A program made the position numbers and the translations under genes. Positions 1-64,000 of a stretch of DNA of 64,000 nt are shown here, in pieces; positions within the stretch are counted from its first letter, which is position 1, and each line of letters opens with the position of its first letter. Origin of the DNA: Xenophilus aerolatus (lineage in GTDB: Bacteria > Pseudomonadota > Gammaproteobacteria > Burkholderiales > Burkholderiaceae_C); the NCBI GenBank assembly GCA_030418545.1, contig QAIB01000002.1:744001-808000 (forward strand), in the 5' to 3' direction. Under the pieces are notes generated by a model. The model had not been told where the DNA came from, did no database searches, and saw only the letters and a list, made by a program, of their open reading frames with translations.

Positions 1-395
1 ACCGCGTGAAGGCCGGCGACCTGGCCAGCGCGCCGGATTGCGGGAACTGCCACCAGCCGCTCTTCGCGGGCGCCCCAGTGGCGCTCGACGAGGCCCAGTT
101 CGACCGCCACGTGGCGCGCAGCGACCTGCCGGTGCTGGTCGATTTCTGGGCGCCCTGGTGCGGGCCCTGCCTGCAGATGGCGCCGCACTTCGCCCAGGCC
201 GCCAGGACACTGGAGCCGCAGTTCCAGCTCGTCAAGGTCGACACCGAGGCGCAGCAGCGCCTCGGCGCGCGCTTCAACATCCGCAGCATCCCGACGCTGG
301 CCCTCTTCGCAGGCGGGCGGGAGGTGGCGCGCCAGCCGGGCGCCATGGGCGCGGCGGACATCGTGCGCTGGGCGCGTTCGCACGCGCCCGCCTGA
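1..395 (+). CDS. trxC: Thioredoxin 2 (5' end outside the window)
   Basis: Cytoplasmic thiol-disulfide oxidoreductase. The thioredoxin fold carries the active site WCGPC in the context FWAPWCGPCLQMAP, and the cis-proline region SIPTLALF follows. The visible N-terminus contains CGNCHQPLF, the second CxxC of the zinc ribbon that distinguishes thioredoxin 2 from thioredoxin 1. The first CxxC must lie upstream, so the gene is cut by the window edge. The GTG at base 6 is not a credible start because the zinc ribbon would be halved. The gene ends at a TGA and faces a leftward gene only 26 bases away. The family assignment is secure; the true start cannot be seen. Confidence 0.9.
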   Translation, partial: RVKAGDLASAPDCGNCHQPLFAGAPVALDEAQFDRHVARSDLPVLVDFWAPWCGPCLQMAPHFAQAARTLEPQFQLVKVDTEAQQRLGARFNIRSIPTLALFAGGREVARQPGAMGAADIVRWARSHAPA

Positions 396-421
396 ACAGA
401 CCAACCCCCGGGGTTTTTTCC

Positions 422-1240
422 TTAGCCGCCGACCGGCACGAAGCGGTCGGAGTGGCTGGCCAGCCATTGCTCGGCGAGGCGGCTGTCGTCCTGCGAGGGA
501 TGGAAGTCGGCGCGGAAGTAGCGGCGCCAGGCCGCCCAGTTGCCGCGCAGCAGGCCGCCGCGGGCGCCCAGGATGCGCCAGGCGCTCTTCCAGGTCGACC
601 ATTTCCACAGCTGGCCCTCGTGGCGCAGGTTGGCGACCGTCTGGCGCGCCAGGTCGCCGAGGAAGAGGGTGGTCACGCGGCGCATCCAGCGGGTGCGCCA
701 GGCCTCGGAGCCGTCGGCCGCGCGGTACAGGTCGAAGGCCGTGGTCTTGTGCTCGGATTCCTCGGCGCTGTGCCACAGCCACAGGGTCTGCAGACGCTGC
801 TCGGCACCGGACAGCACCTCGGGGTGCGCGAGCAGCCAGTGCGCGAACATGGCGGTGAAGTGCTCGGTGGCGGCCGTGATCGCTAGCGCGTGGCGCGGGT
901 CGGCATCCTTCAGCAGCTCCATGCGCTTCATGGCGCGCGGCGTCCAGCGGTCGACCAGGCCCTGCTTCTCCAGCTGGGCATTGAAGAGGGCGTGGATGCG
1001 CCGGTGCGTGGCCTCCTGCCCGATGAAGCCGCGCACCTCGGCCTGGCGGCGTGCTTGTTCCTCGGCCGGCAGCATCGGCAGCGCGGCCCGGACGGCGTCG
1101 ATGAAGAACTGCTCGCCGAAGGGAAAGCTCATCGACAGGGCGTTGAAGAAGGCGGTGGAGAACGCATCGCCTCCACACCAGTCGCGGGCGAAGGGCGCTT
1201 CGAGGTCGATGAGCAGGCGGCGGACGACGAGTTGGGACAT
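422..1240 (-). CDS. Predicted metal-dependent hydrolase (COG3687 / PF10118 family)
   Basis: A 272-residue soluble protein. It matches the predicted metal-dependent hydrolase family, whose substrate is not established to my knowledge. Conserved acidic-histidine clusters are visible: GQEATHRRIH, TEHFTAMFAHWLL and WHSAEESEHKTTAFDLY. Their spacing in helical segments looks like a ferritin-like or di-metal carboxylate site (inference). The reading frame stays open upstream, but the ATG of MSQLVVRRL is preferred because the extension would run through the operators between this gene and the divergent TetR gene at 1423. That arrangement suggests the TetR protein controls it. The family call is good; the function is open. 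Confidence 0.8.
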   Translation of the reverse strand: MSQLVVRRLLIDLEAPFARDWCGGDAFSTAFFNALSMSFPFGEQFFIDAVRAALPMLPAEEQARRQAEVRGFIGQEATHRRIHALFNAQLEKQGLVDRWTPRAMKRMELLKDADPRHALAITAATEHFTAMFAHWLLAHPEVLSGAEQRLQTLWLWHSAEESEHKTTAFDLYRAADGSEAWRTRWMRRVTTLFLGDLARQTVANLRHEGQLWKWSTWKSAWRILGARGGLLRGNWAAWRRYFRADFHPSQDDSRLAEQWLASHSDRFVPVGG

Positions 1241-1272
1241 GGCGACCCTGTGGAAGGTGCTGGAAGGTGGTT

Positions 1273-1331
1273 GGTACGGATGCGTACCGGTTGCACGATC
1301 CTCGTCGCGGCGCCTGGTACTGTCAAGTACC
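1273..1331. promoter_or_regulatory. Twin inverted repeats, probable TetR operators
   Basis: Two copies of GGTAC-N6-GTACC occur at 1273-1288 and 1316-1331. The spacers differ (GGATGC and TGTCAA) while the arms are identical. The centres are 43 bases apart, close to four helical turns, so two dimers would sit on the same DNA face. They lie between the divergent hydrolase and TetR genes. Autoregulation plus control of the hydrolase is the natural inference. Confidence 0.75.
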
Positions 1332-1422
1332 AAACGGTAAGAGAATGGCCGGCGGGTGGCTGTCCCGACGCGCTACGCTCGCTGTCCCGACCCCGGTCGC
1401 CTGTCCCCCGCTTTTTCCTCGC

Positions 1423-2043
1423 ATGTCCCCCGATGCCTCCCTGGCCGACCTGAGCCCCGCTGCCCGCGAGCACCGCAGCCGCCTGCTCGAAGGCATGGCT
1501 CAGGCCGTCGCCGCCAAGGGCTACGCCCAGACCTCCATCGCCGACATCGTGCGCGAGGCAGCCGTCTCCCGCCGCACCTTCTACGAGCACTTCTCGACCA
1601 AGGAGGAGTGCCTGATCGCGCTCTACGAGGCGGCCAGCCGCGAGGCGCTCAAGGTGCTGGCCGACGCGGTGGACCCGGCCCAGCCCTGGCGCGCCCAGGT
1701 GGAGCGCGCGGTGACGGCGTACTTCGACTGCCTGGCGCAGAACCCGGTGCTGCTGCGCACGCTCTTCGTCGAGATCCTCGGCCTCGGCTTGCCGGGCTTG
1801 GCGGCGCGGCGGCGGGTCAACGACGAGATCGCCGCCTTCATCCGCGGCACGCTGCACGCCGGGCCGGTGGGCGACACCGCGCAGCCGCCCGTGCTGTCGC
1901 CGGCCCTGGCGCTCACGGTGGTGGGCGGCATCAACGAACTGGTGCTGGAGGCGGTGGAGCAGGGTCGCGAGGCCGACCTGCGCGCCCTGGTGGGGCCCGC
2001 GACGCAGCTGGTCTACGCGGTGGCGGCAGTGGCGGCCGGCTGA
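1423..2043 (+). CDS. TetR/AcrR family transcriptional regulator
   Basis: A 206-residue one-component repressor. The N-terminal helix-turn-helix domain is clear (about residues 15-60: GYAQTSIADIVREAAVSRRT followed by FYEHFSTKEE, the classic TetR signature). The C-terminal helical ligand domain has no recognisable specificity. I chose the ATG of MSPDASL because the helix-turn-helix then starts near residue 20, as is usual, whereas the longer open frame from 1267 would read through the two operators. The gene is divergent from the hydrolase at 422-1240, which is probably its target. The ligand is unknown. Confidence 0.88.
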   Translation: MSPDASLADLSPAAREHRSRLLEGMAQAVAAKGYAQTSIADIVREAAVSRRTFYEHFSTKEECLIALYEAASREALKVLADAVDPAQPWRAQVERAVTAYFDCLAQNPVLLRTLFVEILGLGLPGLAARRRVNDEIAAFIRGTLHAGPVGDTAQPPVLSPALALTVVGGINELVLEAVEQGREADLRALVGPATQLVYAVAAVAAG

Positions 2044-2049
2044 GTCCTC

Positions 2050-2108
2050 AAGCCAGAAGTGGCTGCGGCGCCCGCCGGACGGGCGTAAGCAGCTACGAAA
2101 TCGATAGC
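2050..2108 (-). repeat. Dispersed GCTAT-type repeat, copy 1
   Basis: Read on the minus strand it starts with GCTATCGATTTCGTAGCTGC, continues with a GC-rich stretch containing CGGGCGC and ends near CTTCTGGCTT. The same layout occurs at 10632, 16213, 26264, 43369 and 51928. It occupies most of the 73-base gap between tetR and the convergent peroxiredoxin gene. Confidence 0.65.
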
Positions 2109-2116
2109 GCTCGCCC

Positions 2117-2680
2117 TCAGCGCGACGGCGCCCGCGCAGTGGCAGGCAGGCTGCGCAGGGCACCCAGCATGCGTTCCACGTGCCGGCCCGGATTGAGGTT
2201 CTGGTAGTAGGCCGCGACCTTGCCGTCGGGCGCGATCACGTACGACAGCCGGTTGGCGAAGTCCGGGCGCGTCTGCATCAGCGCGTCGAAGCTGCGGATC
2301 ACGCCCTTGCCTTCGTCCGACGCCACGGGAAAGCGGCTCTGGCAGGCCTTGACGGAGAACTTCGTGAGCGTGCCGATGTCGTCGGCCGAAACGCCGATCA
2401 CCGAGGCGCCCAGCGCCTTGAACTGGTCGATGGCCTCCGCAAAGGCATGTGCCTCGATCGAGCAGTCCGCCGAGTCGGCGGCAGGAAAGAAGTACAGCAC
2501 CACCGGCCCCTTGGCCAGCTCGTCCTTGAGCGAGTAGCGGAACACCTGCCCGCCGAGCGCCGCCTGCGCGGTGAAAGCCGGTGCGGGATCGCCGATGTCG
2601 AGCGCGGCCTGCGCGCTGCCGCCGCCCAGCGCAATCGCCAGCGCGCCCGCCAGGCGCCATGAGGGGGAGACGAAGGCCAT
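2117..2680 (-). CDS. Periplasmic peroxiredoxin, AhpC/TSA-Bcp type
   Basis: A 187-residue thiol peroxidase with an N-terminal signal peptide (hydrophobic stretch LAGALAIALGGGSAQA, cleavage expected after AQA). The peroxidatic site is PAADSADC, fitting PxxxSxxC. A second cysteine in VKACQSRF could resolve the disulfide. The protein would reduce peroxides outside the cytoplasm and would need a periplasmic thiol donor. The ATG at 2680 is preferred over the TTG two codons upstream because GGAG lies at a suitable distance before it. It stands alone between a convergent TetR gene and a divergent PLD gene. Confidence 0.85.
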   Translation of the reverse strand: MAFVSPSWRLAGALAIALGGGSAQAALDIGDPAPAFTAQAALGGQVFRYSLKDELAKGPVVLYFFPAADSADCSIEAHAFAEAIDQFKALGASVIGVSADDIGTLTKFSVKACQSRFPVASDEGKGVIRSFDALMQTRPDFANRLSYVIAPDGKVAAYYQNLNPGRHVERMLGALRSLPATARAPSR

Positions 2681-2797
2681 GCGCAAGCTCCGGGAGTGAG
2701 GGCTGGAATTCTAGGGAGCGCCGAGTGAAACCTGCAGGCCGCGCCGTCCGTATTTCGTTCATGATGGGCCGCCCCGGCCCACCCGAGGAGAAGAACG

Positions 2798-4399
2798 ATG
2801 GAGGACCGATCGATGATCGCCTTGCCCGCCTGCGCCCGGCGCCTGCTGCGCGCGCTGGCCGTACTGGCCGCAGCTGTGCTGCTCGCCGCCTGCGGCACCT
2901 TGCCGCCGCCCAGGGAGCGACCGGCCGAGCACGCGGCCGCGCCGAACCCGGCCAGCGCGCTGGCTCGCATCGCCGCCGCGTCCACGCCGCCGGGCGAGCA
3001 TTCGGGATTCCGCCTCATGCCGCTGGGCGTGTATTCGCTCGACGCGCGCATCCAGCTCGCGCGCCGCGCGCAGCATTCGTTGGTGGTGCAGTACTACCAG
3101 CTCGAGAACGACGCCACCGGCCGCCTGCTGATGCGCACCCTGCGCGAGGCGGCACTGCGCGGCGTGAAGGTGCGGCTGCTGGTCGACGACCTGTACACCG
3201 TGCACAGCCAGCAGCTCCTGCTGGCGCTGGCCGACACGCCCAACCTGCAGGTGCGCCTGTTCAATCCCTTCTGCTGCGGCCGTGGCGGTCTGCTGTCGCG
3301 CTTCGCGGCCTCGCCGCACGAGATCCCGCGGCTCAACCACCGCATGCACAACAAGCTGTTCGTCGCCGACGGCACGATGGCGGTGGTCGGCGGTCGCAAC
3401 ATCGCCGACGAGTACTTCGTGCTCAGCCCGTCGCAGAACTTCATCGACATGGACGCGCTGGTGGTCGGCAAGGTGGTGCCGCAGCTGGAGCGCATCTTCG
3501 ACACCTACTGGAACAGCCAGCAGGTGCGTCCGGTGGAGGAGATCGTCACCGGCGAGGGTGGCGTGCGCCCGATGGCTGCGCAGTTCGACGACTGGGTGGG
3601 CATGGCCGCACCGCCGCCGCAGATCGTGCTGCCGCCGGTCGACGTGCTGGGCTACGGCCCCATCGGAGAGGAACTCGACGAAGGCCGGTTGGGCCTGCTG
3701 TGGGGCGAGGCACAGGCCATCGCCGACCCGCCCACCAAGCCGGCCACCATGAGCGCCGACGAGGCCCTGGGCACCAGCGTGACGATGAAGGTCTGGGGCC
3801 TGCTGATGGACGCCAGGAGCGAGGTCGACCTGACCTCGCCCTACCTGGTGCCCGGCGAGAAGGGCATGGCGGCTTTCGACGACCTGGCGCGGCGCAAGGT
3901 CAAGCTCACCTTGCTGACCAACTCGCTCGCGGCCAACGACGAGCCGCTGGTGCACACCGGCTACGTGCGCTACCGCGAGCGCCTGCTCAAGGGCGGCGCC
4001 GACCTCTACGAACTCAGCCCCGAGCGCACGATGGCCAACAAGCGCTTCGGCGCCTTCGGCGCGTCGCTGGGCCGCCTGCATGCCAAGACGGCCGCCATCG
4101 ACCGGCGGCGCATCTTCATCGGCTCGATGAACCTCGACCCGCGCTCGGCGACGCAGAACACCGAGATGGGCGTGGTGGTCGACAGCCCGCAGCTGGCGCG
4201 CGAGATGCTGCGCGTCATCAACCTGAGCAAGCTGCAGAACTCGTACCGCCTGCGCCTCGCGCAACCCGGGGGGACGCTGGAATGGCTGACCACCGACGGC
4301 GAGAAGGAGATGGTGTTGACCACCGAGCCCGAGGCGGGGTTCTGGCAGCGCTTCTACAACACGCTGGTGGCGCCGATCGTGCCGGAAATGCTGTTGTGA
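2798..4399 (+). CDS. Phospholipase D-family lipoprotein (cardiolipin synthase-like)
   Basis: A 533-residue protein with a lipoprotein signal (lipobox LAAC, lipidated Cys32), so it is probably membrane-anchored in the envelope. Two HKD motifs mark a complete phospholipase D fold: H184-N-K186 to D191 (MHNKLFVADG) and H428-A-K430 to D435 (LHAKTAAIDR), each followed by a conserved glycine-asparagine segment (VGGRN and IGSMN). Members act as phosphatidyltransferases or phosphodiesterases; the substrate here cannot be told. The ATG at 2798 has a GAGGAGAAG ribosome site. A second ATG at 2813 with its own GGAGG is possible. The lipobox argues against a cytoplasmic-facing ClsA-like enzyme. Confidence 0.85.
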   Translation: MEDRSMIALPACARRLLRALAVLAAAVLLAACGTLPPPRERPAEHAAAPNPASALARIAAASTPPGEHSGFRLMPLGVYSLDARIQLARRAQHSLVVQYYQLENDATGRLLMRTLREAALRGVKVRLLVDDLYTVHSQQLLLALADTPNLQVRLFNPFCCGRGGLLSRFAASPHEIPRLNHRMHNKLFVADGTMAVVGGRNIADEYFVLSPSQNFIDMDALVVGKVVPQLERIFDTYWNSQQVRPVEEIVTGEGGVRPMAAQFDDWVGMAAPPPQIVLPPVDVLGYGPIGEELDEGRLGLLWGEAQAIADPPTKPATMSADEALGTSVTMKVWGLLMDARSEVDLTSPYLVPGEKGMAAFDDLARRKVKLTLLTNSLAANDEPLVHTGYVRYRERLLKGGADLYELSPERTMANKRFGAFGASLGRLHAKTAAIDRRRIFIGSMNLDPRSATQNTEMGVVVDSPQLAREMLRVINLSKLQNSYRLRLAQPGGTLEWLTTDGEKEMVLTTEPEAGFWQRFYNTLVAPIVPEMLL

Positions 4400-4566
4400 A
4401 CCGGCACGCCGGCCCGGCCATTCGACCGAAAACAAAGGTGTCCATCGGGCCCCGGAAGTGCTGGCTCGTACACCCGAATGCAAACCTTTGTCTGTCTAGC
4501 CACTGCAACAAATCCTCCCTACATTAGGAAACAGTTGGCAACCAAAGTGCCTATCTGTTTGCAAGG

Positions 4567-5157
4567 GTGAACGCCGTGGGCAAGACACGACAAGTGGTGA
4601 TGCAGGTCCTGACCCGTGCCGGTGAGGAATGGAACCATGTCGAGTTCACGCTCGACGACAGCTTCGCGGAACGGCTGCGGCAACTGCGCACGCTCGTTCC
4701 GCCGCTGAACAACCTCAACCGCGGCCGCGATCTGGTGATCGACAAGGTGCGCGTGCGGCTGCCGTCGGCCGTCTGGCGTTGCGATGGCGCCGGCGAGGCG
4801 GCGACGGAGGTGGATGGCTCGTCGATCGTCATCGCGGCCGAGGGCTTCTTCAACTGCGGCGGCAAGAAGCGGGGCTCGCGCGAGAAGCTCGTGACCTACA
4901 CCTTCCCGATCGCGCGGCTCATCGAACTGCATGCCGAGCGCGCCGACGGCGAGGTCTTCTTTCTGCGCAACGGCATCTTCACCAACGACGAACCGGCCAA
5001 TTCCTCTGCCGGCCGCTGGGCCGCCTCGCTGCACCTGGGCGAGGCGCCGCATGCGCACGACGCGGTGACCGACTTCGACACCATGCCCGGCTCGCCGGTG
5101 CCGCTGCGCCATCCCGATCCGATCGACACCGCGGCGGCACAGCGCGTGCTCAACTGA
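4567..5157 (+). CDS. Hypothetical protein, 196 residues
   Basis: I do not recognise this protein. It starts at a GTG preceded by AAGG, has no signal peptide or membrane segment, and is mixed alpha/beta in character. A central CDGAG segment and a later FFNCGGKKRG segment hold its only two cysteines. Codon use matches its neighbours, which supports a real gene. A 167-base upstream gap relatively rich in A+T could hold its promoter. It converges on the small NTF2-like gene with 12 bases between stops. No pathway link can be drawn from the neighbours. Confidence 0.65.
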   Translation: MNAVGKTRQVVMQVLTRAGEEWNHVEFTLDDSFAERLRQLRTLVPPLNNLNRGRDLVIDKVRVRLPSAVWRCDGAGEAATEVDGSSIVIAAEGFFNCGGKKRGSREKLVTYTFPIARLIELHAERADGEVFFLRNGIFTNDEPANSSAGRWAASLHLGEAPHAHDAVTDFDTMPGSPVPLRHPDPIDTAAAQRVLN

Positions 5158-5169
5158 AATCTCGCGGCT

Positions 5170-5538
5170 TCAGGCCGGTCGCATCTGCACCGGGTCGTAG
5201 AAGAACTCCTCCTGCGCGATGCGCTCGCCCTCCCAGCGCTGCCAGGCGAGTTCTTCCAGTCGCATCGCGCGTCCGTCCTTGAAGGTGAAGGCGAAGATCC
5301 AGCGGATCACCACGTGGTCGCCGTTGACGAACACGGGCCGCACGCAGGTCGACACCACCTGGGCCGTGCGGTCCATCACCGCCTGCTCGTGCGCGACGAG
5401 CAGGGTGCGGCCGCGGCGCGGCTCGGCCAGGTTCTCGCGCATGGTGGCGTCGTCGGTGTAGTAGTCCTCGATCGCCTGCACATGCGCGCCGCCCTCGACG
5501 GCCGCGATGAAGGCTTCGAGGCGTTCGGGCGTGGGCAT
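5170..5538 (-). CDS. SnoaL/NTF2-like small protein
   Basis: A 122-residue protein that fits the cystatin-like NTF2/SnoaL fold: an N-terminal helix ending in AIEDYYTDDATMRENLAEP, followed by curved sheet segments VRPVFVNGDHVVIRW, IFAFTFKDGRAMRLEELAW and ERIAQEEFFYDP. Such proteins bind small ligands or catalyse isomerisation and hydrolysis, but no substrate can be assigned. The start codon lies 19 bases downstream of the stop of the H+-pyrophosphatase gene on the same strand, so the two could be co-transcribed. Confidence 0.75.
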   Translation of the reverse strand: MPTPERLEAFIAAVEGGAHVQAIEDYYTDDATMRENLAEPRRGRTLLVAHEQAVMDRTAQVVSTCVRPVFVNGDHVVIRWIFAFTFKDGRAMRLEELAWQRWEGERIAQEEFFYDPVQMRPA

Positions 5539-5557
5539 GCCGTGTGGGTGCCCGGTG

Positions 5558-8011
<2,454 letters not shown>

Positions 8012-8289
8012 GCATCGGTCTCCAGTTTGAAAGTGACGGAGACGCCAGCACAGGCTCGGGCCAACGCTGCAGGTCTGCAACGCGAGAAGGCCGGTGCTGC
8101 CGTCGCGTTGCTTCCTCGATGACTTTCGCCCGCCCCGCCGCGAAGGCCCTGGGGGAGAAAGGCCGATTGGCCAACGGGGTCAATTTACAGGCAAAAGTCG
8201 CGGGCCGTGTGATGGCTGCGTGACGCGCTCGCTAAACTCCGGGTTTGTCCCGATCCGGGCAGCCCGCTCATTCCAACCAAAGACAACAC

Positions 8290-8829
8290 ATGTCCTTCGA
8301 CAAAGTCTCCCCTGGCAAGAAAGCCCCCGAAGAGTTCAACGTCGTGATCGAGATCCCGATGAATTCGGACCCGATCAAGTACGAGGTGGACAAGGAATCC
8401 GGCGCGATCTTCGTCGACCGCTTCATGACCACCGCCATGTACTACCCGACCAACTACGGCTACGTGCCGCAGACCCTGTCGGGCGACGGCGACCCGGTCG
8501 ACGTGCTGGTTGTCACGCCGTACCCGCTGCATCCCGGCGTGGTCGTGACCTGCCGCGCGCTGGGCATCCTGAAGATGGAAGACGAGGCCGGCGTCGACGG
8601 CAAGGTGCTGGCCGTGCCCACCGACAAGATCCTGCCCATCTACAGCCACTGGAAGAAGGTCGACGACGTGAACCCGATGCGCTTGAAGGCCATCAGCCAC
8701 TTCTTCGAGCACTACAAGGACCTGGAAGCCGGCAAGTGGGTCAAGGTGCTGGGCTGGGAGGGCGTCGATGCCGCCCACAAGGAAATCGCCGACGGCATCG
8801 CGGCGTACAAGCCCGCCGAGCGCGCCTGA
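8290..8829 (+). CDS. ppa: Soluble inorganic pyrophosphatase
   Basis: A 179-residue cytoplasmic family I pyrophosphatase that hydrolyses pyrophosphate to two phosphates with Mg2+, pulling biosynthetic reactions forward. The signature DGDPVDVLV with its metal-binding aspartates is present, as are [12 protein letters not shown] and [10 protein letters not shown]. The length is normal for the bacterial hexameric enzyme. It lies opposite hppA with a 278-base shared upstream region, so the cell places the energy-conserving and the energy-dissipating pyrophosphatase back to back. A strong intrinsic terminator follows it. Confidence 0.96.
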
Positions 8830-8856
8830 CCGCCCGTCGCAAGCGACGCCCTGCGT

Positions 8857-8890
8857 GGCCCCTGCATCGAAAGATGCAGGGGCCTTTTTT
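8857..8890 (+). terminator. Rho-independent terminator of ppa
   Basis: A perfect 12-base-pair stem, GGCCCCTGCATC pairing with GATGCAGGGGCC around a GAAA tetraloop, is followed directly by six T residues. It starts 27 bases after the ppa stop codon. Confidence 0.95.
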
Positions 8891-8942
8891 CGGCTTCGTT
8901 CCAGCGCGTGTCAGACAAGATCTACTGATGAGGGCAAAACTA

Positions 8943-8978
8943 GACTAAACGGTATTTTAAAAGACTGAATGGTATATA
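8943..8978 (+). promoter_or_regulatory. A+T-rich tandem repeat upstream of the fasciclin gene
   Basis: Two imperfect direct repeats, GACTAAACGGTATTTT at 8943 and GACTGAATGGTATATA at 8963, are offset by 20 bases (about two helical turns). The A+T content is strikingly high for this genome. They lie 60-95 bases upstream of the fasciclin start, so they may be an activator or sigma-factor recognition region. No known regulator is assigned. Confidence 0.45.
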
Positions 8979-9036
8979 TTTTGTCCGCACCAGTTTCGGT
9001 GTCGTGTTCAGTCTCATCCTCATCCAGGAGCTATTC

Positions 9037-9489
9037 ATGAAGAAGACCTTGATTGCCATCGCATTGGGCGCGGGCGCCCTGACAGCGTTCGCCCAGGACA
9101 TCGTCGACACCGCCATGAAGGCCGGCAACTTCAAGACCTTGGTGACGGCAGTGCAGGCTGCTGGCCTGGTCGACACGCTCAAGGGCCCCGGCCCATTCAC
9201 GGTATTCGCGCCGACGGACGAGGCGTTCGCCAAAGTGCCCAAGGCGCAGCTCGACGCGCTGCTGGCAGACAAGGCCAAGCTGACGAAGGTGCTGACCTAC
9301 CACGTCGTGCCGGGCGCCGTGATGGCGAAGGACGTGAAGCCGGGTATGGTCAAGACGGTGGAGGGCGGCAACCTCACACTGGCCACGACCGGCGGGGTGA
9401 CCGTGAACGGCGCCAAGGTGGTCCAGGCTGATGTGAAGGCCAGCAATGGCGTGATCCACGCGGTCGATACCGTGCTGATGCCGAAGTAA
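9037..9489 (+). CDS. Secreted fasciclin-domain protein
   Basis: A 150-residue exported protein: signal peptide [19 protein letters not shown] followed by a single fasciclin (FAS1) domain. FAS1 landmarks are present: [22 protein letters not shown] (H1 region) and the C-terminal [16 protein letters not shown] (H2 region), with YHVVPG between them. FAS1 proteins mediate adhesion or surface interactions, but the bacterial role is mostly unknown. AGGAG lies six bases before the ATG. It is monocistronic, preceded by an A+T-rich repeat region and followed by two tandem hairpins. Confidence 0.92.
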
Positions 9490-9510
9490 GCAGGTCCCGC
9501 GCTGCTGCGC

Positions 9511-9582
9511 GGCCGGCGTGCGCGGGGTAGCGCACGCCGGCCGATCTGATGCGCCCGCCAAGTGTGTCGACTTGGCGGGCGC
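9511..9582. terminator. Two tandem 13-bp hairpins between convergent genes
   Basis: A perfect stem GGCCGGCGTGCGC/GCGCACGCCGGCC (9511-9542, six-base loop) is followed by a second perfect stem GCGCCCGCCAAGT/ACTTGGCGGGCGC (9551-9582, six-base loop). Neither has a T tract. They sit between the convergent fasciclin and Bug genes and probably act as a bidirectional transcription end or as 3' stabilisers. Confidence 0.6.
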
Positions 9583-9635
9583 TCGTCATTGGGGGCGGCG
9601 CCGTTGCCGCAGCCGGCCGGACGGGCTCCGGGCGC

Positions 9636-10613
9636 TTATTCGGACGCGATGCCGGCGCGATGCGCCAGCGCAAGGTAGCGCGCGATCTCGCCCTCCATCT
9701 GGGTGCGGAAGGCCGCGGCGCCGATCGCGGCCGGCTCCATGCCCTGCGCGCGCAACTGGGTCTGCAGGGCGGGGTCGGCCATGACGGCAGTCACCTCGCG
9801 CGCGAGGCGCGCGACGATCGCGGGCGGCGTCCTGGCCGGCGCCGCGAAACCGTACCAGGCGTCGAAGGTGGCGTCGGGCAGCTTCTGCTCGGCCAGCGTC
9901 TTCACCTCGGGCAGCAGGCTGGCGCGCGTGGCCCCCACGATGCCGAGCGCGCGCAGCTTGCCGGCCTTCACGTGCGGCGCGACGGCGGCCACGGTGTCGA
10001 TGCCCATCTCGATCTCGCCGCCGATGACGGCCAGCGTGGCCTGTGCGCTGCCCTTGTACGGCACGTCCTGCAGCTTCACGCCGGCGGCGAGCGCGAACAG
10101 CTCGCCCGCCAGGTGCGGGCCCGAGCCGGCGCCGAAGGTGGCATAGCGGATGCCCTGCGGTTGGGCCTTGGCGGCAGCGACGAGCTGGTCGACCGACTGC
10201 CATGGCGCGCCCTGGGCCACCACCAGCACCAGCGGCGTGCGCGCCACGATGGCGATCGGCGCCAGGTCGCGCACCGGGTCGTAGGGCAGCCTGGCGCGCA
10301 GCGCGGGGTTGACGCTGTAGCTGGTCGAGCCCGAGAGCAGCAGCGTGTAGCCGTCCGGCGCCGCCTTGGCGACGGCGTCGGTGCCGATGATGGTGGACGC
10401 GCCGGGCTTGTTGTCGATGACCACCGGCTGACCGAGCCGCGCCGCCAGCTTCTGGCCCAGCGCGCGGGCGACCAGGTCGGTGCCGCCGCCGGGCGGGAAG
10501 GGCACGACCAGGCGAATGGGCTTGGCCGGCCAGGCCTCGTCGGCGTGCGCGGCGGCCAGGGGGAGCAGGGCGGTGGCGGCCAGCAGGGCGCCGAGGAGGT
10601 GTCGCTTGTTCAT
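9636..10613 (-). CDS. Bug/TctC-family periplasmic solute-binding protein
   Basis: A 325-residue tripartite tricarboxylate transporter-type receptor, a family strongly expanded in Burkholderiales. The signal peptide (LLGALLAATALLPLAAAHA) precedes the typical PIRLVVPFPPGGGTDLVAR entry segment and the VVIDNKPGASTIIGTDAVAKAAPDGYTLL block. The ligand is usually a carboxylate but cannot be specified. No TctAB membrane genes are nearby, so it is an orphan receptor, as many Bug proteins are. The start MNKRHLL was chosen because it gives a normal signal peptide. The neighbouring M20 peptidase ends 85 bases upstream and may be co-transcribed. Confidence 0.9.
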   Translation of the reverse strand: MNKRHLLGALLAATALLPLAAAHADEAWPAKPIRLVVPFPPGGGTDLVARALGQKLAARLGQPVVIDNKPGASTIIGTDAVAKAAPDGYTLLLSGSTSYSVNPALRARLPYDPVRDLAPIAIVARTPLVLVVAQGAPWQSVDQLVAAAKAQPQGIRYATFGAGSGPHLAGELFALAAGVKLQDVPYKGSAQATLAVIGGEIEMGIDTVAAVAPHVKAGKLRALGIVGATRASLLPEVKTLAEQKLPDATFDAWYGFAAPARTPPAIVARLAREVTAVMADPALQTQLRAQGMEPAAIGAAAFRTQMEGEIARYLALAHRAGIASE

Positions 10614-10631
10614 CGTCCGAAGGGTGGGTTT

Positions 10632-10690
10632 GCTATCGAATGCATAGCTGCTCGCGTCCACGTGGCGGGCGCTGCAGGTCGATCTGGCTG
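10632..10690 (+). repeat. Dispersed GCTAT-type repeat, copy 2
   Basis: It begins GCTATCGAATGCATAGCTGC, followed by GGCGGGCGCTGCAGGTC and ending near ATCTGG. It fills most of the 85-base gap between the M20 peptidase stop and the Bug gene start. Confidence 0.75.
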
Positions 10691-10698
10691 GAGGAAAA

Positions 10699-12105
10699 TC
10701 AATGCAGCGCGCCCTCGCGCCAGGGCACGCCGGCGGGCTCGCCGAGGTCCCAGTACAGCCCGGCCATCAGCTGCAGGCCCTCGCGCGCGACCGGTGCCAG
10801 CAGGTGCTCGTTGGGCGCGTGCTGTGCGCAGGCGGGGTAGGAATGCGGCACCCACAGGGTCGGCAGCCCGAGGGTGCGCGCGAAGATGTCGTTGGGCAGC
10901 GAGCCCGCCAGGTTGGGCAGCAGGTCGGGCGGCTGCCCGGCGCTGGCCGCGATCGAGCGCATCGCCCAGCCGACCCAGGGGTTGTCAAGCGGCAGGCGGG
11001 TGGCGGCGCCGCTAAGCGTCACGGCGACCTCGACCTGCGCGAAGCCGTGCGCCGCGAGGTGCGCACGCACGATCTCCTCCAGCCGTTCCCAGGGGGTGCC
11101 GACCACGAAGCGCAGTTGGCAGTGCGCCACCGCCTCGGCCGGTATCGCATTGACCGGCCGCTGCGGCGAGCCGGCACCCAGCGCCAGCACCTCGAGCGTG
11201 TTCCAGCCCACCAGCCGCTCGGCCGGGCTGAGGCCGGGTTCGCCCCAGCCCTCGCTCAGGGCCGGGTCGTCGGCGCCGCCGCCGATCCGCAGGCCATCCA
11301 GCGCGGCGCGCAGTGCGTCGGTCAGCGGCGGCGGGCGCAGCGCCTCCACCCGCAGGCGGCCGCGCGCATCGACCAGCGTGGCGAGGGCGTTCGCGATCAC
11401 GGTGGCCGGGTTGCTCAGCACCCCGCCCCAGTTGCCGGAGTGGTAGGCCCGCTCGCGCGCGCGCCAGCGCAGCGTGAAGTTCACGGCGCCCCGCGAGCCG
11501 AGGAAGAGCGTGGGCCGCTCGGCGCGCACGCGCGGCCCGTCGCTGGCCAGGAAGAGGTCGGCGGCCAGCGCGGTGCGTTCCTGCTCGCACACGGCTTCGA
11601 GCCCGGGCGAGGCCGCCTCTTCGCCCATCTCGACCAGCCAGGTCAGGTTGTAGCCCAGGCGCCCGCCGCGCGCCGCGAGCACCGCCTCCAGCGCGCCCAG
11701 CGCGATCGTGTGCTGGCCCTTGTTGTCGGCCGTGCCGCGGCCGTAGAGGCGATCGCCCTCGGCCACCAGCGTCCACGGGCCGAGCCCTTCGCGCCAGTGC
11801 GCATCCTGGCCGCTCACGACGTCGCCGTGGCCATAGCTCAGCACGGTGGGCAGGGCCGGGTCCTCGACGCGCCGCGCAATGAGGAAGGGGCCGCCGTTCG
11901 GTACCGGGTTGGGCACGATGCGGCAGTCGAAGCCCAGCGGTGCGAGCCGGGGGAGCAGTTCGTCGCGCAGGTAGGCGTCGAGCGAAGCCGGTGCGGTGCC
12001 GGTGTCGCTCTCGGTGCGCAGTGCGATGCGCCGCTGCAGGTCGGCAAAGAAGCGGCTGTCGTCGAAATAGGCGCGGGCCTGCGCAAGGGCGTGGTCTCGG
12101 TGCAT
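10699..12105 (-). CDS. M20 family metallopeptidase (dipeptidase/deacylase type)
   Basis: A 468-residue cytoplasmic zinc hydrolase. The two-metal site motifs can be followed in order: YGHGDVV (His), GRGTADNKGQ (bridging Asp), EMGEEAAS (catalytic Glu and metal Glu), DGPR (Asp) and the C-terminal CAQHAPNEH (His). The family cleaves dipeptides, acyl-amino acids or carbamoyl compounds; the substrate here is not predictable. It is divergent from a LysR regulator, the usual arrangement for a regulator and its target, and lies upstream of a Bug receptor, so an uptake-and-hydrolysis unit is plausible (inference). The start MHRDHALAQ is the first good ATG. Confidence 0.88.
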   Translation of the reverse strand: MHRDHALAQARAYFDDSRFFADLQRRIALRTESDTGTAPASLDAYLRDELLPRLAPLGFDCRIVPNPVPNGGPFLIARRVEDPALPTVLSYGHGDVVSGQDAHWREGLGPWTLVAEGDRLYGRGTADNKGQHTIALGALEAVLAARGGRLGYNLTWLVEMGEEAASPGLEAVCEQERTALAADLFLASDGPRVRAERPTLFLGSRGAVNFTLRWRARERAYHSGNWGGVLSNPATVIANALATLVDARGRLRVEALRPPPLTDALRAALDGLRIGGGADDPALSEGWGEPGLSPAERLVGWNTLEVLALGAGSPQRPVNAIPAEAVAHCQLRFVVGTPWERLEEIVRAHLAAHGFAQVEVAVTLSGAATRLPLDNPWVGWAMRSIAASAGQPPDLLPNLAGSLPNDIFARTLGLPTLWVPHSYPACAQHAPNEHLLAPVAREGLQLMAGLYWDLGEPAGVPWREGALH

Positions 12106-12184
12106 GGTGGATTCCTGGTCGGGCACGCATGCAAGTGGAAGGCCAGAAAGGCGTTGCCGCCATGACCGTTTTGGCACACTGGTG

Positions 12185-12199
12185 TTGCCTTGAGGGCAA
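12185..12199. promoter_or_regulatory. Candidate LysR binding box
   Basis: TTGCC-N5-GGCAA is an interrupted palindrome that fits the T-N11-A rule for LysR-type regulators. It lies 20 bases upstream of the LysR start and within the shared region with the divergent M20 peptidase gene. Confidence 0.55.
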
Positions 12200-12218
12200 T
12201 ATCGACCGAGGAGCACCG

Positions 12219-13157
12219 ATGACACCCGCGCTGCTGAACACGCCGATGCGCTACTTCCTGGAGGTCGCGCAGGCCGGCTCCGTCAACCAGGCGGCGGCGC
12301 GCCTGTACGTCGCCGCCTCGGCCGTCAGCCGCCAGATCGCCAGGCTCGAGGACGGCCTGGGCACACCGCTCTTCGAGCGCCGGCGCAGCGGCATGGCACT
12401 CACCGCCGCCGGCGAGCGCCTGGCCGGGCACCTGCGCACCACCGTGCTCGACGCCGAGCAGGTGCTCGAACAGGTGCGGCACCTCGGCGGCCAGGCGGCG
12501 GGGCGCGTGCGCGTGTGCTGCACGGAGGGTTTCGCGGGCGGCTTCATGCCGACGCTGATGCGCGCCTTCCAGGCCGCCCAGCCGGCCAGCCAGATCGAGC
12601 TGCACGTCGGTTCACCCGACGAGGTGAGTCAGTTGCTGCTGCGCGGCGAGGCGGACATCGGCCTGAAGTACGTCGTCGCGCCCGAGCCCGGCCTGCGCGT
12701 GGAGCACGCCGCGCCGGCCCCGGTGCTGGCGGTGATGAGTCCCGACCACCCGCTGGCGCGGCAGCGCTCGGTCGAACTCGCCGACGTGGTGCGGCACCCG
12801 CTGCTGGTCGGCAGCCGCGGTGTGACGGCGCGCCAGCTCTTCGACCTGGCCTGCAGTGCGCAGGGGCTGCAGTACCGGCCGGTGTTCGTCAGCAACTTCT
12901 CCTCGGTCATGCTGCCGCTGCTGCGCAGCCCCGACATCCTGCTGTCGGGCCAGCTCACCGTGGCGCACCTGATCGAGGCCGGCACGGCCGTCGCGCGGCC
13001 CTTCGCCGACCCGATGCTGGCGCAGCGGCGGCTGCAGGCGCTGGCGCTGGACGGCCGCACGCTGTCGCCGCTGGCGCGCGCCTTCGTGCAGCAGCTGGTG
13101 ACGACGATGAACGCGATGGCGCGCCGCAAGCTCGGGCGCGCGCGGCGGGCCGCCTGA
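12219..13157 (+). CDS. LysR-family transcriptional regulator
   Basis: A 312-residue regulator. The winged helix is typical: YFLEVAQAGSVNQAAARLYV, then ASAVSRQIARLEDGLGTPLF and ERRRSGMALTAAG. The C-terminal effector-binding domain has normal length. The ATG is preceded by GAGGAG at good distance, although the frame stays open upstream through the divergent gene. It probably controls the M20 peptidase and perhaps the Bug receptor beyond it. The inducer is unknown. Confidence 0.9.
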   Translation: MTPALLNTPMRYFLEVAQAGSVNQAAARLYVAASAVSRQIARLEDGLGTPLFERRRSGMALTAAGERLAGHLRTTVLDAEQVLEQVRHLGGQAAGRVRVCCTEGFAGGFMPTLMRAFQAAQPASQIELHVGSPDEVSQLLLRGEADIGLKYVVAPEPGLRVEHAAPAPVLAVMSPDHPLARQRSVELADVVRHPLLVGSRGVTARQLFDLACSAQGLQYRPVFVSNFSSVMLPLLRSPDILLSGQLTVAHLIEAGTAVARPFADPMLAQRRLQALALDGRTLSPLARAFVQQLVTTMNAMARRKLGRARRAA

Positions 13158-13283
13158 TCGACGCGACGCCTGCACGCCCGCCGCCGCGCATCGGGCGACT
13201 AAGGCCCGGCTAAGTCGGTCCTTAGCCAGGCCGAAGCGCGGCTTTCTACAGTGGGCTCACCCCATAGACCCACTCATCGAGCC

Positions 13284-13787
13284 ATGCCCCATCCCATCTC
13301 GTCCCTCGGCGCCCTTCACACCGCCATCAGCCTCTTGCCCGTCGCCGCAGGGCTCTACGGCTATGCCCGCACGCGCGGCATCGATGTCTCGATGCGCTCC
13401 GGCAAGGTCTACCTGGCCGGCCTGTTCCTGTCGGTCGTCACGTCCTTCGGCCTGTCGAGCACGGGCAAGTTCAACGCCGGCCATGCGCTGGGCCTGCTGG
13501 CGCTCGCCGCGGCGCTGGGCGGCGTGGGCGTCTCACGCCTGGGCTTCCTGGGGCGCCTGCGGCCTTACCTCTCGGCGGTCGGCCTATCGTTCAGCTTCTT
13601 CCTGCTGCTCGTGCCGGGCATCAACGAGACGCTGAGCCGCCTGCCGCCGAGCCATCCGATCGGCAGCGGCATCGAGTCGCCGGTGGTGCGTGGCGCGCTG
13701 CTCGGATGGGTGGGGCTCTTCGTCGTCGGGCTTTGCGTTCAAATGTGGACCGTGCATGCCGGGCGCAGGGCTTCACGCCGCGCCTGA
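13284..13787 (+). CDS. Small integral membrane protein, about four helices
   Basis: A 167-residue hydrophobic protein with likely helices at LHTAISLLPVAAGLYGYA, VYLAGLFLSVVTSFG, ALGLLALAAALGGVGV, VGLSFSFFLLLVPGI and a C-terminal VGLFVVGLCVQMW. It resembles uncharacterised DUF2306-like membrane proteins, but I cannot assign a function. It lies 56 bases upstream of a response regulator and may share its transcript; a link to the sensor system is only positional. Confidence 0.6.
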   Translation: MPHPISSLGALHTAISLLPVAAGLYGYARTRGIDVSMRSGKVYLAGLFLSVVTSFGLSSTGKFNAGHALGLLALAAALGGVGVSRLGFLGRLRPYLSAVGLSFSFFLLLVPGINETLSRLPPSHPIGSGIESPVVRGALLGWVGLFVVGLCVQMWTVHAGRRASRRA

Positions 13788-13843
13788 ACGGGTCGCGTCG
13801 GCCCGGCAGGGCGCTGCCGACCTATTCCTTCCGCTTTCCACCC

Positions 13844-14521
13844 ATGCGCGTACTGCTCGTCGAAGACGATGAAATGCTCGGACAGGGCCTGCACGAGGCG
13901 CTGTCGCGCAAGGGCTGGTCGGTCGACTGGGTCAAGAATGGCCCGCTGGCCCTGAGCGCGATCGCCGATGGCGACTACGCCTGCGTGCTGCTCGACCTGG
14001 GACTGCCCGGCATGGACGGCATCGAGGTGCTGCGCCGCGTGCGCCAGGGCGGCAACAAGACGCCGCTGCTGGTGCTGACGGCGCGCGATGCGCTCGACCA
14101 GCGCATCGACGGACTGGACCTGGGCGCCGACGACTACCTGGTCAAGCCCTACGCGCTGAGCGAACTGCTGGCGCGCATGCGTGCCGTGATCCGCAGGCGC
14201 GATGGCGCCGCCCAATCGGTGATCGGCGAGGAGGGCGCGCTCCAGCTGGACCTGGGCACGCGCGAGGTGCTGATCCAGGGCGTGCGCTCGCAGCTCTCGG
14301 CGCGGGAGTTCGCGCTGCTGCACGCCCTCATGGAGCGGCCGGGCACGATCCTCTCGCGCGAACAGCTGGAAAACCGCATCTACGGCTGGGGCGAGGAGGT
14401 GGGCAACAACGCCCTGGACGTGCTCATCCACGGCATGCGCCGCAAGCTCGGCGCCCAGGCGATTCGCAACGTGCGCGGCCTGGGCTGGCGCGTCGAACCC
14501 AAATTCGCCGGGCCCGTGTGA
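13844..14521 (+). CDS. OmpR/PhoB-family response regulator (QseB/PmrA-like)
   Basis: A 225-residue response regulator. The receiver domain (about 1-115) has acidic residues E7, D8, D9, the phosphorylation site D51 in LLDLGLPGMDG and the lysine of LVKPY. The C-terminal winged helix contains SAREFALLHALMERPG and VLIHGMRRKLG, typical of the QseB/PmrA/TctD branch. Its stop overlaps the GTG start of the sensor kinase, which fixes the pairing. The stimulus is unknown. Confidence 0.92.
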   Translation: MRVLLVEDDEMLGQGLHEALSRKGWSVDWVKNGPLALSAIADGDYACVLLDLGLPGMDGIEVLRRVRQGGNKTPLLVLTARDALDQRIDGLDLGADDYLVKPYALSELLARMRAVIRRRDGAAQSVIGEEGALQLDLGTREVLIQGVRSQLSAREFALLHALMERPGTILSREQLENRIYGWGEEVGNNALDVLIHGMRRKLGAQAIRNVRGLGWRVEPKFAGPV

Positions 14522-15870
14522 AGGCGCCCGCCAAGGACGCAGAGGTGCCGCGTACCTTCTCGATCTGGCGAAGGCTGCTGTGGTGGCTGGTCCCGACCTT
14601 CCTGGGCGTGGCCGTGCTCACCGCGGGCCTGTCGTACGGCATGTTCACCCACATGGTGGCCGACTTCCTGGACGGCCAGATGGTGCAGCTGGGCGACTCG
14701 ATCGCGCGCTACGGCCAGCCGACGGGGCCGTCGGCACAGGTCGACGATGCCGCGATCGCGAAGGGGGACTATGGGATCCAGGTCTTCGAGCCGGACGGCC
14801 GTCTTGCGGGCACGTCGTGGAGCGGCCTGCCGGCGGGCGAGCCCCTGCGCCCGGGCCTGCACGACGTGCGTGCAGGCGGCCGCGCGTGGCGCGTGTATGC
14901 CGCGGCGGGCGCGGGCGGGCGGACGGTCCAGGTGTTCCAGAGCAGCGATTTCCGCGCCGGCCTGGCGGTGGAGCGCGCGGGCATGGCGGCGGTGCCGGTG
15001 CTGGTGCTGGTGCCGCTGCTGATGCTGGTGATGCTCGGCGTGGCGCGGGGCATTTCGCGTTCGCTTCGCGCGATCGGCCAGCAGGCGGCGCGGCAGGATG
15101 CACACAGCATCGAGGAGCTCCCGCTGGCGCAGGTGCCCGACGAGATCCGCCCGCTCGTCGCCTCCTTCAACGGCCTGCTGGCGCGGCTGCGCGAGTCCTT
15201 CGTCGCGCAGCGCCGCTTCGTGCAGGACGCCGCGCACGAACTGCGCACGCCGATCGCGGCCGTGCGCGTGCAGCTGGAGAACCTGCGCGACGAACTCGCC
15301 GGCAGCGCCGGCAACCGGCAGCTGGCGCAGCTCGAGGCGGGCCTGCAGCGCGCGCAGCGCCTGGTCGACCAGCTGCTGCGCATGTCGCGCCAGGAAGCTG
15401 CGGCCACCGAGCCCGCGGGCGCGGTCGACGTGGAGGTGCAGGCGCGCGAGAGCATCCACGGGCTGATCGCGCTGGCGGACCGGCGCCAGATCGACCTCGG
15501 CCTCGTTGCACACGAAAGCGGCGGCGTGCCCACGCTGCAGTGCACGGCGGCCGACCTGCGCAGTGCGCTGGACAACCTCGTCGAGAACGCCGTGCGCTAT
15601 ACGCCCGAAGGGGGCGTGGTCGACGTGCACCTGAAGCGGGAGGGCGGGTGCGTGGTGGTGGAAGTCGTCGACACCGGGCCGGGCATGGCGCCCGAGCACC
15701 TGTCGCGGGTCTTCGACCGCTTCTACCGCGTGCCGGGCAGCCCGGCGGAGGGCAGCGGGCTGGGTCTGGCGATTGCACAGGCGGCGGCGCGGCGATGCGG
15801 GCTGCGCCTGAGCCTGCGCAACCGGAGCGACCGCAGCGGACTCGTCGCGCGGCTCGAATCCGCGGGCTGA
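14518..15870 (+). CDS. Sensor histidine kinase (QseC/TctE-like)
   Basis: A 450-residue kinase with a cytoplasmic N-terminus, a first membrane segment (LLWWLVPTFLGVAVLTAGLS), a periplasmic sensor of about 120 residues, a second membrane segment (AAVPVLVLVPLLMLVMLGVA), a HAMP-like linker, the phospho-acceptor His240 in AAHELRTPIAA, the N box DNLVENAVRYTPEGG and G boxes DTGPGMAP and GSGLGLAIA. It starts at a GTG overlapping the regulator stop, indicating translational coupling. The ligand cannot be inferred; the periplasmic domain looks like the 2CSK-N type of TctE/QseC kinases. Confidence 0.9.
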   Translation: MKAPAKDAEVPRTFSIWRRLLWWLVPTFLGVAVLTAGLSYGMFTHMVADFLDGQMVQLGDSIARYGQPTGPSAQVDDAAIAKGDYGIQVFEPDGRLAGTSWSGLPAGEPLRPGLHDVRAGGRAWRVYAAAGAGGRTVQVFQSSDFRAGLAVERAGMAAVPVLVLVPLLMLVMLGVARGISRSLRAIGQQAARQDAHSIEELPLAQVPDEIRPLVASFNGLLARLRESFVAQRRFVQDAAHELRTPIAAVRVQLENLRDELAGSAGNRQLAQLEAGLQRAQRLVDQLLRMSRQEAAATEPAGAVDVEVQARESIHGLIALADRRQIDLGLVAHESGGVPTLQCTAADLRSALDNLVENAVRYTPEGGVVDVHLKREGGCVVVEVVDTGPGMAPEHLSRVFDRFYRVPGSPAEGSGLGLAIAQAAARRCGLRLSLRNRSDRSGLVARLESAG

Positions 15871-15900
15871 GCGTGCGCGCTCCCGATGCCGGAGCGCCCT

Positions 15901-17108
15901 TCAGGACGTCGGGGCGCGGAAGGGGCTGCGCGCCTCCAGGTGCTCCATGTAGTTCTCGATGCCGGCCCCTTCGCGCTCGAGGAAGCGCTCCACCGCATCG
16001 GCGAAGGACGGGTGCGCCAGCCAGTGGGCGCTGGTCGTCCTGACCGGCATCAGCGCGCGGGCCATCTTGTGCTCGCCCTGGGCGCCGCCCTCGAAGCGCG
16101 CCACGCCGTGCGCGATGCACCATTCGATGGGCTGGTAGTAGCAGGCCTCGAAGTGCAGGCAGTCCACGCGCTCCAGCGCGCCCCAGTAACGGCCATAGGC
16201 CACGGACTCGTCTTTTGGGGCGGATCGGCCCGAAGCGCCCGCCCCGTCTGTGCGAAGTGCTATCAAACTTGTAGCTATCGGCTTGCCCTCGCGCTCGGCG
16301 GTGAAGAGCAGCCACGCCTCGGGCATGGCCTGCGCCTGGCGGCGGAAGAAGTCGCGCGTCAGGTAGGGCGGGTTGCCGTGCTCGCGGTAGGTGCGGGCGT
16401 AGCAGCGGTAGAAGAAGTCCCAGTCCGCCTCGGTGATGTCGGCGCCACGCGCCCAGCGGAAGGTGACGCCCGCATCGCGCACCTTGCGGCGCTCCTGGCG
16501 GATCTTCTTGCGCTTGTCTTGCGAGAGGCTGGCGAGGAAGGCGTCGAAGTCGGTGTAGCGCGCAGCCGAGTCGCCAGGCGACTCGTTCTTCCAGTGGAAC
16601 TGGACCGTGTGGCGCAGCATGAGCCCGGCGGCCTCGCAGGCCGCAACGTCTTCGTCTGAGCCGAACAGCAGGTGCAGCGACGACAGCTCCATCTGCTTGC
16701 ACCACTGCACCAGGCCCTGTACCAGCAGCGCGCGATGGTCGGCGTCGACCGCCAGCAGCCGCGCGCCCGGCACGGGCGTGAAGGGCACGGCGCACACGGC
16801 CTTGGGATAGTAGGACAAGCCGTGCTGCTCGTACGCATTGGCCCAGGCCCAGTCGAAGACGTATTCGCCGTAGGAGTGGTCCTTGGCGTACAGGGGGCAG
16901 GCCGCCTTCAGCGTCTTGCCGCGCCACAGCGTGGCGAAGGCCGGCGCCCAGCCGGTCTCGGGCGTGGCGCTGCCGCTGGCGTGCAGGGCGGCCAGGTAGG
17001 CGTGGCGCATGAAGGGGCTGGGCTCGGACTGGGCGTCGAGCAGCGCGTCCCAGGCGGCGGCGTCGATCTCGAAGGGGTCGGTGTGGACCCGCAGCACGGG
17101 TTCGCGGC

Positions 17109-17112
<4 letters not shown>
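15901..17112 (-). CDS. FemAB/GNAT-like protein (PF04339 family) with an in-frame repeat insertion
   Basis: A 403-residue acyltransferase-fold protein of the family annotated as peptidoglycan biosynthesis/recognition. Recognisable segments are the N-terminal AAAWDALLDAQ and SPFMRHAYLAAL, the basic SQDKRKKIRQERRKV helix, YCYARTYREHGNPPYL, and the C-terminal VAYGRYWGALE, LHFEACYYQPIEWCIAHG and GAQGEHKMARALMP. Between KPIA and SVAYGRYWG there are about 22 extra residues encoded by a dispersed GCTAT-type repeat. The start codon overlaps the stop of the upstream DMT transporter (ATGA), so the two are translationally coupled. Biochemical function is unproven for the family. Confidence 0.85.
16213..16280 (-). 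repeat. Dispersed GCTAT-type repeat, copy 3, inside a coding sequence
   Basis: On the minus strand, the gene sense, it reads GATAGCTACAAGTTTGATAG at its palindromic end, then a stretch with GGGGCGGGCGCTTCGGGCC, and ends CCCCAAAAGAC. It remains in frame within the FemAB/GNAT-like gene and encodes ATSLIALRTDGAGASGRSAP. The frame matches that of the copy in cysN (ATKSIAAPAGAAGAAGTF). Confidence 0.7.
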
Positions 17113-18566
<1,454 letters not shown>

Positions 18567-18610
18567 CGCGCGGCGCGCGCCGGCCCTGAGCGGCCGGATT
18601 CAGTGCGATT

Positions 18611-19210
18611 TCACACCACCTGCGCCAGGCGGTCGCCGCCCGGATGGCGCGTCGCCTCGTCGCGCAGCGCATGCAGCAGCCCCACCGGCTCGGTGCCGGT
18701 GCGCACCAGGTTCATCTGCCAGTCGCCCATGAAGCCCTCGCGCACGCTGTGCCCGAGGAAGTGCAGCAGCCCGTCGTAGTAGCCGGCGGTGTTGAGGATG
18801 CCGGTGGGCTTGTCGTGGTAGCCCAGCTGGCGCCAGGTCCAGATCTCGAACAGTTCCTCGAAGGTGCCGATCCCGCCGGCCAGCGCCACGAAGGCGTCGG
18901 CGCGCGCGCCCATCATCGCCTTGCGCTCGTGCATGGTGTCGACCACATGCAACTCGTCGCACAGGGTGTTGGCCAGTTCCTTGTCGACCAGCGCCTTGGG
19001 GATGATGCCCACCACGCGGCCGCCCGCGAGCCGCGTGGCTTCGGCCACCGTGCCCATCAGGCCGGTGCGGCCGCCGCCGTACACCAGCTGGCCGCCCTGC
19101 TGGCCGATCCACTGGCCGACCGCCTTGGCGGCCTCGAGGTACGCGGCGCCTTCACCGGGGCGCGAGCCGCAGTAGACGCAAAGGGAAAAGGAGGGAGAGG
19201 AAGTCGTCAT
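18611..19210 (-). CDS. LOG-family nucleotide phosphoribohydrolase (TIGR00730)
   Basis: A 199-residue Rossmann-like protein of the family annotated as cytokinin riboside 5'-monophosphate phosphoribohydrolase. In bacteria it splits nucleoside 5'-monophosphates into base and ribose phosphate. Motifs seen: CVYCGSRPG, YGGGRTGLMG, GIIPKAL, MHERKAMM and the catalytic region AGGIGTFEELFE. The usual first residue of PGGxGTxxE is proline; here it is alanine. It is the last gene of the leftward run that begins with the sigma factor at 22135, 30 bases after dgkA. Confidence 0.87.
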   Translation of the reverse strand: MTTSSPSFSLCVYCGSRPGEGAAYLEAAKAVGQWIGQQGGQLVYGGGRTGLMGTVAEATRLAGGRVVGIIPKALVDKELANTLCDELHVVDTMHERKAMMGARADAFVALAGGIGTFEELFEIWTWRQLGYHDKPTGILNTAGYYDGLLHFLGHSVREGFMGDWQMNLVRTGTEPVGLLHALRDEATRHPGGDRLAQVV

Positions 19211-19240
19211 GTGAAGGAGGATGCCGCCGGGGCGTGACCG

Positions 19241-19648
19241 TCAGGCGACGAAGAAGCGTTGCCACAACGCGGCCAGCCAGATGCCGCCGGCCAGCAGGCT
19301 CGCCAGCAGCACGGCGGCGCTGCCCATGTCCTTGGCGCGCTTGGACAGGTCGTGCCATTCGGGGCCGATGCGGTCGATCGCCGCCTCGACGGCGGTGTTG
19401 AGCAATTCGACGACCATCACGATCACCACGCTGCCTGCCAGCAGGGCGACCTCGACCCAGTTGCGGCCCAGCCAGAAGGCCAGCGGCACCATCACGACGG
19501 CCATCGTCGCTTCCATGCGGAAGGCGGCCTCGCCCCAGCCGGCGCGCAGGCCGTTGATCGAATAGCCCGTGGCATGCCAGAGCCGGTTCAGGCCCTTGCG
19601 CGCCTTCTGCGGGTTGACGAGAGCGGGATCGGTGGGGGTGGTGCTCAT
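19241..19648 (-). CDS. dgkA: Diacylglycerol kinase
   Basis: A 135-residue trimeric inner membrane kinase that phosphorylates diacylglycerol released during envelope glycan synthesis, returning phosphatidate to phospholipid synthesis. The family signature is complete: VELLNTAVEAAIDRI followed by LSKRAKDMGSAAVLL, with three membrane helices. The N-terminal amphipathic region HATGYSINGLRAGWGEAAFRMEA is also typical. Its ATG overlaps the stop of the upstream RDD gene (ATGA). Confidence 0.95.
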   Translation of the reverse strand: MSTTPTDPALVNPQKARKGLNRLWHATGYSINGLRAGWGEAAFRMEATMAVVMVPLAFWLGRNWVEVALLAGSVVIVMVVELLNTAVEAAIDRIGPEWHDLSKRAKDMGSAAVLLASLLAGGIWLAALWQRFFVA

Positions 19649-20220
19649 CGGCTCAGGGGCTTGGACGCCACGAGGCGCGTGCCGGCCCAGGCGTCGTGCC
19701 AGAACTGGCGTTGGGGGTGGAAACGGGCCAGCAGCGCCCAGACGATGACCCAGCCGGCGATCAGGACCACCGATTCGCCGCCCGAGACCTTGAAGGGCAG
19801 CACGGACAGCGCGGCCAGCGGCGGCAGGAACCAGATCCAGCTGAGCAGGTAGCGGCCGAGCGCGCGCAACTGCGTGACCGGCGCGCCGTGGCGGTCGACC
19901 AGGCGCAGGCCCCAGGTCTTCATGGCGAGCGTCTGGCCGCGCGACCAGAACCAGGTGAAGTAGATGCCGAACACCACGAACAGGAAGGCCTGCAGCAGGT
20001 GCCGACGCGCGTCCATGGCGTCGCGCATCTGGCCCAGCGTGCTGAACAGCCAGCCGGCCACGAACACCACGGCGAACATCAGCATGCCTTCGTAGAGCCA
20101 GCAGGCCATGCGGCGCCAGAGGCCGGGTGCCATCAATGCGGTAGCGTCCAGCGCCCGATCGGCGGGCGCTGCGGCCGTATTCGGCATGGAGGACGGAGGC
20201 GAGGTCGACTGCGGGGGCAT
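19645..20220 (-). CDS. RDD-family membrane protein
   Basis: A 191-residue membrane protein of the RDD family. The opening helix after APGLWRRMACWLYEGMLMF contains the Arg, and the Asp-equivalent positions follow. Later helices include AFLFVVFGIYFTWFW and LLSWIWFLPPLAALSV, and the C-terminus ends with the common FWHDAWAGTRLV motif. The role is poorly known; some relatives are Na+/Li+-H+ antiporters. The N-terminal 25 residues are Ser/Pro-rich and a later start at MPNTAAAP is possible. It is the fourth gene of the operon, 26 bases after DUF3106. Confidence 0.85.
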   Translation of the reverse strand: MPPQSTSPPSSMPNTAAAPADRALDATALMAPGLWRRMACWLYEGMLMFAVVFVAGWLFSTLGQMRDAMDARRHLLQAFLFVVFGIYFTWFWSRGQTLAMKTWGLRLVDRHGAPVTQLRALGRYLLSWIWFLPPLAALSVLPFKVSGGESVVLIAGWVIVWALLARFHPQRQFWHDAWAGTRLVASKPLSR

Positions 20221-20246
20221 GCCCGCATTGTCCCGCACCGGAATGG

Positions 20247-21095
20247 TCACTGCGCCGCAGGCGCGGGGTCGGACGCCGCGGTCGGCGCCGCGGTGGCGGG
20301 CGCAGTGGCTGGAACGGCGGCGGCCGCGGCGGGTGTCGCCGTGGGCTGCGGGTACATGGCCTCGGCCGATGGCGGCACGGGCGCCAGCATCGGCGCCTGG
20401 GTGCGCGGCGGCGCGATCTGGATGCGCGGGCCGCCGTGGCCCTGGCCGAGCGCGCTCTCGGGGATCGGGGCCAGCTTGCGTTCCGGCACCGGGCGCAGGG
20501 GCAGCGCCGCCGTGGTCGGCGCTGCTGCGCTGGCCGCGAGCTTGCGGCGCTCCTGCTCGCTCAGGGCCTGGTAGGCCTCCCACTTGGCCTTGCGCTCGTC
20601 GGCGGGCGCCAGCCGCTTGACCTCGGCGAAGTTGAGGCGCGCCTGGGCCCGATCGCGAGCACTGAGCGCCGCCCATTCGGCCATTCGACCGTGCAGCGTG
20701 GCCTGCTCGTCGGCGCCGAGCTTGTCGTAGTTGCGCGAAAGCACCAGCCACTTGCGCTTGTGCGCTTCGCTCAGTCCGTTCCAGTGCTGGGCGAGCGGCC
20801 GCAGCGCAGCCTGCTGCGCGGCCGTCAGGTCGGTCCACAGCGGCTTGGCGGGCGTGGTGCGCGATTTCGGGCTGGGCGTGGCCGGCTTCGTCGTGCTCGC
20901 TGCGCCATGGACGGCGCCAGGGGCGGTGACCGAGGGCGCCGCCAGCGGCGGCTGGGCCTGGGCCTGCGCGTCGAGGGCGACCAACCCGCCGACCGCCAGC
21001 GCCATGGCCCCGAGCGCCCCGGCCGTGCGCGCCGTGACGGCGAGCAGCCCCGGGGTGGGGCGAGGCTCACGAGGAATGGCGGACGGCATGGGCAT
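20247..21095 (-). CDS. DUF3106 domain-containing protein
   Basis: A 282-residue protein with an N-terminal hydrophobic anchor or signal (TAGALGAMALAVGGLVALDAQA). A helical DUF3106 core spans about residues 80-190, built of repeated LxxxxRxxWxxLsxxxrx units: LRPLAQHWNGLSEAHKRKWL, MAEWAALSARDRAQARLNFA and KWEAYQALSEQERRKLAA. The C-terminal third is Ala/Pro-rich and disordered. Probably envelope-located. The function is unknown; in this lineage it travels with a sigma factor and DUF3619, suggesting an envelope-sensing role (inference). Confidence 0.8.
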   Translation of the reverse strand: MPMPSAIPREPRPTPGLLAVTARTAGALGAMALAVGGLVALDAQAQAQPPLAAPSVTAPGAVHGAASTTKPATPSPKSRTTPAKPLWTDLTAAQQAALRPLAQHWNGLSEAHKRKWLVLSRNYDKLGADEQATLHGRMAEWAALSARDRAQARLNFAEVKRLAPADERKAKWEAYQALSEQERRKLAASAAAPTTAALPLRPVPERKLAPIPESALGQGHGGPRIQIAPPRTQAPMLAPVPPSAEAMYPQPTATPAAAAAVPATAPATAAPTAASDPAPAAQ

Positions 21096-21131
21096 GGAAA
21101 CGGGAGGCGGGCGGGTGTTTGCGGCGGAGCG

Positions 21132-21569
21132 TCAGCGGGTCGAGGCCTCGCGCTTGAGGAACTGCGCGAAACCGGGGTCGGTGTAGGCGGCGGGCGGCAA
21201 TTCGTCGGTGAGCAGGGCGGCGTCGACGTCGGCAACCTCGGCTGTGCGGTCTTCTTCCTGCCAGACGGAAATGGTGACCAGGCCCGCCACGAGCGCCACC
21301 AGCGGCAGCACGCTGGCGACGCGGGTCCACCAGCCGCCGTCACCGCCGCCGAGCAAGGCCGCGCCGCCGGACACGCCGACGACACCGCCCGCCGGGGCCG
21401 TGCGCACCTGCACCACTTTGCGGCGCGCCAGCGCCTGCATGCGTCCGGCGCGCAGCCGTTCGGTGATGTCGTGGGGCAGGTCGTGGCTGCCGGCCGACAG
21501 GCGGGCGGCCACGGCGCGCCCGAAGCGCTCCTGCTGGGCGTTGGTGGTGGCGTTCGAAATTTTTGTCAT
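21132..21569 (-). CDS. DUF3619 protein, putative anti-sigma factor
   Basis: A 145-residue single-pass membrane protein. The cytoplasmic N-terminal helix (QQERFGRAVAARLSAGSHDL, then ITERLRAGRMQALARRK) precedes a membrane segment around WTRVASVLPLVALVAGLVTI and a short acidic periplasmic tail. The layout and its position directly after a sigma factor, with overlapping stop and start codons (ATGA), are those of an anti-sigma factor, but no zinc-binding anti-sigma motif is present. The role is inferred from context. Confidence 0.75.
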   Translation of the reverse strand: MTKISNATTNAQQERFGRAVAARLSAGSHDLPHDITERLRAGRMQALARRKVVQVRTAPAGGVVGVSGGAALLGGGDGGWWTRVASVLPLVALVAGLVTISVWQEEDRTAEVADVDAALLTDELPPAAYTDPGFAQFLKREASTR

Positions 21570-22135
21570 AGCTGGATTCCCCTGGCCTTGAGGGCTTTAC
21601 TCAAGGCGTGGACGGCCCGGGAACAGTGCGTCTTGACGCTGCCTTCGGAGCAGCCCATAGCAGCGGCCGTCTCGGAAACGTCCATTTCTTCCCAGTAACG
21701 CATCAGAAAAGCCTCGCGTTGACGGGCCGGGAGGGCCGCGATCTGCTCCTCGATCTCATGGAAGATCTGTGCCCGGCGGGTCGTGTCCTCGGCGCTTTCC
21801 GTTTCGCGCGTGTCGGGATCGGAGGCGAGGTTCTCCAGCAGGTCGAAATCGCCGCCCTCGTCGGCCGGGCTCTCGAAATCGCTGAGGTTGGAAAACAACG
21901 CCCGGCGCGTCTTCTGGCGGCGGAACCAGTCCAGCGTGCAGTTCGACAGGATGCGCTGGAACAGCATCGGCAACTCGTTGGCCGGCTTGTCCCCGTAATG
22001 CTCCGCGAGCTTCATCATGCTGTCCTGCACGATGTCCAGAGCGGCTTCCTCGTCGCGCACGTGGTAGATCGAGCGCTTGAAGGCCCGTTTCTCGACGCTC
22101 TTGAGGAAATCGGAGAGTTCTTGTTCGGATGCCAA
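21566..22135 (-). CDS. RNA polymerase sigma factor, sigma-70/ECF type
   Basis: A 189-residue sigma factor. Region 2 is seen in RAFKRSIYHVRDEEAALDIVQDSMMKLAEHY and LDWFRRQKTRRALF; region 4 is seen in ALPARQREAFLMRYWEEMDV plus CSEGSVKTHCSRAVHAL. Between them is an acidic linker. No ATG is available near the conserved start; TTG at 22135 (MASEQELSDFL) gives the length I recall for orthologues but has no good ribosome site, so the start is uncertain. It is first in a six-gene operon with DUF3619, DUF3106, RDD, DgkA and LOG, and divergent from ilvI. Confidence 0.85.
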   Translation of the reverse strand: MASEQELSDFLKSVEKRAFKRSIYHVRDEEAALDIVQDSMMKLAEHYGDKPANELPMLFQRILSNCTLDWFRRQKTRRALFSNLSDFESPADEGGDFDLLENLASDPDTRETESAEDTTRRAQIFHEIEEQIAALPARQREAFLMRYWEEMDVSETAAAMGCSEGSVKTHCSRAVHALSKALKARGIQL

Positions 22136-22424
22136 AGAGGAGGCCGCGCCATGCGCGCTGGGTGGGGGAAAGCCGGCAAAAATGCCTTGTTTTGGGCGGC
22201 GGCGATTATGGCACCGGCCCCTTTTTCGTGCGCTGCAGCGACTTGCCGGCTTGTTGCAGTGCCATAATCTCGGGCTGCAAGTCAAACGGCAAACGGGTCA
22301 CTGCCCGGCGGAACATCCTCGTCCGCCCATGGTTTTGGTCCTAAGTCCCGACGCGGTCTCACAAGGGCTGGCAAGGGGCACCCAAGGTTTTTCGTTCCCG
22401 AAAACTCGAAAGGTTCATCTCAAA

Positions 22425-24200
22425 ATGGAAATCTCCAAGGCGGAACTCGCCAGCGCAGCCGCTGTCACGGGCAGCCAGACCCAGGACCTCATGGGCTCCG
22501 AGGTGCTGATCAAGGCACTCCAGGCCGAAGGCACGAAGTACATCTGGGGCTATCCCGGTGGCGCCGTGCTCTACATCTACGACGCCCTCTACAAGCAGGA
22601 CACCATCCAGCACGTGCTGGTGCGGCACGAGCAGGCTGCGGTGCACGCGGCCGACGGCTATGCGCGCGCCACCGGCGAGGTCGGCGTGGCGCTGGTCACC
22701 TCCGGCCCCGGCCTGACGAACGCGGTCACCGGCATCGCGACGGCCTACATGGACTCGATCCCGATGGTGATCATCTCCGGCCAGGTGCCCACGCCCGCCA
22801 TCGGGCTGGACGCCTTCCAGGAGTGCGACACCGTGGGCATCACCCGCCCCATCGTCAAGCACAACTTCCTCGTCAAGGACGCGAAGGACATCGCGCTGAC
22901 GATGAAGAAGGCCTTCCACATCGCCCGCAGCGGCCGTCCCGGCCCGGTGGTGGTGGACATCCCGAAGGACGTTTCCTTCAAGAAGACACCGTACGCCGGC
23001 TATCCCGACAAGGTCGAGATGCGCTCGTACAACCCGGTGCGCAAGGGCCACGGCGGGCAGATCCGCAAGGCGCTGCAGCTGCTGCTGAACGCCAAGCGCC
23101 CCTACATCTACACCGGCGGCGGCGTGCTGCTGGGCAACGCGACCAACGAGCTTCGCACGCTGGTCGACATGCTGGGCTATCCGGTCACCAACACGCTGAT
23201 GGGCCTGGGCGCCTATCCTGCGAGCGACCGCAAGTTCCTCGGCATGCTGGGCATGCACGGCACCATCGAAGCCAACAACGCGATGCAGAACTGCGACGTG
23301 CTGCTGGCCGTGGGTGCGCGCTTCGACGACCGCGTGATCGGCAACCCGAAGCACTTCGCGCAGAACGAACGCAAGATCATCCACATCGACATCGACCCGT
23401 CGAGCATTTCCAAGCGCGTGAAGGTCGACATCCCGATCGTCGGCGACGTGAAGGACGTGCTGACCGAGCTGATCTCGATGATCCGCGAGAGCAGCACCAA
23501 GCCCGACGGCGGTGCACTGGCCGACTGGTGGAAGACCATCGAGACCTGGCGCAGCCGCGACTGCCTCAAGTACGACCGCGGCAACACCGAGGTGATCAAG
23601 CCGCAGTACGTGGTCGAGACGCTCTGGAACATGACCAAGGACACGGAGACCTACATCACCTCCGACGTGGGCCAGCATCAGATGTGGGCGGCGCAGTACT
23701 ACCGCTTCGACGAGCCGCGCCGCTGGATCAACTCCGGCGGCCTGGGCACCATGGGCGTGGGCATTCCTTACGCCATGGGCATCAAGCTGGCCAAGCCCGA
23801 GGCCGAAGTGTTCACCATCACCGGCGAAGGCTCGGTGCAGATGTGCATCCAGGAGCTGTCGACGTGCCTGCAGTACAACACGCCGATCAAGATCTGCTCG
23901 CTGAACAACCGCTACCTGGGCATGGTGCGCCAGTGGCAGGAGATCGAGTACTCCGGCCGCTACAGCCACAGCTACATGGACGCGCTGCCGAACTTCGTGA
24001 AGCTGGCCGAGGCGTACGGCCACGTCGGCATGCTGATCGAGCGCCCGCAGGACGTCGAGCCCGCGCTGCGCGAGGCGCGCAAGCTCAAGGACCGCACCGT
24101 GTTCATGGACTTCCGCACCGATCCCACCGAGAACGTGTTCCCGATGGTGCAGGCCGGCAAGGGCATCACGGAGATGCTGCTGGGCAGCGAAGACCTTTGA
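22425..24200 (+). CDS. ilvI: Acetolactate synthase large subunit
   Basis: A 591-residue thiamine-diphosphate enzyme that condenses two pyruvates, or pyruvate and 2-oxobutyrate, in the first shared step of valine, leucine and isoleucine synthesis. Three TPP-enzyme domains are evident: N-terminal GTKYIWGYPGGAVLYIYDAL with catalytic Glu in VRHEQAAVHAADGYAR, the central FAD-binding domain, and the C-terminal TPP motif ITGEGSVQMCIQELSTCLQYN. In the second position of the usual GDGS motif the Asp is Glu (GEGS). ATG 22425 gives the usual N-terminus; the frame stays open to an ATG at 22329. The small subunit gene follows after a 225-base gap that holds a hairpin repeat. Confidence 0.96.
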   Translation: MEISKAELASAAAVTGSQTQDLMGSEVLIKALQAEGTKYIWGYPGGAVLYIYDALYKQDTIQHVLVRHEQAAVHAADGYARATGEVGVALVTSGPGLTNAVTGIATAYMDSIPMVIISGQVPTPAIGLDAFQECDTVGITRPIVKHNFLVKDAKDIALTMKKAFHIARSGRPGPVVVDIPKDVSFKKTPYAGYPDKVEMRSYNPVRKGHGGQIRKALQLLLNAKRPYIYTGGGVLLGNATNELRTLVDMLGYPVTNTLMGLGAYPASDRKFLGMLGMHGTIEANNAMQNCDVLLAVGARFDDRVIGNPKHFAQNERKIIHIDIDPSSISKRVKVDIPIVGDVKDVLTELISMIRESSTKPDGGALADWWKTIETWRSRDCLKYDRGNTEVIKPQYVVETLWNMTKDTETYITSDVGQHQMWAAQYYRFDEPRRWINSGGLGTMGVGIPYAMGIKLAKPEAEVFTITGEGSVQMCIQELSTCLQYNTPIKICSLNNRYLGMVRQWQEIEYSGRYSHSYMDALPNFVKLAEAYGHVGMLIERPQDVEPALREARKLKDRTVFMDFRTDPTENVFPMVQAGKGITEMLLGSEDL

Positions 24201-24203
24201 ATT

Positions 24204-24321
24204 CGGACATCCGTACGCGAAGGGCGCCAAGGTAGCGCGAAGGGCGCGAAAGAAAACCAATTTCGGATTTCTTTTCCGCCATCTTCGCGTGACTTTCGCG
24301 GCCTTCGCGCATGGAAGTCCG
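24204..24321 (+). repeat. Large GCGAAGG hairpin repeat, copy 1 (ilvI-ilvH gap)
   Basis: A 118-base inverted repeat begins CGGACATCCGTACGCGAAGG and ends CCTTCGCGCATGGAAGTCCG. The arms carry repeated GCGAAGGGCGC / GCGCGAAAG units and pair across a short A+T-rich centre. It starts three bases after the ilvI stop codon. A related copy fills the cysH-cysD gap at 52970. Confidence 0.85.
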
Positions 24322-24425
24322 CTCCCGATTTCAACAACCTAAGCGTCGACGAATCTATTGCCCGCCGAGCCCGCGCATTGCCGTGCGCGGGGGAGGGCGG
24401 CGAGAAGAGGAGTCGCAGTCAAGAC

Positions 24426-24917
24426 ATGAAACACATCATCGCCGTGCTGCTGGAGAACGAACCCGGCGCACTCTCCCGCGTCGTGGGCCTGTTCTCGGCC
24501 CGTGGCTACAACATCGAATCGCTGACGGTCGCGCCGACCGAGGACCCGAGCCTTTCGCGCATGACGATCCAGACCACCGGCTCGGACGACGTGATCGAGC
24601 AGATCACCAAGCACCTGAACCGCCTGATCGAGGTGGTGAAGGTGGTCGACCTGACCGAAGGGGCCTACACCGAGCGCGAGCTCATGATGGTGAAGGTGCG
24701 CGCCGTGGGCAAGGAGCGCGAGGAGATGAAGCGCATGGCCGACATCTTCCGCGGCCGCATCATCGACGTGACGGACAAGAGCTACACCATCGAGCTCACC
24801 GGCGACCACGGCAAGAACGACGCCTTCCTCGACGCCATCGACCGCGCGGCCATCCTCGAGACGGTGCGCACGGGCCCGAGCGGCATCGGCCGGGGCGAGC
24901 GCATCCTGCGCGTCTGA
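24426..24917 (+). CDS. ilvH: Acetolactate synthase small subunit
   Basis: A 163-residue regulatory subunit that stimulates IlvI and confers valine feedback inhibition. The N-terminal ACT domain reads IIAVLLENEPGALSRVVGLF and SARGYNIESLTVAPTEDPSL; the second domain contains ELMMVKVRAVGKEREEMKRM and IIDVTDKSYTIELTG. Start and length match the family. It is expected to be co-transcribed with ilvI and ilvC despite repeat elements in both gaps. Confidence 0.96.
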   Translation: MKHIIAVLLENEPGALSRVVGLFSARGYNIESLTVAPTEDPSLSRMTIQTTGSDDVIEQITKHLNRLIEVVKVVDLTEGAYTERELMMVKVRAVGKEREEMKRMADIFRGRIIDVTDKSYTIELTGDHGKNDAFLDAIDRAAILETVRTGPSGIGRGERILRV

Positions 24918-26081
<1,164 letters not shown>

Positions 26082-26192
26082 GGCCCCCCCGCTTTTCACG
26101 CCTGCGGCGCCTAACTCCACCCCCCGAGGTGGAGGCGCGGCCGCCTTGGGGCGGCCCGCCGGCAGCCGCATCGGCCGATTCACCCCGACGAC

Positions 26193-26221
26193 AAGGGCCA
26201 TCGCGCAGGCGATGGCCCTTT
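26193..26221 (+). terminator. Probable terminator after ilvC
   Basis: A perfect 12-base stem, AAGGGCCATCGC pairing with GCGATGGCCCTT around the GCAG loop, ends in three T residues. The short T run makes termination likely but perhaps partial. Confidence 0.7.
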
Positions 26222-26263
26222 GTCATTGACTACACTGCCCGTTTTGCCGCGAGCCCTTCGCGG

Positions 26264-26317
26264 CGCTATGAATTAGATAGCTGCTCCCGCAGGATCCACG
26301 GGCGCTGGAGGCCAATT
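26264..26317 (+). repeat. Dispersed GCTAT-type repeat, copy 4, upstream of pssA
   Basis: It begins GCTATGAATTAGATAGCTGC and ends GGGCGCTGGAGGCCAATTTG. The GGAGG at 26307-26311, inside the conserved GGGCGCTGxAGGCC segment of the repeat, is the only Shine-Dalgarno sequence for pssA, eight bases before its ATG. Confidence 0.8.
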
Positions 26318-26319
26318 TG

Positions 26320-27144
26320 ATGCATGACGACACGCCGCTGGGCGAGCCCCTGCCGCGCAAGCGCCGCAAGGGCATCTACATCCTGCCGAACCTGTTCACG
26401 CTGGCCGCGCTGTTCGGCGGTTTCTACGCCATCGTGATGGCGATGAACGCGCGCTTCGACCTGGCCACCATCGGCGTGTTCTCCGCCATGATCCTCGACA
26501 GCCTGGACGGCCGCGTGGCGCGCATGACCAACACGCAGAGCGCGTTCGGCGAGCAGATGGACTCGCTGTCCGACATGGTGTCCTTCGGCGCTGCGCCGGC
26601 ACTCATCGCCTACGAATGGTCCCTCAAGGGGCTGGGCCGCTGGGGCTGGATCGCCGCCTTCGTGTATTGCGCCTGCGCCGCGCTGCGGCTCGCGCGCTTC
26701 AACGTCAACACAGGCGTGGTCGACAAGCGCTGGTTCCAGGGCCTGCCGTCGCCCGCGGCCGCGGCGCTGGTGGCCGGCTTCATCTGGCTCATGACGGAGT
26801 GGGGCAAGCGGGGCAGCGACGTCTGGTACCTGTCGTGGCAGCAGATCACCTGGATCACCTTCTTCTTCACCCTCTACGCGGGCTTGACGATGGTGACCAA
26901 CGCACCCTTCTACAGCTTCAAGGACATGCAGGTGAAGAAGAGCGTGCCCTTCGCGACCATCGTGCTCATTGCTTTGGGCATCGCCGTGATCAACATCCAT
27001 CCGCCCACCGTGCTGTTCGGCCTCTTCGTGGCCTATGGCTTCAGCGGCTACGTGATCTACGCCTGGCGCAAGGCCAAGGGTCAGCCGGTGAGCGTGATCA
27101 GCGTGTCGACCGACGAGCCCGACGAGCGGGGCTTGCACAACTGA
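26320..27144 (+). CDS. pssA: CDP-diacylglycerol--serine O-phosphatidyltransferase
   Basis: A 274-residue inner membrane enzyme that makes phosphatidylserine, precursor of phosphatidylethanolamine. The CDP-alcohol phosphotransferase motif is complete: DSLDGRVARMTNTQSAFGEQ then MDSLSD, with its metal-binding aspartates. Several membrane helices follow. ATG 26320 is favoured over TTG 26317 by spacing from GGAGG, which is provided by a dispersed repeat. Position between ilvC and leuA is common in related bacteria. The promoter of the following leu leader lies in its last codons. Confidence 0.94.
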   Translation: MHDDTPLGEPLPRKRRKGIYILPNLFTLAALFGGFYAIVMAMNARFDLATIGVFSAMILDSLDGRVARMTNTQSAFGEQMDSLSDMVSFGAAPALIAYEWSLKGLGRWGWIAAFVYCACAALRLARFNVNTGVVDKRWFQGLPSPAAAALVAGFIWLMTEWGKRGSDVWYLSWQQITWITFFFTLYAGLTMVTNAPFYSFKDMQVKKSVPFATIVLIALGIAVINIHPPTVLFGLFVAYGFSGYVIYAWRKAKGQPVSVISVSTDEPDERGLHN

Positions 27145-27161
27145 GCAGGCCCTGTGTTAAA
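27133..27161 (+). promoter_or_regulatory. Candidate promoter of the leu leader
   Basis: TTGCAC at 27133 and GTTAAA at 27156 are separated by 17 bases, giving a start about ten bases before the leader peptide ATG. It overlaps the 3' end of pssA. The -10 box is a weak match, so confidence is limited. Confidence 0.4.
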
Positions 27162-27173
27162 GTCCGCCGCTCC

Positions 27174-27227
27174 ATGAAGCAGATGTCGCTGGCCCTACTA
27201 CTGATCCCCTACGGGCGGAGACGGTAG
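27174..27227 (+). CDS. leuL: Leucine leader peptide
   Basis: A 17-residue open frame, [17 protein letters not shown], with four leucine codons (CTG, CTA, CTA, CTG) clustered in five positions followed by isoleucine. It lies just upstream of the first 2-isopropylmalate synthase gene and is followed by a terminator-like hairpin. This is the layout of ribosome-mediated attenuation: ribosome stalling at leucine codons when leucyl-tRNA is scarce would prevent the terminator from forming. No strong Shine-Dalgarno sequence precedes the ATG. Confidence 0.75.
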
Positions 27228-27249
27228 AGCGCGCGCGCATCCCATCACC

Positions 27250-27287
27250 ACGGCCCGTTCGCACCAGCAACGGGCCGTTCTGCTTTT
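27250..27287 (+). terminator. Attenuator hairpin of the leuA leader
   Basis: ACGGCCCGTT pairs perfectly with AACGGGCCGT across a nine-base loop and is followed by TCTGCTTTT. It starts 22 bases after the leader peptide stop and ends 40 bases before leuA, so it can be controlled by translation of the leader. Confidence 0.75.
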
Positions 27288-27327
27288 GGGGTTGCTGGTC
27301 GATTCCAACCATCACAGAGAAATCGAC

Positions 27328-29043
27328 ATGTTGAAGCAACCTCAGACCAAGTACCGCGCCTTCGCACCGATCGGCCTCACGGACCGCACCTGGCCCGACG
27401 CCGTGCTGACGAAGGCCCCGATCTGGCTGTCGACCGACCTGCGCGATGGAAACCAGGCGCTGGTCGAGCCCATGGACATCGAGCGCAAGATGCGCATGTT
27501 CGAGATGCTCGTGAAGATCGGCTTCAAGGAGATCGAGGTCGGCTTTCCCTCGGCCTCGCAAGTCGAATTCGACTTCGTGCGGCGCCTCATCGAAGAAGAC
27601 CGCATTCCCGACGACGTGACGATCCAGGTGCTCACACAGGCCCGTGATCACCTCATCGAGCGCACCTTCGAGGCCCTGCAGGGCGCGCCTCGCGCCATCG
27701 TCCACCTTTACAACGCCGTCGCTCCCATCATGCGCCGCGTCGTGCTCGGCATGGACGAGGACGGCATCGTCGAGCTGGCGGCCAGCCACGCACGGCAGTT
27801 CAAGGAGCACGCAGCCCGCCAGCCGCATACGCACTGGACCTTCCAGTATTCGCCCGAGATGTTCTCGGGCACGGACCTCGCGTTCTCCAAGCGCGTCGTC
27901 GATGCGGTCACCGAGGTCTGGGCGCCGACACCGGCACACAAGTGCATCGTGAACCTCCCGTCGACGGTCGAGCATTCGACGCCGAACATCTTCGCGGACA
28001 TGATCGAGTGGATGCACCGCAAGCTCGCGCGTCGAGATGCGATCGTGCTGTCGGTCCATCCGCACAACGACCGCGGCACCGGCACGGCCGCGGCGGAGTT
28101 CGCCGTCATGGCGGGCGCCGATCGCCTAGAAGGGTGCCTGTTCGGCAACGGCGAGCGCACGGGCAACCTCGACCTCGTGAACGTCGCGCTCAACCTCTAC
28201 ACGCAGGGCGTCTCGCCGGGCCTGGACTTCTCGCGCATCGACGAGATCCGCGCCACGGTGGAGCACTGCAACCAGATCCCGGTGCATCCGCGCCATCCGT
28301 ACGTGGGCGACCTCGTCTACACCTCGTTCTCGGGTTCGCACCAGGACGCGATCAAGAAAGCCTTCGCGGCGCGGCGCGAGGCCGATCTCTGGGACATCCC
28401 GTACCTGCCCATCGACCCCAAGGACGTGGGCCGCAGCTACGAGGCCGTGATCCGGGTCAACAGCCAGTCGGGCAAGGGCGGCATCGCCTACCTGCTCGAG
28501 AGCGAGCATGGCCTCGAGTTGCCGCGGCGCCTGCAGATCGAGTTCAGCCAGGCCGTGCAACGCGTCATGGACGTGGAAGGAAAGGAGCTCTCGGCGGCCG
28601 ACCTCTGGCAGATCTTCCGTGACGAGTACCGCATGGATTCGAGCAACGGCCTGCAGCATCGCGCGATCGATGCCGAAGGCGAGGGTGCCTCGGCCACCGT
28701 GCACCTGCGCGGGGACCTGCGCTGGGGTGGCGAAGTGCGCCGCATCGACGGCCGCGGCAACGGGCCCATCGACGCCTTCATCCAGGCGATGGCAACGGCC
28801 ACCGGCCACGCGATCCGTGTGATCGACTACCACCAGCACGCCATCGGCACCGGGGCCGACGCGCGCTCGGTGGCCTACCTCGAATTGCGCGTGGACGAGT
28901 CGCAGACGCTCTTCGGCGTGGGCATCGATGCCGATACGACGGCCGCCTCGCTGCGCGCCATCGTTTCGGGCGTCGAACGTGCGCTGGGGCAGGGCCGGGC
29001 GCGCCGCGCGCCCGCGGCACAATCCGAGGTGGCGACCGCCTGA
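27328..29043 (+). CDS. leuA: 2-isopropylmalate synthase, long form (type II)
   Basis: A 571-residue enzyme that condenses acetyl-CoA with 2-oxoisovalerate, the first committed step of leucine synthesis. It is the long form related to yeast and mycobacterial enzymes: the N-terminus [20 protein letters not shown] leads to [17 protein letters not shown] (catalytic Arg and Asp), and the metal-binding histidines are in [19 protein letters not shown]. The C-terminal part has the LeuA allosteric fold ([20 protein letters not shown]). It follows a leucine attenuator. A second, short-form synthase starts 37 bases downstream, so the two are probably co-transcribed. Confidence 0.94.
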
Positions 29044-29080
29044 GCGAGGCAGGGTGGTGCAAGAAATCCAGGAGAACACG

Positions 29081-30619
29081 ATGACCGACAAGCTGATCAT
29101 TTTCGACACCACCCTGCGCGATGGCGAGCAGTCGCCCGGCGCCTCGATGACGCGCGACGAGAAGATGCGCATCGCCAAACAGCTCGAGCGCCTGAAGGTC
29201 GACGTCATCGAAGCGGGCTTTCCCGCCAGCTCGAACGGCGATTTCGAGGCCGTGCAGGCGATCGCCAATGCGATCAAGGAGTCGACCGTGTGCGGCCTGT
29301 CGCGCGCCAACGACCGCGACATCGCCCGTGCGGCGGAGGCCCTGAAGGGCGCGGCGCGTGGCCGCATCCACACCTTCATCGCCACCTCGCCGCTGCACAT
29401 GGAGAAGAAGCTGCGGATGACGCCCGACGAGGTGCACGAACAGGCCAGGCTGGCGGTGCGCTTCGCGCGCAACAAGGTCGCCGACGTGGAGTTCAGCCCC
29501 GAAGACGGCTACCGCAGCAACGTGGACTTCCTCTGCCGCGTGCTCGAGACGGTCATCGCCGAGGGCGCGACCACCATCAACGTGCCCGACACCGTGGGCT
29601 ACGCCATTCCGGAGCTGTACGGCAACTTCATCAAGACCCTGCGCGAGCGCATTCCCAACAGCGACAAGGCGATCTGGTCGGTGCATTGCCACAACGACCT
29701 GGGCATGGCGGTGGCCAATTCGCTGGCCGGCGTGAAGATCGGTGGCGCACGCCAGGTGGAGTGCACGATCAACGGCCTGGGCGAGCGTGCCGGCAACTGC
29801 TCGCTCGAAGAGATCGTGATGGCGGTGAAGACCCGCAAGGACTACTTCGGGCTGGACCTCAACATCGACACCCAGCACATCGTCGCGGCCAGCCGCATGG
29901 TCAGCCAGACCACCGGCTTCGTCGTGCAGCCCAACAAGGCCGTGGTGGGCGCCAATGCCTTCGCCCATGCCTCGGGCATCCACCAGGACGGCGTGCTCAA
30001 GGCGCGCGACACCTACGAGATCATGCGCGCCGAGGACGTGGGCTGGACGGCCAACAAGATCGTGCTGGGCAAGCTCTCGGGCCGAAACGCCTTCAAGCAG
30101 CGCCTGCAGGAACTGGGCGTGACCATGGAGAGCGAAGCCGACATCAACGCGGCCTTCCTGCGCTTCAAGGAGCTGGCCGACCGCAAGGCCGAGATTTTCG
30201 ACGAGGACATCCTCGCGCTCGTCAGCGCGGAGGAGGGCTCGAACGTTGGTGAGCAGTTTGGCTTCGTGTCGCTCTCGCAGCACAGCGAAACCGGCGAGCG
30301 GCCTCACGCCCGGGTGATCTTCACGGTCCAGGGCAAGGAAGTGACCGGCGAGTCGGACGGCAATGGCCCGGTCGATGCTTCCCTGAAGGCGATCGAGTCG
30401 CATGTGCGCAGCGGCGCCGAAATGGTGCTGTATTCGGTCAACGCGATCAGCGGCTCGACCGAAAGTCAGGGAGAGGTGACCGTGCGGCTGCAGAATGCAG
30501 GCCGGGTGGTCAACGGCGTGGGCGCCGACCCCGACATCGTGGTCGCCTCAGCCAAGGCTTATCTCAGCGCCCTCAACAAGTTACAGAGCCAAGCTGAGAG
30601 AGTGGCCGCGCAGGGGTGA
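29081..30619 (+). CDS. leuA: 2-isopropylmalate synthase, short form (type I)
   Basis: A 512-residue enterobacterial-type isopropylmalate synthase. The N-terminal TIM barrel shows [18 protein letters not shown] (catalytic Arg and metal Asp), [16 protein letters not shown] (metal histidines) and the [10 protein letters not shown]-type segment [13 protein letters not shown]. The C-terminal leucine-sensing domain is present ([20 protein letters not shown] ... [19 protein letters not shown]). A CCAGGAG ribosome site lies before the ATG. It catalyses the same reaction as the preceding gene while belonging to a different subfamily. A bulged terminator follows. Confidence 0.94.
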
Positions 30620-30650
30620 GTTTCGTGGGGTCCTTGGTTTTCGATTGAAG

Positions 30651-30686
30651 AAAAGGACGCAAGTAACTGATATTGCGCGTCTTTTT
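30651..30686 (+). terminator. Terminator after the leuA pair
   Basis: AAAAGGACGCAA pairs with TTGCGCGTCTTTTTT, with one bulged base and a ten-base loop; the right arm merges into six T residues. It starts 31 bases after the second leuA stop. Confidence 0.7.
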
Positions 30687-30735
30687 TGATTTCGATAGAC
30701 TGCGGCCCTCACGTCATCGCCGCTGGAGATTTTTG

Positions 30736-31932
30736 ATGCCCGAAGCCCCTGTGCAATCCGCTTCCTCCCGGCGTTTCCACACCCCCCTCAAGATGATCGC
30801 CGTCGCGCTGTGCGCCACGGCGTTTTTGCTGCCCGGCGCTCATGCGGCAGCCAAGAAGGCGGTCCCCGCCGGCAAGAAAGCGGTCGCCGCAGCCAGCGAA
30901 GGCAAGCGGGCCGGCAAGCCGGCGCGCGCGGCCAAGGCCGAGGCCAGAAGCAGCAGCAAGGTCGCATCGTCCAAGCGCTCCACGAAGGCGGAGCCGGCCG
31001 AGCGCGTGGTCCGCGGTGGCCGCAACGTCGTCGCTTCCATTCACAAGAAGAACGGCAAGACCGTGGTCGCCGTGCAGCGCCGTTCGGTCGTGCGCGTGGC
31101 CGAGGCGCCTCCGCGCCTGTCCTTCGGCCAGATGGCCGGCCTCCATGCGACGGAAGACGCCCTCGACCTCAAGTCCAGCGCCGCCCTGGTGATCGACCAG
31201 GACACGCGTGAGGTGCTGTTCAGCAAGAACGACCACGCCGTGCTGCCGATCGCGTCGCTGACCAAGCTGATGACCGGCCTGCTGATCAGCGAGGCGCAGC
31301 TGCCGATGGACGAGCTCATCACCATCACGCAGGACGATGTCGACACCGAGAAGGGCAGCCGCTCGCGCCTGACCGTCGGCACCACGCTTTCGCGCGGCGA
31401 GCTGCTGCACCTGGCGCTGATGTCGAGCGAGAACCGTGCGGCGCATGCGCTCGGCCGCACCTACCCCGGCGGCCTGTCGACCTTCGTCAGCGTCATGAAC
31501 GCCAAGGCCAAGATGCTCGGCATGCGCGATACGCGCTATGTCGAGCCGACGGGCCTGTCCTTCCACAACCAGTCGACCGCGCAGGACCTGGCCGTGCTGG
31601 TGAGCGCCGCCTCGGCCAACTCGCTGGTGCGCCAGCTGTCGACCTCGCCCGAACACCAGGTGGAGGTCGGCAACCGCGTGCTGCAGTACAACACCACCAA
31701 CCGGCTGGTGCGCAGCCCGGAGTGGGACATCGGCCTGCAGAAGACGGGCTACATCTCCGAAGCGGGCCAGTGCCTGGTCATGCAGGCGAAGGTGGCAGGC
31801 CGCAAGCTGATCATGGTGTTCCTGGATTCGGCCGGCAAGTTCAGCCGCATCGCCGACGCGGAGCGCGTGCGCCGCTGGGTCGAGAACGGCCACATGATGC
31901 ACACGGCGAGCGCGCAGATCGCGGGCGACTGA
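30736..31932 (+). CDS. pbpG: D-alanyl-D-alanine endopeptidase (PBP7-type, S11 family)
   Basis: A 398-residue periplasmic serine peptidase that cleaves D-Ala-meso-diaminopimelate cross-links in peptidoglycan. A signal peptide (MIAVALCATAFLLPGAHAA) is followed by a Lys/Ala-rich linker of about 80 residues. The catalytic domain then shows SxxK in PIASLTKLMTG, SxN in SSENRAAHALG and KTG in LQKTGYISEAG. The linker is longer than in E. coli PBP7 and strongly basic, which could bind the sacculus or lipid phosphates (inference). A strong terminator follows. Confidence 0.9.
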   Translation: MPEAPVQSASSRRFHTPLKMIAVALCATAFLLPGAHAAAKKAVPAGKKAVAAASEGKRAGKPARAAKAEARSSSKVASSKRSTKAEPAERVVRGGRNVVASIHKKNGKTVVAVQRRSVVRVAEAPPRLSFGQMAGLHATEDALDLKSSAALVIDQDTREVLFSKNDHAVLPIASLTKLMTGLLISEAQLPMDELITITQDDVDTEKGSRSRLTVGTTLSRGELLHLALMSSENRAAHALGRTYPGGLSTFVSVMNAKAKMLGMRDTRYVEPTGLSFHNQSTAQDLAVLVSAASANSLVRQLSTSPEHQVEVGNRVLQYNTTNRLVRSPEWDIGLQKTGYISEAGQCLVMQAKVAGRKLIMVFLDSAGKFSRIADAERVRRWVENGHMMHTASAQIAGD

Positions 31933-31960
31933 GTTCGCGCGGCCTGCCGCACAAAGAACG

Positions 31961-31984
31961 AAGGGGCCCGCGGGCCCCTTTTTC
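31961..31984 (+). terminator. Terminator after pbpG
   Basis: AAGGGGCCCGCGGGCCCCTT is a perfect 20-base palindrome running into a T-rich tract (TTTTTCTTT). It starts 28 bases after the stop codon. Confidence 0.85.
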
Positions 31985-32016
31985 TTTCCCAGGATCGGCT
32001 GTCCGTACCGCCGCCT

Positions 32017-32856
32017 TCAGGCCGCGCGCGTGGCCTCCGCATCCGGCGAGTGACCGGCCTGCGGCGCGGCCGTGCCGGGCCCGCCCACATGGCCGAGGGC
32101 GCCTGAAATCTCGTTGGCGGTGGCCTGCAGCTTGGGCAGCCAGCCGTCGTCGAGGCGGTCGGCCGGCGCTGAGATCGACAGGCCCGCCACCAGCTTGCCC
32201 TGGTCGTCGTAGATGCCGGCGGCCATGCAGCGCACGCCCAGTTCGAGTTCCTCGTTGTCGCGCGCGATGCCGTATTGGCGTGCCTTGGAGAGCTCGCGCT
32301 CCAGCACCGGGAGCTGGGTGATGCTGTTGCGTGTGTGGCCGGCCAGGCCGGTGCGGGTGGCATAGCTGCGCACGCGCTGCGGGTCGTCGGCCGCCAGGAA
32401 GAGCTTGCCGGTGGACGTGAGGTGCAACGGCGCCCGCCCGCCGATGGCGCGCACCACCTGCATGCCCGAGCGTTCGCTGTAGGCGCGCTCGATGTAGACG
32501 ATCTCGTCGCCCTGGCGCATGCTGAGGTTCACCGGTTGCTGCGTCAGCTTGTGCAGTTCGCGCATGGGCGACAGTGCCGCGTCGCGCACGTTCAGCCGCG
32601 CCTTCACCAGGTTGCCCAGCTCCAGCAGGCGCATGCCGAGCCGGTAGCTGCCGGCTTCGGGCCGGTCGACGAAGCGGCCCACGGCCAGGTCGTTGAGGAT
32701 GCGGTGCGTGGTGGAGGGGTGCAGGCCGGTTTTTTCGCTGATCTCCTTGAGGGAGATCGCCTCTTCCCGCGAGGCCAGCACATCGATCAGGGCGAACATC
32801 CGCTCGATCACCTGGATGACAGGGGTAGCGGGGACGTCAGCGTTGGCTTTTCTCAT
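32017..32856 (-). CDS. IclR-family transcriptional regulator
   Basis: A 279-residue regulator. The winged helix (about 15-75) reads RMFALIDVLASREEAISLKE, then TGLHPSTTHRILNDLAVGRF; the C-terminal IclR effector domain has GGRAPLHLTSTGKLFLA, ELELGVRCMAAGIYD and LVAGLSISAPADRL. The C-terminal 30 residues are a variable Gly/Pro/Ala tail. It precedes the bpt-aat genes on the opposite transcription order and has no obvious catabolic neighbour, so its targets are unknown. Confidence 0.9.
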   Translation of the reverse strand: MRKANADVPATPVIQVIERMFALIDVLASREEAISLKEISEKTGLHPSTTHRILNDLAVGRFVDRPEAGSYRLGMRLLELGNLVKARLNVRDAALSPMRELHKLTQQPVNLSMRQGDEIVYIERAYSERSGMQVVRAIGGRAPLHLTSTGKLFLAADDPQRVRSYATRTGLAGHTRNSITQLPVLERELSKARQYGIARDNEELELGVRCMAAGIYDDQGKLVAGLSISAPADRLDDGWLPKLQATANEISGALGHVGGPGTAAPQAGHSPDAEATRAA

Positions 32857-32886
32857 GGGATGGCGCGGGATGAGACACGCGCCATT

Positions 32887-33636
32887 TTATCTCGTGAAAT
32901 TTTCTGGCGCTTGCCACTGGCCATCGAGCAGGAGCTCGTGCGGGACGAAGCGCGCCTTGTAGTCCATCTTGGCGCTGTCGCCGATCCAGTAGCCGAGGTA
33001 CACGTGCGCCAGGCCGAGTTGGCGCGCCTGCGCGATCTGCCACAGCACGCCGTAGGTGCCGTAGGCGGCGCCGGCCTCGGGCTCGTAGAAGGTGTAGACC
33101 GCCGAGATGCCGTCGTTCAGCACGTCGAGGATGGACACCATCTTCAGCGCGCCCGCGCTGCCGTCGGGCAGTGTCTCGCGGAACTCGACCAGCCGCGAGT
33201 TGACGCGGCTTTGCAGCAGGAACTGGGTGTACTGGTCGATGCTGTCGTGGTCCATCCCACCCCCCGCGTGGCGGCCGTTCTGGTAGCGCAGGTAGAGCTG
33301 GTAGTGCTCCGGCACGAAGCACAGCTTCAGCACACGGGCCTGCAGGCTGGCATGCTGCTTCGCGGCGCGGCGCTGGCTGCGGGTGGGGTGGAATCGATCG
33401 ACGAGCACGCGCAGCGGCACGCAGGCGCGGCAGCCGTCGCAGTACGGCCGGTAGGTGAACATGCCGCTGCGGCGGAAACCCCCGAGGACCAGGTCCGAGT
33501 AGGCGTCGTTGTTGATGAGGTGGCTGGGCGTGGCCACCTGCGAGCGGGCCTGGCGGTCCGGCAGGTAGCTGCACGGATAGGGCGCCGTCGCGTAGAACTG
33601 CAGCGTCTGGAGCGGAAGGTCCTTGAGGTGCGTCAC
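32887..33636 (-). CDS. bpt: Bacterial protein transferase of the N-end rule (leucyl/arginyl, Bpt/ATE)
   Basis: A 249-residue aminoacyl-tRNA-protein transferase that adds leucine (or arginine in related enzymes) to proteins with N-terminal Asp or Glu, marking them for ClpAP. Landmarks: [36 protein letters not shown] with the cysteine cluster, and the C-terminal [18 protein letters not shown] and PHELL. GTG is the only start giving the family N-terminus ([20 protein letters not shown]). It lies 28 bases downstream of aat, its functional partner. Confidence 0.9.
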
Positions 33637-33664
33637 GGGGAGACCGGGAGGGCGTCGCGCGGGA

Positions 33665-34462
33665 TCACTCGGGTCGAGGCGGCAGGAGTTCGTTCCAGTA
33701 TACGGGCTCGAAACGCCACGCCGCAGGGGGAGGCAGCACCCGCGCGGCGTCCACGTGGGCCAGGAAGCGGCTGCGCGGCCACTCGCGCGCGCCCAGGCTG
33801 GCCAGGTGGCGCGTGTTCTGCTGGCAGTCGATGAGCTCGATGCCGTGGCGTCGGCAGAAGCAGACCAGGGCGGCCAGGGCGATCTTCGACGCGTCGGTTC
33901 GGTGCGCGAACATCGACTCGCCGAACATCGCCCGGCCGATCGCCACGCCGTACAGGCCGCCCACCAGTTCGCCGTCCACCCAGGTCTCGACGCTGTGGGC
34001 ATGGCCCGCACGGTGCAGCCGGGTGTAGGCCTCGACCATTTCCGCCACGATCCAGGTGCCCGACTGGCCCTCGCGCGGCGCCTGGGCGCAGGCGGCGATC
34101 ACGCGTTCGAAGGCGTGGTCGATGCGGATCTCGCAGCGGCCGCTGTCGGCACGGAAGGCCTGCAGCGTCTTGCGCAGGGACCGGTGCAGCCGGAATTCGG
34201 CCGTGGGCAGCACCATGCGCGGGTCCGGGCTCCACCAGAGGATGGGTTGGTCGTCGCTGAACCACGGAAAGATGCCGTGGCTGTAGCCGTCCAGCAGGGT
34301 GGCCACGTCGAGTGCGCCGCCGCCGGCCAGCAGGCCAGGCACCGGATCGTCCTGCGTCCAGGCGCTGGCCACCGGCGGGAAGGGCTCGCCGGGTTCGAGC
34401 CAGGGCAGGGGGCGGGAACGGGAGGTCAAGGGCGGGAGGAGGTCGTAGCGCCCGATTCTCAC
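33665..34462 (-). CDS. aat: Leucyl/phenylalanyl-tRNA--protein transferase
   Basis: A 265-residue enzyme that attaches Leu or Phe to proteins with N-terminal Lys or Arg, creating N-degrons. Family segments: [51 protein letters not shown] and [20 protein letters not shown]. It starts at a GTG with [11 protein letters not shown]; a later start is possible because the N-terminal 25 residues are variable. It is first in the aat-bpt operon, covering both known bacterial N-end rule branches. Confidence 0.92.
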
Positions 34463-34504
34463 CGAGCATCCTTCCCCGCTCGCCCGCAGCCCACATTCCC
34501 CGGC

Positions 34505-37322
<2,818 letters not shown>

Positions 37323-37326
<4 letters not shown>

Positions 37327-38699
37327 GCGGGCAGGCGTCCACCGGCGCGGCATCGGCACCGGCGCCGCGCCGCGCGGGCTCGCTGCGCGCCCGGCTGCTG
37401 TGGTTCCTGTTGGCGGCGATCGTGCTGGCGGGCGCCGTGCAGGCCCTGGTGACGTATCGGACGGTGCTGCGCGAGGCCGACGAGATCTTCGACTACCACA
37501 TGCAGCAGATGGCGATGTCGCTGCGCTCCGGCCTGCCGCCCAGCGCAGCCGTGAGCGGCCTGCGCGGCGGCGAGCAGAACTTCGAGTTCGTCGTGCAGGT
37601 GTGGACTGTCGACGGGGAGCGCATCTTCGAATCGGCCGAGGAGGCGGCGCTGCCGCAGCGCGCGGTGCTGGGCTTCTCGGACGTCAACGCGCGTGGCACC
37701 ACGTACCGCGTCTTCTCCCTGCAGGCGCGCGGCCTGGTGATCCAGGTCGCACAGGACATGGCCGCCCGCCGCCAGATGGCCGGTACCCTGGCCCTGCGCA
37801 CCGTCGGGCCCGTGGTGCTGATGGCGCCTCTGCTGATGCTGGTGGTCTGGTGGGTGGTGAGCGGCTCGCTCGCGCCCGTGGCGCGCGTGCGCCGGCAGGT
37901 GGCCACGCGGCAGGCCGACGACCTGTCGCCCGTGAGCGAGGACGGCCTGCCCGAGGAGGTGCGGCCGCTGGTGCACGAGCTCAACCTGCTCTTCGACCGC
38001 GTGCGCCACGCCTTCGAGGCGCAGAAGCACTTCGTGGCCGACGCGGCGCACGAGCTTCGTTCGCCGCTGGCCGCGCTCAAGCTGCAGGTGCAGGGCCTGC
38101 AGCGGGCGCAGGACGACGGCGCGCGCGAGGTGGCGGTGCAGCGCCTGTCGGCCGGCATCGACCGCGCCACCCGACTCGTCGAGCAGCTGCTCGCGCTCGC
38201 ACGGCAGGAGGCCAGCGCGGCCGCCGGCGCGCCGGGCGAGCCGGTCGATCTGGTGCAGGTCGCGCGGCTCGCGATCGGCGACGTGGTGCCCGCGGCGCAG
38301 GCGCGCCGCATCGACGTGGGCCTGGGCCGCGCCGATGCGGTGACGGTGCAGGGGCATCCCGAAGCGCTGCGCATGATGGTCCGCAACCTGGCCGACAACG
38401 CCGTCAAGTACACGCCCGAGGGCGGCCGGGTCGACGTGGAGATCGAGGCCACGCCGGCCGGCGTCGAAGTGCATGTGGAAGACAGCGGACCGGGCCTGCC
38501 GGAAGCCGAGCGCGAGCGGGTGCTCGATCGCTTCTACCGATCCGGCGAACCGCAGGCCCCGGGCAGCGGCCTGGGCCTGGCCATCGTGCGCTCGGTCGCG
38601 CAACTGCATGGTGCGACCGTGCGCCTCGAGGCGTCATCTCGTTTGGGCGGCCTGCGCGCGGTGGTGGTCTTTTCTGCGCCGGTCAGTCACGCGGCCTGA
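37323..38699 (+). CDS. Sensor histidine kinase (QseC/TctE-like)
   Basis: A 458-residue membrane kinase: first helix LRARLLWFLLAAIVLAGAVQAL, periplasmic domain of about 130 residues containing the 2CSK-N pattern YHMQQMAMSLRSGL, second helix VVLMAPLLMLVVWWVVSG, HAMP-like linker, phospho-acceptor His243 in AAHELRSPLAALK, N box RNLADNAVKYTPEGG, and G boxes DSGPGLPE and GSGLGLAIV. Translation is coupled to the regulator by an ATGA overlap. Its last 17 bases overlap the convergent ferredoxin gene. Confidence 0.9.
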
Positions 38700-38994
38700 G
38701 GTCCACGCGTGATGCGCGGACCATCGTGATCGCGTGGAAGGGGCAGGTCACGGCGCAGTCGCTGCAGCCGGTGCATCGCGCCGCGTCCTGAAGCACCGAG
38801 CGCTTGCGCCAGTCGATGGCCTCGAGGGCCAGCACATGGTGCTCGCACGAGCCCACGCACCAGCCGCAGCCGGTGCATCGCCCGGGGTCGATTGCCGGTA
38901 GCCAGCCGGGGCGCGAGCGGCCCGTGGAGGAGGTCGGTGTTGCGAGTTGGGCTTCGCGCATGGACGCCATGCTGGCACAGCACGTGCCGCGCAT
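38683..38994 (-). CDS. 2[4Fe-4S] ferredoxin-like protein
   Basis: A 103-residue (or shorter) electron carrier. Two cluster motifs are plain: CTGCGWCVGSCEHH and CTGCSDCAVTCPFHA, each supplying three cysteines plus a remote fourth. The second is followed by a short tail ending DLRPRD. The start is uncertain: ATG at 38994, 38970 or 38961 are all possible; the last gives about 92 residues. It lies downstream of tRNA-Asn and its terminator and overlaps the 3' end of the convergent sensor kinase by 17 bases. No redox partner is adjacent. Confidence 0.8.
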   Translation of the reverse strand: MRGTCCASMASMREAQLATPTSSTGRSRPGWLPAIDPGRCTGCGWCVGSCEHHVLALEAIDWRKRSVLQDAARCTGCSDCAVTCPFHAITMVRASRVDLRPRD

Positions 38995-39002
38995 GTCGTG
39001 CG

Positions 39003-39040
39003 GCCAAAGAAAAAGCCCACCATCGCGAGATGGTGGGCTT
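39003..39040 (-). terminator. Terminator of the tRNA-Asn gene
   Basis: On the minus strand AAGCCCACCATC pairs with GATGGTGGGCTT across a four-base loop and runs into TTTTTCTTT. It lies about 25 bases beyond the tRNA 3' end. Confidence 0.85.
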
Positions 39041-39063
39041 CAAGAAGCCCGAAGGCTTTTGTT

Positions 39064-39139
39064 TGGCTCCCCGACCTGGGCTCGAACCAGGGACCTACGG
39101 ATTAACAGTCCGGCGCTCTACCGACTGAGCTATCGGGGA
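39064..39139 (-). tRNA. tRNA-Asn (anticodon GTT)
   Basis: On the minus strand the 76-base gene starts TCCCCGATAGCTCAGTCGG and ends GTCGGGGAGCCA, with the CCA encoded. The seven-base acceptor stem TCCCCGA/TCGGGGA pairs fully, the D arm holds AGCTCAGTCGGTAGAGC, the anticodon loop is CTGTTAA giving GTT, and the T arm holds GGTTCGAGCCC. A terminator follows. I see no attachment-site duplication beside it. Confidence 0.97.
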
Positions 39140-39244
39140 ATGAGCCCGCTAGTATAGCGTCAAAAACGCCGGTTCCGAAAGCAGCCCATCAATTCGCAAA
39201 AAAAGATGGGCTCGGGTCGCTCGCTCGATGGCGAGGGCTCGGCT

Positions 39245-40708
39245 TCAGCCGATGCGCACCGGCACGAAGATGCGGTCGTCGCCACGCTGGATCAGCAGCG
39301 CGACCGACTTGTCGGCCTTGGCCACCGCCTGGCGCACCTGGTCGACGCTCCTGGCCGGCGTGCCGTTGATGGCCAGCAGCACGTCGCCGGCCTGGATGCC
39401 GGCCAGCGCCGAGGGGCCCTGCGCATCTTCGACGACCAGGCCGTTGTCCAGCGAGGACTCGCGCTTCTCCTGCGGCTGCAGCGGCCGCAGTGCGAGGCCC
39501 AGTTTGCCCTGGCCCGCGGCATCGTCGGCCTTCGCGGTCTGCACCTTGTCGCTCGCATCCGCGAGCTTCGCGCTCAGCTGCTCGGGCGCGCCCTTGCGCC
39601 ACACCTCCAGCGCCACCTTCTGGCCCGGCGTCATCTGGCCGATGATGGCCGGCAGGTCGCCCGAGCTGACGATGGGCTGGCCGTCCACCTTCAGGATCAC
39701 GTCGCCGCTCTGCAGGCCCGCCTTCTCGGCGGCGCTGCCCTTCTCGACGTTCGAGACCAGCGCGCCCTCGGGCTTGTCGAGCTTGAAGGAGTCGGCGAAG
39801 GTCTGGTTCACCTCCTGCACCGCGACCCCCAGCTTGGCGTGGCTGGCCTTGCCGGTCGCCACGATCTGGTCCTTCACCTTGGTCGCGATGTCGATCGGGA
39901 TCGCGAAGGACACGCCCTGGTAGCCGCCGCTGCGGCTGTAGATCTGCGAGTTGATGCCGACCACCTCGCCACGCGCATTGAACAGCGGGCCGCCGGAGTT
40001 GCCGGGGTTGATCGGCACGTCGGTCTGGATGAAGGGCGTGTAGCTGTCGTCGGGCAGCGAGCGGCCCTTGGCGCTCACCACGCCGGCCGTCACGGTGTTC
40101 TCGAAGCCGAAGGGCGAGCCGATGGCCAGCACCCATTCGCCGACCTTCAGGTCCTTCACGTTGCCGATCGGCACCGTGGGCAGATTCCTGGCGTCGATCT
40201 TCAGCACGGCGATGTCGGTCTTCGGATCGGAGCCGAGCACCTTGGCGCGGAACTCGCGGCGGTCGGTCAGCTTGACGGTGACCTCCTTGGCGTCCTTCAC
40301 GACGTGGGCGTTGGTGAGGATGGTGCCGTCGGGGCTGATGATGAAGCCCGAGCCCTGGCCGCGCGTCGGCACTTCGCGTTGCGGTGCCTTGGGCATGTTG
40401 GGGCCGCGGAACTGCTGGAAGAACTCGTAGAACGGGTCGTTCGGGTCCATCCCGGGGATGCCGGCGACACCGTCGGCCGACGCCGTCTTGGTGACGCCGG
40501 TGACGCTGATGTTCACCACCGCCGGGCCGTTGCGCGCGGTGATGGTCGAGAAGTCGGGCGCGGCGATGGGCGCGACCATCGGCGTGGTCACGGGCGCGGG
40601 CTGGCCGCTTGCGCGAGCGCTGGTGTAGGCCCCGGCGCCGGCGGCGCCGAGCACGCCCGCCGCCGCGAGCGCGAGGACGAGGCGCTGCGGGGTGTTGATC
40701 GTCTTCAT
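39245..40708 (-). CDS. Periplasmic serine protease/chaperone, DegP/DegQ/MucD type
   Basis: A 487-residue HtrA-family protein for envelope protein quality control. A signal peptide (LVLALAAAGVLGAAGAGAYT) precedes a trypsin-like domain with the triad His in LTNAHVVKDA, Asp in KTDIAVLKID and Ser in INPGNSGGPLFN. Two PDZ domains follow (VNQTFADSFKLDKPEGALVS ... and LDNGLVVEDAQGPSALAGIQ ...). It is closer to MucD/DegQ than to DegS because two PDZ domains and a cleavable signal are present. The ATG at 40708 has GGAAAC before it. It is monocistronic. Confidence 0.93.
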   Translation of the reverse strand: MKTINTPQRLVLALAAAGVLGAAGAGAYTSARASGQPAPVTTPMVAPIAAPDFSTITARNGPAVVNISVTGVTKTASADGVAGIPGMDPNDPFYEFFQQFRGPNMPKAPQREVPTRGQGSGFIISPDGTILTNAHVVKDAKEVTVKLTDRREFRAKVLGSDPKTDIAVLKIDARNLPTVPIGNVKDLKVGEWVLAIGSPFGFENTVTAGVVSAKGRSLPDDSYTPFIQTDVPINPGNSGGPLFNARGEVVGINSQIYSRSGGYQGVSFAIPIDIATKVKDQIVATGKASHAKLGVAVQEVNQTFADSFKLDKPEGALVSNVEKGSAAEKAGLQSGDVILKVDGQPIVSSGDLPAIIGQMTPGQKVALEVWRKGAPEQLSAKLADASDKVQTAKADDAAGQGKLGLALRPLQPQEKRESSLDNGLVVEDAQGPSALAGIQAGDVLLAINGTPARSVDQVRQAVAKADKSVALLIQRGDDRIFVPVRIG

Positions 40709-40888
40709 GGGGTTTCCTTTCGCGGTGTGGGTGTGGAACACGATGCGAAGGAATGTCGGGCGCAGCGCTTAGGCATGCCTTAAGCCCGCGGCGCTGCGAG
40801 GCGCAGCGCTGGGCGCATGCGGCGGGCTGACGAACAAAAGCCGGCAGCGCGATCACTCGCGGCTGCCGGCCGTGCCGGGGAGCCGGGC

Positions 40889-41116
40889 TCAGGCGGCGCG
40901 CGGGAAGCGCTCGAGCATCTGGCGGCCCAGCGCGGTGATCGCCATGACCATGGCCGGCGGCTGGTGATGGCCGGCGAGGGTGCGGACGGGGCGCGGGATC
41001 TCGGCGCGTACATGGCCGGCCAGGATGAGCAGGCGGACCGAGTCGACGTCGTCGCCGTCGGTCACGGCGATGGGCAATCGTTCGCGCGCGAGGCGGTGCA
41101 GCAGTTCGATGGGCAT
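40889..41116 (-). CDS. Small hypothetical protein, 75 residues
   Basis: A short soluble protein beginning MPIELLHRLARERLPIAVTD and ending ALGRQMLERFPRAA. There is no signal peptide or cofactor motif; a central Pro/His-rich segment (IPRPVRTLAGHHQPPAM) is flanked by helices. Codon use fits the genome. It stands alone, 157 bases after the TonB receptor gene and 180 bases before the protease gene on the same strand. I do not recognise it. Confidence 0.55.
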   Translation of the reverse strand: MPIELLHRLARERLPIAVTDGDDVDSVRLLILAGHVRAEIPRPVRTLAGHHQPPAMVMAITALGRQMLERFPRAA

Positions 41117-41273
41117 GGGCCGAAGTATTGCGCGAGCCGCTGCCGACGGCCATCCGAAGTCGAACAAAGCGGTATTTTTTCCCGCTTGCGCAACGGCGCT
41201 GCGTCGCGTGCCTGCCGTCAGGCCGCGTTCAGCGCGAGGGGCAACGGCATCACGCCGCTGCGGGACCTCGGCC

Positions 41274-43460
41274 TCAGAGCGAGGCCGTGAGGCCGAGCCG
41301 CAGCGTCCGCGGCGCGCCGGGGAACAGGTAGACGTGGCCGTACTGGTTGGGGGATTCCTTCCAGTAGCGGCGGTCGAAGAGGTTCTCGACACCCAGCGTC
41401 CAGGTGGTGGCGGTGCGGCCGATCTTCGTGTCGTAGCGCAGGGCGGTGTCCACGCGGGTCCAGGCCGGCAGGCGCAGGCTGCCGTCGGCCAGCACGTTGC
41501 GCCGGCCCTCGCGCGAGAGCAGCGCCTGCAGCTCGAACCCAGGCACGGCGGCCACGCGGTAGGCGGTCCGCAGGCGCCAGACCTGGTCGGGCACGTTCAC
41601 CGGTCGCTGGCCGTTGGCCTCGGGCGAGAAGCTGCTGCCGCGGCGCCTGGCGTCGATGAAGGTGGCGCCCCCGGCCAGCCGCCACGGGCCGCTGGCCCAC
41701 TGCACGTTCGCCTCCAGGCCGCGGTGGCGCGCCGTGCCGTCGTAGCGGCCGGTGCACTCGGCGCCCGTGTTCTCGCAGGCGTCGATGTTGGTCATCGGCC
41801 GCACGATGTTGAAGTACGCCAGCTGCCAGTTCAGGCCCTGGGACGGGTTGCCGCTGCCGCCCTTGAGGCCCAGCTCCCATTGCCGCGACGCGAGCGGGGG
41901 CAGCGCCTCGCCGGCATTGGTGTACTGCTGCGGTTTGCCGGGCACGAGCTGCGACTCCACACCCTTGCCCCAGCTCGCGTAGGCCATGAGATCGGGCTGC
42001 AGCGCATAGCTGAGCGCGACCCACGGCGTGGTCACGCCATCCTTGTAGCCGGTCGGCCGTGTCGCGTCGGTGCGCACGCTGTCGCGCGCGAAGCGCGTGT
42101 GACGCACGCCCACCCAGGTGGTGAAACGGTCGGTCCAGCGGATCGCGTCCTGCACCGACACCTCGGTGGAGCGCTCGTCGCGGTTGGTGTTGGGCGAGGT
42201 CAGCGTCGGGTCGGCCGGGACGATGGCGGTGCCCCACACATTGCCGCTGCCCACGTAGTTGTAGGCCTGGTCCTGGAAGCGGTTGCGCACGCGGCTGGCC
42301 AGGAGGCCGACGCTCAGGTCGTGCTGCACGCCGCCGGTGGTGATGCGGCCCTTGAGCGCCAGGTTGCCTGCGGTCTGGCGCCGTCGCTCGTTCTCGCTGC
42401 GGAAGTCGTAGAAGTCGAAGCTGCCGTCCGAGCAGTAGCGGTCGTAGCGTTCTTCCATGCTGCAGCCGAAGGCGTAGGCCAGGCGATCGTCGCTCTTCAG
42501 GCGCTGCTGGCCGATCTGCGCGCTCCAGCGCCAGTCGGCATTGAGCGCCTGCGTGAAGCGCAGCGTGCCGGTGAAGGCATCGAAGACCGAGGGCTGCGAC
42601 CAGGCCTGGTTGTTGAGGTTCAGCCGCGGATCGCCCGCGCGCGGCAGCAGATTGCCCAGCAGGCTGAAGCCGTTCTGGCTCGGCTGCGCCTTGTGGCTGG
42701 ATTCGAACTCGGCCTCCAGCAGCGAATCGCGCGAGAGTCGCCAGTCGGCGGCGAGCGAGAGCAGATGCCGGTTGCCGTCCAGGTCGAAGGTGCGCGGCTT
42801 CAGCTGTTCGCTCACCACGTTGAGGCGGTAGCCGAACTGCCGCTCGCTGCCGAAGCGCCCGCCCAGGTCGACGGCCCCCAGCAGGCTGCCGCGGCCCGAG
42901 ACCTCCGTGCGCACCTCGCGCAGGTCCTGCTCGGTGGGACGCTTCACGACGTAGTTCACCAGTCCGCCGGGTGCGCTGGTACCGGCCTGGATGCCGCTGG
43001 TGCCGCGCAGGATCTCGACGCGCTCCTTGTTGTCCAGCGGGATGGACGTCTCGGCGCTGATCGGCAGGGCCTCGCGCCGGTAGTTGAAGCGGTTGTCCAG
43101 CACGAAGCCGCGCACGCTCAGGAAGTCCCAGTAGCCGGCGGAGTTGTAGGCGTCGGTGACCGAGGCGTCGAATTGGGTGAGATCGGCCAGGCGGCGCGCC
43201 CCGCTGGACTGCAGCTCGGTGCTGTCGATCACCGTGGCCGAGATCGGCACGTCCTTGAGCGGCAGGTCGCCGAAGCCGCTCACGTCGGCCGACGGCGGCG
43301 TGCCGCGCTCGTCGATGGTGACGGCGGGCAGGGTGTCCGCCGCGGGCGCCTGCGCATGGGCGGCGTGTGCTATGAAAACCATAGCTGCCAGCGCAAGCGG
43401 GGCGGGCGCTGCAGGCCTTTTTGGTCTCAGTTTCGGGAGTGGACGGTGCGGAATCGCCAT
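41274..43460 (-). CDS. TonB-dependent receptor under TPP riboswitch control, putative thiamine/precursor uptake
   Basis: A 728-residue outer membrane receptor. Signal peptide ends AAHAQA; the plug domain includes LKDVPISATVIDSTELQSSG, LSVRGFVLDNRFNYRREALP and VEILRGTSGIQAGTSAPGGL, and a 22-strand barrel follows with the terminal GLTASL. By sequence it looks like the siderophore receptor group, but the TPP riboswitch in its 5' leader makes thiamine or a pyrimidine/thiazole precursor the likely cargo. The ATG at 43460 lies 86 bases beyond the riboswitch. Part of the signal peptide (RPAAPAPLALAAMVFIA) is encoded by a dispersed GCTAT-type repeat in antisense orientation. Confidence 0.88.
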   Translation of the reverse strand: MAIPHRPLPKLRPKRPAAPAPLALAAMVFIAHAAHAQAPAADTLPAVTIDERGTPPSADVSGFGDLPLKDVPISATVIDSTELQSSGARRLADLTQFDASVTDAYNSAGYWDFLSVRGFVLDNRFNYRREALPISAETSIPLDNKERVEILRGTSGIQAGTSAPGGLVNYVVKRPTEQDLREVRTEVSGRGSLLGAVDLGGRFGSERQFGYRLNVVSEQLKPRTFDLDGNRHLLSLAADWRLSRDSLLEAEFESSHKAQPSQNGFSLLGNLLPRAGDPRLNLNNQAWSQPSVFDAFTGTLRFTQALNADWRWSAQIGQQRLKSDDRLAYAFGCSMEERYDRYCSDGSFDFYDFRSENERRRQTAGNLALKGRITTGGVQHDLSVGLLASRVRNRFQDQAYNYVGSGNVWGTAIVPADPTLTSPNTNRDERSTEVSVQDAIRWTDRFTTWVGVRHTRFARDSVRTDATRPTGYKDGVTTPWVALSYALQPDLMAYASWGKGVESQLVPGKPQQYTNAGEALPPLASRQWELGLKGGSGNPSQGLNWQLAYFNIVRPMTNIDACENTGAECTGRYDGTARHRGLEANVQWASGPWRLAGGATFIDARRRGSSFSPEANGQRPVNVPDQVWRLRTAYRVAAVPGFELQALLSREGRRNVLADGSLRLPAWTRVDTALRYDTKIGRTATTWTLGVENLFDRRYWKESPNQYGHVYLFPGAPRTLRLGLTASL
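43369..43424 (+). repeat. Dispersed GCTAT-type repeat, copy 5, in a signal peptide
   Basis: On the plus strand it begins GCTATGAAAACCATAGCTGC and ends GGGCGCTGCAGGCCTTTTTG. It lies entirely within the TonB receptor coding sequence (opposite strand), where it encodes the hydrophobic core of the signal peptide. Confidence 0.8.
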
Positions 43461-43545
43461 GACGTGTTCGAAGACGCGATGGCAGGTGGGCGGGATGCGT
43501 GGGCCCCGATGCACAGGCCCGAGAGATGCTGTGCGGCCGACGGAT

Positions 43546-43621
43546 CTGCTTCCCTGCGCGAGGATTACCTCAATCAGGTTCAAAGGGACTCTCTCAGTCC
43601 ACCTCGCGGTGAACACCCCTA
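43546..43621 (-). promoter_or_regulatory. TPP riboswitch of the TonB receptor gene
   Basis: On the minus strand the thi-box elements appear in order: GGGGTG near the 5' end, CTGAGAGAGTCCCTTTGAAC, CCTGAT and the 3' segment GCGCAGGGAAGC. Thiamine pyrophosphate binding should switch off the receptor gene 86 bases downstream. The 3' half is identical to the second riboswitch at 49017. Confidence 0.95.
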
Positions 43622-43666
43622 GCGGCCCCGGCGCGGCGGCAGGCGCTGCGCCGGGGTGGGCGGAGT

Positions 43667-44614
43667 TTAGCGGCCCGCGGCCGGCGGGTGCTGGGCGATG
43701 GCGTCCATCAGCGCGCGCGCCGCGGCTTCAGGATCGTCCGCGCCGACGATGGCGCGCACCACCGCTACCGATCCCACGCCCGCGGCCATGGCGGCCGGCA
43801 CACGCGACACGTCGAAGCCGCCGATCGCGACCAGCGGGTAGCCGCGCATCAGCTGCGCATAGCACTTCAGGCGAGTGAGTCCCTGTGGCGCGGTGGCCAT
43901 CAGCTTGAGCGTGGTCGGGAACACGGCGCCCAGGGCCAGGTAGCTCGGGCTCACCGCATCGGCACGCTGCATCTCCGCATAGCCATGGGTGCTCACGCCC
44001 AGGCGCAGGCCGGCGCGGCGAATCGCGTCGACGTCGGACTCGGTGAGCGCGTCCAGGTCTTCCTGCCCCAGGTGCACGCCATAGGCACCGGCCTCGATGG
44101 CCGCCTGCCAGTGGTCGTTGATGAAGAGCAGGGCCGGTGTGCCCTGCACGGCGGCGACGGCGGCACGGACTTCGGCCTGCACGGCCCGCGCGTCGCCGGA
44201 CTTGAAGCGCAGCTGCACCGTCGGCACGCCGGCGCGTGCCATGCGGCCGACCCAGGCCGCGTCCGGCAGCACGGCATACAGGCCGAGCTGCGCGGGGCAG
44301 GGCGCGAAGGCGTCGTCGCGCGCCTGCGGCGGAAACTCCCGCAGGTCGAAGTCCACCGGCGTGGCGGGCCAGCGCTGTGCCTCGAACAGGCCCAGTCGCC
44401 GGCTCTGCGCCTGCCACGCGCGGGCCAGGCACTCGGCATCGGCCTCGATGAAGCCCATCAGCGCGGCGGCCTGGCGCACGCCGCGGTAGACCGGATCGTC
44501 CGACGCGTAGTGCTGCGGCACCACCGGCGGATGCGCCCCGAAGCGCGGCAGGTGCGCCGTGAGGATGGCCATCGCAATGCTGTTGGCGTCGGGGGAGTTC
44601 ATGCTGCGGGTCAT
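43667..44614 (-). CDS. thiE: Thiamine-phosphate synthase with an N-terminal extension
   Basis: A 315-residue protein whose C-terminal part (from about residue 110) is a normal ThiE barrel joining hydroxymethylpyrimidine diphosphate to thiazole phosphate. Motifs: [48 protein letters not shown] and VAIGGFD. The usual enzyme has about 210 residues; here about 105 extra N-terminal residues (with [20 protein letters not shown] and [20 protein letters not shown]) are unrecognised. The ATG at 44614 overlaps the thiG stop; ATG 44602 is an alternative. It is last in thiOSGE. Confidence 0.9.
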
Positions 44615-45429
44615 CCGTGGTGGTGCCAGAAAGGGGTGCCCAGCACGGGCGTGCTGGGCTGGGCATTGTCGGCGGCGGCCATAGCCCCGGCCCGGCGCGC
44701 GCTGCGGCCGGCCTGCACTGCGTCGGCAAAGGCGCCGGCCATGGCGACCGGGTCCTGCGCGAGCGCGACCGCGGTGTTGAGCAGCACGCCGTCGTAGCCC
44801 CATTCCATCACCTGGCAGGCATGCGAGGGCAGACCGAGGCCGGCATCGACCAGCATCGGTACCTGGAGGCGCTCGCGCAGCATCTGCAATGCGTAGGGGT
44901 TGACCGGACCGCGGCCGGTGCCGATGGGCGCGGCCCAGGGCATCACGGCCTGGCAGCCGACATCCACCAGCCGCTGGCACAGCACCAGGTCCTCGGTGCA
45001 ATAGGGCAGCACCTGGAAGCCGTCGGCGATGAGCAGCCGCGCTGCCTCGACCAGGTTCAGCGTGTCGGGCTGCAGGGTGTAGTCGTCGCCGATCAGCTCG
45101 AGCTTGAGCCAGGGCGTCTCGAAGACCTCGCGCGCCATCTGCGCGGTGGCGATCACTTCCTGGATGCTGTGGCAGCCCGCCGTGTTGGGCAGCACGGGCA
45201 CGCCCAGGCGCCTGAGCAGGCTCCAGAAACCGCCACCGGCGGCAGCGCCGTCGGACGCCGCGCCCTGGCGCCGCAGCGAGGCCGTGAGCATGGCCGGCCG
45301 GGCGCGTTGCACGGCGGCTTCCAGCACGTCGGGAGAGGGGTAACGCGCCGTGCCCAGCAGCAGCCGGCTGTCGAAGCGCTGGCCGTACAGCACCAGCGCG
45401 TCGTCGTGGGTCGTGTCGTCGCTGCGCAT
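44611..45429 (-). CDS. thiG: Thiazole synthase
   Basis: A 272-residue enzyme that forms the thiazole ring from deoxyxylulose phosphate, dehydroglycine and ThiS thiocarboxylate. The catalytic lysine sits in [10 protein letters not shown]. Other family blocks are [52 protein letters not shown] and VLLNTAVA. An Ala/Gly-rich insertion ([13 protein letters not shown]) follows LTASLRR. It starts four bases after the thiS stop and overlaps thiE. Confidence 0.95.
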
Positions 45430-45432
45430 CGC

Positions 45433-45630
45433 TCAGCCTCCGGTCACGGGCCGGATGACCTCGACGTCGTCGCCGTCGTGCAGCTCGCGCTGGGCATAGG
45501 CCGAGCGCGGCACGAACTCGCGATTGACCGCGGCCGCGAAGGGCGGCTGCGGCGCCAGCAGCGCGATGGCTTCGGCCAGGGTGGCGGGTGCGTCGAGCTC
45601 GCGCGGCTCGCCGTTGATCAGGATGTTCAC
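45433..45630 (-). CDS. thiS: Sulfur carrier protein ThiS
   Basis: A 65-residue ubiquitin-like carrier that delivers sulfur to thiazole synthase as a C-terminal thiocarboxylate. It ends in the essential diglycine (VIRPVTGG). The beta-grasp opening ILINGEPRELDAPATLAEAI is typical. It starts at a GTG overlapping the thiO stop, so a scan for ATG starts would miss it. It lies between thiO and thiG, as expected. Confidence 0.95.
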   Translation of the reverse strand: MNILINGEPRELDAPATLAEAIALLAPQPPFAAAVNREFVPRSAYAQRELHDGDDVEVIRPVTGG

Positions 45631-46748
45631 GTCTCGGTCTCCTCGTCGCCGCAGCGAAGGTCGGTGTCGATGTCGATCTCGAAGTCGCGCGCCAGCGTCG
45701 GCGCGTCGTCGGCCAGGCACTGCCAGGCGGCATCGAGCAGGGCCGGCGCGATCATGAACCCGTGGCGGTACAGGCCGTTGATCTGCAGCACGCGCGGCCG
45801 GCGCCAGCGCAACGCGGGCCGGTTGTCGGGCAGGGTGGGGCGGCACTGCGTGGCGATCTCCACGATGCGCGCCTCGCCGAAGCCCGGGTGCACCGCGTAG
45901 GCGGCGCTCAGCAGTTCCATCGTCGAGCGCACGCTGGCGGGCGACAGGTCCTGCGATTCGATCTCGGTCGCGCCGATCACGAACAGGTGGTCCGGCTTGG
46001 GCGCGATGTAGAGCGGGTAGCGCGGATGCACCAGCCGCGTCGGGCGGTGCAGTTCGACGTCGGGCGCATGTACGCGGATCACCTCGCCGCGCACGCCGCG
46101 CAACTGCGGCCACTCGGTGCGGGCGCCCAGACCGCGGCAGTCGATCACGCGGGCGTCCGGTCCGGGTGCGAAGTCGTCGGGCGAGCGGGGGCTGTGCCAA
46201 TGCAACGTCACCCGGGTGTCGGCTTCCAGCGCCGCGCGCAGCGCATCCAGCAGGCCGCGGTTGTCGAGCTGGCCTTCGCCAGGCAGCCACCAGCCGCGCA
46301 TGAAGCGCCCGGTCAGCGCGGGCTCCAGGGCCGCGAGTGCCGGCGCATCGAGCGCCTGCATCGGCGGCAGGCCGTCCACGCTGGCCTGCGTGCGGCGCAG
46401 CGTGCCGGCCAGGCGCTCGGCCTCGGCCGCGTCCTGCCGGTGCCAGACGATGAGGGTGCCTGCCTGCTGGAAGAACACCGGCTGCGGCAGCACGGCCAGC
46501 AACTGCGGCCAGCGCGCCAGGCTGTGCAGGCCCATGCGCACCAGCGCCGGCGGCGCGACAGCGGATTCGGCCAGCGGCGCCAGCATGGCGGCCGCGACGC
46601 GTGCGGCGGCCTGGTCGGCCTCGGGCCCGCCCGCATCGTGCACCGACACTTCGCAGCCGGCCCGTGCGAGCGTCAGTGCGACGAGTCGGCCCATGAGGCC
46701 GGCGCCGAGCACGTGGGCCTGGCGAAAGGGCAACGGCGCGGCGTTCAT
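45627..46748 (-). CDS. thiO: Glycine oxidase ThiO
   Basis: A 373-residue FAD enzyme that oxidises glycine to the iminoglycine used for thiazole formation. The dinucleotide-binding motif VLGAGLMGRLVALTLARAG is at the N-terminus, and the D-amino acid oxidase-type C-terminal segment QCRPTLPDNRPALRW and LYRHGFMIAPALLD follows. The start MNAAPLPF is the only ATG that keeps the dinucleotide motif near the N-terminus. It is first of thiO-thiS-thiG-thiE, and lies only 17 bases from the divergent thiD start, with no riboswitch in between. Confidence 0.92.
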   Translation of the reverse strand: MNAAPLPFRQAHVLGAGLMGRLVALTLARAGCEVSVHDAGGPEADQAAARVAAAMLAPLAESAVAPPALVRMGLHSLARWPQLLAVLPQPVFFQQAGTLIVWHRQDAAEAERLAGTLRRTQASVDGLPPMQALDAPALAALEPALTGRFMRGWWLPGEGQLDNRGLLDALRAALEADTRVTLHWHSPRSPDDFAPGPDARVIDCRGLGARTEWPQLRGVRGEVIRVHAPDVELHRPTRLVHPRYPLYIAPKPDHLFVIGATEIESQDLSPASVRSTMELLSAAYAVHPGFGEARIVEIATQCRPTLPDNRPALRWRRPRVLQINGLYRHGFMIAPALLDAAWQCLADDAPTLARDFEIDIDTDLRCGDEETET

Positions 46749-46765
46749 GCGACTCCCTCGCGGCC

Positions 46766-47650
46766 GTGGCCGATAATTTTTCGGTGAGCACACCTTCCAC
46801 GTTCCCCGCACCGGCGTCGCGCTACGTCCGCGTCCTGTCCATCGCCGGTTCCGACAGCGGCGGCGGCGCCGGCATCCAGGCCGACCTCAAGACCTTCGCT
46901 GCGCTGGGCTGCTACGGCATGACGGCGATCACCGCGCTCACGGCGCAGAACACGCGCGGCGTAGGCGGCATCCATGCCGTGCCGCCAGCCTTCCTCAAGG
47001 CGCAGCTGCAGGCGGTGATCGAGGACATCGGCGTCGACGCCGTCAAGCTCGGCATGCTGCACGCGCCCGAGGTGGTTGAGGTCGTGGCCTGGGCCATCGA
47101 CCACTACGGGCTGCAGCGCGTGGTGCTCGACCCGGTGATGGTCGCCACCAGCGGCGACCGGCTGATCGCGCAGGAGACGGTGCAGGTCATGGTGCGCGAG
47201 CTGTTCCCGCGCGCGGCCGTCGTCACGCCCAACCTCGACGAGGCGGCGCTGCTGGTGGGCCATCGCATTGCGGGCGAGGGCGACATGCAGGCCGCCGCGG
47301 CCGAACTGCTCTCGCTGGGCGCGCGCGCCGTGCTGCTCAAGGGCGGCCACCTGCCGGGCGACGAGGTCGTGGACCTGCTGCTGCGCCACGACGCTGGCCC
47401 GGCACGCTGGACCGCCCGCCGCGTCGCCAGCCGCAACCTGCACGGCACGGGCTGCACGCTGTCCTCGGCCATCGCCTGCGGTCTGGCGCGCGGCGACGAC
47501 CTGCCGCACGCCGTGGGCGCCGCGCACGCCTATGTGCAGGGCGCCATGCGCGCCGGTGCCGAGGTCGCCACAGGCCATGGACACGGGCCGCTCAACCATG
47601 GCTTCGCGCCGCGGCCAGCGCAGTTGGCGCCGCTGGACGCGCGCGCGTAA
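46766..47650 (+). CDS. thiD: Hydroxymethylpyrimidine / phosphomethylpyrimidine kinase
   Basis: A 294-residue ribokinase-fold enzyme that phosphorylates hydroxymethylpyrimidine twice. Family blocks: VLSIAGSDSGGGAGIQADLK, GCYGMTAITALTAQNT, VKLGMLHAPEVVEVVA, VLDPVMVATSGDRLI, TPNLDEAALLVG, VLLKGGHLPGDEVVDLL and the anion-hole segment NLHGTGCTLSSAIACGLARG. GTG at 46766 or GTG at 46784 could be the start; both are very close to divergent thiO. The 3' end overlaps the convergent cytX by 59 bases. Confidence 0.93.
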   Translation: MADNFSVSTPSTFPAPASRYVRVLSIAGSDSGGGAGIQADLKTFAALGCYGMTAITALTAQNTRGVGGIHAVPPAFLKAQLQAVIEDIGVDAVKLGMLHAPEVVEVVAWAIDHYGLQRVVLDPVMVATSGDRLIAQETVQVMVRELFPRAAVVTPNLDEAALLVGHRIAGEGDMQAAAAELLSLGARAVLLKGGHLPGDEVVDLLLRHDAGPARWTARRVASRNLHGTGCTLSSAIACGLARGDDLPHAVGAAHAYVQGAMRAGAEVATGHGHGPLNHGFAPRPAQLAPLDARA

Positions 47651-48926
47651 GGCGCGCCAGCACGAAGGTCACTGCCAGCGTCGGCAGTGCCGAGCCGGCC
47701 TGCGGGGCCCAGGCGGCCAGGCCGTGGTACAGCGCGATGCCGCCGATCCACAGCGCCGCCGCCACCGGCTCCACGCGCCGAGCGGTCGTGGAGGCATCGC
47801 CGCCGCCCAACCGCCCGAGGATCACGCCGTACAGCGGCACGAACACCGAACTCAGCATGAGCAAAAAGGGCTCCAGCGTGTGCATGGGCAGCACCAGCGC
47901 CAGCCCGGTGCACAGCAGCGCCAGGCCCAGGCCCCAGCGCCGCACGCTCCAGCGCGGGCGCAGGCTGTGGGCCGACACGGCGCCCGAATAGACGTCGCCG
48001 TACGCGTTGTCCAGCTCGTCGACGAGGATCAGGCCCAGCGCCACCAGGCCGCCCTGCGCCAGCAGCAGCGCGGTGACCAGGCCGGTGCCCGGGTCGGCCA
48101 CGCTGACCACCATCACGCCCAGCGCGTAGCACCAGATGTTGGCCGCCGCATAGCCCAGCCAGGTGCCGCCGAAGGCACCGCCGAGGCCCCCGGCCGCGCG
48201 CCGGCCGTGGCGTGCATAGTCGGCCACCAGCGGCAGCCAGGACACGGGCATCGCGATCACCAGGTCCATGGCGCCGAACAGCCCCATGCTGCCGTCGCCC
48301 GGCCGCGCCCAGAACGCGGCCCAGCCCTGGGCATGCAGCCGGGTCGCGAACTGCCAGGTCAGCCACAGCAGCGACACGATCACCAGCGGCAGGCCGAATC
48401 GGCTCACGAAGCGGCGCACCAGCGTGACCATCGAGCCGCCCAGCAGCGCCAGCAGCACCGCGCCCCACAGCAGGGTCGGCAGCAGCGTGCCCAGCCAGCC
48501 CGTGGCGCTCCAGCCGGTCGCCTGTGCCGCGATGGCCTGCGTGCCTTCGCGCATCACCACCAGCTCGAAGGTGGTCCATCCGACGAGCTGCGCGATGTTG
48601 AGCAGCACCGGCAGGCGCGCGAAGGCGCTGCCATAGGTCGCATGCATCAGGCCGGCGCTGGCCAGCCCGCTCTGGCAGCCCAGGCGCGCCGTCCAGGCCA
48701 GCAGCCCGGCGCCGATCGCCGAGCCCAGCAAGATCGCGAGCGCTGCATCGCGCGTACCCACCGCGGGCACCAGGTAGGCGCCGATCTGCATGACCAGCAG
48801 GCCGACACCGAGGCTGAACCACAGCGAGGCGTGGTCGTGCCAGCCGAACACGCGCTGCGCATCGGGCAGCGGCGTCAGCGCTTCGTTGAGGGCCGGCGTG
48901 GCGGCGGGGTCGGTCGGGATTGCCAT
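47592..48926 (-). CDS. cytX: Hydroxymethylpyrimidine transporter CytX
   Basis: A 444-residue NCS1-family inner membrane permease with about twelve helices. The N-terminal half (WHDHASLWFSLGVGLLVMQI, GAYLVPAVGTRDAALAILLG) and LVADYARHGRRAAGGLGGAF fit the CytX branch, which is typically TPP-regulated and imports the pyrimidine moiety of thiamine. A TPP riboswitch lies 91-178 bases upstream, supporting that role. It ends inside the 3' part of the opposite-strand thiD gene. Confidence 0.92.
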   Translation of the reverse strand: MAIPTDPAATPALNEALTPLPDAQRVFGWHDHASLWFSLGVGLLVMQIGAYLVPAVGTRDAALAILLGSAIGAGLLAWTARLGCQSGLASAGLMHATYGSAFARLPVLLNIAQLVGWTTFELVVMREGTQAIAAQATGWSATGWLGTLLPTLLWGAVLLALLGGSMVTLVRRFVSRFGLPLVIVSLLWLTWQFATRLHAQGWAAFWARPGDGSMGLFGAMDLVIAMPVSWLPLVADYARHGRRAAGGLGGAFGGTWLGYAAANIWCYALGVMVVSVADPGTGLVTALLLAQGGLVALGLILVDELDNAYGDVYSGAVSAHSLRPRWSVRRWGLGLALLCTGLALVLPMHTLEPFLLMLSSVFVPLYGVILGRLGGGDASTTARRVEPVAAALWIGGIALYHGLAAWAPQAGSALPTLAVTFVLARLTRARPAAPTALAAARSHG

Positions 48927-49016
48927 CGATTTGCTCCGTGCAAAGTCATGGCAGGTGGGCGGTTTCCGGAACGGACAGTCGATGGAGACGGGTCCCTGCC
49001 GGAGTTCGGCAGCCGG

Positions 49017-49104
49017 ATCGGCTTCCCTGCGCGAGGATTACCTCAATCAGGTTCAAAGGGACTCTCTCAGTCGGCGCCTGCAGCGGCAGGGCCAACACCC
49101 CCAG
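49017..49104 (-). promoter_or_regulatory. TPP riboswitch of cytX
   Basis: On the minus strand: GGGGGTG, a longer variable P3-like hairpin (GGCCCTGCCGCTGCAGGCGCC), CTGAGAGAGTCCCTTTGAAC, CCTGATTGAGG and GCGCAGGGAAGC. It precedes the CytX start by about 90 bases. The half from CTGAGA to GGGAAGC is identical to the riboswitch at 43546. Confidence 0.95.
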
Positions 49105-49182
49105 CGAACGCCCCGCGACATGCGGGGCATTGGACATTCTAGGCCGGCATGGCGGCAGGCCAGGGCGTCGCGAACGGCGGCT

Positions 49183-50211
49183 TCAGCCGTGCGGCACGCC
49201 CAGCAGTTCGTGCAGCCGCGTGCTGGTCGTCGTGTACTGCAGCGGCGGCACCTTGCCGTCGAAGACGATCTCGGCGGCGGCCCAGGCGGCCAGCGTGGCC
49301 TCGTGGAAGCCGCAGACGATCAGCTTGCGCTTGCCCGCGTAGGTGTTGATGTCGCCCACGGCGAAGAGGCCGCGCTCGCGCGTCTCGTAGCGCGTGGTGT
49401 CGACCGGCACCTGCTTGCGCTCGAGTTCCAGGCCCCAGTCGGCGATCGGGCCCAGGCGTGGCGAGATGCCCTGGCAGACCACCAGCGCGTCGAGCCGCAG
49501 CACCACGGTCTGCCCGTCGGGCGTGGCGATGACGAGCTGTCGGCCGTCGAAGGCACCCGGCTGGCCGATCACGAGGTGGATGTCGCCGGCGTCGATGCGC
49601 GCGCGCAGCCGCGCCACCGCCGCCTCGTCGCCGCGGAAGGCGTCGCGACGGTGCAGCAGCATGACTTCGCGCGCCACGCCCACCAGCGCCAGCGCGGCCT
49701 CGACCGCGGCCTCCTCGCCGCCGTGCACGACCACCGACTGGCCGGCGAAGCGGCCGAAATCGGAGGGGTGGTAGAAGAGCTGACGGCCCTCGTAGGCCTC
49801 GGCGCCGTCGACGCCCAGCTTCTTGGGCACGAAGGCGCCCACGCCGGCCGCGAGGAAGACGGTCCTGGCCAAGAAGGTCTTGCCGCCGGTGGTGCCGGCG
49901 CGCCAGCGGCCATCGGGTTCGCGCACCAGGGTCGACACCTGCTCGCCCAGGTGCATCGGCACCTTGAAGGGCGCGAGTTGCGCGAGCAGCGCCTGCGCCA
50001 GCCCGCGGCCGGTGGTCGCGGGCGTGCCGGGAATGTCGTAGATGGGTTTGTCACCGTACAGCTCGACGCATTGGCCGCCCGCATGGGGCAGGGCGTCGAC
50101 GATGTGGCAGGGGATTTCGAGCAGGCCCAGCTGGAAGGCCTGGAACAGCCCCACCGGACCGGCGCCGATGATCAGCGCGCTCGTCTCGATCGGGGCTGCG
50201 GTGTCACTCAC
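49183..50211 (-). CDS. Ferredoxin--NADP+ reductase, thioredoxin-reductase-like type
   Basis: A 342-residue flavoprotein. It has the FAD motif IIGAGPVGLFQAFQLGLLEI, the NADPH motif VVHGGEEAAVEAALALVG and the FAD-binding GLFAVGDINTYAGKRKLIVCG, but it lacks the CxxC redox pair of thioredoxin reductase, as in ferredoxin reductases of this group. It starts at a GTG nine bases after fdxA, suggesting that FdxA is its partner. The two genes follow cysHDN on the same strand, so they may provide reduced ferredoxin for sulfite reductase (inference). Confidence 0.9.
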   Translation of the reverse strand: MSDTAAPIETSALIIGAGPVGLFQAFQLGLLEIPCHIVDALPHAGGQCVELYGDKPIYDIPGTPATTGRGLAQALLAQLAPFKVPMHLGEQVSTLVREPDGRWRAGTTGGKTFLARTVFLAAGVGAFVPKKLGVDGAEAYEGRQLFYHPSDFGRFAGQSVVVHGGEEAAVEAALALVGVAREVMLLHRRDAFRGDEAAVARLRARIDAGDIHLVIGQPGAFDGRQLVIATPDGQTVVLRLDALVVCQGISPRLGPIADWGLELERKQVPVDTTRYETRERGLFAVGDINTYAGKRKLIVCGFHEATLAAWAAAEIVFDGKVPPLQYTTTSTRLHELLGVPHG

Positions 50212-50220
50212 CGGGCCGGC

Positions 50221-50550
50221 TTACTTGATGAGCTCGGCGATCTTGCCCGTCTTGTCCTTCCACTCCTCGGCGTCGGGCAGCGCGGGCTTGCGCTTGGTGA
50301 TGCTCTTCCAGCCGTCGGCGACGGCCAGTTCGGCATTGAGCTTGATGAAGGCCAGCTGGTCGGCCGGCAGGTCTTCCTCGGCGTAGATCGCGTTGACCGG
50401 GCACTCGGGGATGCAGACGGCGCAGTCGATGCACTCGTCCGGATCGATCACCAGCATGTTCGGCCCCTCGCGGAAGCAATCCACCGGGCACACGTCGACG
50501 CAATCGGTGTATTTGCAGCGGATGCAGTTCTCGGAGACGACGTGGGTCAT
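50221..50550 (-). CDS. fdxA: Ferredoxin FdxA, 7Fe type
   Basis: A 109-residue ferredoxin with a [3Fe-4S] and a [4Fe-4S] cluster. The first motif [18 protein letters not shown] has the spaced cysteines of the 7Fe class; the second is [16 protein letters not shown]. The long C-terminal helix ending GKIAELIK is typical of FdxA. It lies 42 bases after cysN and 9 bases before the ferredoxin reductase gene, making a probable cysN-fdxA-reductase transcript. Confidence 0.95.
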
Positions 50551-50592
50551 GGCGCTATGGCTGGTGAGGCGGGTCGGGGAAAACCCGGCATT

Positions 50593-51993
50593 TTAAGGGC
50601 TCGGCGCAGGCTGTGCCGGCGCGCGGACAAGCACCGCCGCCGAGGTGCGGTGCGAGGCCGTGTCGACCAGCACCATCGAGCCCAGCGCGCGCGACTGCGT
50701 GAAGGGCAGCACGGCCAGCGGCTGCTGCAGGGCGAGCACCACTTCGCCGATGGCGTTGGGCTCCAGCTGCGTGGCGTCCTCGGCCTCCAGCGTGTTGACG
50801 TTCAGCCGGTGCGCGATGCGCGCCACCTTGGCCTTGACCCAGCGGTGGCCCTGCAGCGCCCAGTACACGCGGCCCGGCACCAGCGGCTCATCGTCGAGCC
50901 AGGCCACGGTGGCCGTGATCTCGCGCACGGGCTGGAAGGCATCGGGCGCGAGCAGCCAGTCGCCGCGCGACACGTCGACCTCGCGGTCGAGCACGATGCC
51001 GGCGCTGTGGCCGGCGTGCACGCCGCGCTCCTGCCGCGTGTGCGTGAGCACGCGCGCCACCGTCGCATGCTGCCCGCTGGGCAGGATGGCGATGCGCTGG
51101 CCCGGCACGACCTGGCCGCTGGCGACCCGGCCCCAGAAGATGCGGCGGCCCTGGCTGGTGTCCGACGAACCCGAGAACTTCTCGACCCACTGCACCGGGA
51201 AGGCGAAAGGCACGGCCTCGTCCTGCGCGGTGACCGGCAGGCCCTCGAGCAGCTCGAGCAGGCTCGGGCCTTCGTAGCCGGCCCAGCCGGTGCTGCCTTC
51301 GCGGTGGCGCGAGGTCACGTTCCAGCCCTTGAGGGCCGACACGGGCACGATGGCCGTGAGCTCCACGCCCGCCTGCTCGGCGAAGGCGTTGAGTGCGCCG
51401 CTGATGCGTTCGAAAGCCAGCTCGGCATCGTCGATGGCATCGAGCTTGTTCACCGCCACCACGATCGATTGCACGCGCAGCAGGTGTGCCAGCAGCGTGT
51501 GGCGGCGCGTCTGCGGCAGCAGGTCGCGCACGACGACTTCACCGTCGCCCACCTCGGCCGCCCACTTGAGCTTGGTCGCGTCGACCAGCACCACGGCCGC
51601 ATCGGCGCTCGAGGCGGCCGTGACCATGTTGCGCGTGTACTGCTCGTGGCCCGGCGCGTCGCCGATGATGAACTTGCGCTTGGCGGTCGAGAAGTAGCGA
51701 TACGCGACATCGATCGTGATGCCCTGTTCGCGCTCGGCCGAGAGGCCGTCGGTCAGCAGGGCCAGGTCGGTTTCGCCGTTGCGCTGCACGCCCGCGAGCT
51801 GGTCCTGCAGCACCGTCTTGCTGTCGACCAGCAGCCGGCCGATGAGCGTGCTCTTGCCGTCGTCCACGCTGCCGCAGGTGATGAAGCGCAGCGCGGTGCC
51901 GGTGTCGCCCTGGGCGGTGGGTTCGGACCCAAAAGTGCCTGCAGCGCCCGCAGCGCCTGCGGGAGCAGCTATCGATTTCGTAGCAGTGGTCAT
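50593..51993 (-). CDS. cysN: Sulfate adenylyltransferase, GTPase subunit
   Basis: A 466-residue elongation-factor-like GTPase that drives adenylylsulfate formation by CysD. GTP-binding motifs: GSVDDGKSTLIGRLL (P-loop), DAPGHEQYTRNM and VNKLDAID. There is no APS kinase domain at the C-terminus, unlike the fused CysNC type. The N-terminal 25 residues (ATKSIAAPAGAAGAAGTF) are encoded by a dispersed repeat and precede the conserved LRFITCGS. The start overlaps the cysD stop (ATGA). Confidence 0.95.
   Translation of the reverse strand: MTTATKSIAAPAGAAGAAGTFGSEPTAQGDTGTALRFITCGSVDDGKSTLIGRLLVDSKTVLQDQLAGVQRNGETDLALLTDGLSAEREQGITIDVAYRYFSTAKRKFIIGDAPGHEQYTRNMVTAASSADAAVVLVDATKLKWAAEVGDGEVVVRDLLPQTRRHTLLAHLLRVQSIVVAVNKLDAIDDAELAFERISGALNAFAEQAGVELTAIVPVSALKGWNVTSRHREGSTGWAGYEGPSLLELLEGLPVTAQDEAVPFAFPVQWVEKFSGSSDTSQGRRIFWGRVASGQVVPGQRIAILPSGQHATVARVLTHTRQERGVHAGHSAGIVLDREVDVSRGDWLLAPDAFQPVREITATVAWLDDEPLVPGRVYWALQGHRWVKAKVARIAHRLNVNTLEAEDATQLEPNAIGEVVLALQQPLAVLPFTQSRALGSMVLVDTASHRTSAAVLVRAPAQPAPSP
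51928..51983 (-). repeat. Dispersed GCTAT-type repeat, copy 6, at the cysN N-terminus
   Basis: On the minus strand it reads GCTACGAAATCGATAGCTGC at one end, then GCGGGCGCTGCAGGC and ends CTTTTGGG. It lies within cysN starting four codons from the ATG, and supplies an Ala-rich leader absent from the usual CysN start. Confidence 0.8.
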
Positions 51994-52952
51994 CAGAAAT
52001 ACCCGTCCTTCTTGCGCTTTTCCATGGAAGCCTCGGATGTCTTGTCGTCCATGCGCGTCGCGCCGCGCTCGCTCACCTCGGCGGCCAGCGTCTCGATCAC
52101 CACGTCGCCGGCATCGGCGGCCAGGCTCTCGACCGGCGCCGTGCAGGTGATGTCGCCCACCGTGCGGAAGCGCACGTTGCGCACCTCCACGGTTTCGCCG
52201 TCACGCGGCGGCGTGAGTTCGGTCACCGGCATCAGCAGGCCCTTGCGCTCCACCACCTCGCGCTGGTGGGTGTAGTAGATCGACGGCAGCTCGATGGCTT
52301 CGCGCTCGATGTACTGCCACACGTCCAGCTCGGTCCAGTTGCTGATCGGGAACACGCGGAAGTGCTCGCCCGGGGCGAGGCGGGTGTTGAACAGCGTCCA
52401 CAGTTCGGGGCGCTGGTCCTTGGGCTGCCACTGGCCGAAGGCGTCGCGGTGCGAAAAGATGCGCTCCTTGGCGCGGGCCTTCTCCTCGTCGCGGCGCGCG
52501 CCGCCGATCAGCGCGTCGAAGCGGAACTCCTCGATGGCTTCGAGCAGCGTGACCGACTGGTGCACGTTGCGCGATTCGCCGGGATGCGCCAGGCGCACCG
52601 TGCCGCGCGCCATCGAGTCTTCCACGCTGCGCACGATCAGCTCGGCGCCCAGCTCCTTCGCGCGCTGGTCGCGAAAGGCCGTCACTTCGGGGAAGTTGTG
52701 GCCGGTGTCGATCATCAGCAGCGGATAGGGCAGGCGGCCGGCGCCGAATGCCTTCTCGGCGCACTTCAGCAGCACCAGCGAGTCCTTGCCGCCCGAGAAG
52801 AGCAGCGTCGGGCGCTCGAAAGCGGCGGCGACTTCGCGCAGGATGAAGATCGCTTCTTCCTCGAGCGCGTCGAGGTGCGTGTTGGACAGGCGGGCAGGCG
52901 AATGCATCGTCGTGGCGGCTTGCAGCAGGTCGGGTTCGGTGCGGGCGTTCAT
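51993..52952 (-). CDS. cysD: Sulfate adenylyltransferase, catalytic subunit
   Basis: A 319-residue ATP-sulfurylase small subunit that makes adenylylsulfate from sulfate and ATP. The PP-loop SGGKDSLVLLKCAEKAF, LLMIDTGHNFPEV and GGARRDEEKARAKERIFS are typical, as is the C-terminal SEASMEKRKKDGYF. The start MNARTEP is preferred; the open frame continues into a hairpin repeat upstream. It follows cysH after 130 bases filled by that repeat, and overlaps cysN. Confidence 0.95.
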   Translation of the reverse strand: MNARTEPDLLQAATTMHSPARLSNTHLDALEEEAIFILREVAAAFERPTLLFSGGKDSLVLLKCAEKAFGAGRLPYPLLMIDTGHNFPEVTAFRDQRAKELGAELIVRSVEDSMARGTVRLAHPGESRNVHQSVTLLEAIEEFRFDALIGGARRDEEKARAKERIFSHRDAFGQWQPKDQRPELWTLFNTRLAPGEHFRVFPISNWTELDVWQYIEREAIELPSIYYTHQREVVERKGLLMPVTELTPPRDGETVEVRNVRFRTVGDITCTAPVESLAADAGDVVIETLAAEVSERGATRMDDKTSEASMEKRKKDGYF

Positions 52953-52969
52953 GGGGTCGAATTCGGGAG

Positions 52970-53079
52970 CGGACATCCGTACGCGAAGGGCGCGAAGGTT
53001 TCGCGAAGGACGCAAAAATTCTTGGATGTTCTTTCGCGTGTTTTGCGAAACCTTCGCGCCCTTCGCGTATGGAGGTCCG
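52970..53079 (-). repeat. Large GCGAAGG hairpin repeat, copy 2 (cysH-cysD gap)
   Basis: A 110-base inverted repeat begins CGGACATCCGTACGCGAAGG and ends CCTTCGCGTATGGAGGTCCG. The arms, with GCGAAGGGCGCGAAGGTTTC and the matching GAAACCTTCGCGCCCTTCGC, pair almost fully. It lies three bases from the cysH stop and 17 bases before the cysD start. Its termini match those of the copy at 24204. Confidence 0.9.
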
Positions 53080-53082
53080 ATT

Positions 53083-53703
53083 TCAGTGGCTCAGATGCAG
53101 ACCGCACTCGCGGTTGTCTTCGCCCTTGGTCGGGTCCACGTAGTCGAAGTTGTTGGGCAGGCCGTGCTTCTCGCAGTATTCGTACAGGTCCTTGGAGGAC
53201 CAGTGCAGCAGCGGCGCGACCTTGATCAGGCCGTCGGGGTTGAGGCTCACCGGGTCCATCTGGGCGCGCACGGCGGTGTCGGTGGCGCGCAGGGCGGTGA
53301 ACCAGACCTTCGGCGCCGTCTCGCGCAGGGCGCGGGCGAAGGGCTCGAGCTTCACCTCTTCGGTGAAGGCCGCGTGGCGCGGGTCGTCCAGCGCGGGCGT
53401 CGGGCCGTCCACGGCCTCGCGGTGCGCGCGCGAGCGCCGCGGCAGGTAGATCTTCAGGTTGAGCTTCAGCTGCTTCGTCACCTCGTCCGCGAAGCGGTAG
53501 GTGGCCTCGGTGTTGTAGCCGTTGTCCATCCAGACCACCGGCACGTCGGGCTGCACGCGCGTGACGAGGTGCAGGATCACCGCCTCGAAGGGCCGGAAGT
53601 TGGTGGTGACGATGGCCGGCTGGCCCAGGCCGATGGCCCAGTCGACCAGGCCCTCGGCGTTGCGGCCGAGGCGGTCGTTGATGTCTGCGAGGTCGATGCT
53701 CAT
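53083..53703 (-). CDS. cysH: Phosphoadenosine phosphosulfate reductase family protein
   Basis: A 206-residue reductase making sulfite from activated sulfate. PP-loop-like and substrate segments are seen: IVTTNFRPFEAVILHLVT, VVWMDNGYNTEATYRFADE, TALRATDTAVRAQM, KVAPLLHWSSKDLYEYCEKH and the C-terminal catalytic ECGLHLSH. The CC and CxxC pairs that hold the [4Fe-4S] cluster in APS reductases are absent, so the PAPS type is suggested. It is shorter than E. coli CysH (244). It heads the cysH-cysD-cysN transcript and is preceded by a promoter almost duplicated at cysI. Confidence 0.92.
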   Translation of the reverse strand: MSIDLADINDRLGRNAEGLVDWAIGLGQPAIVTTNFRPFEAVILHLVTRVQPDVPVVWMDNGYNTEATYRFADEVTKQLKLNLKIYLPRRSRAHREAVDGPTPALDDPRHAAFTEEVKLEPFARALRETAPKVWFTALRATDTAVRAQMDPVSLNPDGLIKVAPLLHWSSKDLYEYCEKHGLPNNFDYVDPTKGEDNRECGLHLSH

Positions 53704-53763
53704 GGGGCGGGTGTTCCGTGGGAGCGGGTCGCCGTGCGCAAGGCGCCAGCACCCGAGGCCTGC

Positions 53764-53847
53764 ACTTTAGGGAGCACCCTTATGAAAGCAAACGATCTTT
53801 TAGTTCACGCGTTATGCGGATAAGCAAATGCGCCAGTGTTCATGCGG
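53764..53847 (-). promoter_or_regulatory. cysH promoter/CysB-type regulatory region
   Basis: On the minus strand: TTATCCGCATAACGC, then TCGTTTGCTTTCATAAG, with -35 TTGCTT and -10 TAAAGT 16 bases apart. About 75 bases match the region upstream of cysI at 56306-56388. Shared control by a CysB-like activator is inferred; the binding site is not proven. Confidence 0.7.
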
Positions 53848-54062
53848 GTTCCGGCGGGGTCGGGGCATGAATCCGGATAAAGCGGGGGAGGCAGGGAAGC
53901 GCGGATGGCGGATGACGCCCGAGAACACCAGTCCGAACGGCTGGTTGTCGATTCGCGACCTCGTGTCAGCCGCCGATCGTCATGCCCGTGACGAATTCGG
54001 CCGCCAGGCCCGACTGGCGGGCACTGGCGGCCGATGGCACTTTTCGCTTGTGTCGAGGCCGA
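53848..54062. other. Non-coding remainder of the cysH upstream region
   Basis: Together with the promoter block this makes a 359-base gap between cysH and the DUF934 gene. I see no convincing gene, terminator or repeat in this part. A rightward open frame of 113 codons crosses it but has no family features and runs into the DUF934 gene from the opposite strand. Confidence 0.5.
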
Positions 54063-54455
54063 TCAGTCGCGTGCGAACAGCGGCTCGGGCTCCTGCGCAT
54101 CGCCCTGGTAGAAGGCGGCGAAGCGGTCGAACTGGCGTTGCGCGGCCGAGGCGTCGACGCCTTCCTTGAGCACCGCGCTCGAAAAGCCGGTGCGCTGCAT
54201 CTGCACCAGCTGGTCGATCAGCACGTCCCCCGTGGCGCGGATGTCGCCGGTGAAGCCCAGGCGCCGGCGCAGCAGGAAGGCCTGGCTGTAGGCGCGGCCG
54301 TCGGTGAACTTGGGGAACACGAGGTCGATGCGTTCGACGTCCTGCAGGCAGTTCTCGATGGCGAGCGGATCGGCGTCGTTGGCGAGTTGCAGCACCTTCG
54401 GGTCGCCATCGTCGACGTGCTCCTCGGCGGCCAGGATCTTCAATGTCCGGTTCAT
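54063..54455 (-). CDS. DUF934 protein, sulfite reductase-associated
   Basis: A 130-residue soluble protein of the DUF934 family, which accompanies CysI in many proteobacteria. Conserved segments are RIDLVFPKFTDGRAYSQAFL, LRRRLGFTGDIRATGDVLID and DQLVQMQRTGFSSAVLKEG. Its biochemical role is not established as far as I know; it is thought to assist sulfite reduction. The ATG overlaps the cysI stop (ATGA), so the two are coupled. Confidence 0.9.
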   Translation of the reverse strand: MNRTLKILAAEEHVDDGDPKVLQLANDADPLAIENCLQDVERIDLVFPKFTDGRAYSQAFLLRRRLGFTGDIRATGDVLIDQLVQMQRTGFSSAVLKEGVDASAAQRQFDRFAAFYQGDAQEPEPLFARD

Positions 54456-56233
54456 GCCGACACCTCCTCGGCCTTGAAGCGCGCACCGTTGGCGGCCGCC
54501 TTGAAGGGGTCGTGGCCGACGCGGCGCAGCGTGTCGATGAAGGTCTCGCCGGCGTTGCGGGTGTCGCGGTAGGTGTTGAGCACCGCCTCGATGACATCCG
54601 GCACCTCGGCCGCCGAGAAGGAGGGGCCGACCACCTTGCCGGCCTGCGCCGGGCCGCTGAGGTCCGAACCATCGGAGCCGGCCAGCGTGACCTGGTACCA
54701 CTCCTTGCCGTCCTTGTCGACGCCGAGGATGCCGATGTGGCCGCTGTGGTGGTGGCCGCAGCTGTTGATGCAGCCGCTGATGTGCAGGTCGATCTCGCCC
54801 AGGTCGTCGAGTTCGTCCAGGTCCTGGTAGCGCTCGGTGATGGCTTCGGCCACGGGAATCGAGCGCGCATTGGCCAGCGCGCAGAAGTCGCCGCCGGGGC
54901 AGGCGATCATGTCGGTGAGCAGGTGCACGTTGGCGCTGGCGAATCCGGCGGCGCGGGCCGCGAGCCACAGCGCGTGCAGGTCCTCGGCATGCACCCAGGG
55001 CAGCAGCACGTTCTGGTCGTGCGTCACGCGCACCTCGCCGGCCGAGAAGCGGTCGGCCAGCGCGGCCACGGTGTCGAGCTGGTCGGCGTTCGCGTCGCCA
55101 GGCGCCTGGCCCAGGCGCTTGAAGGACAGCGTGACGGCGCGCAGCGCAGGGTTCTTGTGCGGCGCCACGTTGCGCTGCAGCCAGCGCGCGAACTGCACGT
55201 CGTCGGCTGCCTGTTCGCGCAGGGCGGCGTCGGTGACCTCGGCGCTTTGGTACACGCGCTGCGCCAGGGCGGGCGGCACGAAGGACGCGGCGACGCGGTC
55301 GAACTCGGCCTGCGTGATGGTGTGCGGCGCGCCGTCGTGCTCGAGGATCTGCCTGTACTCGGCCTCGACGTCGTCGATGTAGCGCTGGCCCTCGGCCTTC
55401 ACCAGGATCTTGATGCGGGCCTTGTAGATGTTGTCGCGGCGGCCGTAGCGGTTGTAGACGCGGATCACGGCCTCGAGGTAGTTCATGATCTGCTGCCAGG
55501 GCAGGAACTCGCGCAGCACGGTGCCCACGATCGGCGTGCGGCCCATGCCGCCGCCGACCTGCACGCGGAAGCCGATCTCGCCCGCGTCGTTCTTGAGCAG
55601 CTTCAGGCCCACGTCGTGCCAGCCGGTGGCGGCGCGGTCTTCGGCGGCGCCGGTGATCGCGATCTTGAACTTGCGCGGCAGGAAGGCGAACTCGGGGTGC
55701 AGCGTGCTCCACTGCCGCATGATCTCGGCGTAGGGGCGGGGGTCGACCACCTCGTCGACCGCGACGCCGGCGCGCTCGTCGCTGGTGATGTTGCGGATGC
55801 AGTTGCCGCTGGTCTGGATGCCGTGCATGTCGACCGAGGCCAGCAGGTCCATCACGTCGGCCGATTTAGCCAACGGGATCCAGTTGTACTGCACGTTCTG
55901 CCGCGTGGTGAAGTGCGCGTAGTGGGTGGGCAGCTTGTGCGATCCCAGCTTGCCCTGCGTCTCGACCGCGCGCTTGTAGACCTCGGCCTCGGGCTCGTCG
56001 TACTCGCGCGCGATCTTCGCCAGCACGCGCAGCTGGCGGCTGCTCAGTTCGCCGTAGGGCACGGCCACGCGCAGCATCGGGGCGTAGCGCTGCACGTACC
56101 AGCCGTTCTGCAGGCGCAGCGGGCGGAACTCGTCTTCGGGCAGCTTGCCCGCTTGCCAGCGCTCGAGCTGGTCGCGGAATTGCGCGGCCCGCAGGCGCAC
56201 GAACTGGCGGTCGAAATCTGTGTACTGGTACAT
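54452..56233 (-). CDS. cysI: Sulfite reductase hemoprotein
   Basis: A 593-residue siroheme/[4Fe-4S] enzyme reducing sulfite to sulfide by six electrons. Cluster cysteines are seen in ACPGGDFCALA and SGCINSCGHHH. Earlier blocks: FTTRQNVQYNWIPL, TSGNCIRNITSDERAGV and RKFKIAITGA. No flavoprotein partner CysJ occurs in the window; instead DUF934 follows. The electron donor may therefore be ferredoxin, possibly FdxA at 50221 with its reductase. The start MYQYTDFDRQF is conserved. The promoter lies about 75 bases upstream. Confidence 0.94.
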   Translation of the reverse strand: MYQYTDFDRQFVRLRAAQFRDQLERWQAGKLPEDEFRPLRLQNGWYVQRYAPMLRVAVPYGELSSRQLRVLAKIAREYDEPEAEVYKRAVETQGKLGSHKLPTHYAHFTTRQNVQYNWIPLAKSADVMDLLASVDMHGIQTSGNCIRNITSDERAGVAVDEVVDPRPYAEIMRQWSTLHPEFAFLPRKFKIAITGAAEDRAATGWHDVGLKLLKNDAGEIGFRVQVGGGMGRTPIVGTVLREFLPWQQIMNYLEAVIRVYNRYGRRDNIYKARIKILVKAEGQRYIDDVEAEYRQILEHDGAPHTITQAEFDRVAASFVPPALAQRVYQSAEVTDAALREQAADDVQFARWLQRNVAPHKNPALRAVTLSFKRLGQAPGDANADQLDTVAALADRFSAGEVRVTHDQNVLLPWVHAEDLHALWLAARAAGFASANVHLLTDMIACPGGDFCALANARSIPVAEAITERYQDLDELDDLGEIDLHISGCINSCGHHHSGHIGILGVDKDGKEWYQVTLAGSDGSDLSGPAQAGKVVGPSFSAAEVPDVIEAVLNTYRDTRNAGETFIDTLRRVGHDPFKAAANGARFKAEEVSA

Positions 56234-56305
56234 CGTGTGGCGGTCGGAAGGCCCGTCGGGAGGTGGCGGCGCGGCCGCAGGCGCCAGCCTTCGGAGGAAG
56301 GCGGA

Positions 56306-56388
56306 ACTCTAGGGGCAGCGCTTATGAAAGCAAACGATTTTCTGGTTCGCGCCTTATGCGGATAAGCATATGCACCAGCATCCATGCG
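56306..56388 (-). promoter_or_regulatory. cysI promoter/CysB-type regulatory region
   Basis: On the minus strand: GCATATGCTTATCCGCATAA, then TCGTTTGCTTTCATAAG, with -35 TTGCTT and -10 TAGAGT 16 bases apart. It matches the block upstream of cysH at 53764-53847 for about 75 bases with roughly one mismatch in five, well above chance, and the core boxes are conserved. Confidence 0.7.
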
Positions 56389-56449
56389 GCCTGCAGGCCC
56401 TTGGACGCGGTTTGCCGGATAAGGGCGGCAGGGGCGCGGGACCTCGATT

Positions 56450-58081
56450 CTAGGAAGTGCCCGCCCCGCGTGCAGGCGTGCCCGCGCCCGCAGAGAGGTC
56501 GGCCTGGATCTCCTCCAGCCGGCGCCCCCGCGTCTCGACCCCGGCGAGGCCCAGCAGCAGCGCTGCCACGGCCATCGGTACGGCGATGAGCGTGGCCGAC
56601 AGCGCCAGGTGGCCGAAGACGCCCAGCACCCCGAAGCCCGCGCCGAGGATGCCGCCGGCCTTGGAGCTCGCGGCGATCAGTCCCGAGCCCGAGCCGCGCA
56701 GGTGCACCGGGTAGATCTCGGCGGCGTAGGGGATCAGCATGGCGATCACGCCGCTGGCGCTGAGCAGCAGCAGCGCCGTGGCCGCCACCATCGCGACCGG
56801 CGACTGCACCCGCAGCACGGCCAGCACGCCGAAGACGGCCAGCGCGAAGGCGGTGAGGGCGATGAAGAGCACCAGCGCCTTCACGCTGCTCCAGCGGTGG
56901 TAGAGCCAGATCACGAGCGCCGTGCCGGGCAGCGCCAGCAGCGCCGAGCGCGCCAGCAGCGCGTTGGCTGCGCCCGGGTCCATGCCCATCGCGCCCAGGT
57001 TGGTCGGCAGCCACAGCAGGAAGCCGAAGTTCGCCAGGCCCCAGGCCAGCCCGCACACGATCAGGCCCCAGGTGATGCGCGCATGCGGCCCGCGCAGCAG
57101 CGCGCGCATGCCACCGGCCGGTGGCTCGGGCTCCACCACCACGGCGGCGTCGGTCGGGGAGGCGGCCGCCGCGGCGCCCGAGAAGCGCGCCAGCACGGCC
57201 CGCGCCGCGTCGGGCAGCCCGGCGTTGGCCAGGAAGCGCGGCGACTCCGGGATGTAGCGCCCCAGGAAGATGATCAGCAGCCCCGTGGGCAGGCCCAGCA
57301 GCCACAGCGCGCGCCAGCTGAAGAGGGGCACCAGCAGGTCGGCCGATCCCGCGGCGAGCAGGTAGCCGGCCGAGGTGCCGATGCCGCCCAGCGCCACCAG
57401 CAGCCAGCCGCGATGCGCGGCAGGCACCGTCTCGGCCATCAGCGTGAAGGCGATCGGCAGCAGCCCACCTGCCGAGGCGCCCATGAGAAAGCACATCACG
57501 AGGTTCCAGCCGAAGCTGGGCATCGCGCCGCAGATGGCGGTGCCGATGAACATCAGCGCCGACAGCAGGATCGCCGAGCGGCGCCCGAACATGTCGGCCA
57601 GCCGGCCCCACAGCACCGAACCGACGGTGGTGCCGGTGAGTGCGACGAGCGCGAGGATGCCCGCCGTCTCCTTGCTGATGGCGTACTCGCGCGTCATGCC
57701 CGGCATGACGAAGCCCAGCGTGGCGGGCTTGAGCACGTCCACGGCCAGCGCCACGACCAGCACCACGACGAGCTTCCAGTGCTCGGCATTGAGCGGCACG
57801 CCGTCGGCCAGGTGGAACTGCAGCGGCTGCGCAGGGTGGAGGGGCGCACGCAGCTGGGCGATGCGCGGCATCAGCCCGTAGGCCGCCAGCAGCACGCCCA
57901 GCGGGATCATCGCCATGCCCACGAGCATCGGCATGTCCATCTCCATGCCGACCATCTCGTAGCCGGTGTGGCGGCCCATGAGGAACATGGGCGCATGCGC
58001 CAGCACGCCGCCGATGATCGCGAGGCAGCCGGCCCAGAAGGCCAGCGGGTGGTGCAGGGAGAAGTCGTGCGGGGAGCGCAA
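56450..58081 (-). CDS. MFS transporter with two extra N-terminal helices
   Basis: A 543-residue inner membrane transporter. The major facilitator core is clear: LVVALAVDVLKPATLGFVMP, GSVLWGRLADMFGRRSAILL (the G-x-L-x-D-x-x-G-R-R loop), IPESPRFLANAG after helix 6, and a second-half loop. Before it lie about 100 residues with two additional hydrophobic segments (FWAGCLAIIGGVLAHAPMFL and LVGMAMIPLGVLLAAYGLM) separated by a His/Met-rich stretch (MGRHTGYEMVGMEMDMPM). The start is a TTG with no clear ribosome site and is uncertain. The substrate is unknown. It follows the extensin-like gene by 46 bases. Confidence 0.85.
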   Translation of the reverse strand: MRSPHDFSLHHPLAFWAGCLAIIGGVLAHAPMFLMGRHTGYEMVGMEMDMPMLVGMAMIPLGVLLAAYGLMPRIAQLRAPLHPAQPLQFHLADGVPLNAEHWKLVVVLVVALAVDVLKPATLGFVMPGMTREYAISKETAGILALVALTGTTVGSVLWGRLADMFGRRSAILLSALMFIGTAICGAMPSFGWNLVMCFLMGASAGGLLPIAFTLMAETVPAAHRGWLLVALGGIGTSAGYLLAAGSADLLVPLFSWRALWLLGLPTGLLIIFLGRYIPESPRFLANAGLPDAARAVLARFSGAAAAASPTDAAVVVEPEPPAGGMRALLRGPHARITWGLIVCGLAWGLANFGFLLWLPTNLGAMGMDPGAANALLARSALLALPGTALVIWLYHRWSSVKALVLFIALTAFALAVFGVLAVLRVQSPVAMVAATALLLLSASGVIAMLIPYAAEIYPVHLRGSGSGLIAASSKAGGILGAGFGVLGVFGHLALSATLIAVPMAVAALLLGLAGVETRGRRLEEIQADLSAGAGTPARGAGTS

Positions 58082-58127
58082 GGTGGGCGGAAAGAGGATG
58101 AGGGAGGCCGGATGCTACGCCGGCTTC

Positions 58128-58895
58128 TCAACGGCACATGGGCCAGCCGCCGACCTCCAGGTGGAAGTGGTCGGCATGCACCGCGTTGTAGCCCGGCCCC
58201 AGCACGCCGTCGAAGCTGCGGCAGGCGCCGGCCTGCAGGTCGTACAGGAAGGCCTGCACCGGGTCGGTGGCGCCGCGCCCGTCTGACCAGGGCCGCGCGG
58301 CGTCGCGCCGCACGACGAGCGCGCGGCCGCCCTCGAGCGTGATGCCTGCGACGTCGAGCGCATCGGCGGTGGCATGGCGGCTGCGCTGCCCGGTCGCGCG
58401 CCCGTCGCCGCTGTTGATGTCGCGGCAGGCGTAGCTGCCCAGGTGCTGCACCGACGCAGCGGGCCGGCCGAAGTGCCGGCGCGCCAGCGGCTGCAGTTCG
58501 TGCCGCTCCCACATCGCAAATGACAGGGCGGCGCGGCAGCTCAGCAGGGTCGGTGTGCTCAGTGCCACCTCGCGGCCGGCGCGCAGGCGCACCGCGTTCT
58601 CGAGTCCGCAGCCGCGCTGCAGCGGGCGGTCGGGCACCGCGTCGAAGCGCAGGCCCGCGGCCTGCAGCGCCGCCGCGCAGGCGACCGGGTCGGCGCGGGT
58701 GCGCCGCAGCTTCAACGGCGTGAGCCAGTTGGGCGTCTGCGCCACATCGAGCGGCGCGAAGGGGTCGAAGCGCGGCGGCAGCGTGAGCCAGCCCGCTGCG
58801 CGCCAAGCCCAGGCCGCGACCGCCGCCAAGACCAGCATCGCCAGCAGCCACGGCCAGCGGCGGCGAGGACGTGGCGAGGCGGGATCGCTGGACAT
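58128..58895 (-). CDS. Extensin-like C-terminal family protein (PF06904)
   Basis: A 255-residue protein with an N-terminal membrane anchor ([21 protein letters not shown]) and a periplasmic extensin-like domain. The possible zinc site reads [14 protein letters not shown] and [11 protein letters not shown], resembling the His/Asp/His pattern of LAS-type peptidoglycan peptidases. Conserved cysteines occur in [20 protein letters not shown] and [11 protein letters not shown] cell-wall hydrolase role is plausible but unproven. It precedes the MFS gene and is divergent from the MOSC gene. Confidence 0.85.
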
Positions 58896-58943
58896 GGATT
58901 TGAAGAAAAAGTTGGCCGGAGAGCCCGTCGGGCGTGCGCAGCA

Positions 58944-58961
58944 TGCTATCAAAAGAGAAGC
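58944..58961. repeat. Decayed GCTAT-type repeat fragment
   Basis: GCTATCAAAAGAGAAGC keeps one half-palindrome of the dispersed family, but the remainder does not align with the six clear copies. It sits between the extensin-like and MOSC genes. Confidence 0.35.
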
Positions 58962-58997
58962 ATCCGTTTCGCTTTTCCGGGCCGGCCACAATGCCGC

Positions 58998-59516
58998 ATG
59001 GACCTCGACCTGCGCACGCTGACCCGACGCTTCGCCCAGCCCGGCCGGCTGGAAGCGATCCACCTGCGTCCCGCGCGGCGCGCGCCGGTGCAGGCCGTGC
59101 ACGAAGCCGTCGCCATCGCCGGCCGCGGCCTCGATGGCGACCGCAGCGCCCGGGCCGCCACGGTGGGCGGCAAGCGCCAGGTCACGCTGCTGCAGGCCGA
59201 ACACCTGCCCGTGATCGCCGCGCTGGCCGCGCGCCCGCGCGTGGAGGCCGCGGACCTGCGTCGCAACCTCGTGGTGTCGGGCCTCAACCTCGTCGCCGCA
59301 CGCGCGCTGTTTCGCGACCAGCCGATGGTGCTGCGCCTCGGCGATGCGGTGGTGCTGGAGCTCAGCGGCCCCTGCGAGCCGTGCTCGCGCATGGAGGAGC
59401 TGCTGGGCCCCGGCGGCTACAACGCGCTGCGCGGCCATGGCGGCATGACCGCGCGCGTGCTCGCCGGTGGTGTGCTGCGTGTGGGCGATGCGGTGCGCTG
59501 CGAGGCGCGGGACTAG
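58998..59516 (+). CDS. MOSC-domain protein
   Basis: A 172-residue MOSC domain protein, a fold used for sulfur and molybdenum-cofactor carriage and in YiiM-like reductases. The conserved sequence [10 protein letters not shown] and the cysteine segment [15 protein letters not shown] (conserved Cys) are present, with [12 protein letters not shown] between. No molybdoenzyme partner is nearby, so the substrate is open. The 3' end overlaps the convergent YdjC/ChbG gene by four bases. Confidence 0.9.
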
Positions 59517-60373
59517 CGGACGAAGCTCGGTCGAACGAACGCGCATTGCGACAGGGGCCGCAGATGCACCTGCACGTCGCCCGCGCTCACCACCGGCTTG
59601 AGCAGCGCGAGCGCCGACAGCTCCTCCACGCGGGCTTCGCCCACCGCATCGCCGTCGACGGCGCGCACCGAGGGGTGGCACATCAGCACGTCGCCCGCGC
59701 GCGCCTGCGCCAGCCAGGCCTGCATGCGGCGCAGGTAGGCGCTGCGGCCGCCGTCGAAACCGTACACGCCGAGCAAACGCCGGCTCATGGGCAGGCCGCG
59801 CTGGCGCGCCAGCGTCTCCAGCCCGGGCCCGCCCAGTGCGTGGATGAGGCGATGCTTGGCGGGCGCCGAGGCCGCTGGACCTGGGGGGCGCGTGCTGCGC
59901 AGCCACGGGGGGGCGCCGGGGTAGCGCGTCGCGAGCGCCTCGACGAGTTGCTCGCGCACGCCGGGCAACTGGTGCACGTGGCGGTGGCCGTCGACGTGCG
60001 CGGGCGCACGGCCCATGGCCTGCTCGAAGCGGTCGAGCTGCGCGTCGATGGCCGCGCGCACGGCCTTCCGGTCGAGCTGGCGTGTCAGGCTGCGCAGGAC
60101 CAGGCCGGGCAGCGAGGCCTCCGCGGGTGAGGGGTCCACCGCCGTGAGGTCCAGGTGCAGGCCCACGTCGGCCTGCTCCGGCGGCAGCACGCGCAGGCGC
60201 CGGGCCCCGGGCAGCCAGGCCGAACGCAGCACCATGCAGCTGGTGGCCGTGACGGCGCCGCGCTCGATCAACGACAGCACGGCCTGGTTGATGCCCTCGG
60301 AGAGGCCGAAATCATCGGCGCAGATGCAGAGGGTGCGGGCGTCGCCGGCCCCGTGTTGGACGAGCGAGCTCAC
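59513..60373 (-). CDS. YdjC/ChbG-family carbohydrate deacetylase (NaxD/LgmC-like)
   Basis: A 286-residue metal-dependent deacetylase. The metal motif [17 protein letters not shown], the HLDLTA segment and [18 protein letters not shown] show the Asp and His ligands of the family. In Francisella the relative NaxD deacetylates undecaprenyl-phosphate N-acetylgalactosamine before transfer to lipid A. The gene is last of a four-gene operon and starts at a GTG overlapping the upstream ArnT-like gene. That setting favours an undecaprenyl-phosphate-linked sugar rather than chitobiose as substrate (inference). Confidence 0.88.
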
Positions 60374-61968
60374 GCCGCTGCTCCCGCGCGAGGAACGGTG
60401 CCCCGCGGGCCGCTGTGCGACAGGCAGTCCGCGCCATCGCCGGCCCGGCCGTCGTGACGCCACACGGCGATGTGGGCGTTGGACGTGACCGGTGTCATGC
60501 CCAGCACCCACGGCGCGAAGACCGGGGCGTCCGGCGGCCCGATGACCCAGCTGCGCCCCGCAGCGCACACGGCCGCCGGCTGCACCTCGATCGGCTGCAG
60601 CAGCCGCGTCGCAGCGTCGGCGTCGAAGCGGGCGGCGTCGGCCAGCTCCTTGCGCCAGTTGTCGCTCGCCTGCGCCACCTCGGGCCGCCAGTCGGCCGCC
60701 ACCACCGCCGGGGCCGGCAGCCGCCAATAGAAGGGCAGCTCGTAGAAGTACTGGCCCAGCATCACCACCCGGTCGCCCGGCGCCACCGCCTGGCCGGCGG
60801 GCAGGTGGAGGGTGGCGTCGGGCGGCGTGCCCAGGCGAGCGGCCAGCACCACGCTGCCCAGGCAGGCCAGCGCGGCGGCACCGGCCGTCGCACCCAGCAG
60901 CCGGCGGCCGGCCCCTGCGGTGGCGGCGCGCCCGGCGAAACGCGCGATGCCGGTGGCCAGCGGTGGCAGGGCCGGCAGCACGTAGCCGATGAGCTTGGAG
61001 CGCGGCAGCGAGAAGAAGAGCACGACCACCACGGCCCAGGCCAGCATGAGCAGGTCCACGTCGTCGAGCCGGCGTCGCGCCCGGCCCGGCCCATCCTCCG
61101 GCCGACGCCAGGCGGCCAGCAGCCACGCCGACCACGGCAGGCACAGGCCCAGCATCACCGGCAGGTAGAACCAGAAGGGGTGCTCGTTGTTGAAGCCGCC
61201 CGCGGCGAAGCGCCGGAAGTGCTGGGTGATGACGAAATAGTCGAAGAAGGCCGGGAAGGTCCGCTGCATGGCGACGAACCATGGCCCCGCGATCGCCAGC
61301 AGCAGCAGCCAGCCCGGCCACCACGCGGCCAGCCGCAGCACGCGCGGCCGCCGGCTGGCGAGGGCCCACAGCAGCACCACGCCCGCCGGCAGCACGACGC
61401 CGATCAGGCCCTTGGACAGCAGGCCCAGCGCGGCAGCCGCGAAGGCCAGGGCCAGTGCGCCGCGCCAGGGTCGGCCGCATTCCCGGGCCAGGGCGGCGTC
61501 CACGGCCGCCAGCACGCAGGCCGAGATGCAGCCGGCCACCAGCATGTCGAGGTTGGCGAACTGTGCCCCCACGTAGAAGAAGGGCGCGCTGCACAGCACC
61601 GCGGTCGCCAGGCGCGCCTGCGCGTGCGAGGCGTGGCGCCGCAGGAACCAGAAGAGCGCGCCCGCCGCCAGCCAGGCACCCACCAGCGAAGGCAGGCGCG
61701 CGGCCCACGGATGAGGACCGGCGACGGCCATGGCGGCGGCACCGATCCAGTAGAAAAGCGGCGGCTTGTGGAAGAAGGGCAGTCCGTTCAGGCGCGGCAC
61801 CAGCCAGTCGCCCGACTGCAGCATGGCGTAGGCCACGCTGGCGTAGCGCCCTTCGTCCGGCGACGTCAGCGGCCGCCAGCCGATGCTCAGCGCCAGCCAC
61901 AGCGCCGCGACGAGGAGGAAGGCCGCATCGCCGCGCGCGCCATCGGGGCGCGCCGGCGCGCGGTTCAT
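60370..61968 (-). CDS. ArnT-like lipid A sugar transferase (GT-C, PMT family)
   Basis: A 532-residue inner membrane glycosyltransferase with about twelve helices. The N-terminal periplasmic loop has RPLTSPDEGRYASVAYAML with the Asp-Glu catalytic pair of ArnT/PMT enzymes, followed by GDWLVPRLNGLPFFHKPPLF. Members move an undecaprenyl-phosphate-linked amino sugar to a lipid A phosphate. Together with the adjacent GT2 and deacetylase it fits FlmK of Francisella or LgmB of Bordetella. Its coding ends overlap both neighbours (ATGA and GTGA). Confidence 0.88.
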   Translation of the reverse strand: MNRAPARPDGARGDAAFLLVAALWLALSIGWRPLTSPDEGRYASVAYAMLQSGDWLVPRLNGLPFFHKPPLFYWIGAAAMAVAGPHPWAARLPSLVGAWLAAGALFWFLRRHASHAQARLATAVLCSAPFFYVGAQFANLDMLVAGCISACVLAAVDAALARECGRPWRGALALAFAAAALGLLSKGLIGVVLPAGVVLLWALASRRPRVLRLAAWWPGWLLLLAIAGPWFVAMQRTFPAFFDYFVITQHFRRFAAGGFNNEHPFWFYLPVMLGLCLPWSAWLLAAWRRPEDGPGRARRRLDDVDLLMLAWAVVVVLFFSLPRSKLIGYVLPALPPLATGIARFAGRAATAGAGRRLLGATAGAAALACLGSVVLAARLGTPPDATLHLPAGQAVAPGDRVVMLGQYFYELPFYWRLPAPAVVAADWRPEVAQASDNWRKELADAARFDADAATRLLQPIEVQPAAVCAAGRSWVIGPPDAPVFAPWVLGMTPVTSNAHIAVWRHDGRAGDGADCLSHSGPRGTVPRAGAAA

Positions 61969-63035
61969 GGCACCGTCTCCTCGAGGCCCTGGCCGCTGTG
62001 CTCGCGCACCACGAAGAGCGGGCGGCCCTTGACCTCCTCGAAGATGCGGCCGACGTACTCGCCCACCACGCCCAGCGACAGCATCTGGATGCCGATGAAG
62101 AACATGAGGCTGACGACGATGGTGGTCCAGCCCGGCACGGGATTGCCGGACACGAGATGATCCAGCACCAGGTAAGTGCCGTAGCCCAGCGCCGGCAGCG
62201 CCATCACCAGGCCCAGGATGCTGATCAGCCGCAACGGCCAGGTGGTGAAGGAGGTCAGGCCGTCCAGCGCCAGGTGCAGCAGGCGCAGCGCGCCGAAGCG
62301 GCTGCGGCCCTGCGCGCGCGGTGCAGGCGTGTAGGGCAGGGCGACGGCGCGAAAGCCCACCCAGGCATACAAGCCCTTCATGAAACGGCTGCGCTCGGGC
62401 AGGGACAGCAGGGCGGCGACCACCTTGCGGTCCATGAGCCGGAAGTCGCCTGCGTCCTCGGGCAGGGGCACGCGGCTCCCGGCGTTCACGAGCCGGTAGA
62501 AGAGCTGGCTGCCCCAGCGCTTGAACGCGGCTTCGTCGGTACGGTTCTCGCGCACGGCATACACCACCTCGGCCCCCGCGCGCCAGTGGGCCACCATCGA
62601 CAGGATCAGCTGCGGCGCGTGCTGCAGGTCGCCGTCGAGCAGCACCACCGCGTCGCCGCGCGCCGCGGCCAGGCCGGCGCTCAGTGCCGCCTCCTTGCCG
62701 AAGTTGCGCGACAGGCTTAGGCAGCGGAAGCCTGCGAGCTGGCACCACTCGCGCGCCACCTGCGCGGTGGCGTCGGTGCTGCCGTCGTCGACCACGATCA
62801 CCTCCCAGCGCAGGCCGCTCTGTTCGAGCGTGCTCTCGAGCAGCGGCAGCAAGTGGCGCAGGTTGGCCGCTTCGTTGAAGCAGGGCACCACGCAGGACAG
62901 GCTCGGCGTGTCGGGAGCGCGCACGGCCTGCGGCACGGGGTCGGTCGCCACCGCGGCGAGACGCGGCCCGCCCACGGGCGGCGCCTGCGGCGGCGAGGGC
63001 ATGTGGCGCAGCACGGCGCCTTGCGCGGGGCTCAT
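61965..63035 (-). CDS. Polyprenyl-phosphate glycosyltransferase, GT2 (ArnC/GtrB type)
   Basis: A 356-residue enzyme expected to put a sugar on undecaprenyl phosphate. The catalytic domain shows LSCVVPCFNEAANL, VIVVDDGSTDATAQV, LSRNFGKEAALSAGL and the metal motif VLLDGDLQHAP. Two C-terminal membrane helices lie around FTTWPLRLISILGLVMALPALG and TIVVSLMFFIGIQMLSLGVV. A 45-residue Pro/Ala-rich N-terminal stretch precedes the domain, and MPSPPQAPP could be a later start. It overlaps both neighbouring genes by four bases. Confidence 0.9.
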   Translation of the reverse strand: MSPAQGAVLRHMPSPPQAPPVGGPRLAAVATDPVPQAVRAPDTPSLSCVVPCFNEAANLRHLLPLLESTLEQSGLRWEVIVVDDGSTDATAQVAREWCQLAGFRCLSLSRNFGKEAALSAGLAAARGDAVVLLDGDLQHAPQLILSMVAHWRAGAEVVYAVRENRTDEAAFKRWGSQLFYRLVNAGSRVPLPEDAGDFRLMDRKVVAALLSLPERSRFMKGLYAWVGFRAVALPYTPAPRAQGRSRFGALRLLHLALDGLTSFTTWPLRLISILGLVMALPALGYGTYLVLDHLVSGNPVPGWTTIVVSLMFFIGIQMLSLGVVGEYVGRIFEEVKGRPLFVVREHSGQGLEETVP

Positions 63036-63613
63036 GGCACCCGCCCCTGCGTCGGCCGGGCACCTTGCTGGATGCGTGCGAAGGCCGGCGCGACACGCTG
63101 CGTCGCCAGGCACTGCAGCGCCATGAACAGGCCCTGCATCGCCAGCGCAAGCACCAGGCCCGCGGCGATGTCCGACGGGAAATGCACGCCCGCATAGATC
63201 CGTGCCCAGCCGGTGGCGAGCGCGAGCAGCGCTGCTGCCGGCGCCCAGCGTCGCAGGCTCGGGCGCGCCGCGAGGGCCAGCGCGATGAAGAACATCACCG
63301 TGGCATGGGTGCTGGGCATGGCGGGGCTGGGGCCATGGGCGATATGCGCGGGGGCCAGGCCCAGCATGAAAGGCCGCGGCAGCCCGATCCGGTCCGCGAG
63401 GGCATGCGCCAGGAAGGACGCGACGCCGGCCATCGCCAGCGCCGCCAGCAGGTAGCCGCGATCGTGCGGCTGGCGCCATGCGGCCCAGCCCATCAGGGCG
63501 GCGCACAGCCAGGCGCCGCCGTCGGCGATGGCGGAGGCGATGGGCAGCAGCCAGGGGGCGGGTGAGGGGCCAGCGGTCATCAGCAGAAACAGGGCGGTGT
63601 CGGGATGCGTCAT
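63032..63613 (-). CDS. PAP2-family membrane phosphatase
   Basis: A 193-residue membrane phosphatase. The three-part PAP2 signature is visible: DRIGLPRPF (first Arg), PSTHATVMF (usually PSGH) and WARIYAGVHFPSDI (catalytic His, Asp). Relatives dephosphorylate undecaprenyl pyrophosphate, lipid A (LpxE/LpxF) or phosphatidate. Heading a lipid A sugar-modification operon, it may recycle the carrier or free a lipid A position (inference). ATG 63613 (MTHPDT) is chosen; an ATG at 63634 is also possible. Confidence 0.87.
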   Translation of the reverse strand: MTHPDTALFLLMTAGPSPAPWLLPIASAIADGGAWLCAALMGWAAWRQPHDRGYLLAALAMAGVASFLAHALADRIGLPRPFMLGLAPAHIAHGPSPAMPSTHATVMFFIALALAARPSLRRWAPAAALLALATGWARIYAGVHFPSDIAAGLVLALAMQGLFMALQCLATQRVAPAFARIQQGARPTQGRVP

Positions 63614-63747
63614 GCGCGGCCTCGCGCAAGGCATTCGAACGGCACCCCAGGGAGTGAAGGAGACAAGGAGTTCATGGTCGGCTCCGGCGGAAACGATCGT
63701 CCATCGCGGCAGGGCCGCGACGGGGCCGGCGGCGCAGCGCGCCGCGT

Positions 63748-64000
63748 TCAGCAGGAGACCGGTGGAGGTGCGAGCGCGGGTGGGCGCGCCCGCCGGGGCG
63801 CCGAAGGTGGGGGCGGGCCGCCGCGGGGGCAGGGCCGGTGGCGCGGCGGCATGGCGAGGCGCAGGGCGGGCGCGATGCGCGGCACGGCGAGCGCCAGCAC
63901 GAGCGCGAGCAGCCCGGTGAAGGCGCCGAGGACATCGGCAAAGGCGTGGGACGACTGCGCGCCGGCGCCCAGCGGCACGAACAGCGTGGTCTCGTGCTCG
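63748..64000 (-). CDS. C-terminal part of a membrane protein (cut by window edge)
   Basis: The minus-strand frame enters at the window edge with EHETTLFVPLGAGAQSSHAF, continues ADVLGAFTGLLALVLALAVP and ends in a Pro/Arg-rich tail. One membrane helix is visible. The AFADVLGAFTGLLAL pattern recalls the last helix of VanZ-like proteins, but this is weak. The low-complexity tail could also be a frame accident. The gene stands 134 bases upstream of the PAP2 gene on the same strand. Confidence 0.45.
   Translation of the reverse strand, partial: EHETTLFVPLGAGAQSSHAFADVLGAFTGLLALVLALAVPRIAPALRLAMPPRHRPCPRGGPPPPSAPRRARPPALAPPPVSC

Follow-up and report, generated by a model that had tools for sequence, protein, structure and literature searches.

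What is made by four closely packed genes near the end of the window (the whole stretch of DNA analysed, 64,000 nucleotides), and where is the product placed? All four genes were open and in frame on the minus strand, from 63613 to 59513. In gene order they encode a PAP2 phosphatase (63032–63613, ATG start, 193 aa; PF01569), a GT2 sugar transferase of the polyprenyl-phosphate type, whose hydropathy shows two membrane helices at the C-terminus (61965–63035, ATG start, 356 aa; PF00535), an ArnT-like GT-C glycosyltransferase (60370–61968, ATG start, 532 aa; PMT_2) and a YdjC-fold deacetylase (59513–60373, GTG start, 286 aa; PF04794). The original prediction described these genes as chained by four-base overlaps, and the reading frames bear this out (ATGA, ATGA and GTGA, in gene order), with Pfam backing each enzyme class above its cut-off (PAP2 59.9, Glycos_transf_2 120.2, PMT_2 52.4 and YdjC 168.3 bits). 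The window thus holds together the GT2, ArnT-like GT-C and YdjC genes of the Lgm/Flm-NaxD module, and the operon probably specifies hexosamine decoration of lipid A of the kind carried out by Lgm in Bordetella and by FlmF2-NaxD-FlmK in Francisella. Zero promoters and two terminators were predicted, with 0.2 and 1.6, respectively, in shuffled sequence.

Profile scores of the NCBIfam models for ArnT, ChbG, HpnK and ArnC on the operon proteins all fell far under cut-off, leaving the function without a curated family name. The GT2 was approximately 40% identical to two Francisellaceae GT2s and to E. coli YfdH (GtrB), and 33% identical to ArnC. Elsewhere in its own genome we found neither an ArnC-like GT2 nor a second ArnT-like protein, which fits the predicted independence from the arn pathway as far as the ArnT and ArnC types are concerned.

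The deacetylase grouped with operon-linked and Francisellaceae (NaxD-type, locus L119) deacetylases, apart from ChbG and HpnK (support 100/99.5), in a tree whose Francisella side is L119 and which contains no LgmC sequence. Clustering with chitobiose deacetylases, the outcome that would have spoken against the original prediction, was therefore not seen. Residues D20, D21, H73 and H130 were invariant across 32 sequences. The window and Francisella proteins are not close within their shared clade (27% identity). In the outgroup, L181–L183 exceeded the HpnK cut-off while L184 and L185 fell below all cut-offs; the L184 protein, which has GtrA and GT2 neighbours, lay outside the NaxD-like clade. 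We rejected a role as a ChbG chitooligosaccharide deacetylase, given the separate clade and a score of 73.4 bits against NCBIfam ChbG NF002559 (cut-off 227; E. coli ChbG scores 399.5).

An AlphaFold model of the GT-C protein (pLDDT 82.5) matched C. metallidurans ArnT best (Z 36.9, rmsd 3.0, 464 residues), with the next GT-C entry at only Z 25.6; as modelled, the protein has the full-length ArnT fold. RYA and YFEKP are the ArnT loop motifs, and YFEKP is described as highly conserved in ArnT (PMC5377068). The window protein retains RYA, has FFHKPP in place of YFEKP, carries a QH...FNN signature, and has Q at the position of E266 in C. metallidurans ArnT. The FN motif and this Q are common to the window protein and the Francisella-type L119 enzyme, whose loop residue differs (H in the window, D in L119). 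Across the alignment, FN was present in 50 of 51 GT-C rows of the H/D type and in 0 of 19 others. These active-site signatures favour the FlmK side. Trees of the GT-C proteins, which contain no LgmB and leave out rows below 240 bits and 17 loci (near-duplicates and fragments), gave support of 85 and 70 for a clade with the Francisella-type enzyme; a long-branch row, L099, was removed after the first tree. The rival grouping with ArnT had a p-AU of 0.44, so the phylogeny was not usable as proof of FlmK kinship. The predicted ArnT-like character of this enzyme is thus upheld by its fold, and the tree leaves its descent from FlmK or ArnT unsettled.

Related loci show which genes travel together. 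A related GT2 lay within 4.5 kb of a related YdjC in 113 of 122 fetched loci (two of the 113 assigned by hand), so the linkage is not due to chance. Twenty further regions, from the family of G279, were scanned but stand outside these counts. Among the 113 GT2-holding loci, a GtrA flippase gene is present at 80 and a PAP2 gene at 16, and no locus has both. The window's operon has no flippase gene, and all 16 PAP2-type loci belong to the Xenophilus/Variovorax group. PAP2 had been predicted to be part of the same module: it belongs to the operon in the Xenophilus/Variovorax group and is no part of the general module. A contig profile scan with the window YdjC returned 23 loci, none of them from Bordetella or Francisella, and a B. 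pertussis IS481 primer had no match in 29 genomes. In the family of G430 there were three strong YdjC places (253–264 bits); among the matches listed, the rest scored 70 bits or less. YdjC matches in family f5 had no GT2 or GT-C match alongside, several adjoined response regulator or histidine kinase (RR/HK) genes, and they were set aside.

An orphan gene for a protein of 150 aa (our label, DUF150) runs from 64200 to 63748 on the minus strand, with its 3' part in the window (63748–64000) and its stop end 134 bp upstream of PAP2. It is a fifth conserved gene that spans the window edge, beyond the view of the original prediction. We found it in 15 of 16 PAP2-type loci and in 3 of 339 family genomes, all within the window's genus code, and its dN/dS was 0.22 against Xenophilus aerolatus. 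The protein has two predicted membrane helices, an acidic/His loop and a Pro-rich tail; it gave no Pfam match at E ≤ 1 and no PDB match by Foldseek, the query being a weak model (pLDDT 69, pTM 0.33). PAP2 and this gene occupy the place where relatives usually have the flippase gene. The operon is a lineage-specific variant of a known system, its sole new element being the absence of GtrA and the presence of PAP2 and the orphan membrane protein. The Xenophilus group has an RR/HK pair approximately 3–5 kb upstream of these genes. The Variovorax loci fetched showed no such link, and of the 122 loci 14 had a two-component system close to YdjC, so two-component regulation was dropped as evidence.

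The PAP2 protein is probably, on sequence comparison, an undecaprenyl-pyrophosphate phosphatase of the YbjG rather than the LpxT kind. It carries RPF, PSTH and R-x5-H-x3-D, with the catalytic His-Asp-His and RP motifs present, and its best NCBIfam match was YbjG NF008813 (58.7 bits, below the cut-off of 229). Against E. coli proteins, YbjG was the best match (26% identity, E 8e-15) and LpxT was insignificant (E 0.84), in a comparison that held no LpxE or LpxF sequences. It is possible, though doubtful, that the enzyme instead works on the lipid A itself, as a phosphatase or phosphotransferase like LpxE, LpxF or LpxT, a role that would be compatible with hexosamine decoration. In its favour, lpxE sits downstream of eptA in H. 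pylori and mcr-1 has linked PAP2 genes; LpxE is also stated to accept undecaprenyl pyrophosphate (Und-PP). Two points speak against it: the YbjG match, and the absence from PAP2 of the KX6RP lysine described for this enzyme family, which YbjG lacks as well.

Of the readings considered, hexosamine on lipid A is the one best supported, on the strength of the protein families, the YdjC clade, the ArnT fold, the partly shared active-site signatures and the size agreement with the lgm locus. The GT2 would load GlcNAc or GalNAc onto undecaprenyl phosphate (Und-P) in the cytoplasm, and YdjC would deacetylate the attached sugar, yielding Und-P-hexosamine with a positive charge. Flipping of the loaded carrier would then fall, in most relatives, presumably to GtrA and in the window lineage to a GtrA encoded elsewhere, such as that on contig C41, or to the orphan membrane protein. 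A lipid A phosphate would receive the hexosamine from the ArnT-like enzyme, freeing Und-P, while the YbjG-like PAP2 may convert Und-PP to Und-P, making up for what the pathway sequesters. The predicted outcome is lowered affinity for cationic peptides, from which the peptide resistance of the original prediction would follow. A more speculative and quite unlikely extension is that Xenophilus and Variovorax lost an ancestral GtrA, that PAP2 and the genus-restricted orphan replaced it, and that transport or metering of the Und-P-hexosamine carrier now falls to the orphan, by itself or together with PAP2. Our literature search, which covered Variovorax, found no lipid A structure for this bacterial group.

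The same donor pathway could serve another acceptor, such as an O-antigen or core sugar, a phospholipid or an envelope protein. Elsewhere the GT2-GtrA-YdjC set is accompanied by several, quite different GT-C subfamilies, and no GT-C was detected within 4.5 kb at 20 of the 113 loci, so acceptors may differ; glucosaminyl-phosphatidylglycerol, made by gpgSDF, is moreover a known cationic lipid. However, the window GT-C matches ArnT over its full length, well clear of the next fold entry, and gpgS is a GT4 enzyme and hence belongs to a different gene set. We consider another acceptor unlikely. An L-Ara4N-type ArnT pathway with YdjC recruited in place of ArnD could draw on the same fold and on the p-AU for ArnT kinship in the deep GT-C tree, but is very improbable given the lack of an ArnC-like GT2 elsewhere in the genome, the FFHKPP and Q substitutions, and a score of 189.5 bits against NCBIfam ArnT NF009784 (cut-off 567).

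Lipid A amino-sugar pathways are known from a few pathogens, and hexosamine decoration here would extend them to environmental Comamonadaceae. FFHKPP with Q-H/Q...FN, as against YFEKP with E-H, could tell hexosamine from aminoarabinose transferases. The carrier-supply or flippase part of the module appears exchangeable, and if the PAP2/orphan pair does perform the carrier step, it would offer an entry point to the poorly known flipping of Und-P-monosaccharides.

Bordetella lgm uses the same enzyme classes to put glucosamine on lipid A phosphates. Its genes lgmA, lgmB and lgmC resemble the window's GT2-ArnT-YdjC segment in size architecture, a likeness drawn from published coordinates: the B. 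holmesii locus spans 3490 bp and has an ArnT gene of 1590 bp followed by a further 857 bp, against 3523, 1599 and 857 bp in the window. In B. parapertussis, deletion of lgm abolishes the +161 Da lipid A species. The fourth gene, lgmD, reported as non-essential, has no known counterpart in the window, which adds PAP2 and the orphan gene. FlmF2-NaxD-FlmK of Francisella puts galactosamine onto the lipid A 1-phosphate. At the Francisella-type L119 the YdjC shares the window's clade and the GT-C its FN motif and Q, although identities reach only 27% (YdjC), 32% (GT-C) and approximately 40% (GT2). The L119 genome (G792) has a Francisella 16S primer site at three places, and was the one matched among seven genomes. 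The ArnT-like, YdjC and GT2 genes lie together there but on both strands, with no PAP2 match, whereas the window's genes share one strand. The L-Ara4N (arn) operon of E. coli and the ArnT of C. metallidurans share the logic of donor lipid and GT-C, and the GT-C fold, but the window has YdjC instead of ArnD and altered loop signatures, and its genome lacks an ArnC-like GT2. The gpgSDF system, with a GT4 synthase, deacetylase and flippase, is unlike the window's GT2 and GT-C. PAP2 genes are likewise tied to lipid A modification in E. coli ybjG, reported as PmrAB-induced, and in the mcr-1-linked hpap2. The hPAP2 protein is reported to mismatch the Asp of the His-Asp-His triad, which the window PAP2 retains, and hpap2 goes with a phosphoethanolamine pathway, whereas the window PAP2 is operon-bound to a glycosyl pathway.

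The four genes of the predicted operon were present on the minus strand: a PAP2 phosphatase (63613-63032, 193 aa, Pfam 59.9 bits), a GT2 glycosyltransferase (63035-61965, 356 aa, 120.2 bits), an ArnT-like GT-C enzyme (61968-60370, 532 aa, 52.4 bits) and a YdjC deacetylase (60373-59513, 286 aa, 168.3 bits). All were above their Pfam cut-offs and were joined, in operon order, by the overlaps ATGA, ATGA and GTGA. None of the four proteins reached an NCBIfam family cut-off: the GT-C scored 189.5 bits against ArnT (cut-off 567), the GT2 248.9 against PgfS (500) and 176.9 against ArnC (529), YdjC 73.4 against ChbG (227) and 67.9 against HpnK (232.6), and PAP2 58.7 against the YbjG-type model (229). 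Xenophilus sp. E41 (locus L040) gave a 100% tblastn match to YdjC, the remaining operon genes and their neighbours. A MOSC-domain gene (58998-59516, plus strand) was convergent with YdjC, their stop ends sharing four bases. Upstream, outside the window at about 64275-68900 in its numbering (12275-16900 of locus L002), lay genes for a beta-ketoacyl synthase, an alpha/beta hydrolase and a response regulator/histidine kinase pair; this group was kept in three Xenophilus-group loci (L040-L042) and was not seen in the Variovorax loci.

The original prediction of lipid A hexosamine decoration called for a deacetylase of the Francisella NaxD type rather than a ChbG. YdjC profile scores were bimodal both at order level (43 places with at least 185.5 bits, the next 96.9; 399 genomes) and at class level (19 places with at least 169.9 bits, the next 102.7; 370 genomes). 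In a tree of 38 selected rows, whose bootstrap was not fully settled, 32 YdjC proteins, including that of the window and the NaxD-type protein of the Francisellaceae locus L119, were split at 100/99.5 from E. coli ChbG, three HpnK of confirmed identity (L181-L183) and the proteins of L184 and L185, which no NCBIfam model placed. The deacetylase thus fell on the expected side, although not close to L119 within the shared clade. It matched L119 with 127 bits over residues 13-255, and ChbG with 63.5 bits over residues 13-139. A GT2 neighbour accompanied 31 of the 32 (L061 had only a weak GT2), and D20, D21, H73 and H130, which we take to be metal or catalytic residues of the fold, were invariant in 32 sequences compared. 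L184 (genome G244) had GtrA and GT2 neighbours, yet fell outside the operon clade and scored below both the HpnK and the ChbG cut-off. The L119 genome is presumably Francisella-like, with matches to a Francisella 16S primer at three places; there, two unlike GT2 genes flanked YdjC, one of them sharing 47% identity with E. coli YfdH (GtrB). Divergent YdjC proteins from family f5 (L166-L177) had no GT2 or GT-C match alongside; five of these loci had response regulator/histidine kinase neighbours (L167, L171, L173, L176, L177), and L167 and L173 each carried two adjacent YdjC genes.

The AlphaFold model of the GT-C (15 sequences; pLDDT 82.5, pTM 0.85) had C. metallidurans ArnT (5f15/5ezm) as its top Foldseek match (E 2.6e-20), with a VIA-align Z of 36.9 over 464 residues (rmsd 3.0), followed by chicken ALG12 at a Z of 25.6. 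In ArnT, YFEKP is reportedly highly conserved and its lysine required for function (PMC5377068, in part), and metal contacts in 5ezm include E84/K85 and H267 (PMC7801869, in part). The window protein keeps D38, R41-Y42, K68 and H250, the equivalent of H267, with H67 replacing E84 and Q249 replacing E266. Among 70 GT-C rows (six that the pattern did not catch were inspected visually), the residue before KP was H in 44, D in 7, A or G in 16 and E in 3, the last being E. coli ArnT, C. metallidurans ArnT and an extra ArnT-like protein of L096. An FN motif followed the Q-H/Q site in 44/44 H rows, 6/7 D rows and 0/19 A/G/E rows; the L119 GT-C belonged to the D rows and had QQ and FN. H and D rows grouped at 85 (70 without one long branch), and a grouping of H rows with the ArnT references was not rejected (p-AU 0.44).

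We surveyed 123 loci (23 named, 100 unnamed) with purpose-built profiles, leaving 122, near-duplicates included, once L158 was set aside because an overlap filter had removed its YdjC match; L048 and L052, whose GT2 the filter masked, were scored present on separate evidence from those loci. GT2 lay within 4.5 kb of YdjC in 113/122. Of these 113, 80 held GtrA, 16 held PAP2 (15 with DUF150, our label for an orphan membrane protein), 17 held neither and none held both. Fourteen of the 16 PAP2 loci were from Xenophilus or Variovorax; L041 was an unclassified Pseudomonadota MAG near the window, and L124, from the window's genus, was the one without DUF150. Because the eight PAP2-type rows of the YdjC tree formed a single clade (99) embedded among GtrA-type rows, this exclusion counts as a single evolutionary event rather than as 16 separate ones. 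PAP2, predicted to belong to the module, does so in the window operon but not in general: the common form comprises GT2, YdjC, one of several GT-C enzymes and, in most cases, GtrA, and PAP2 and DUF150 are local additions standing where GtrA is absent. The lone GtrA of the genome lies elsewhere, on contig C41, adjoining a weak GT2 match, and could act in trans.

DUF150 (64200-63748, minus strand, of which 63748-64000 is within the window; 150 aa) lies 134 bp upstream of PAP2. No Pfam family matched it at E≤1, nor did any fold in the PDB, and its weak model (pLDDT 69) has two long helices flanking a loop. Its dN/dS was 0.22 (versus Xenophilus aerolatus). With 11 candidates scored per genome, it was found in 3/339 family genomes, all of the window's genus code, and had no match in two other listed genomes of that genus. 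Extra copies lay near the operon in L047 (3428-3910, minus) and L062 (2035-2481, plus), one on the opposite strand.

GT2-YdjC operons of other lineages, most with GtrA, carried a different GT-C subfamily with FW[A/G]KPPLS or similar and EH kept (L066, L091, L093-L096, L098, L101, L105, L107, L122, L128, L130, L151, L152, L154, L155, L160, L162), as if one hexosamine-donor cassette served several transferases. In the Thiobacillus group (L055, L057-L060), a response regulator/histidine kinase pair divergent from GT2 lay beside the operon; PmrAB-like control is possible.

PAP2 was closer to E. coli YbjG (26%, E 8e-15) than to LpxT (E 0.84), the other E. coli PAP2 protein compared. It retains RPF, PSTH and R-x5-H-x3-D; the lysine of KX6RP, given for the enzyme family (PMC6581854, in part), is absent from it and likewise from YbjG. 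Sequestration of undecaprenyl phosphate (Und-P) by a pathway is damaging to peptidoglycan synthesis, and arnD/E/F/T appear in a list of genes whose loss should have this consequence (PMC12826051, in part); YbjG is reportedly PmrAB-induced, and PAP2 genes reportedly linked to mcr-1 (PMC7559476, in part). On these grounds PAP2 may supply Und-P.

The hexosamine system had also been predicted to be independent of arn, and no arn pathway was seen in the genome by a search limited to ArnT-like and GT2 proteins. There was one ArnT-like protein (E≤0.001), and the best match to the operon GT2 besides itself scored 32.5 bits; E. coli ArnC scored 179 bits against this GT2, in a different search and so only roughly comparable.

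The operon is likely a hexosamine decoration system. PAP2 would convert the pyrophosphate Und-PP to Und-P, onto which GT2, judging by its family, would load HexNAc from UDP-HexNAc; YdjC, by its clade, would deacetylate the resulting Und-P-HexNAc. The carrier would then be flipped, in most relatives presumably by GtrA, which the window operon lacks, and the GT-C, from its fold and locus analogy, would transfer the sugar to a phosphate of lipid A. This cationic sugar would in turn confer peptide resistance, by analogy with Bordetella.

We take GT2, ArnT and YdjC to be the LgmA, LgmB and LgmC classes, with FlmF2, FlmK and NaxD as the Francisella counterparts. Peptide resistance from the cationic sugar is reported in Bordetella (PMC8168481, in part). 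In B. parapertussis a +161 Da lipid A species was lost on lgm deletion, and lgm was also deleted in B. pertussis (PMC11895810, in part); lgmA-C are required and lgmD is not essential (PMC4993483, in part). Achromobacter lipid A gained glucosamine under polymyxin challenge (PMC9927164, in part), and Acinetobacter naxD is under PmrA (PMC10927774, in part). None of the matches listed in a literature search naming Variovorax was, by title, on its lipid A, and among the literature matches listed none surveyed GtrA or PAP2 in operons of this type. By coordinates alone, GT2-ArnT-YdjC in the window (3523 bp, ArnT 1599 bp, YdjC side 857 bp) resembles B. holmesii lgm (3490 bp, ArnT 1590 bp, 857 bp on the far side; lengths by subtraction, PMC5454989, in part). 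The operon is a lineage-specific variant of an already known kind of system, and the only part we would call new is the gene swap, with PAP2 and DUF150 in place of GtrA.
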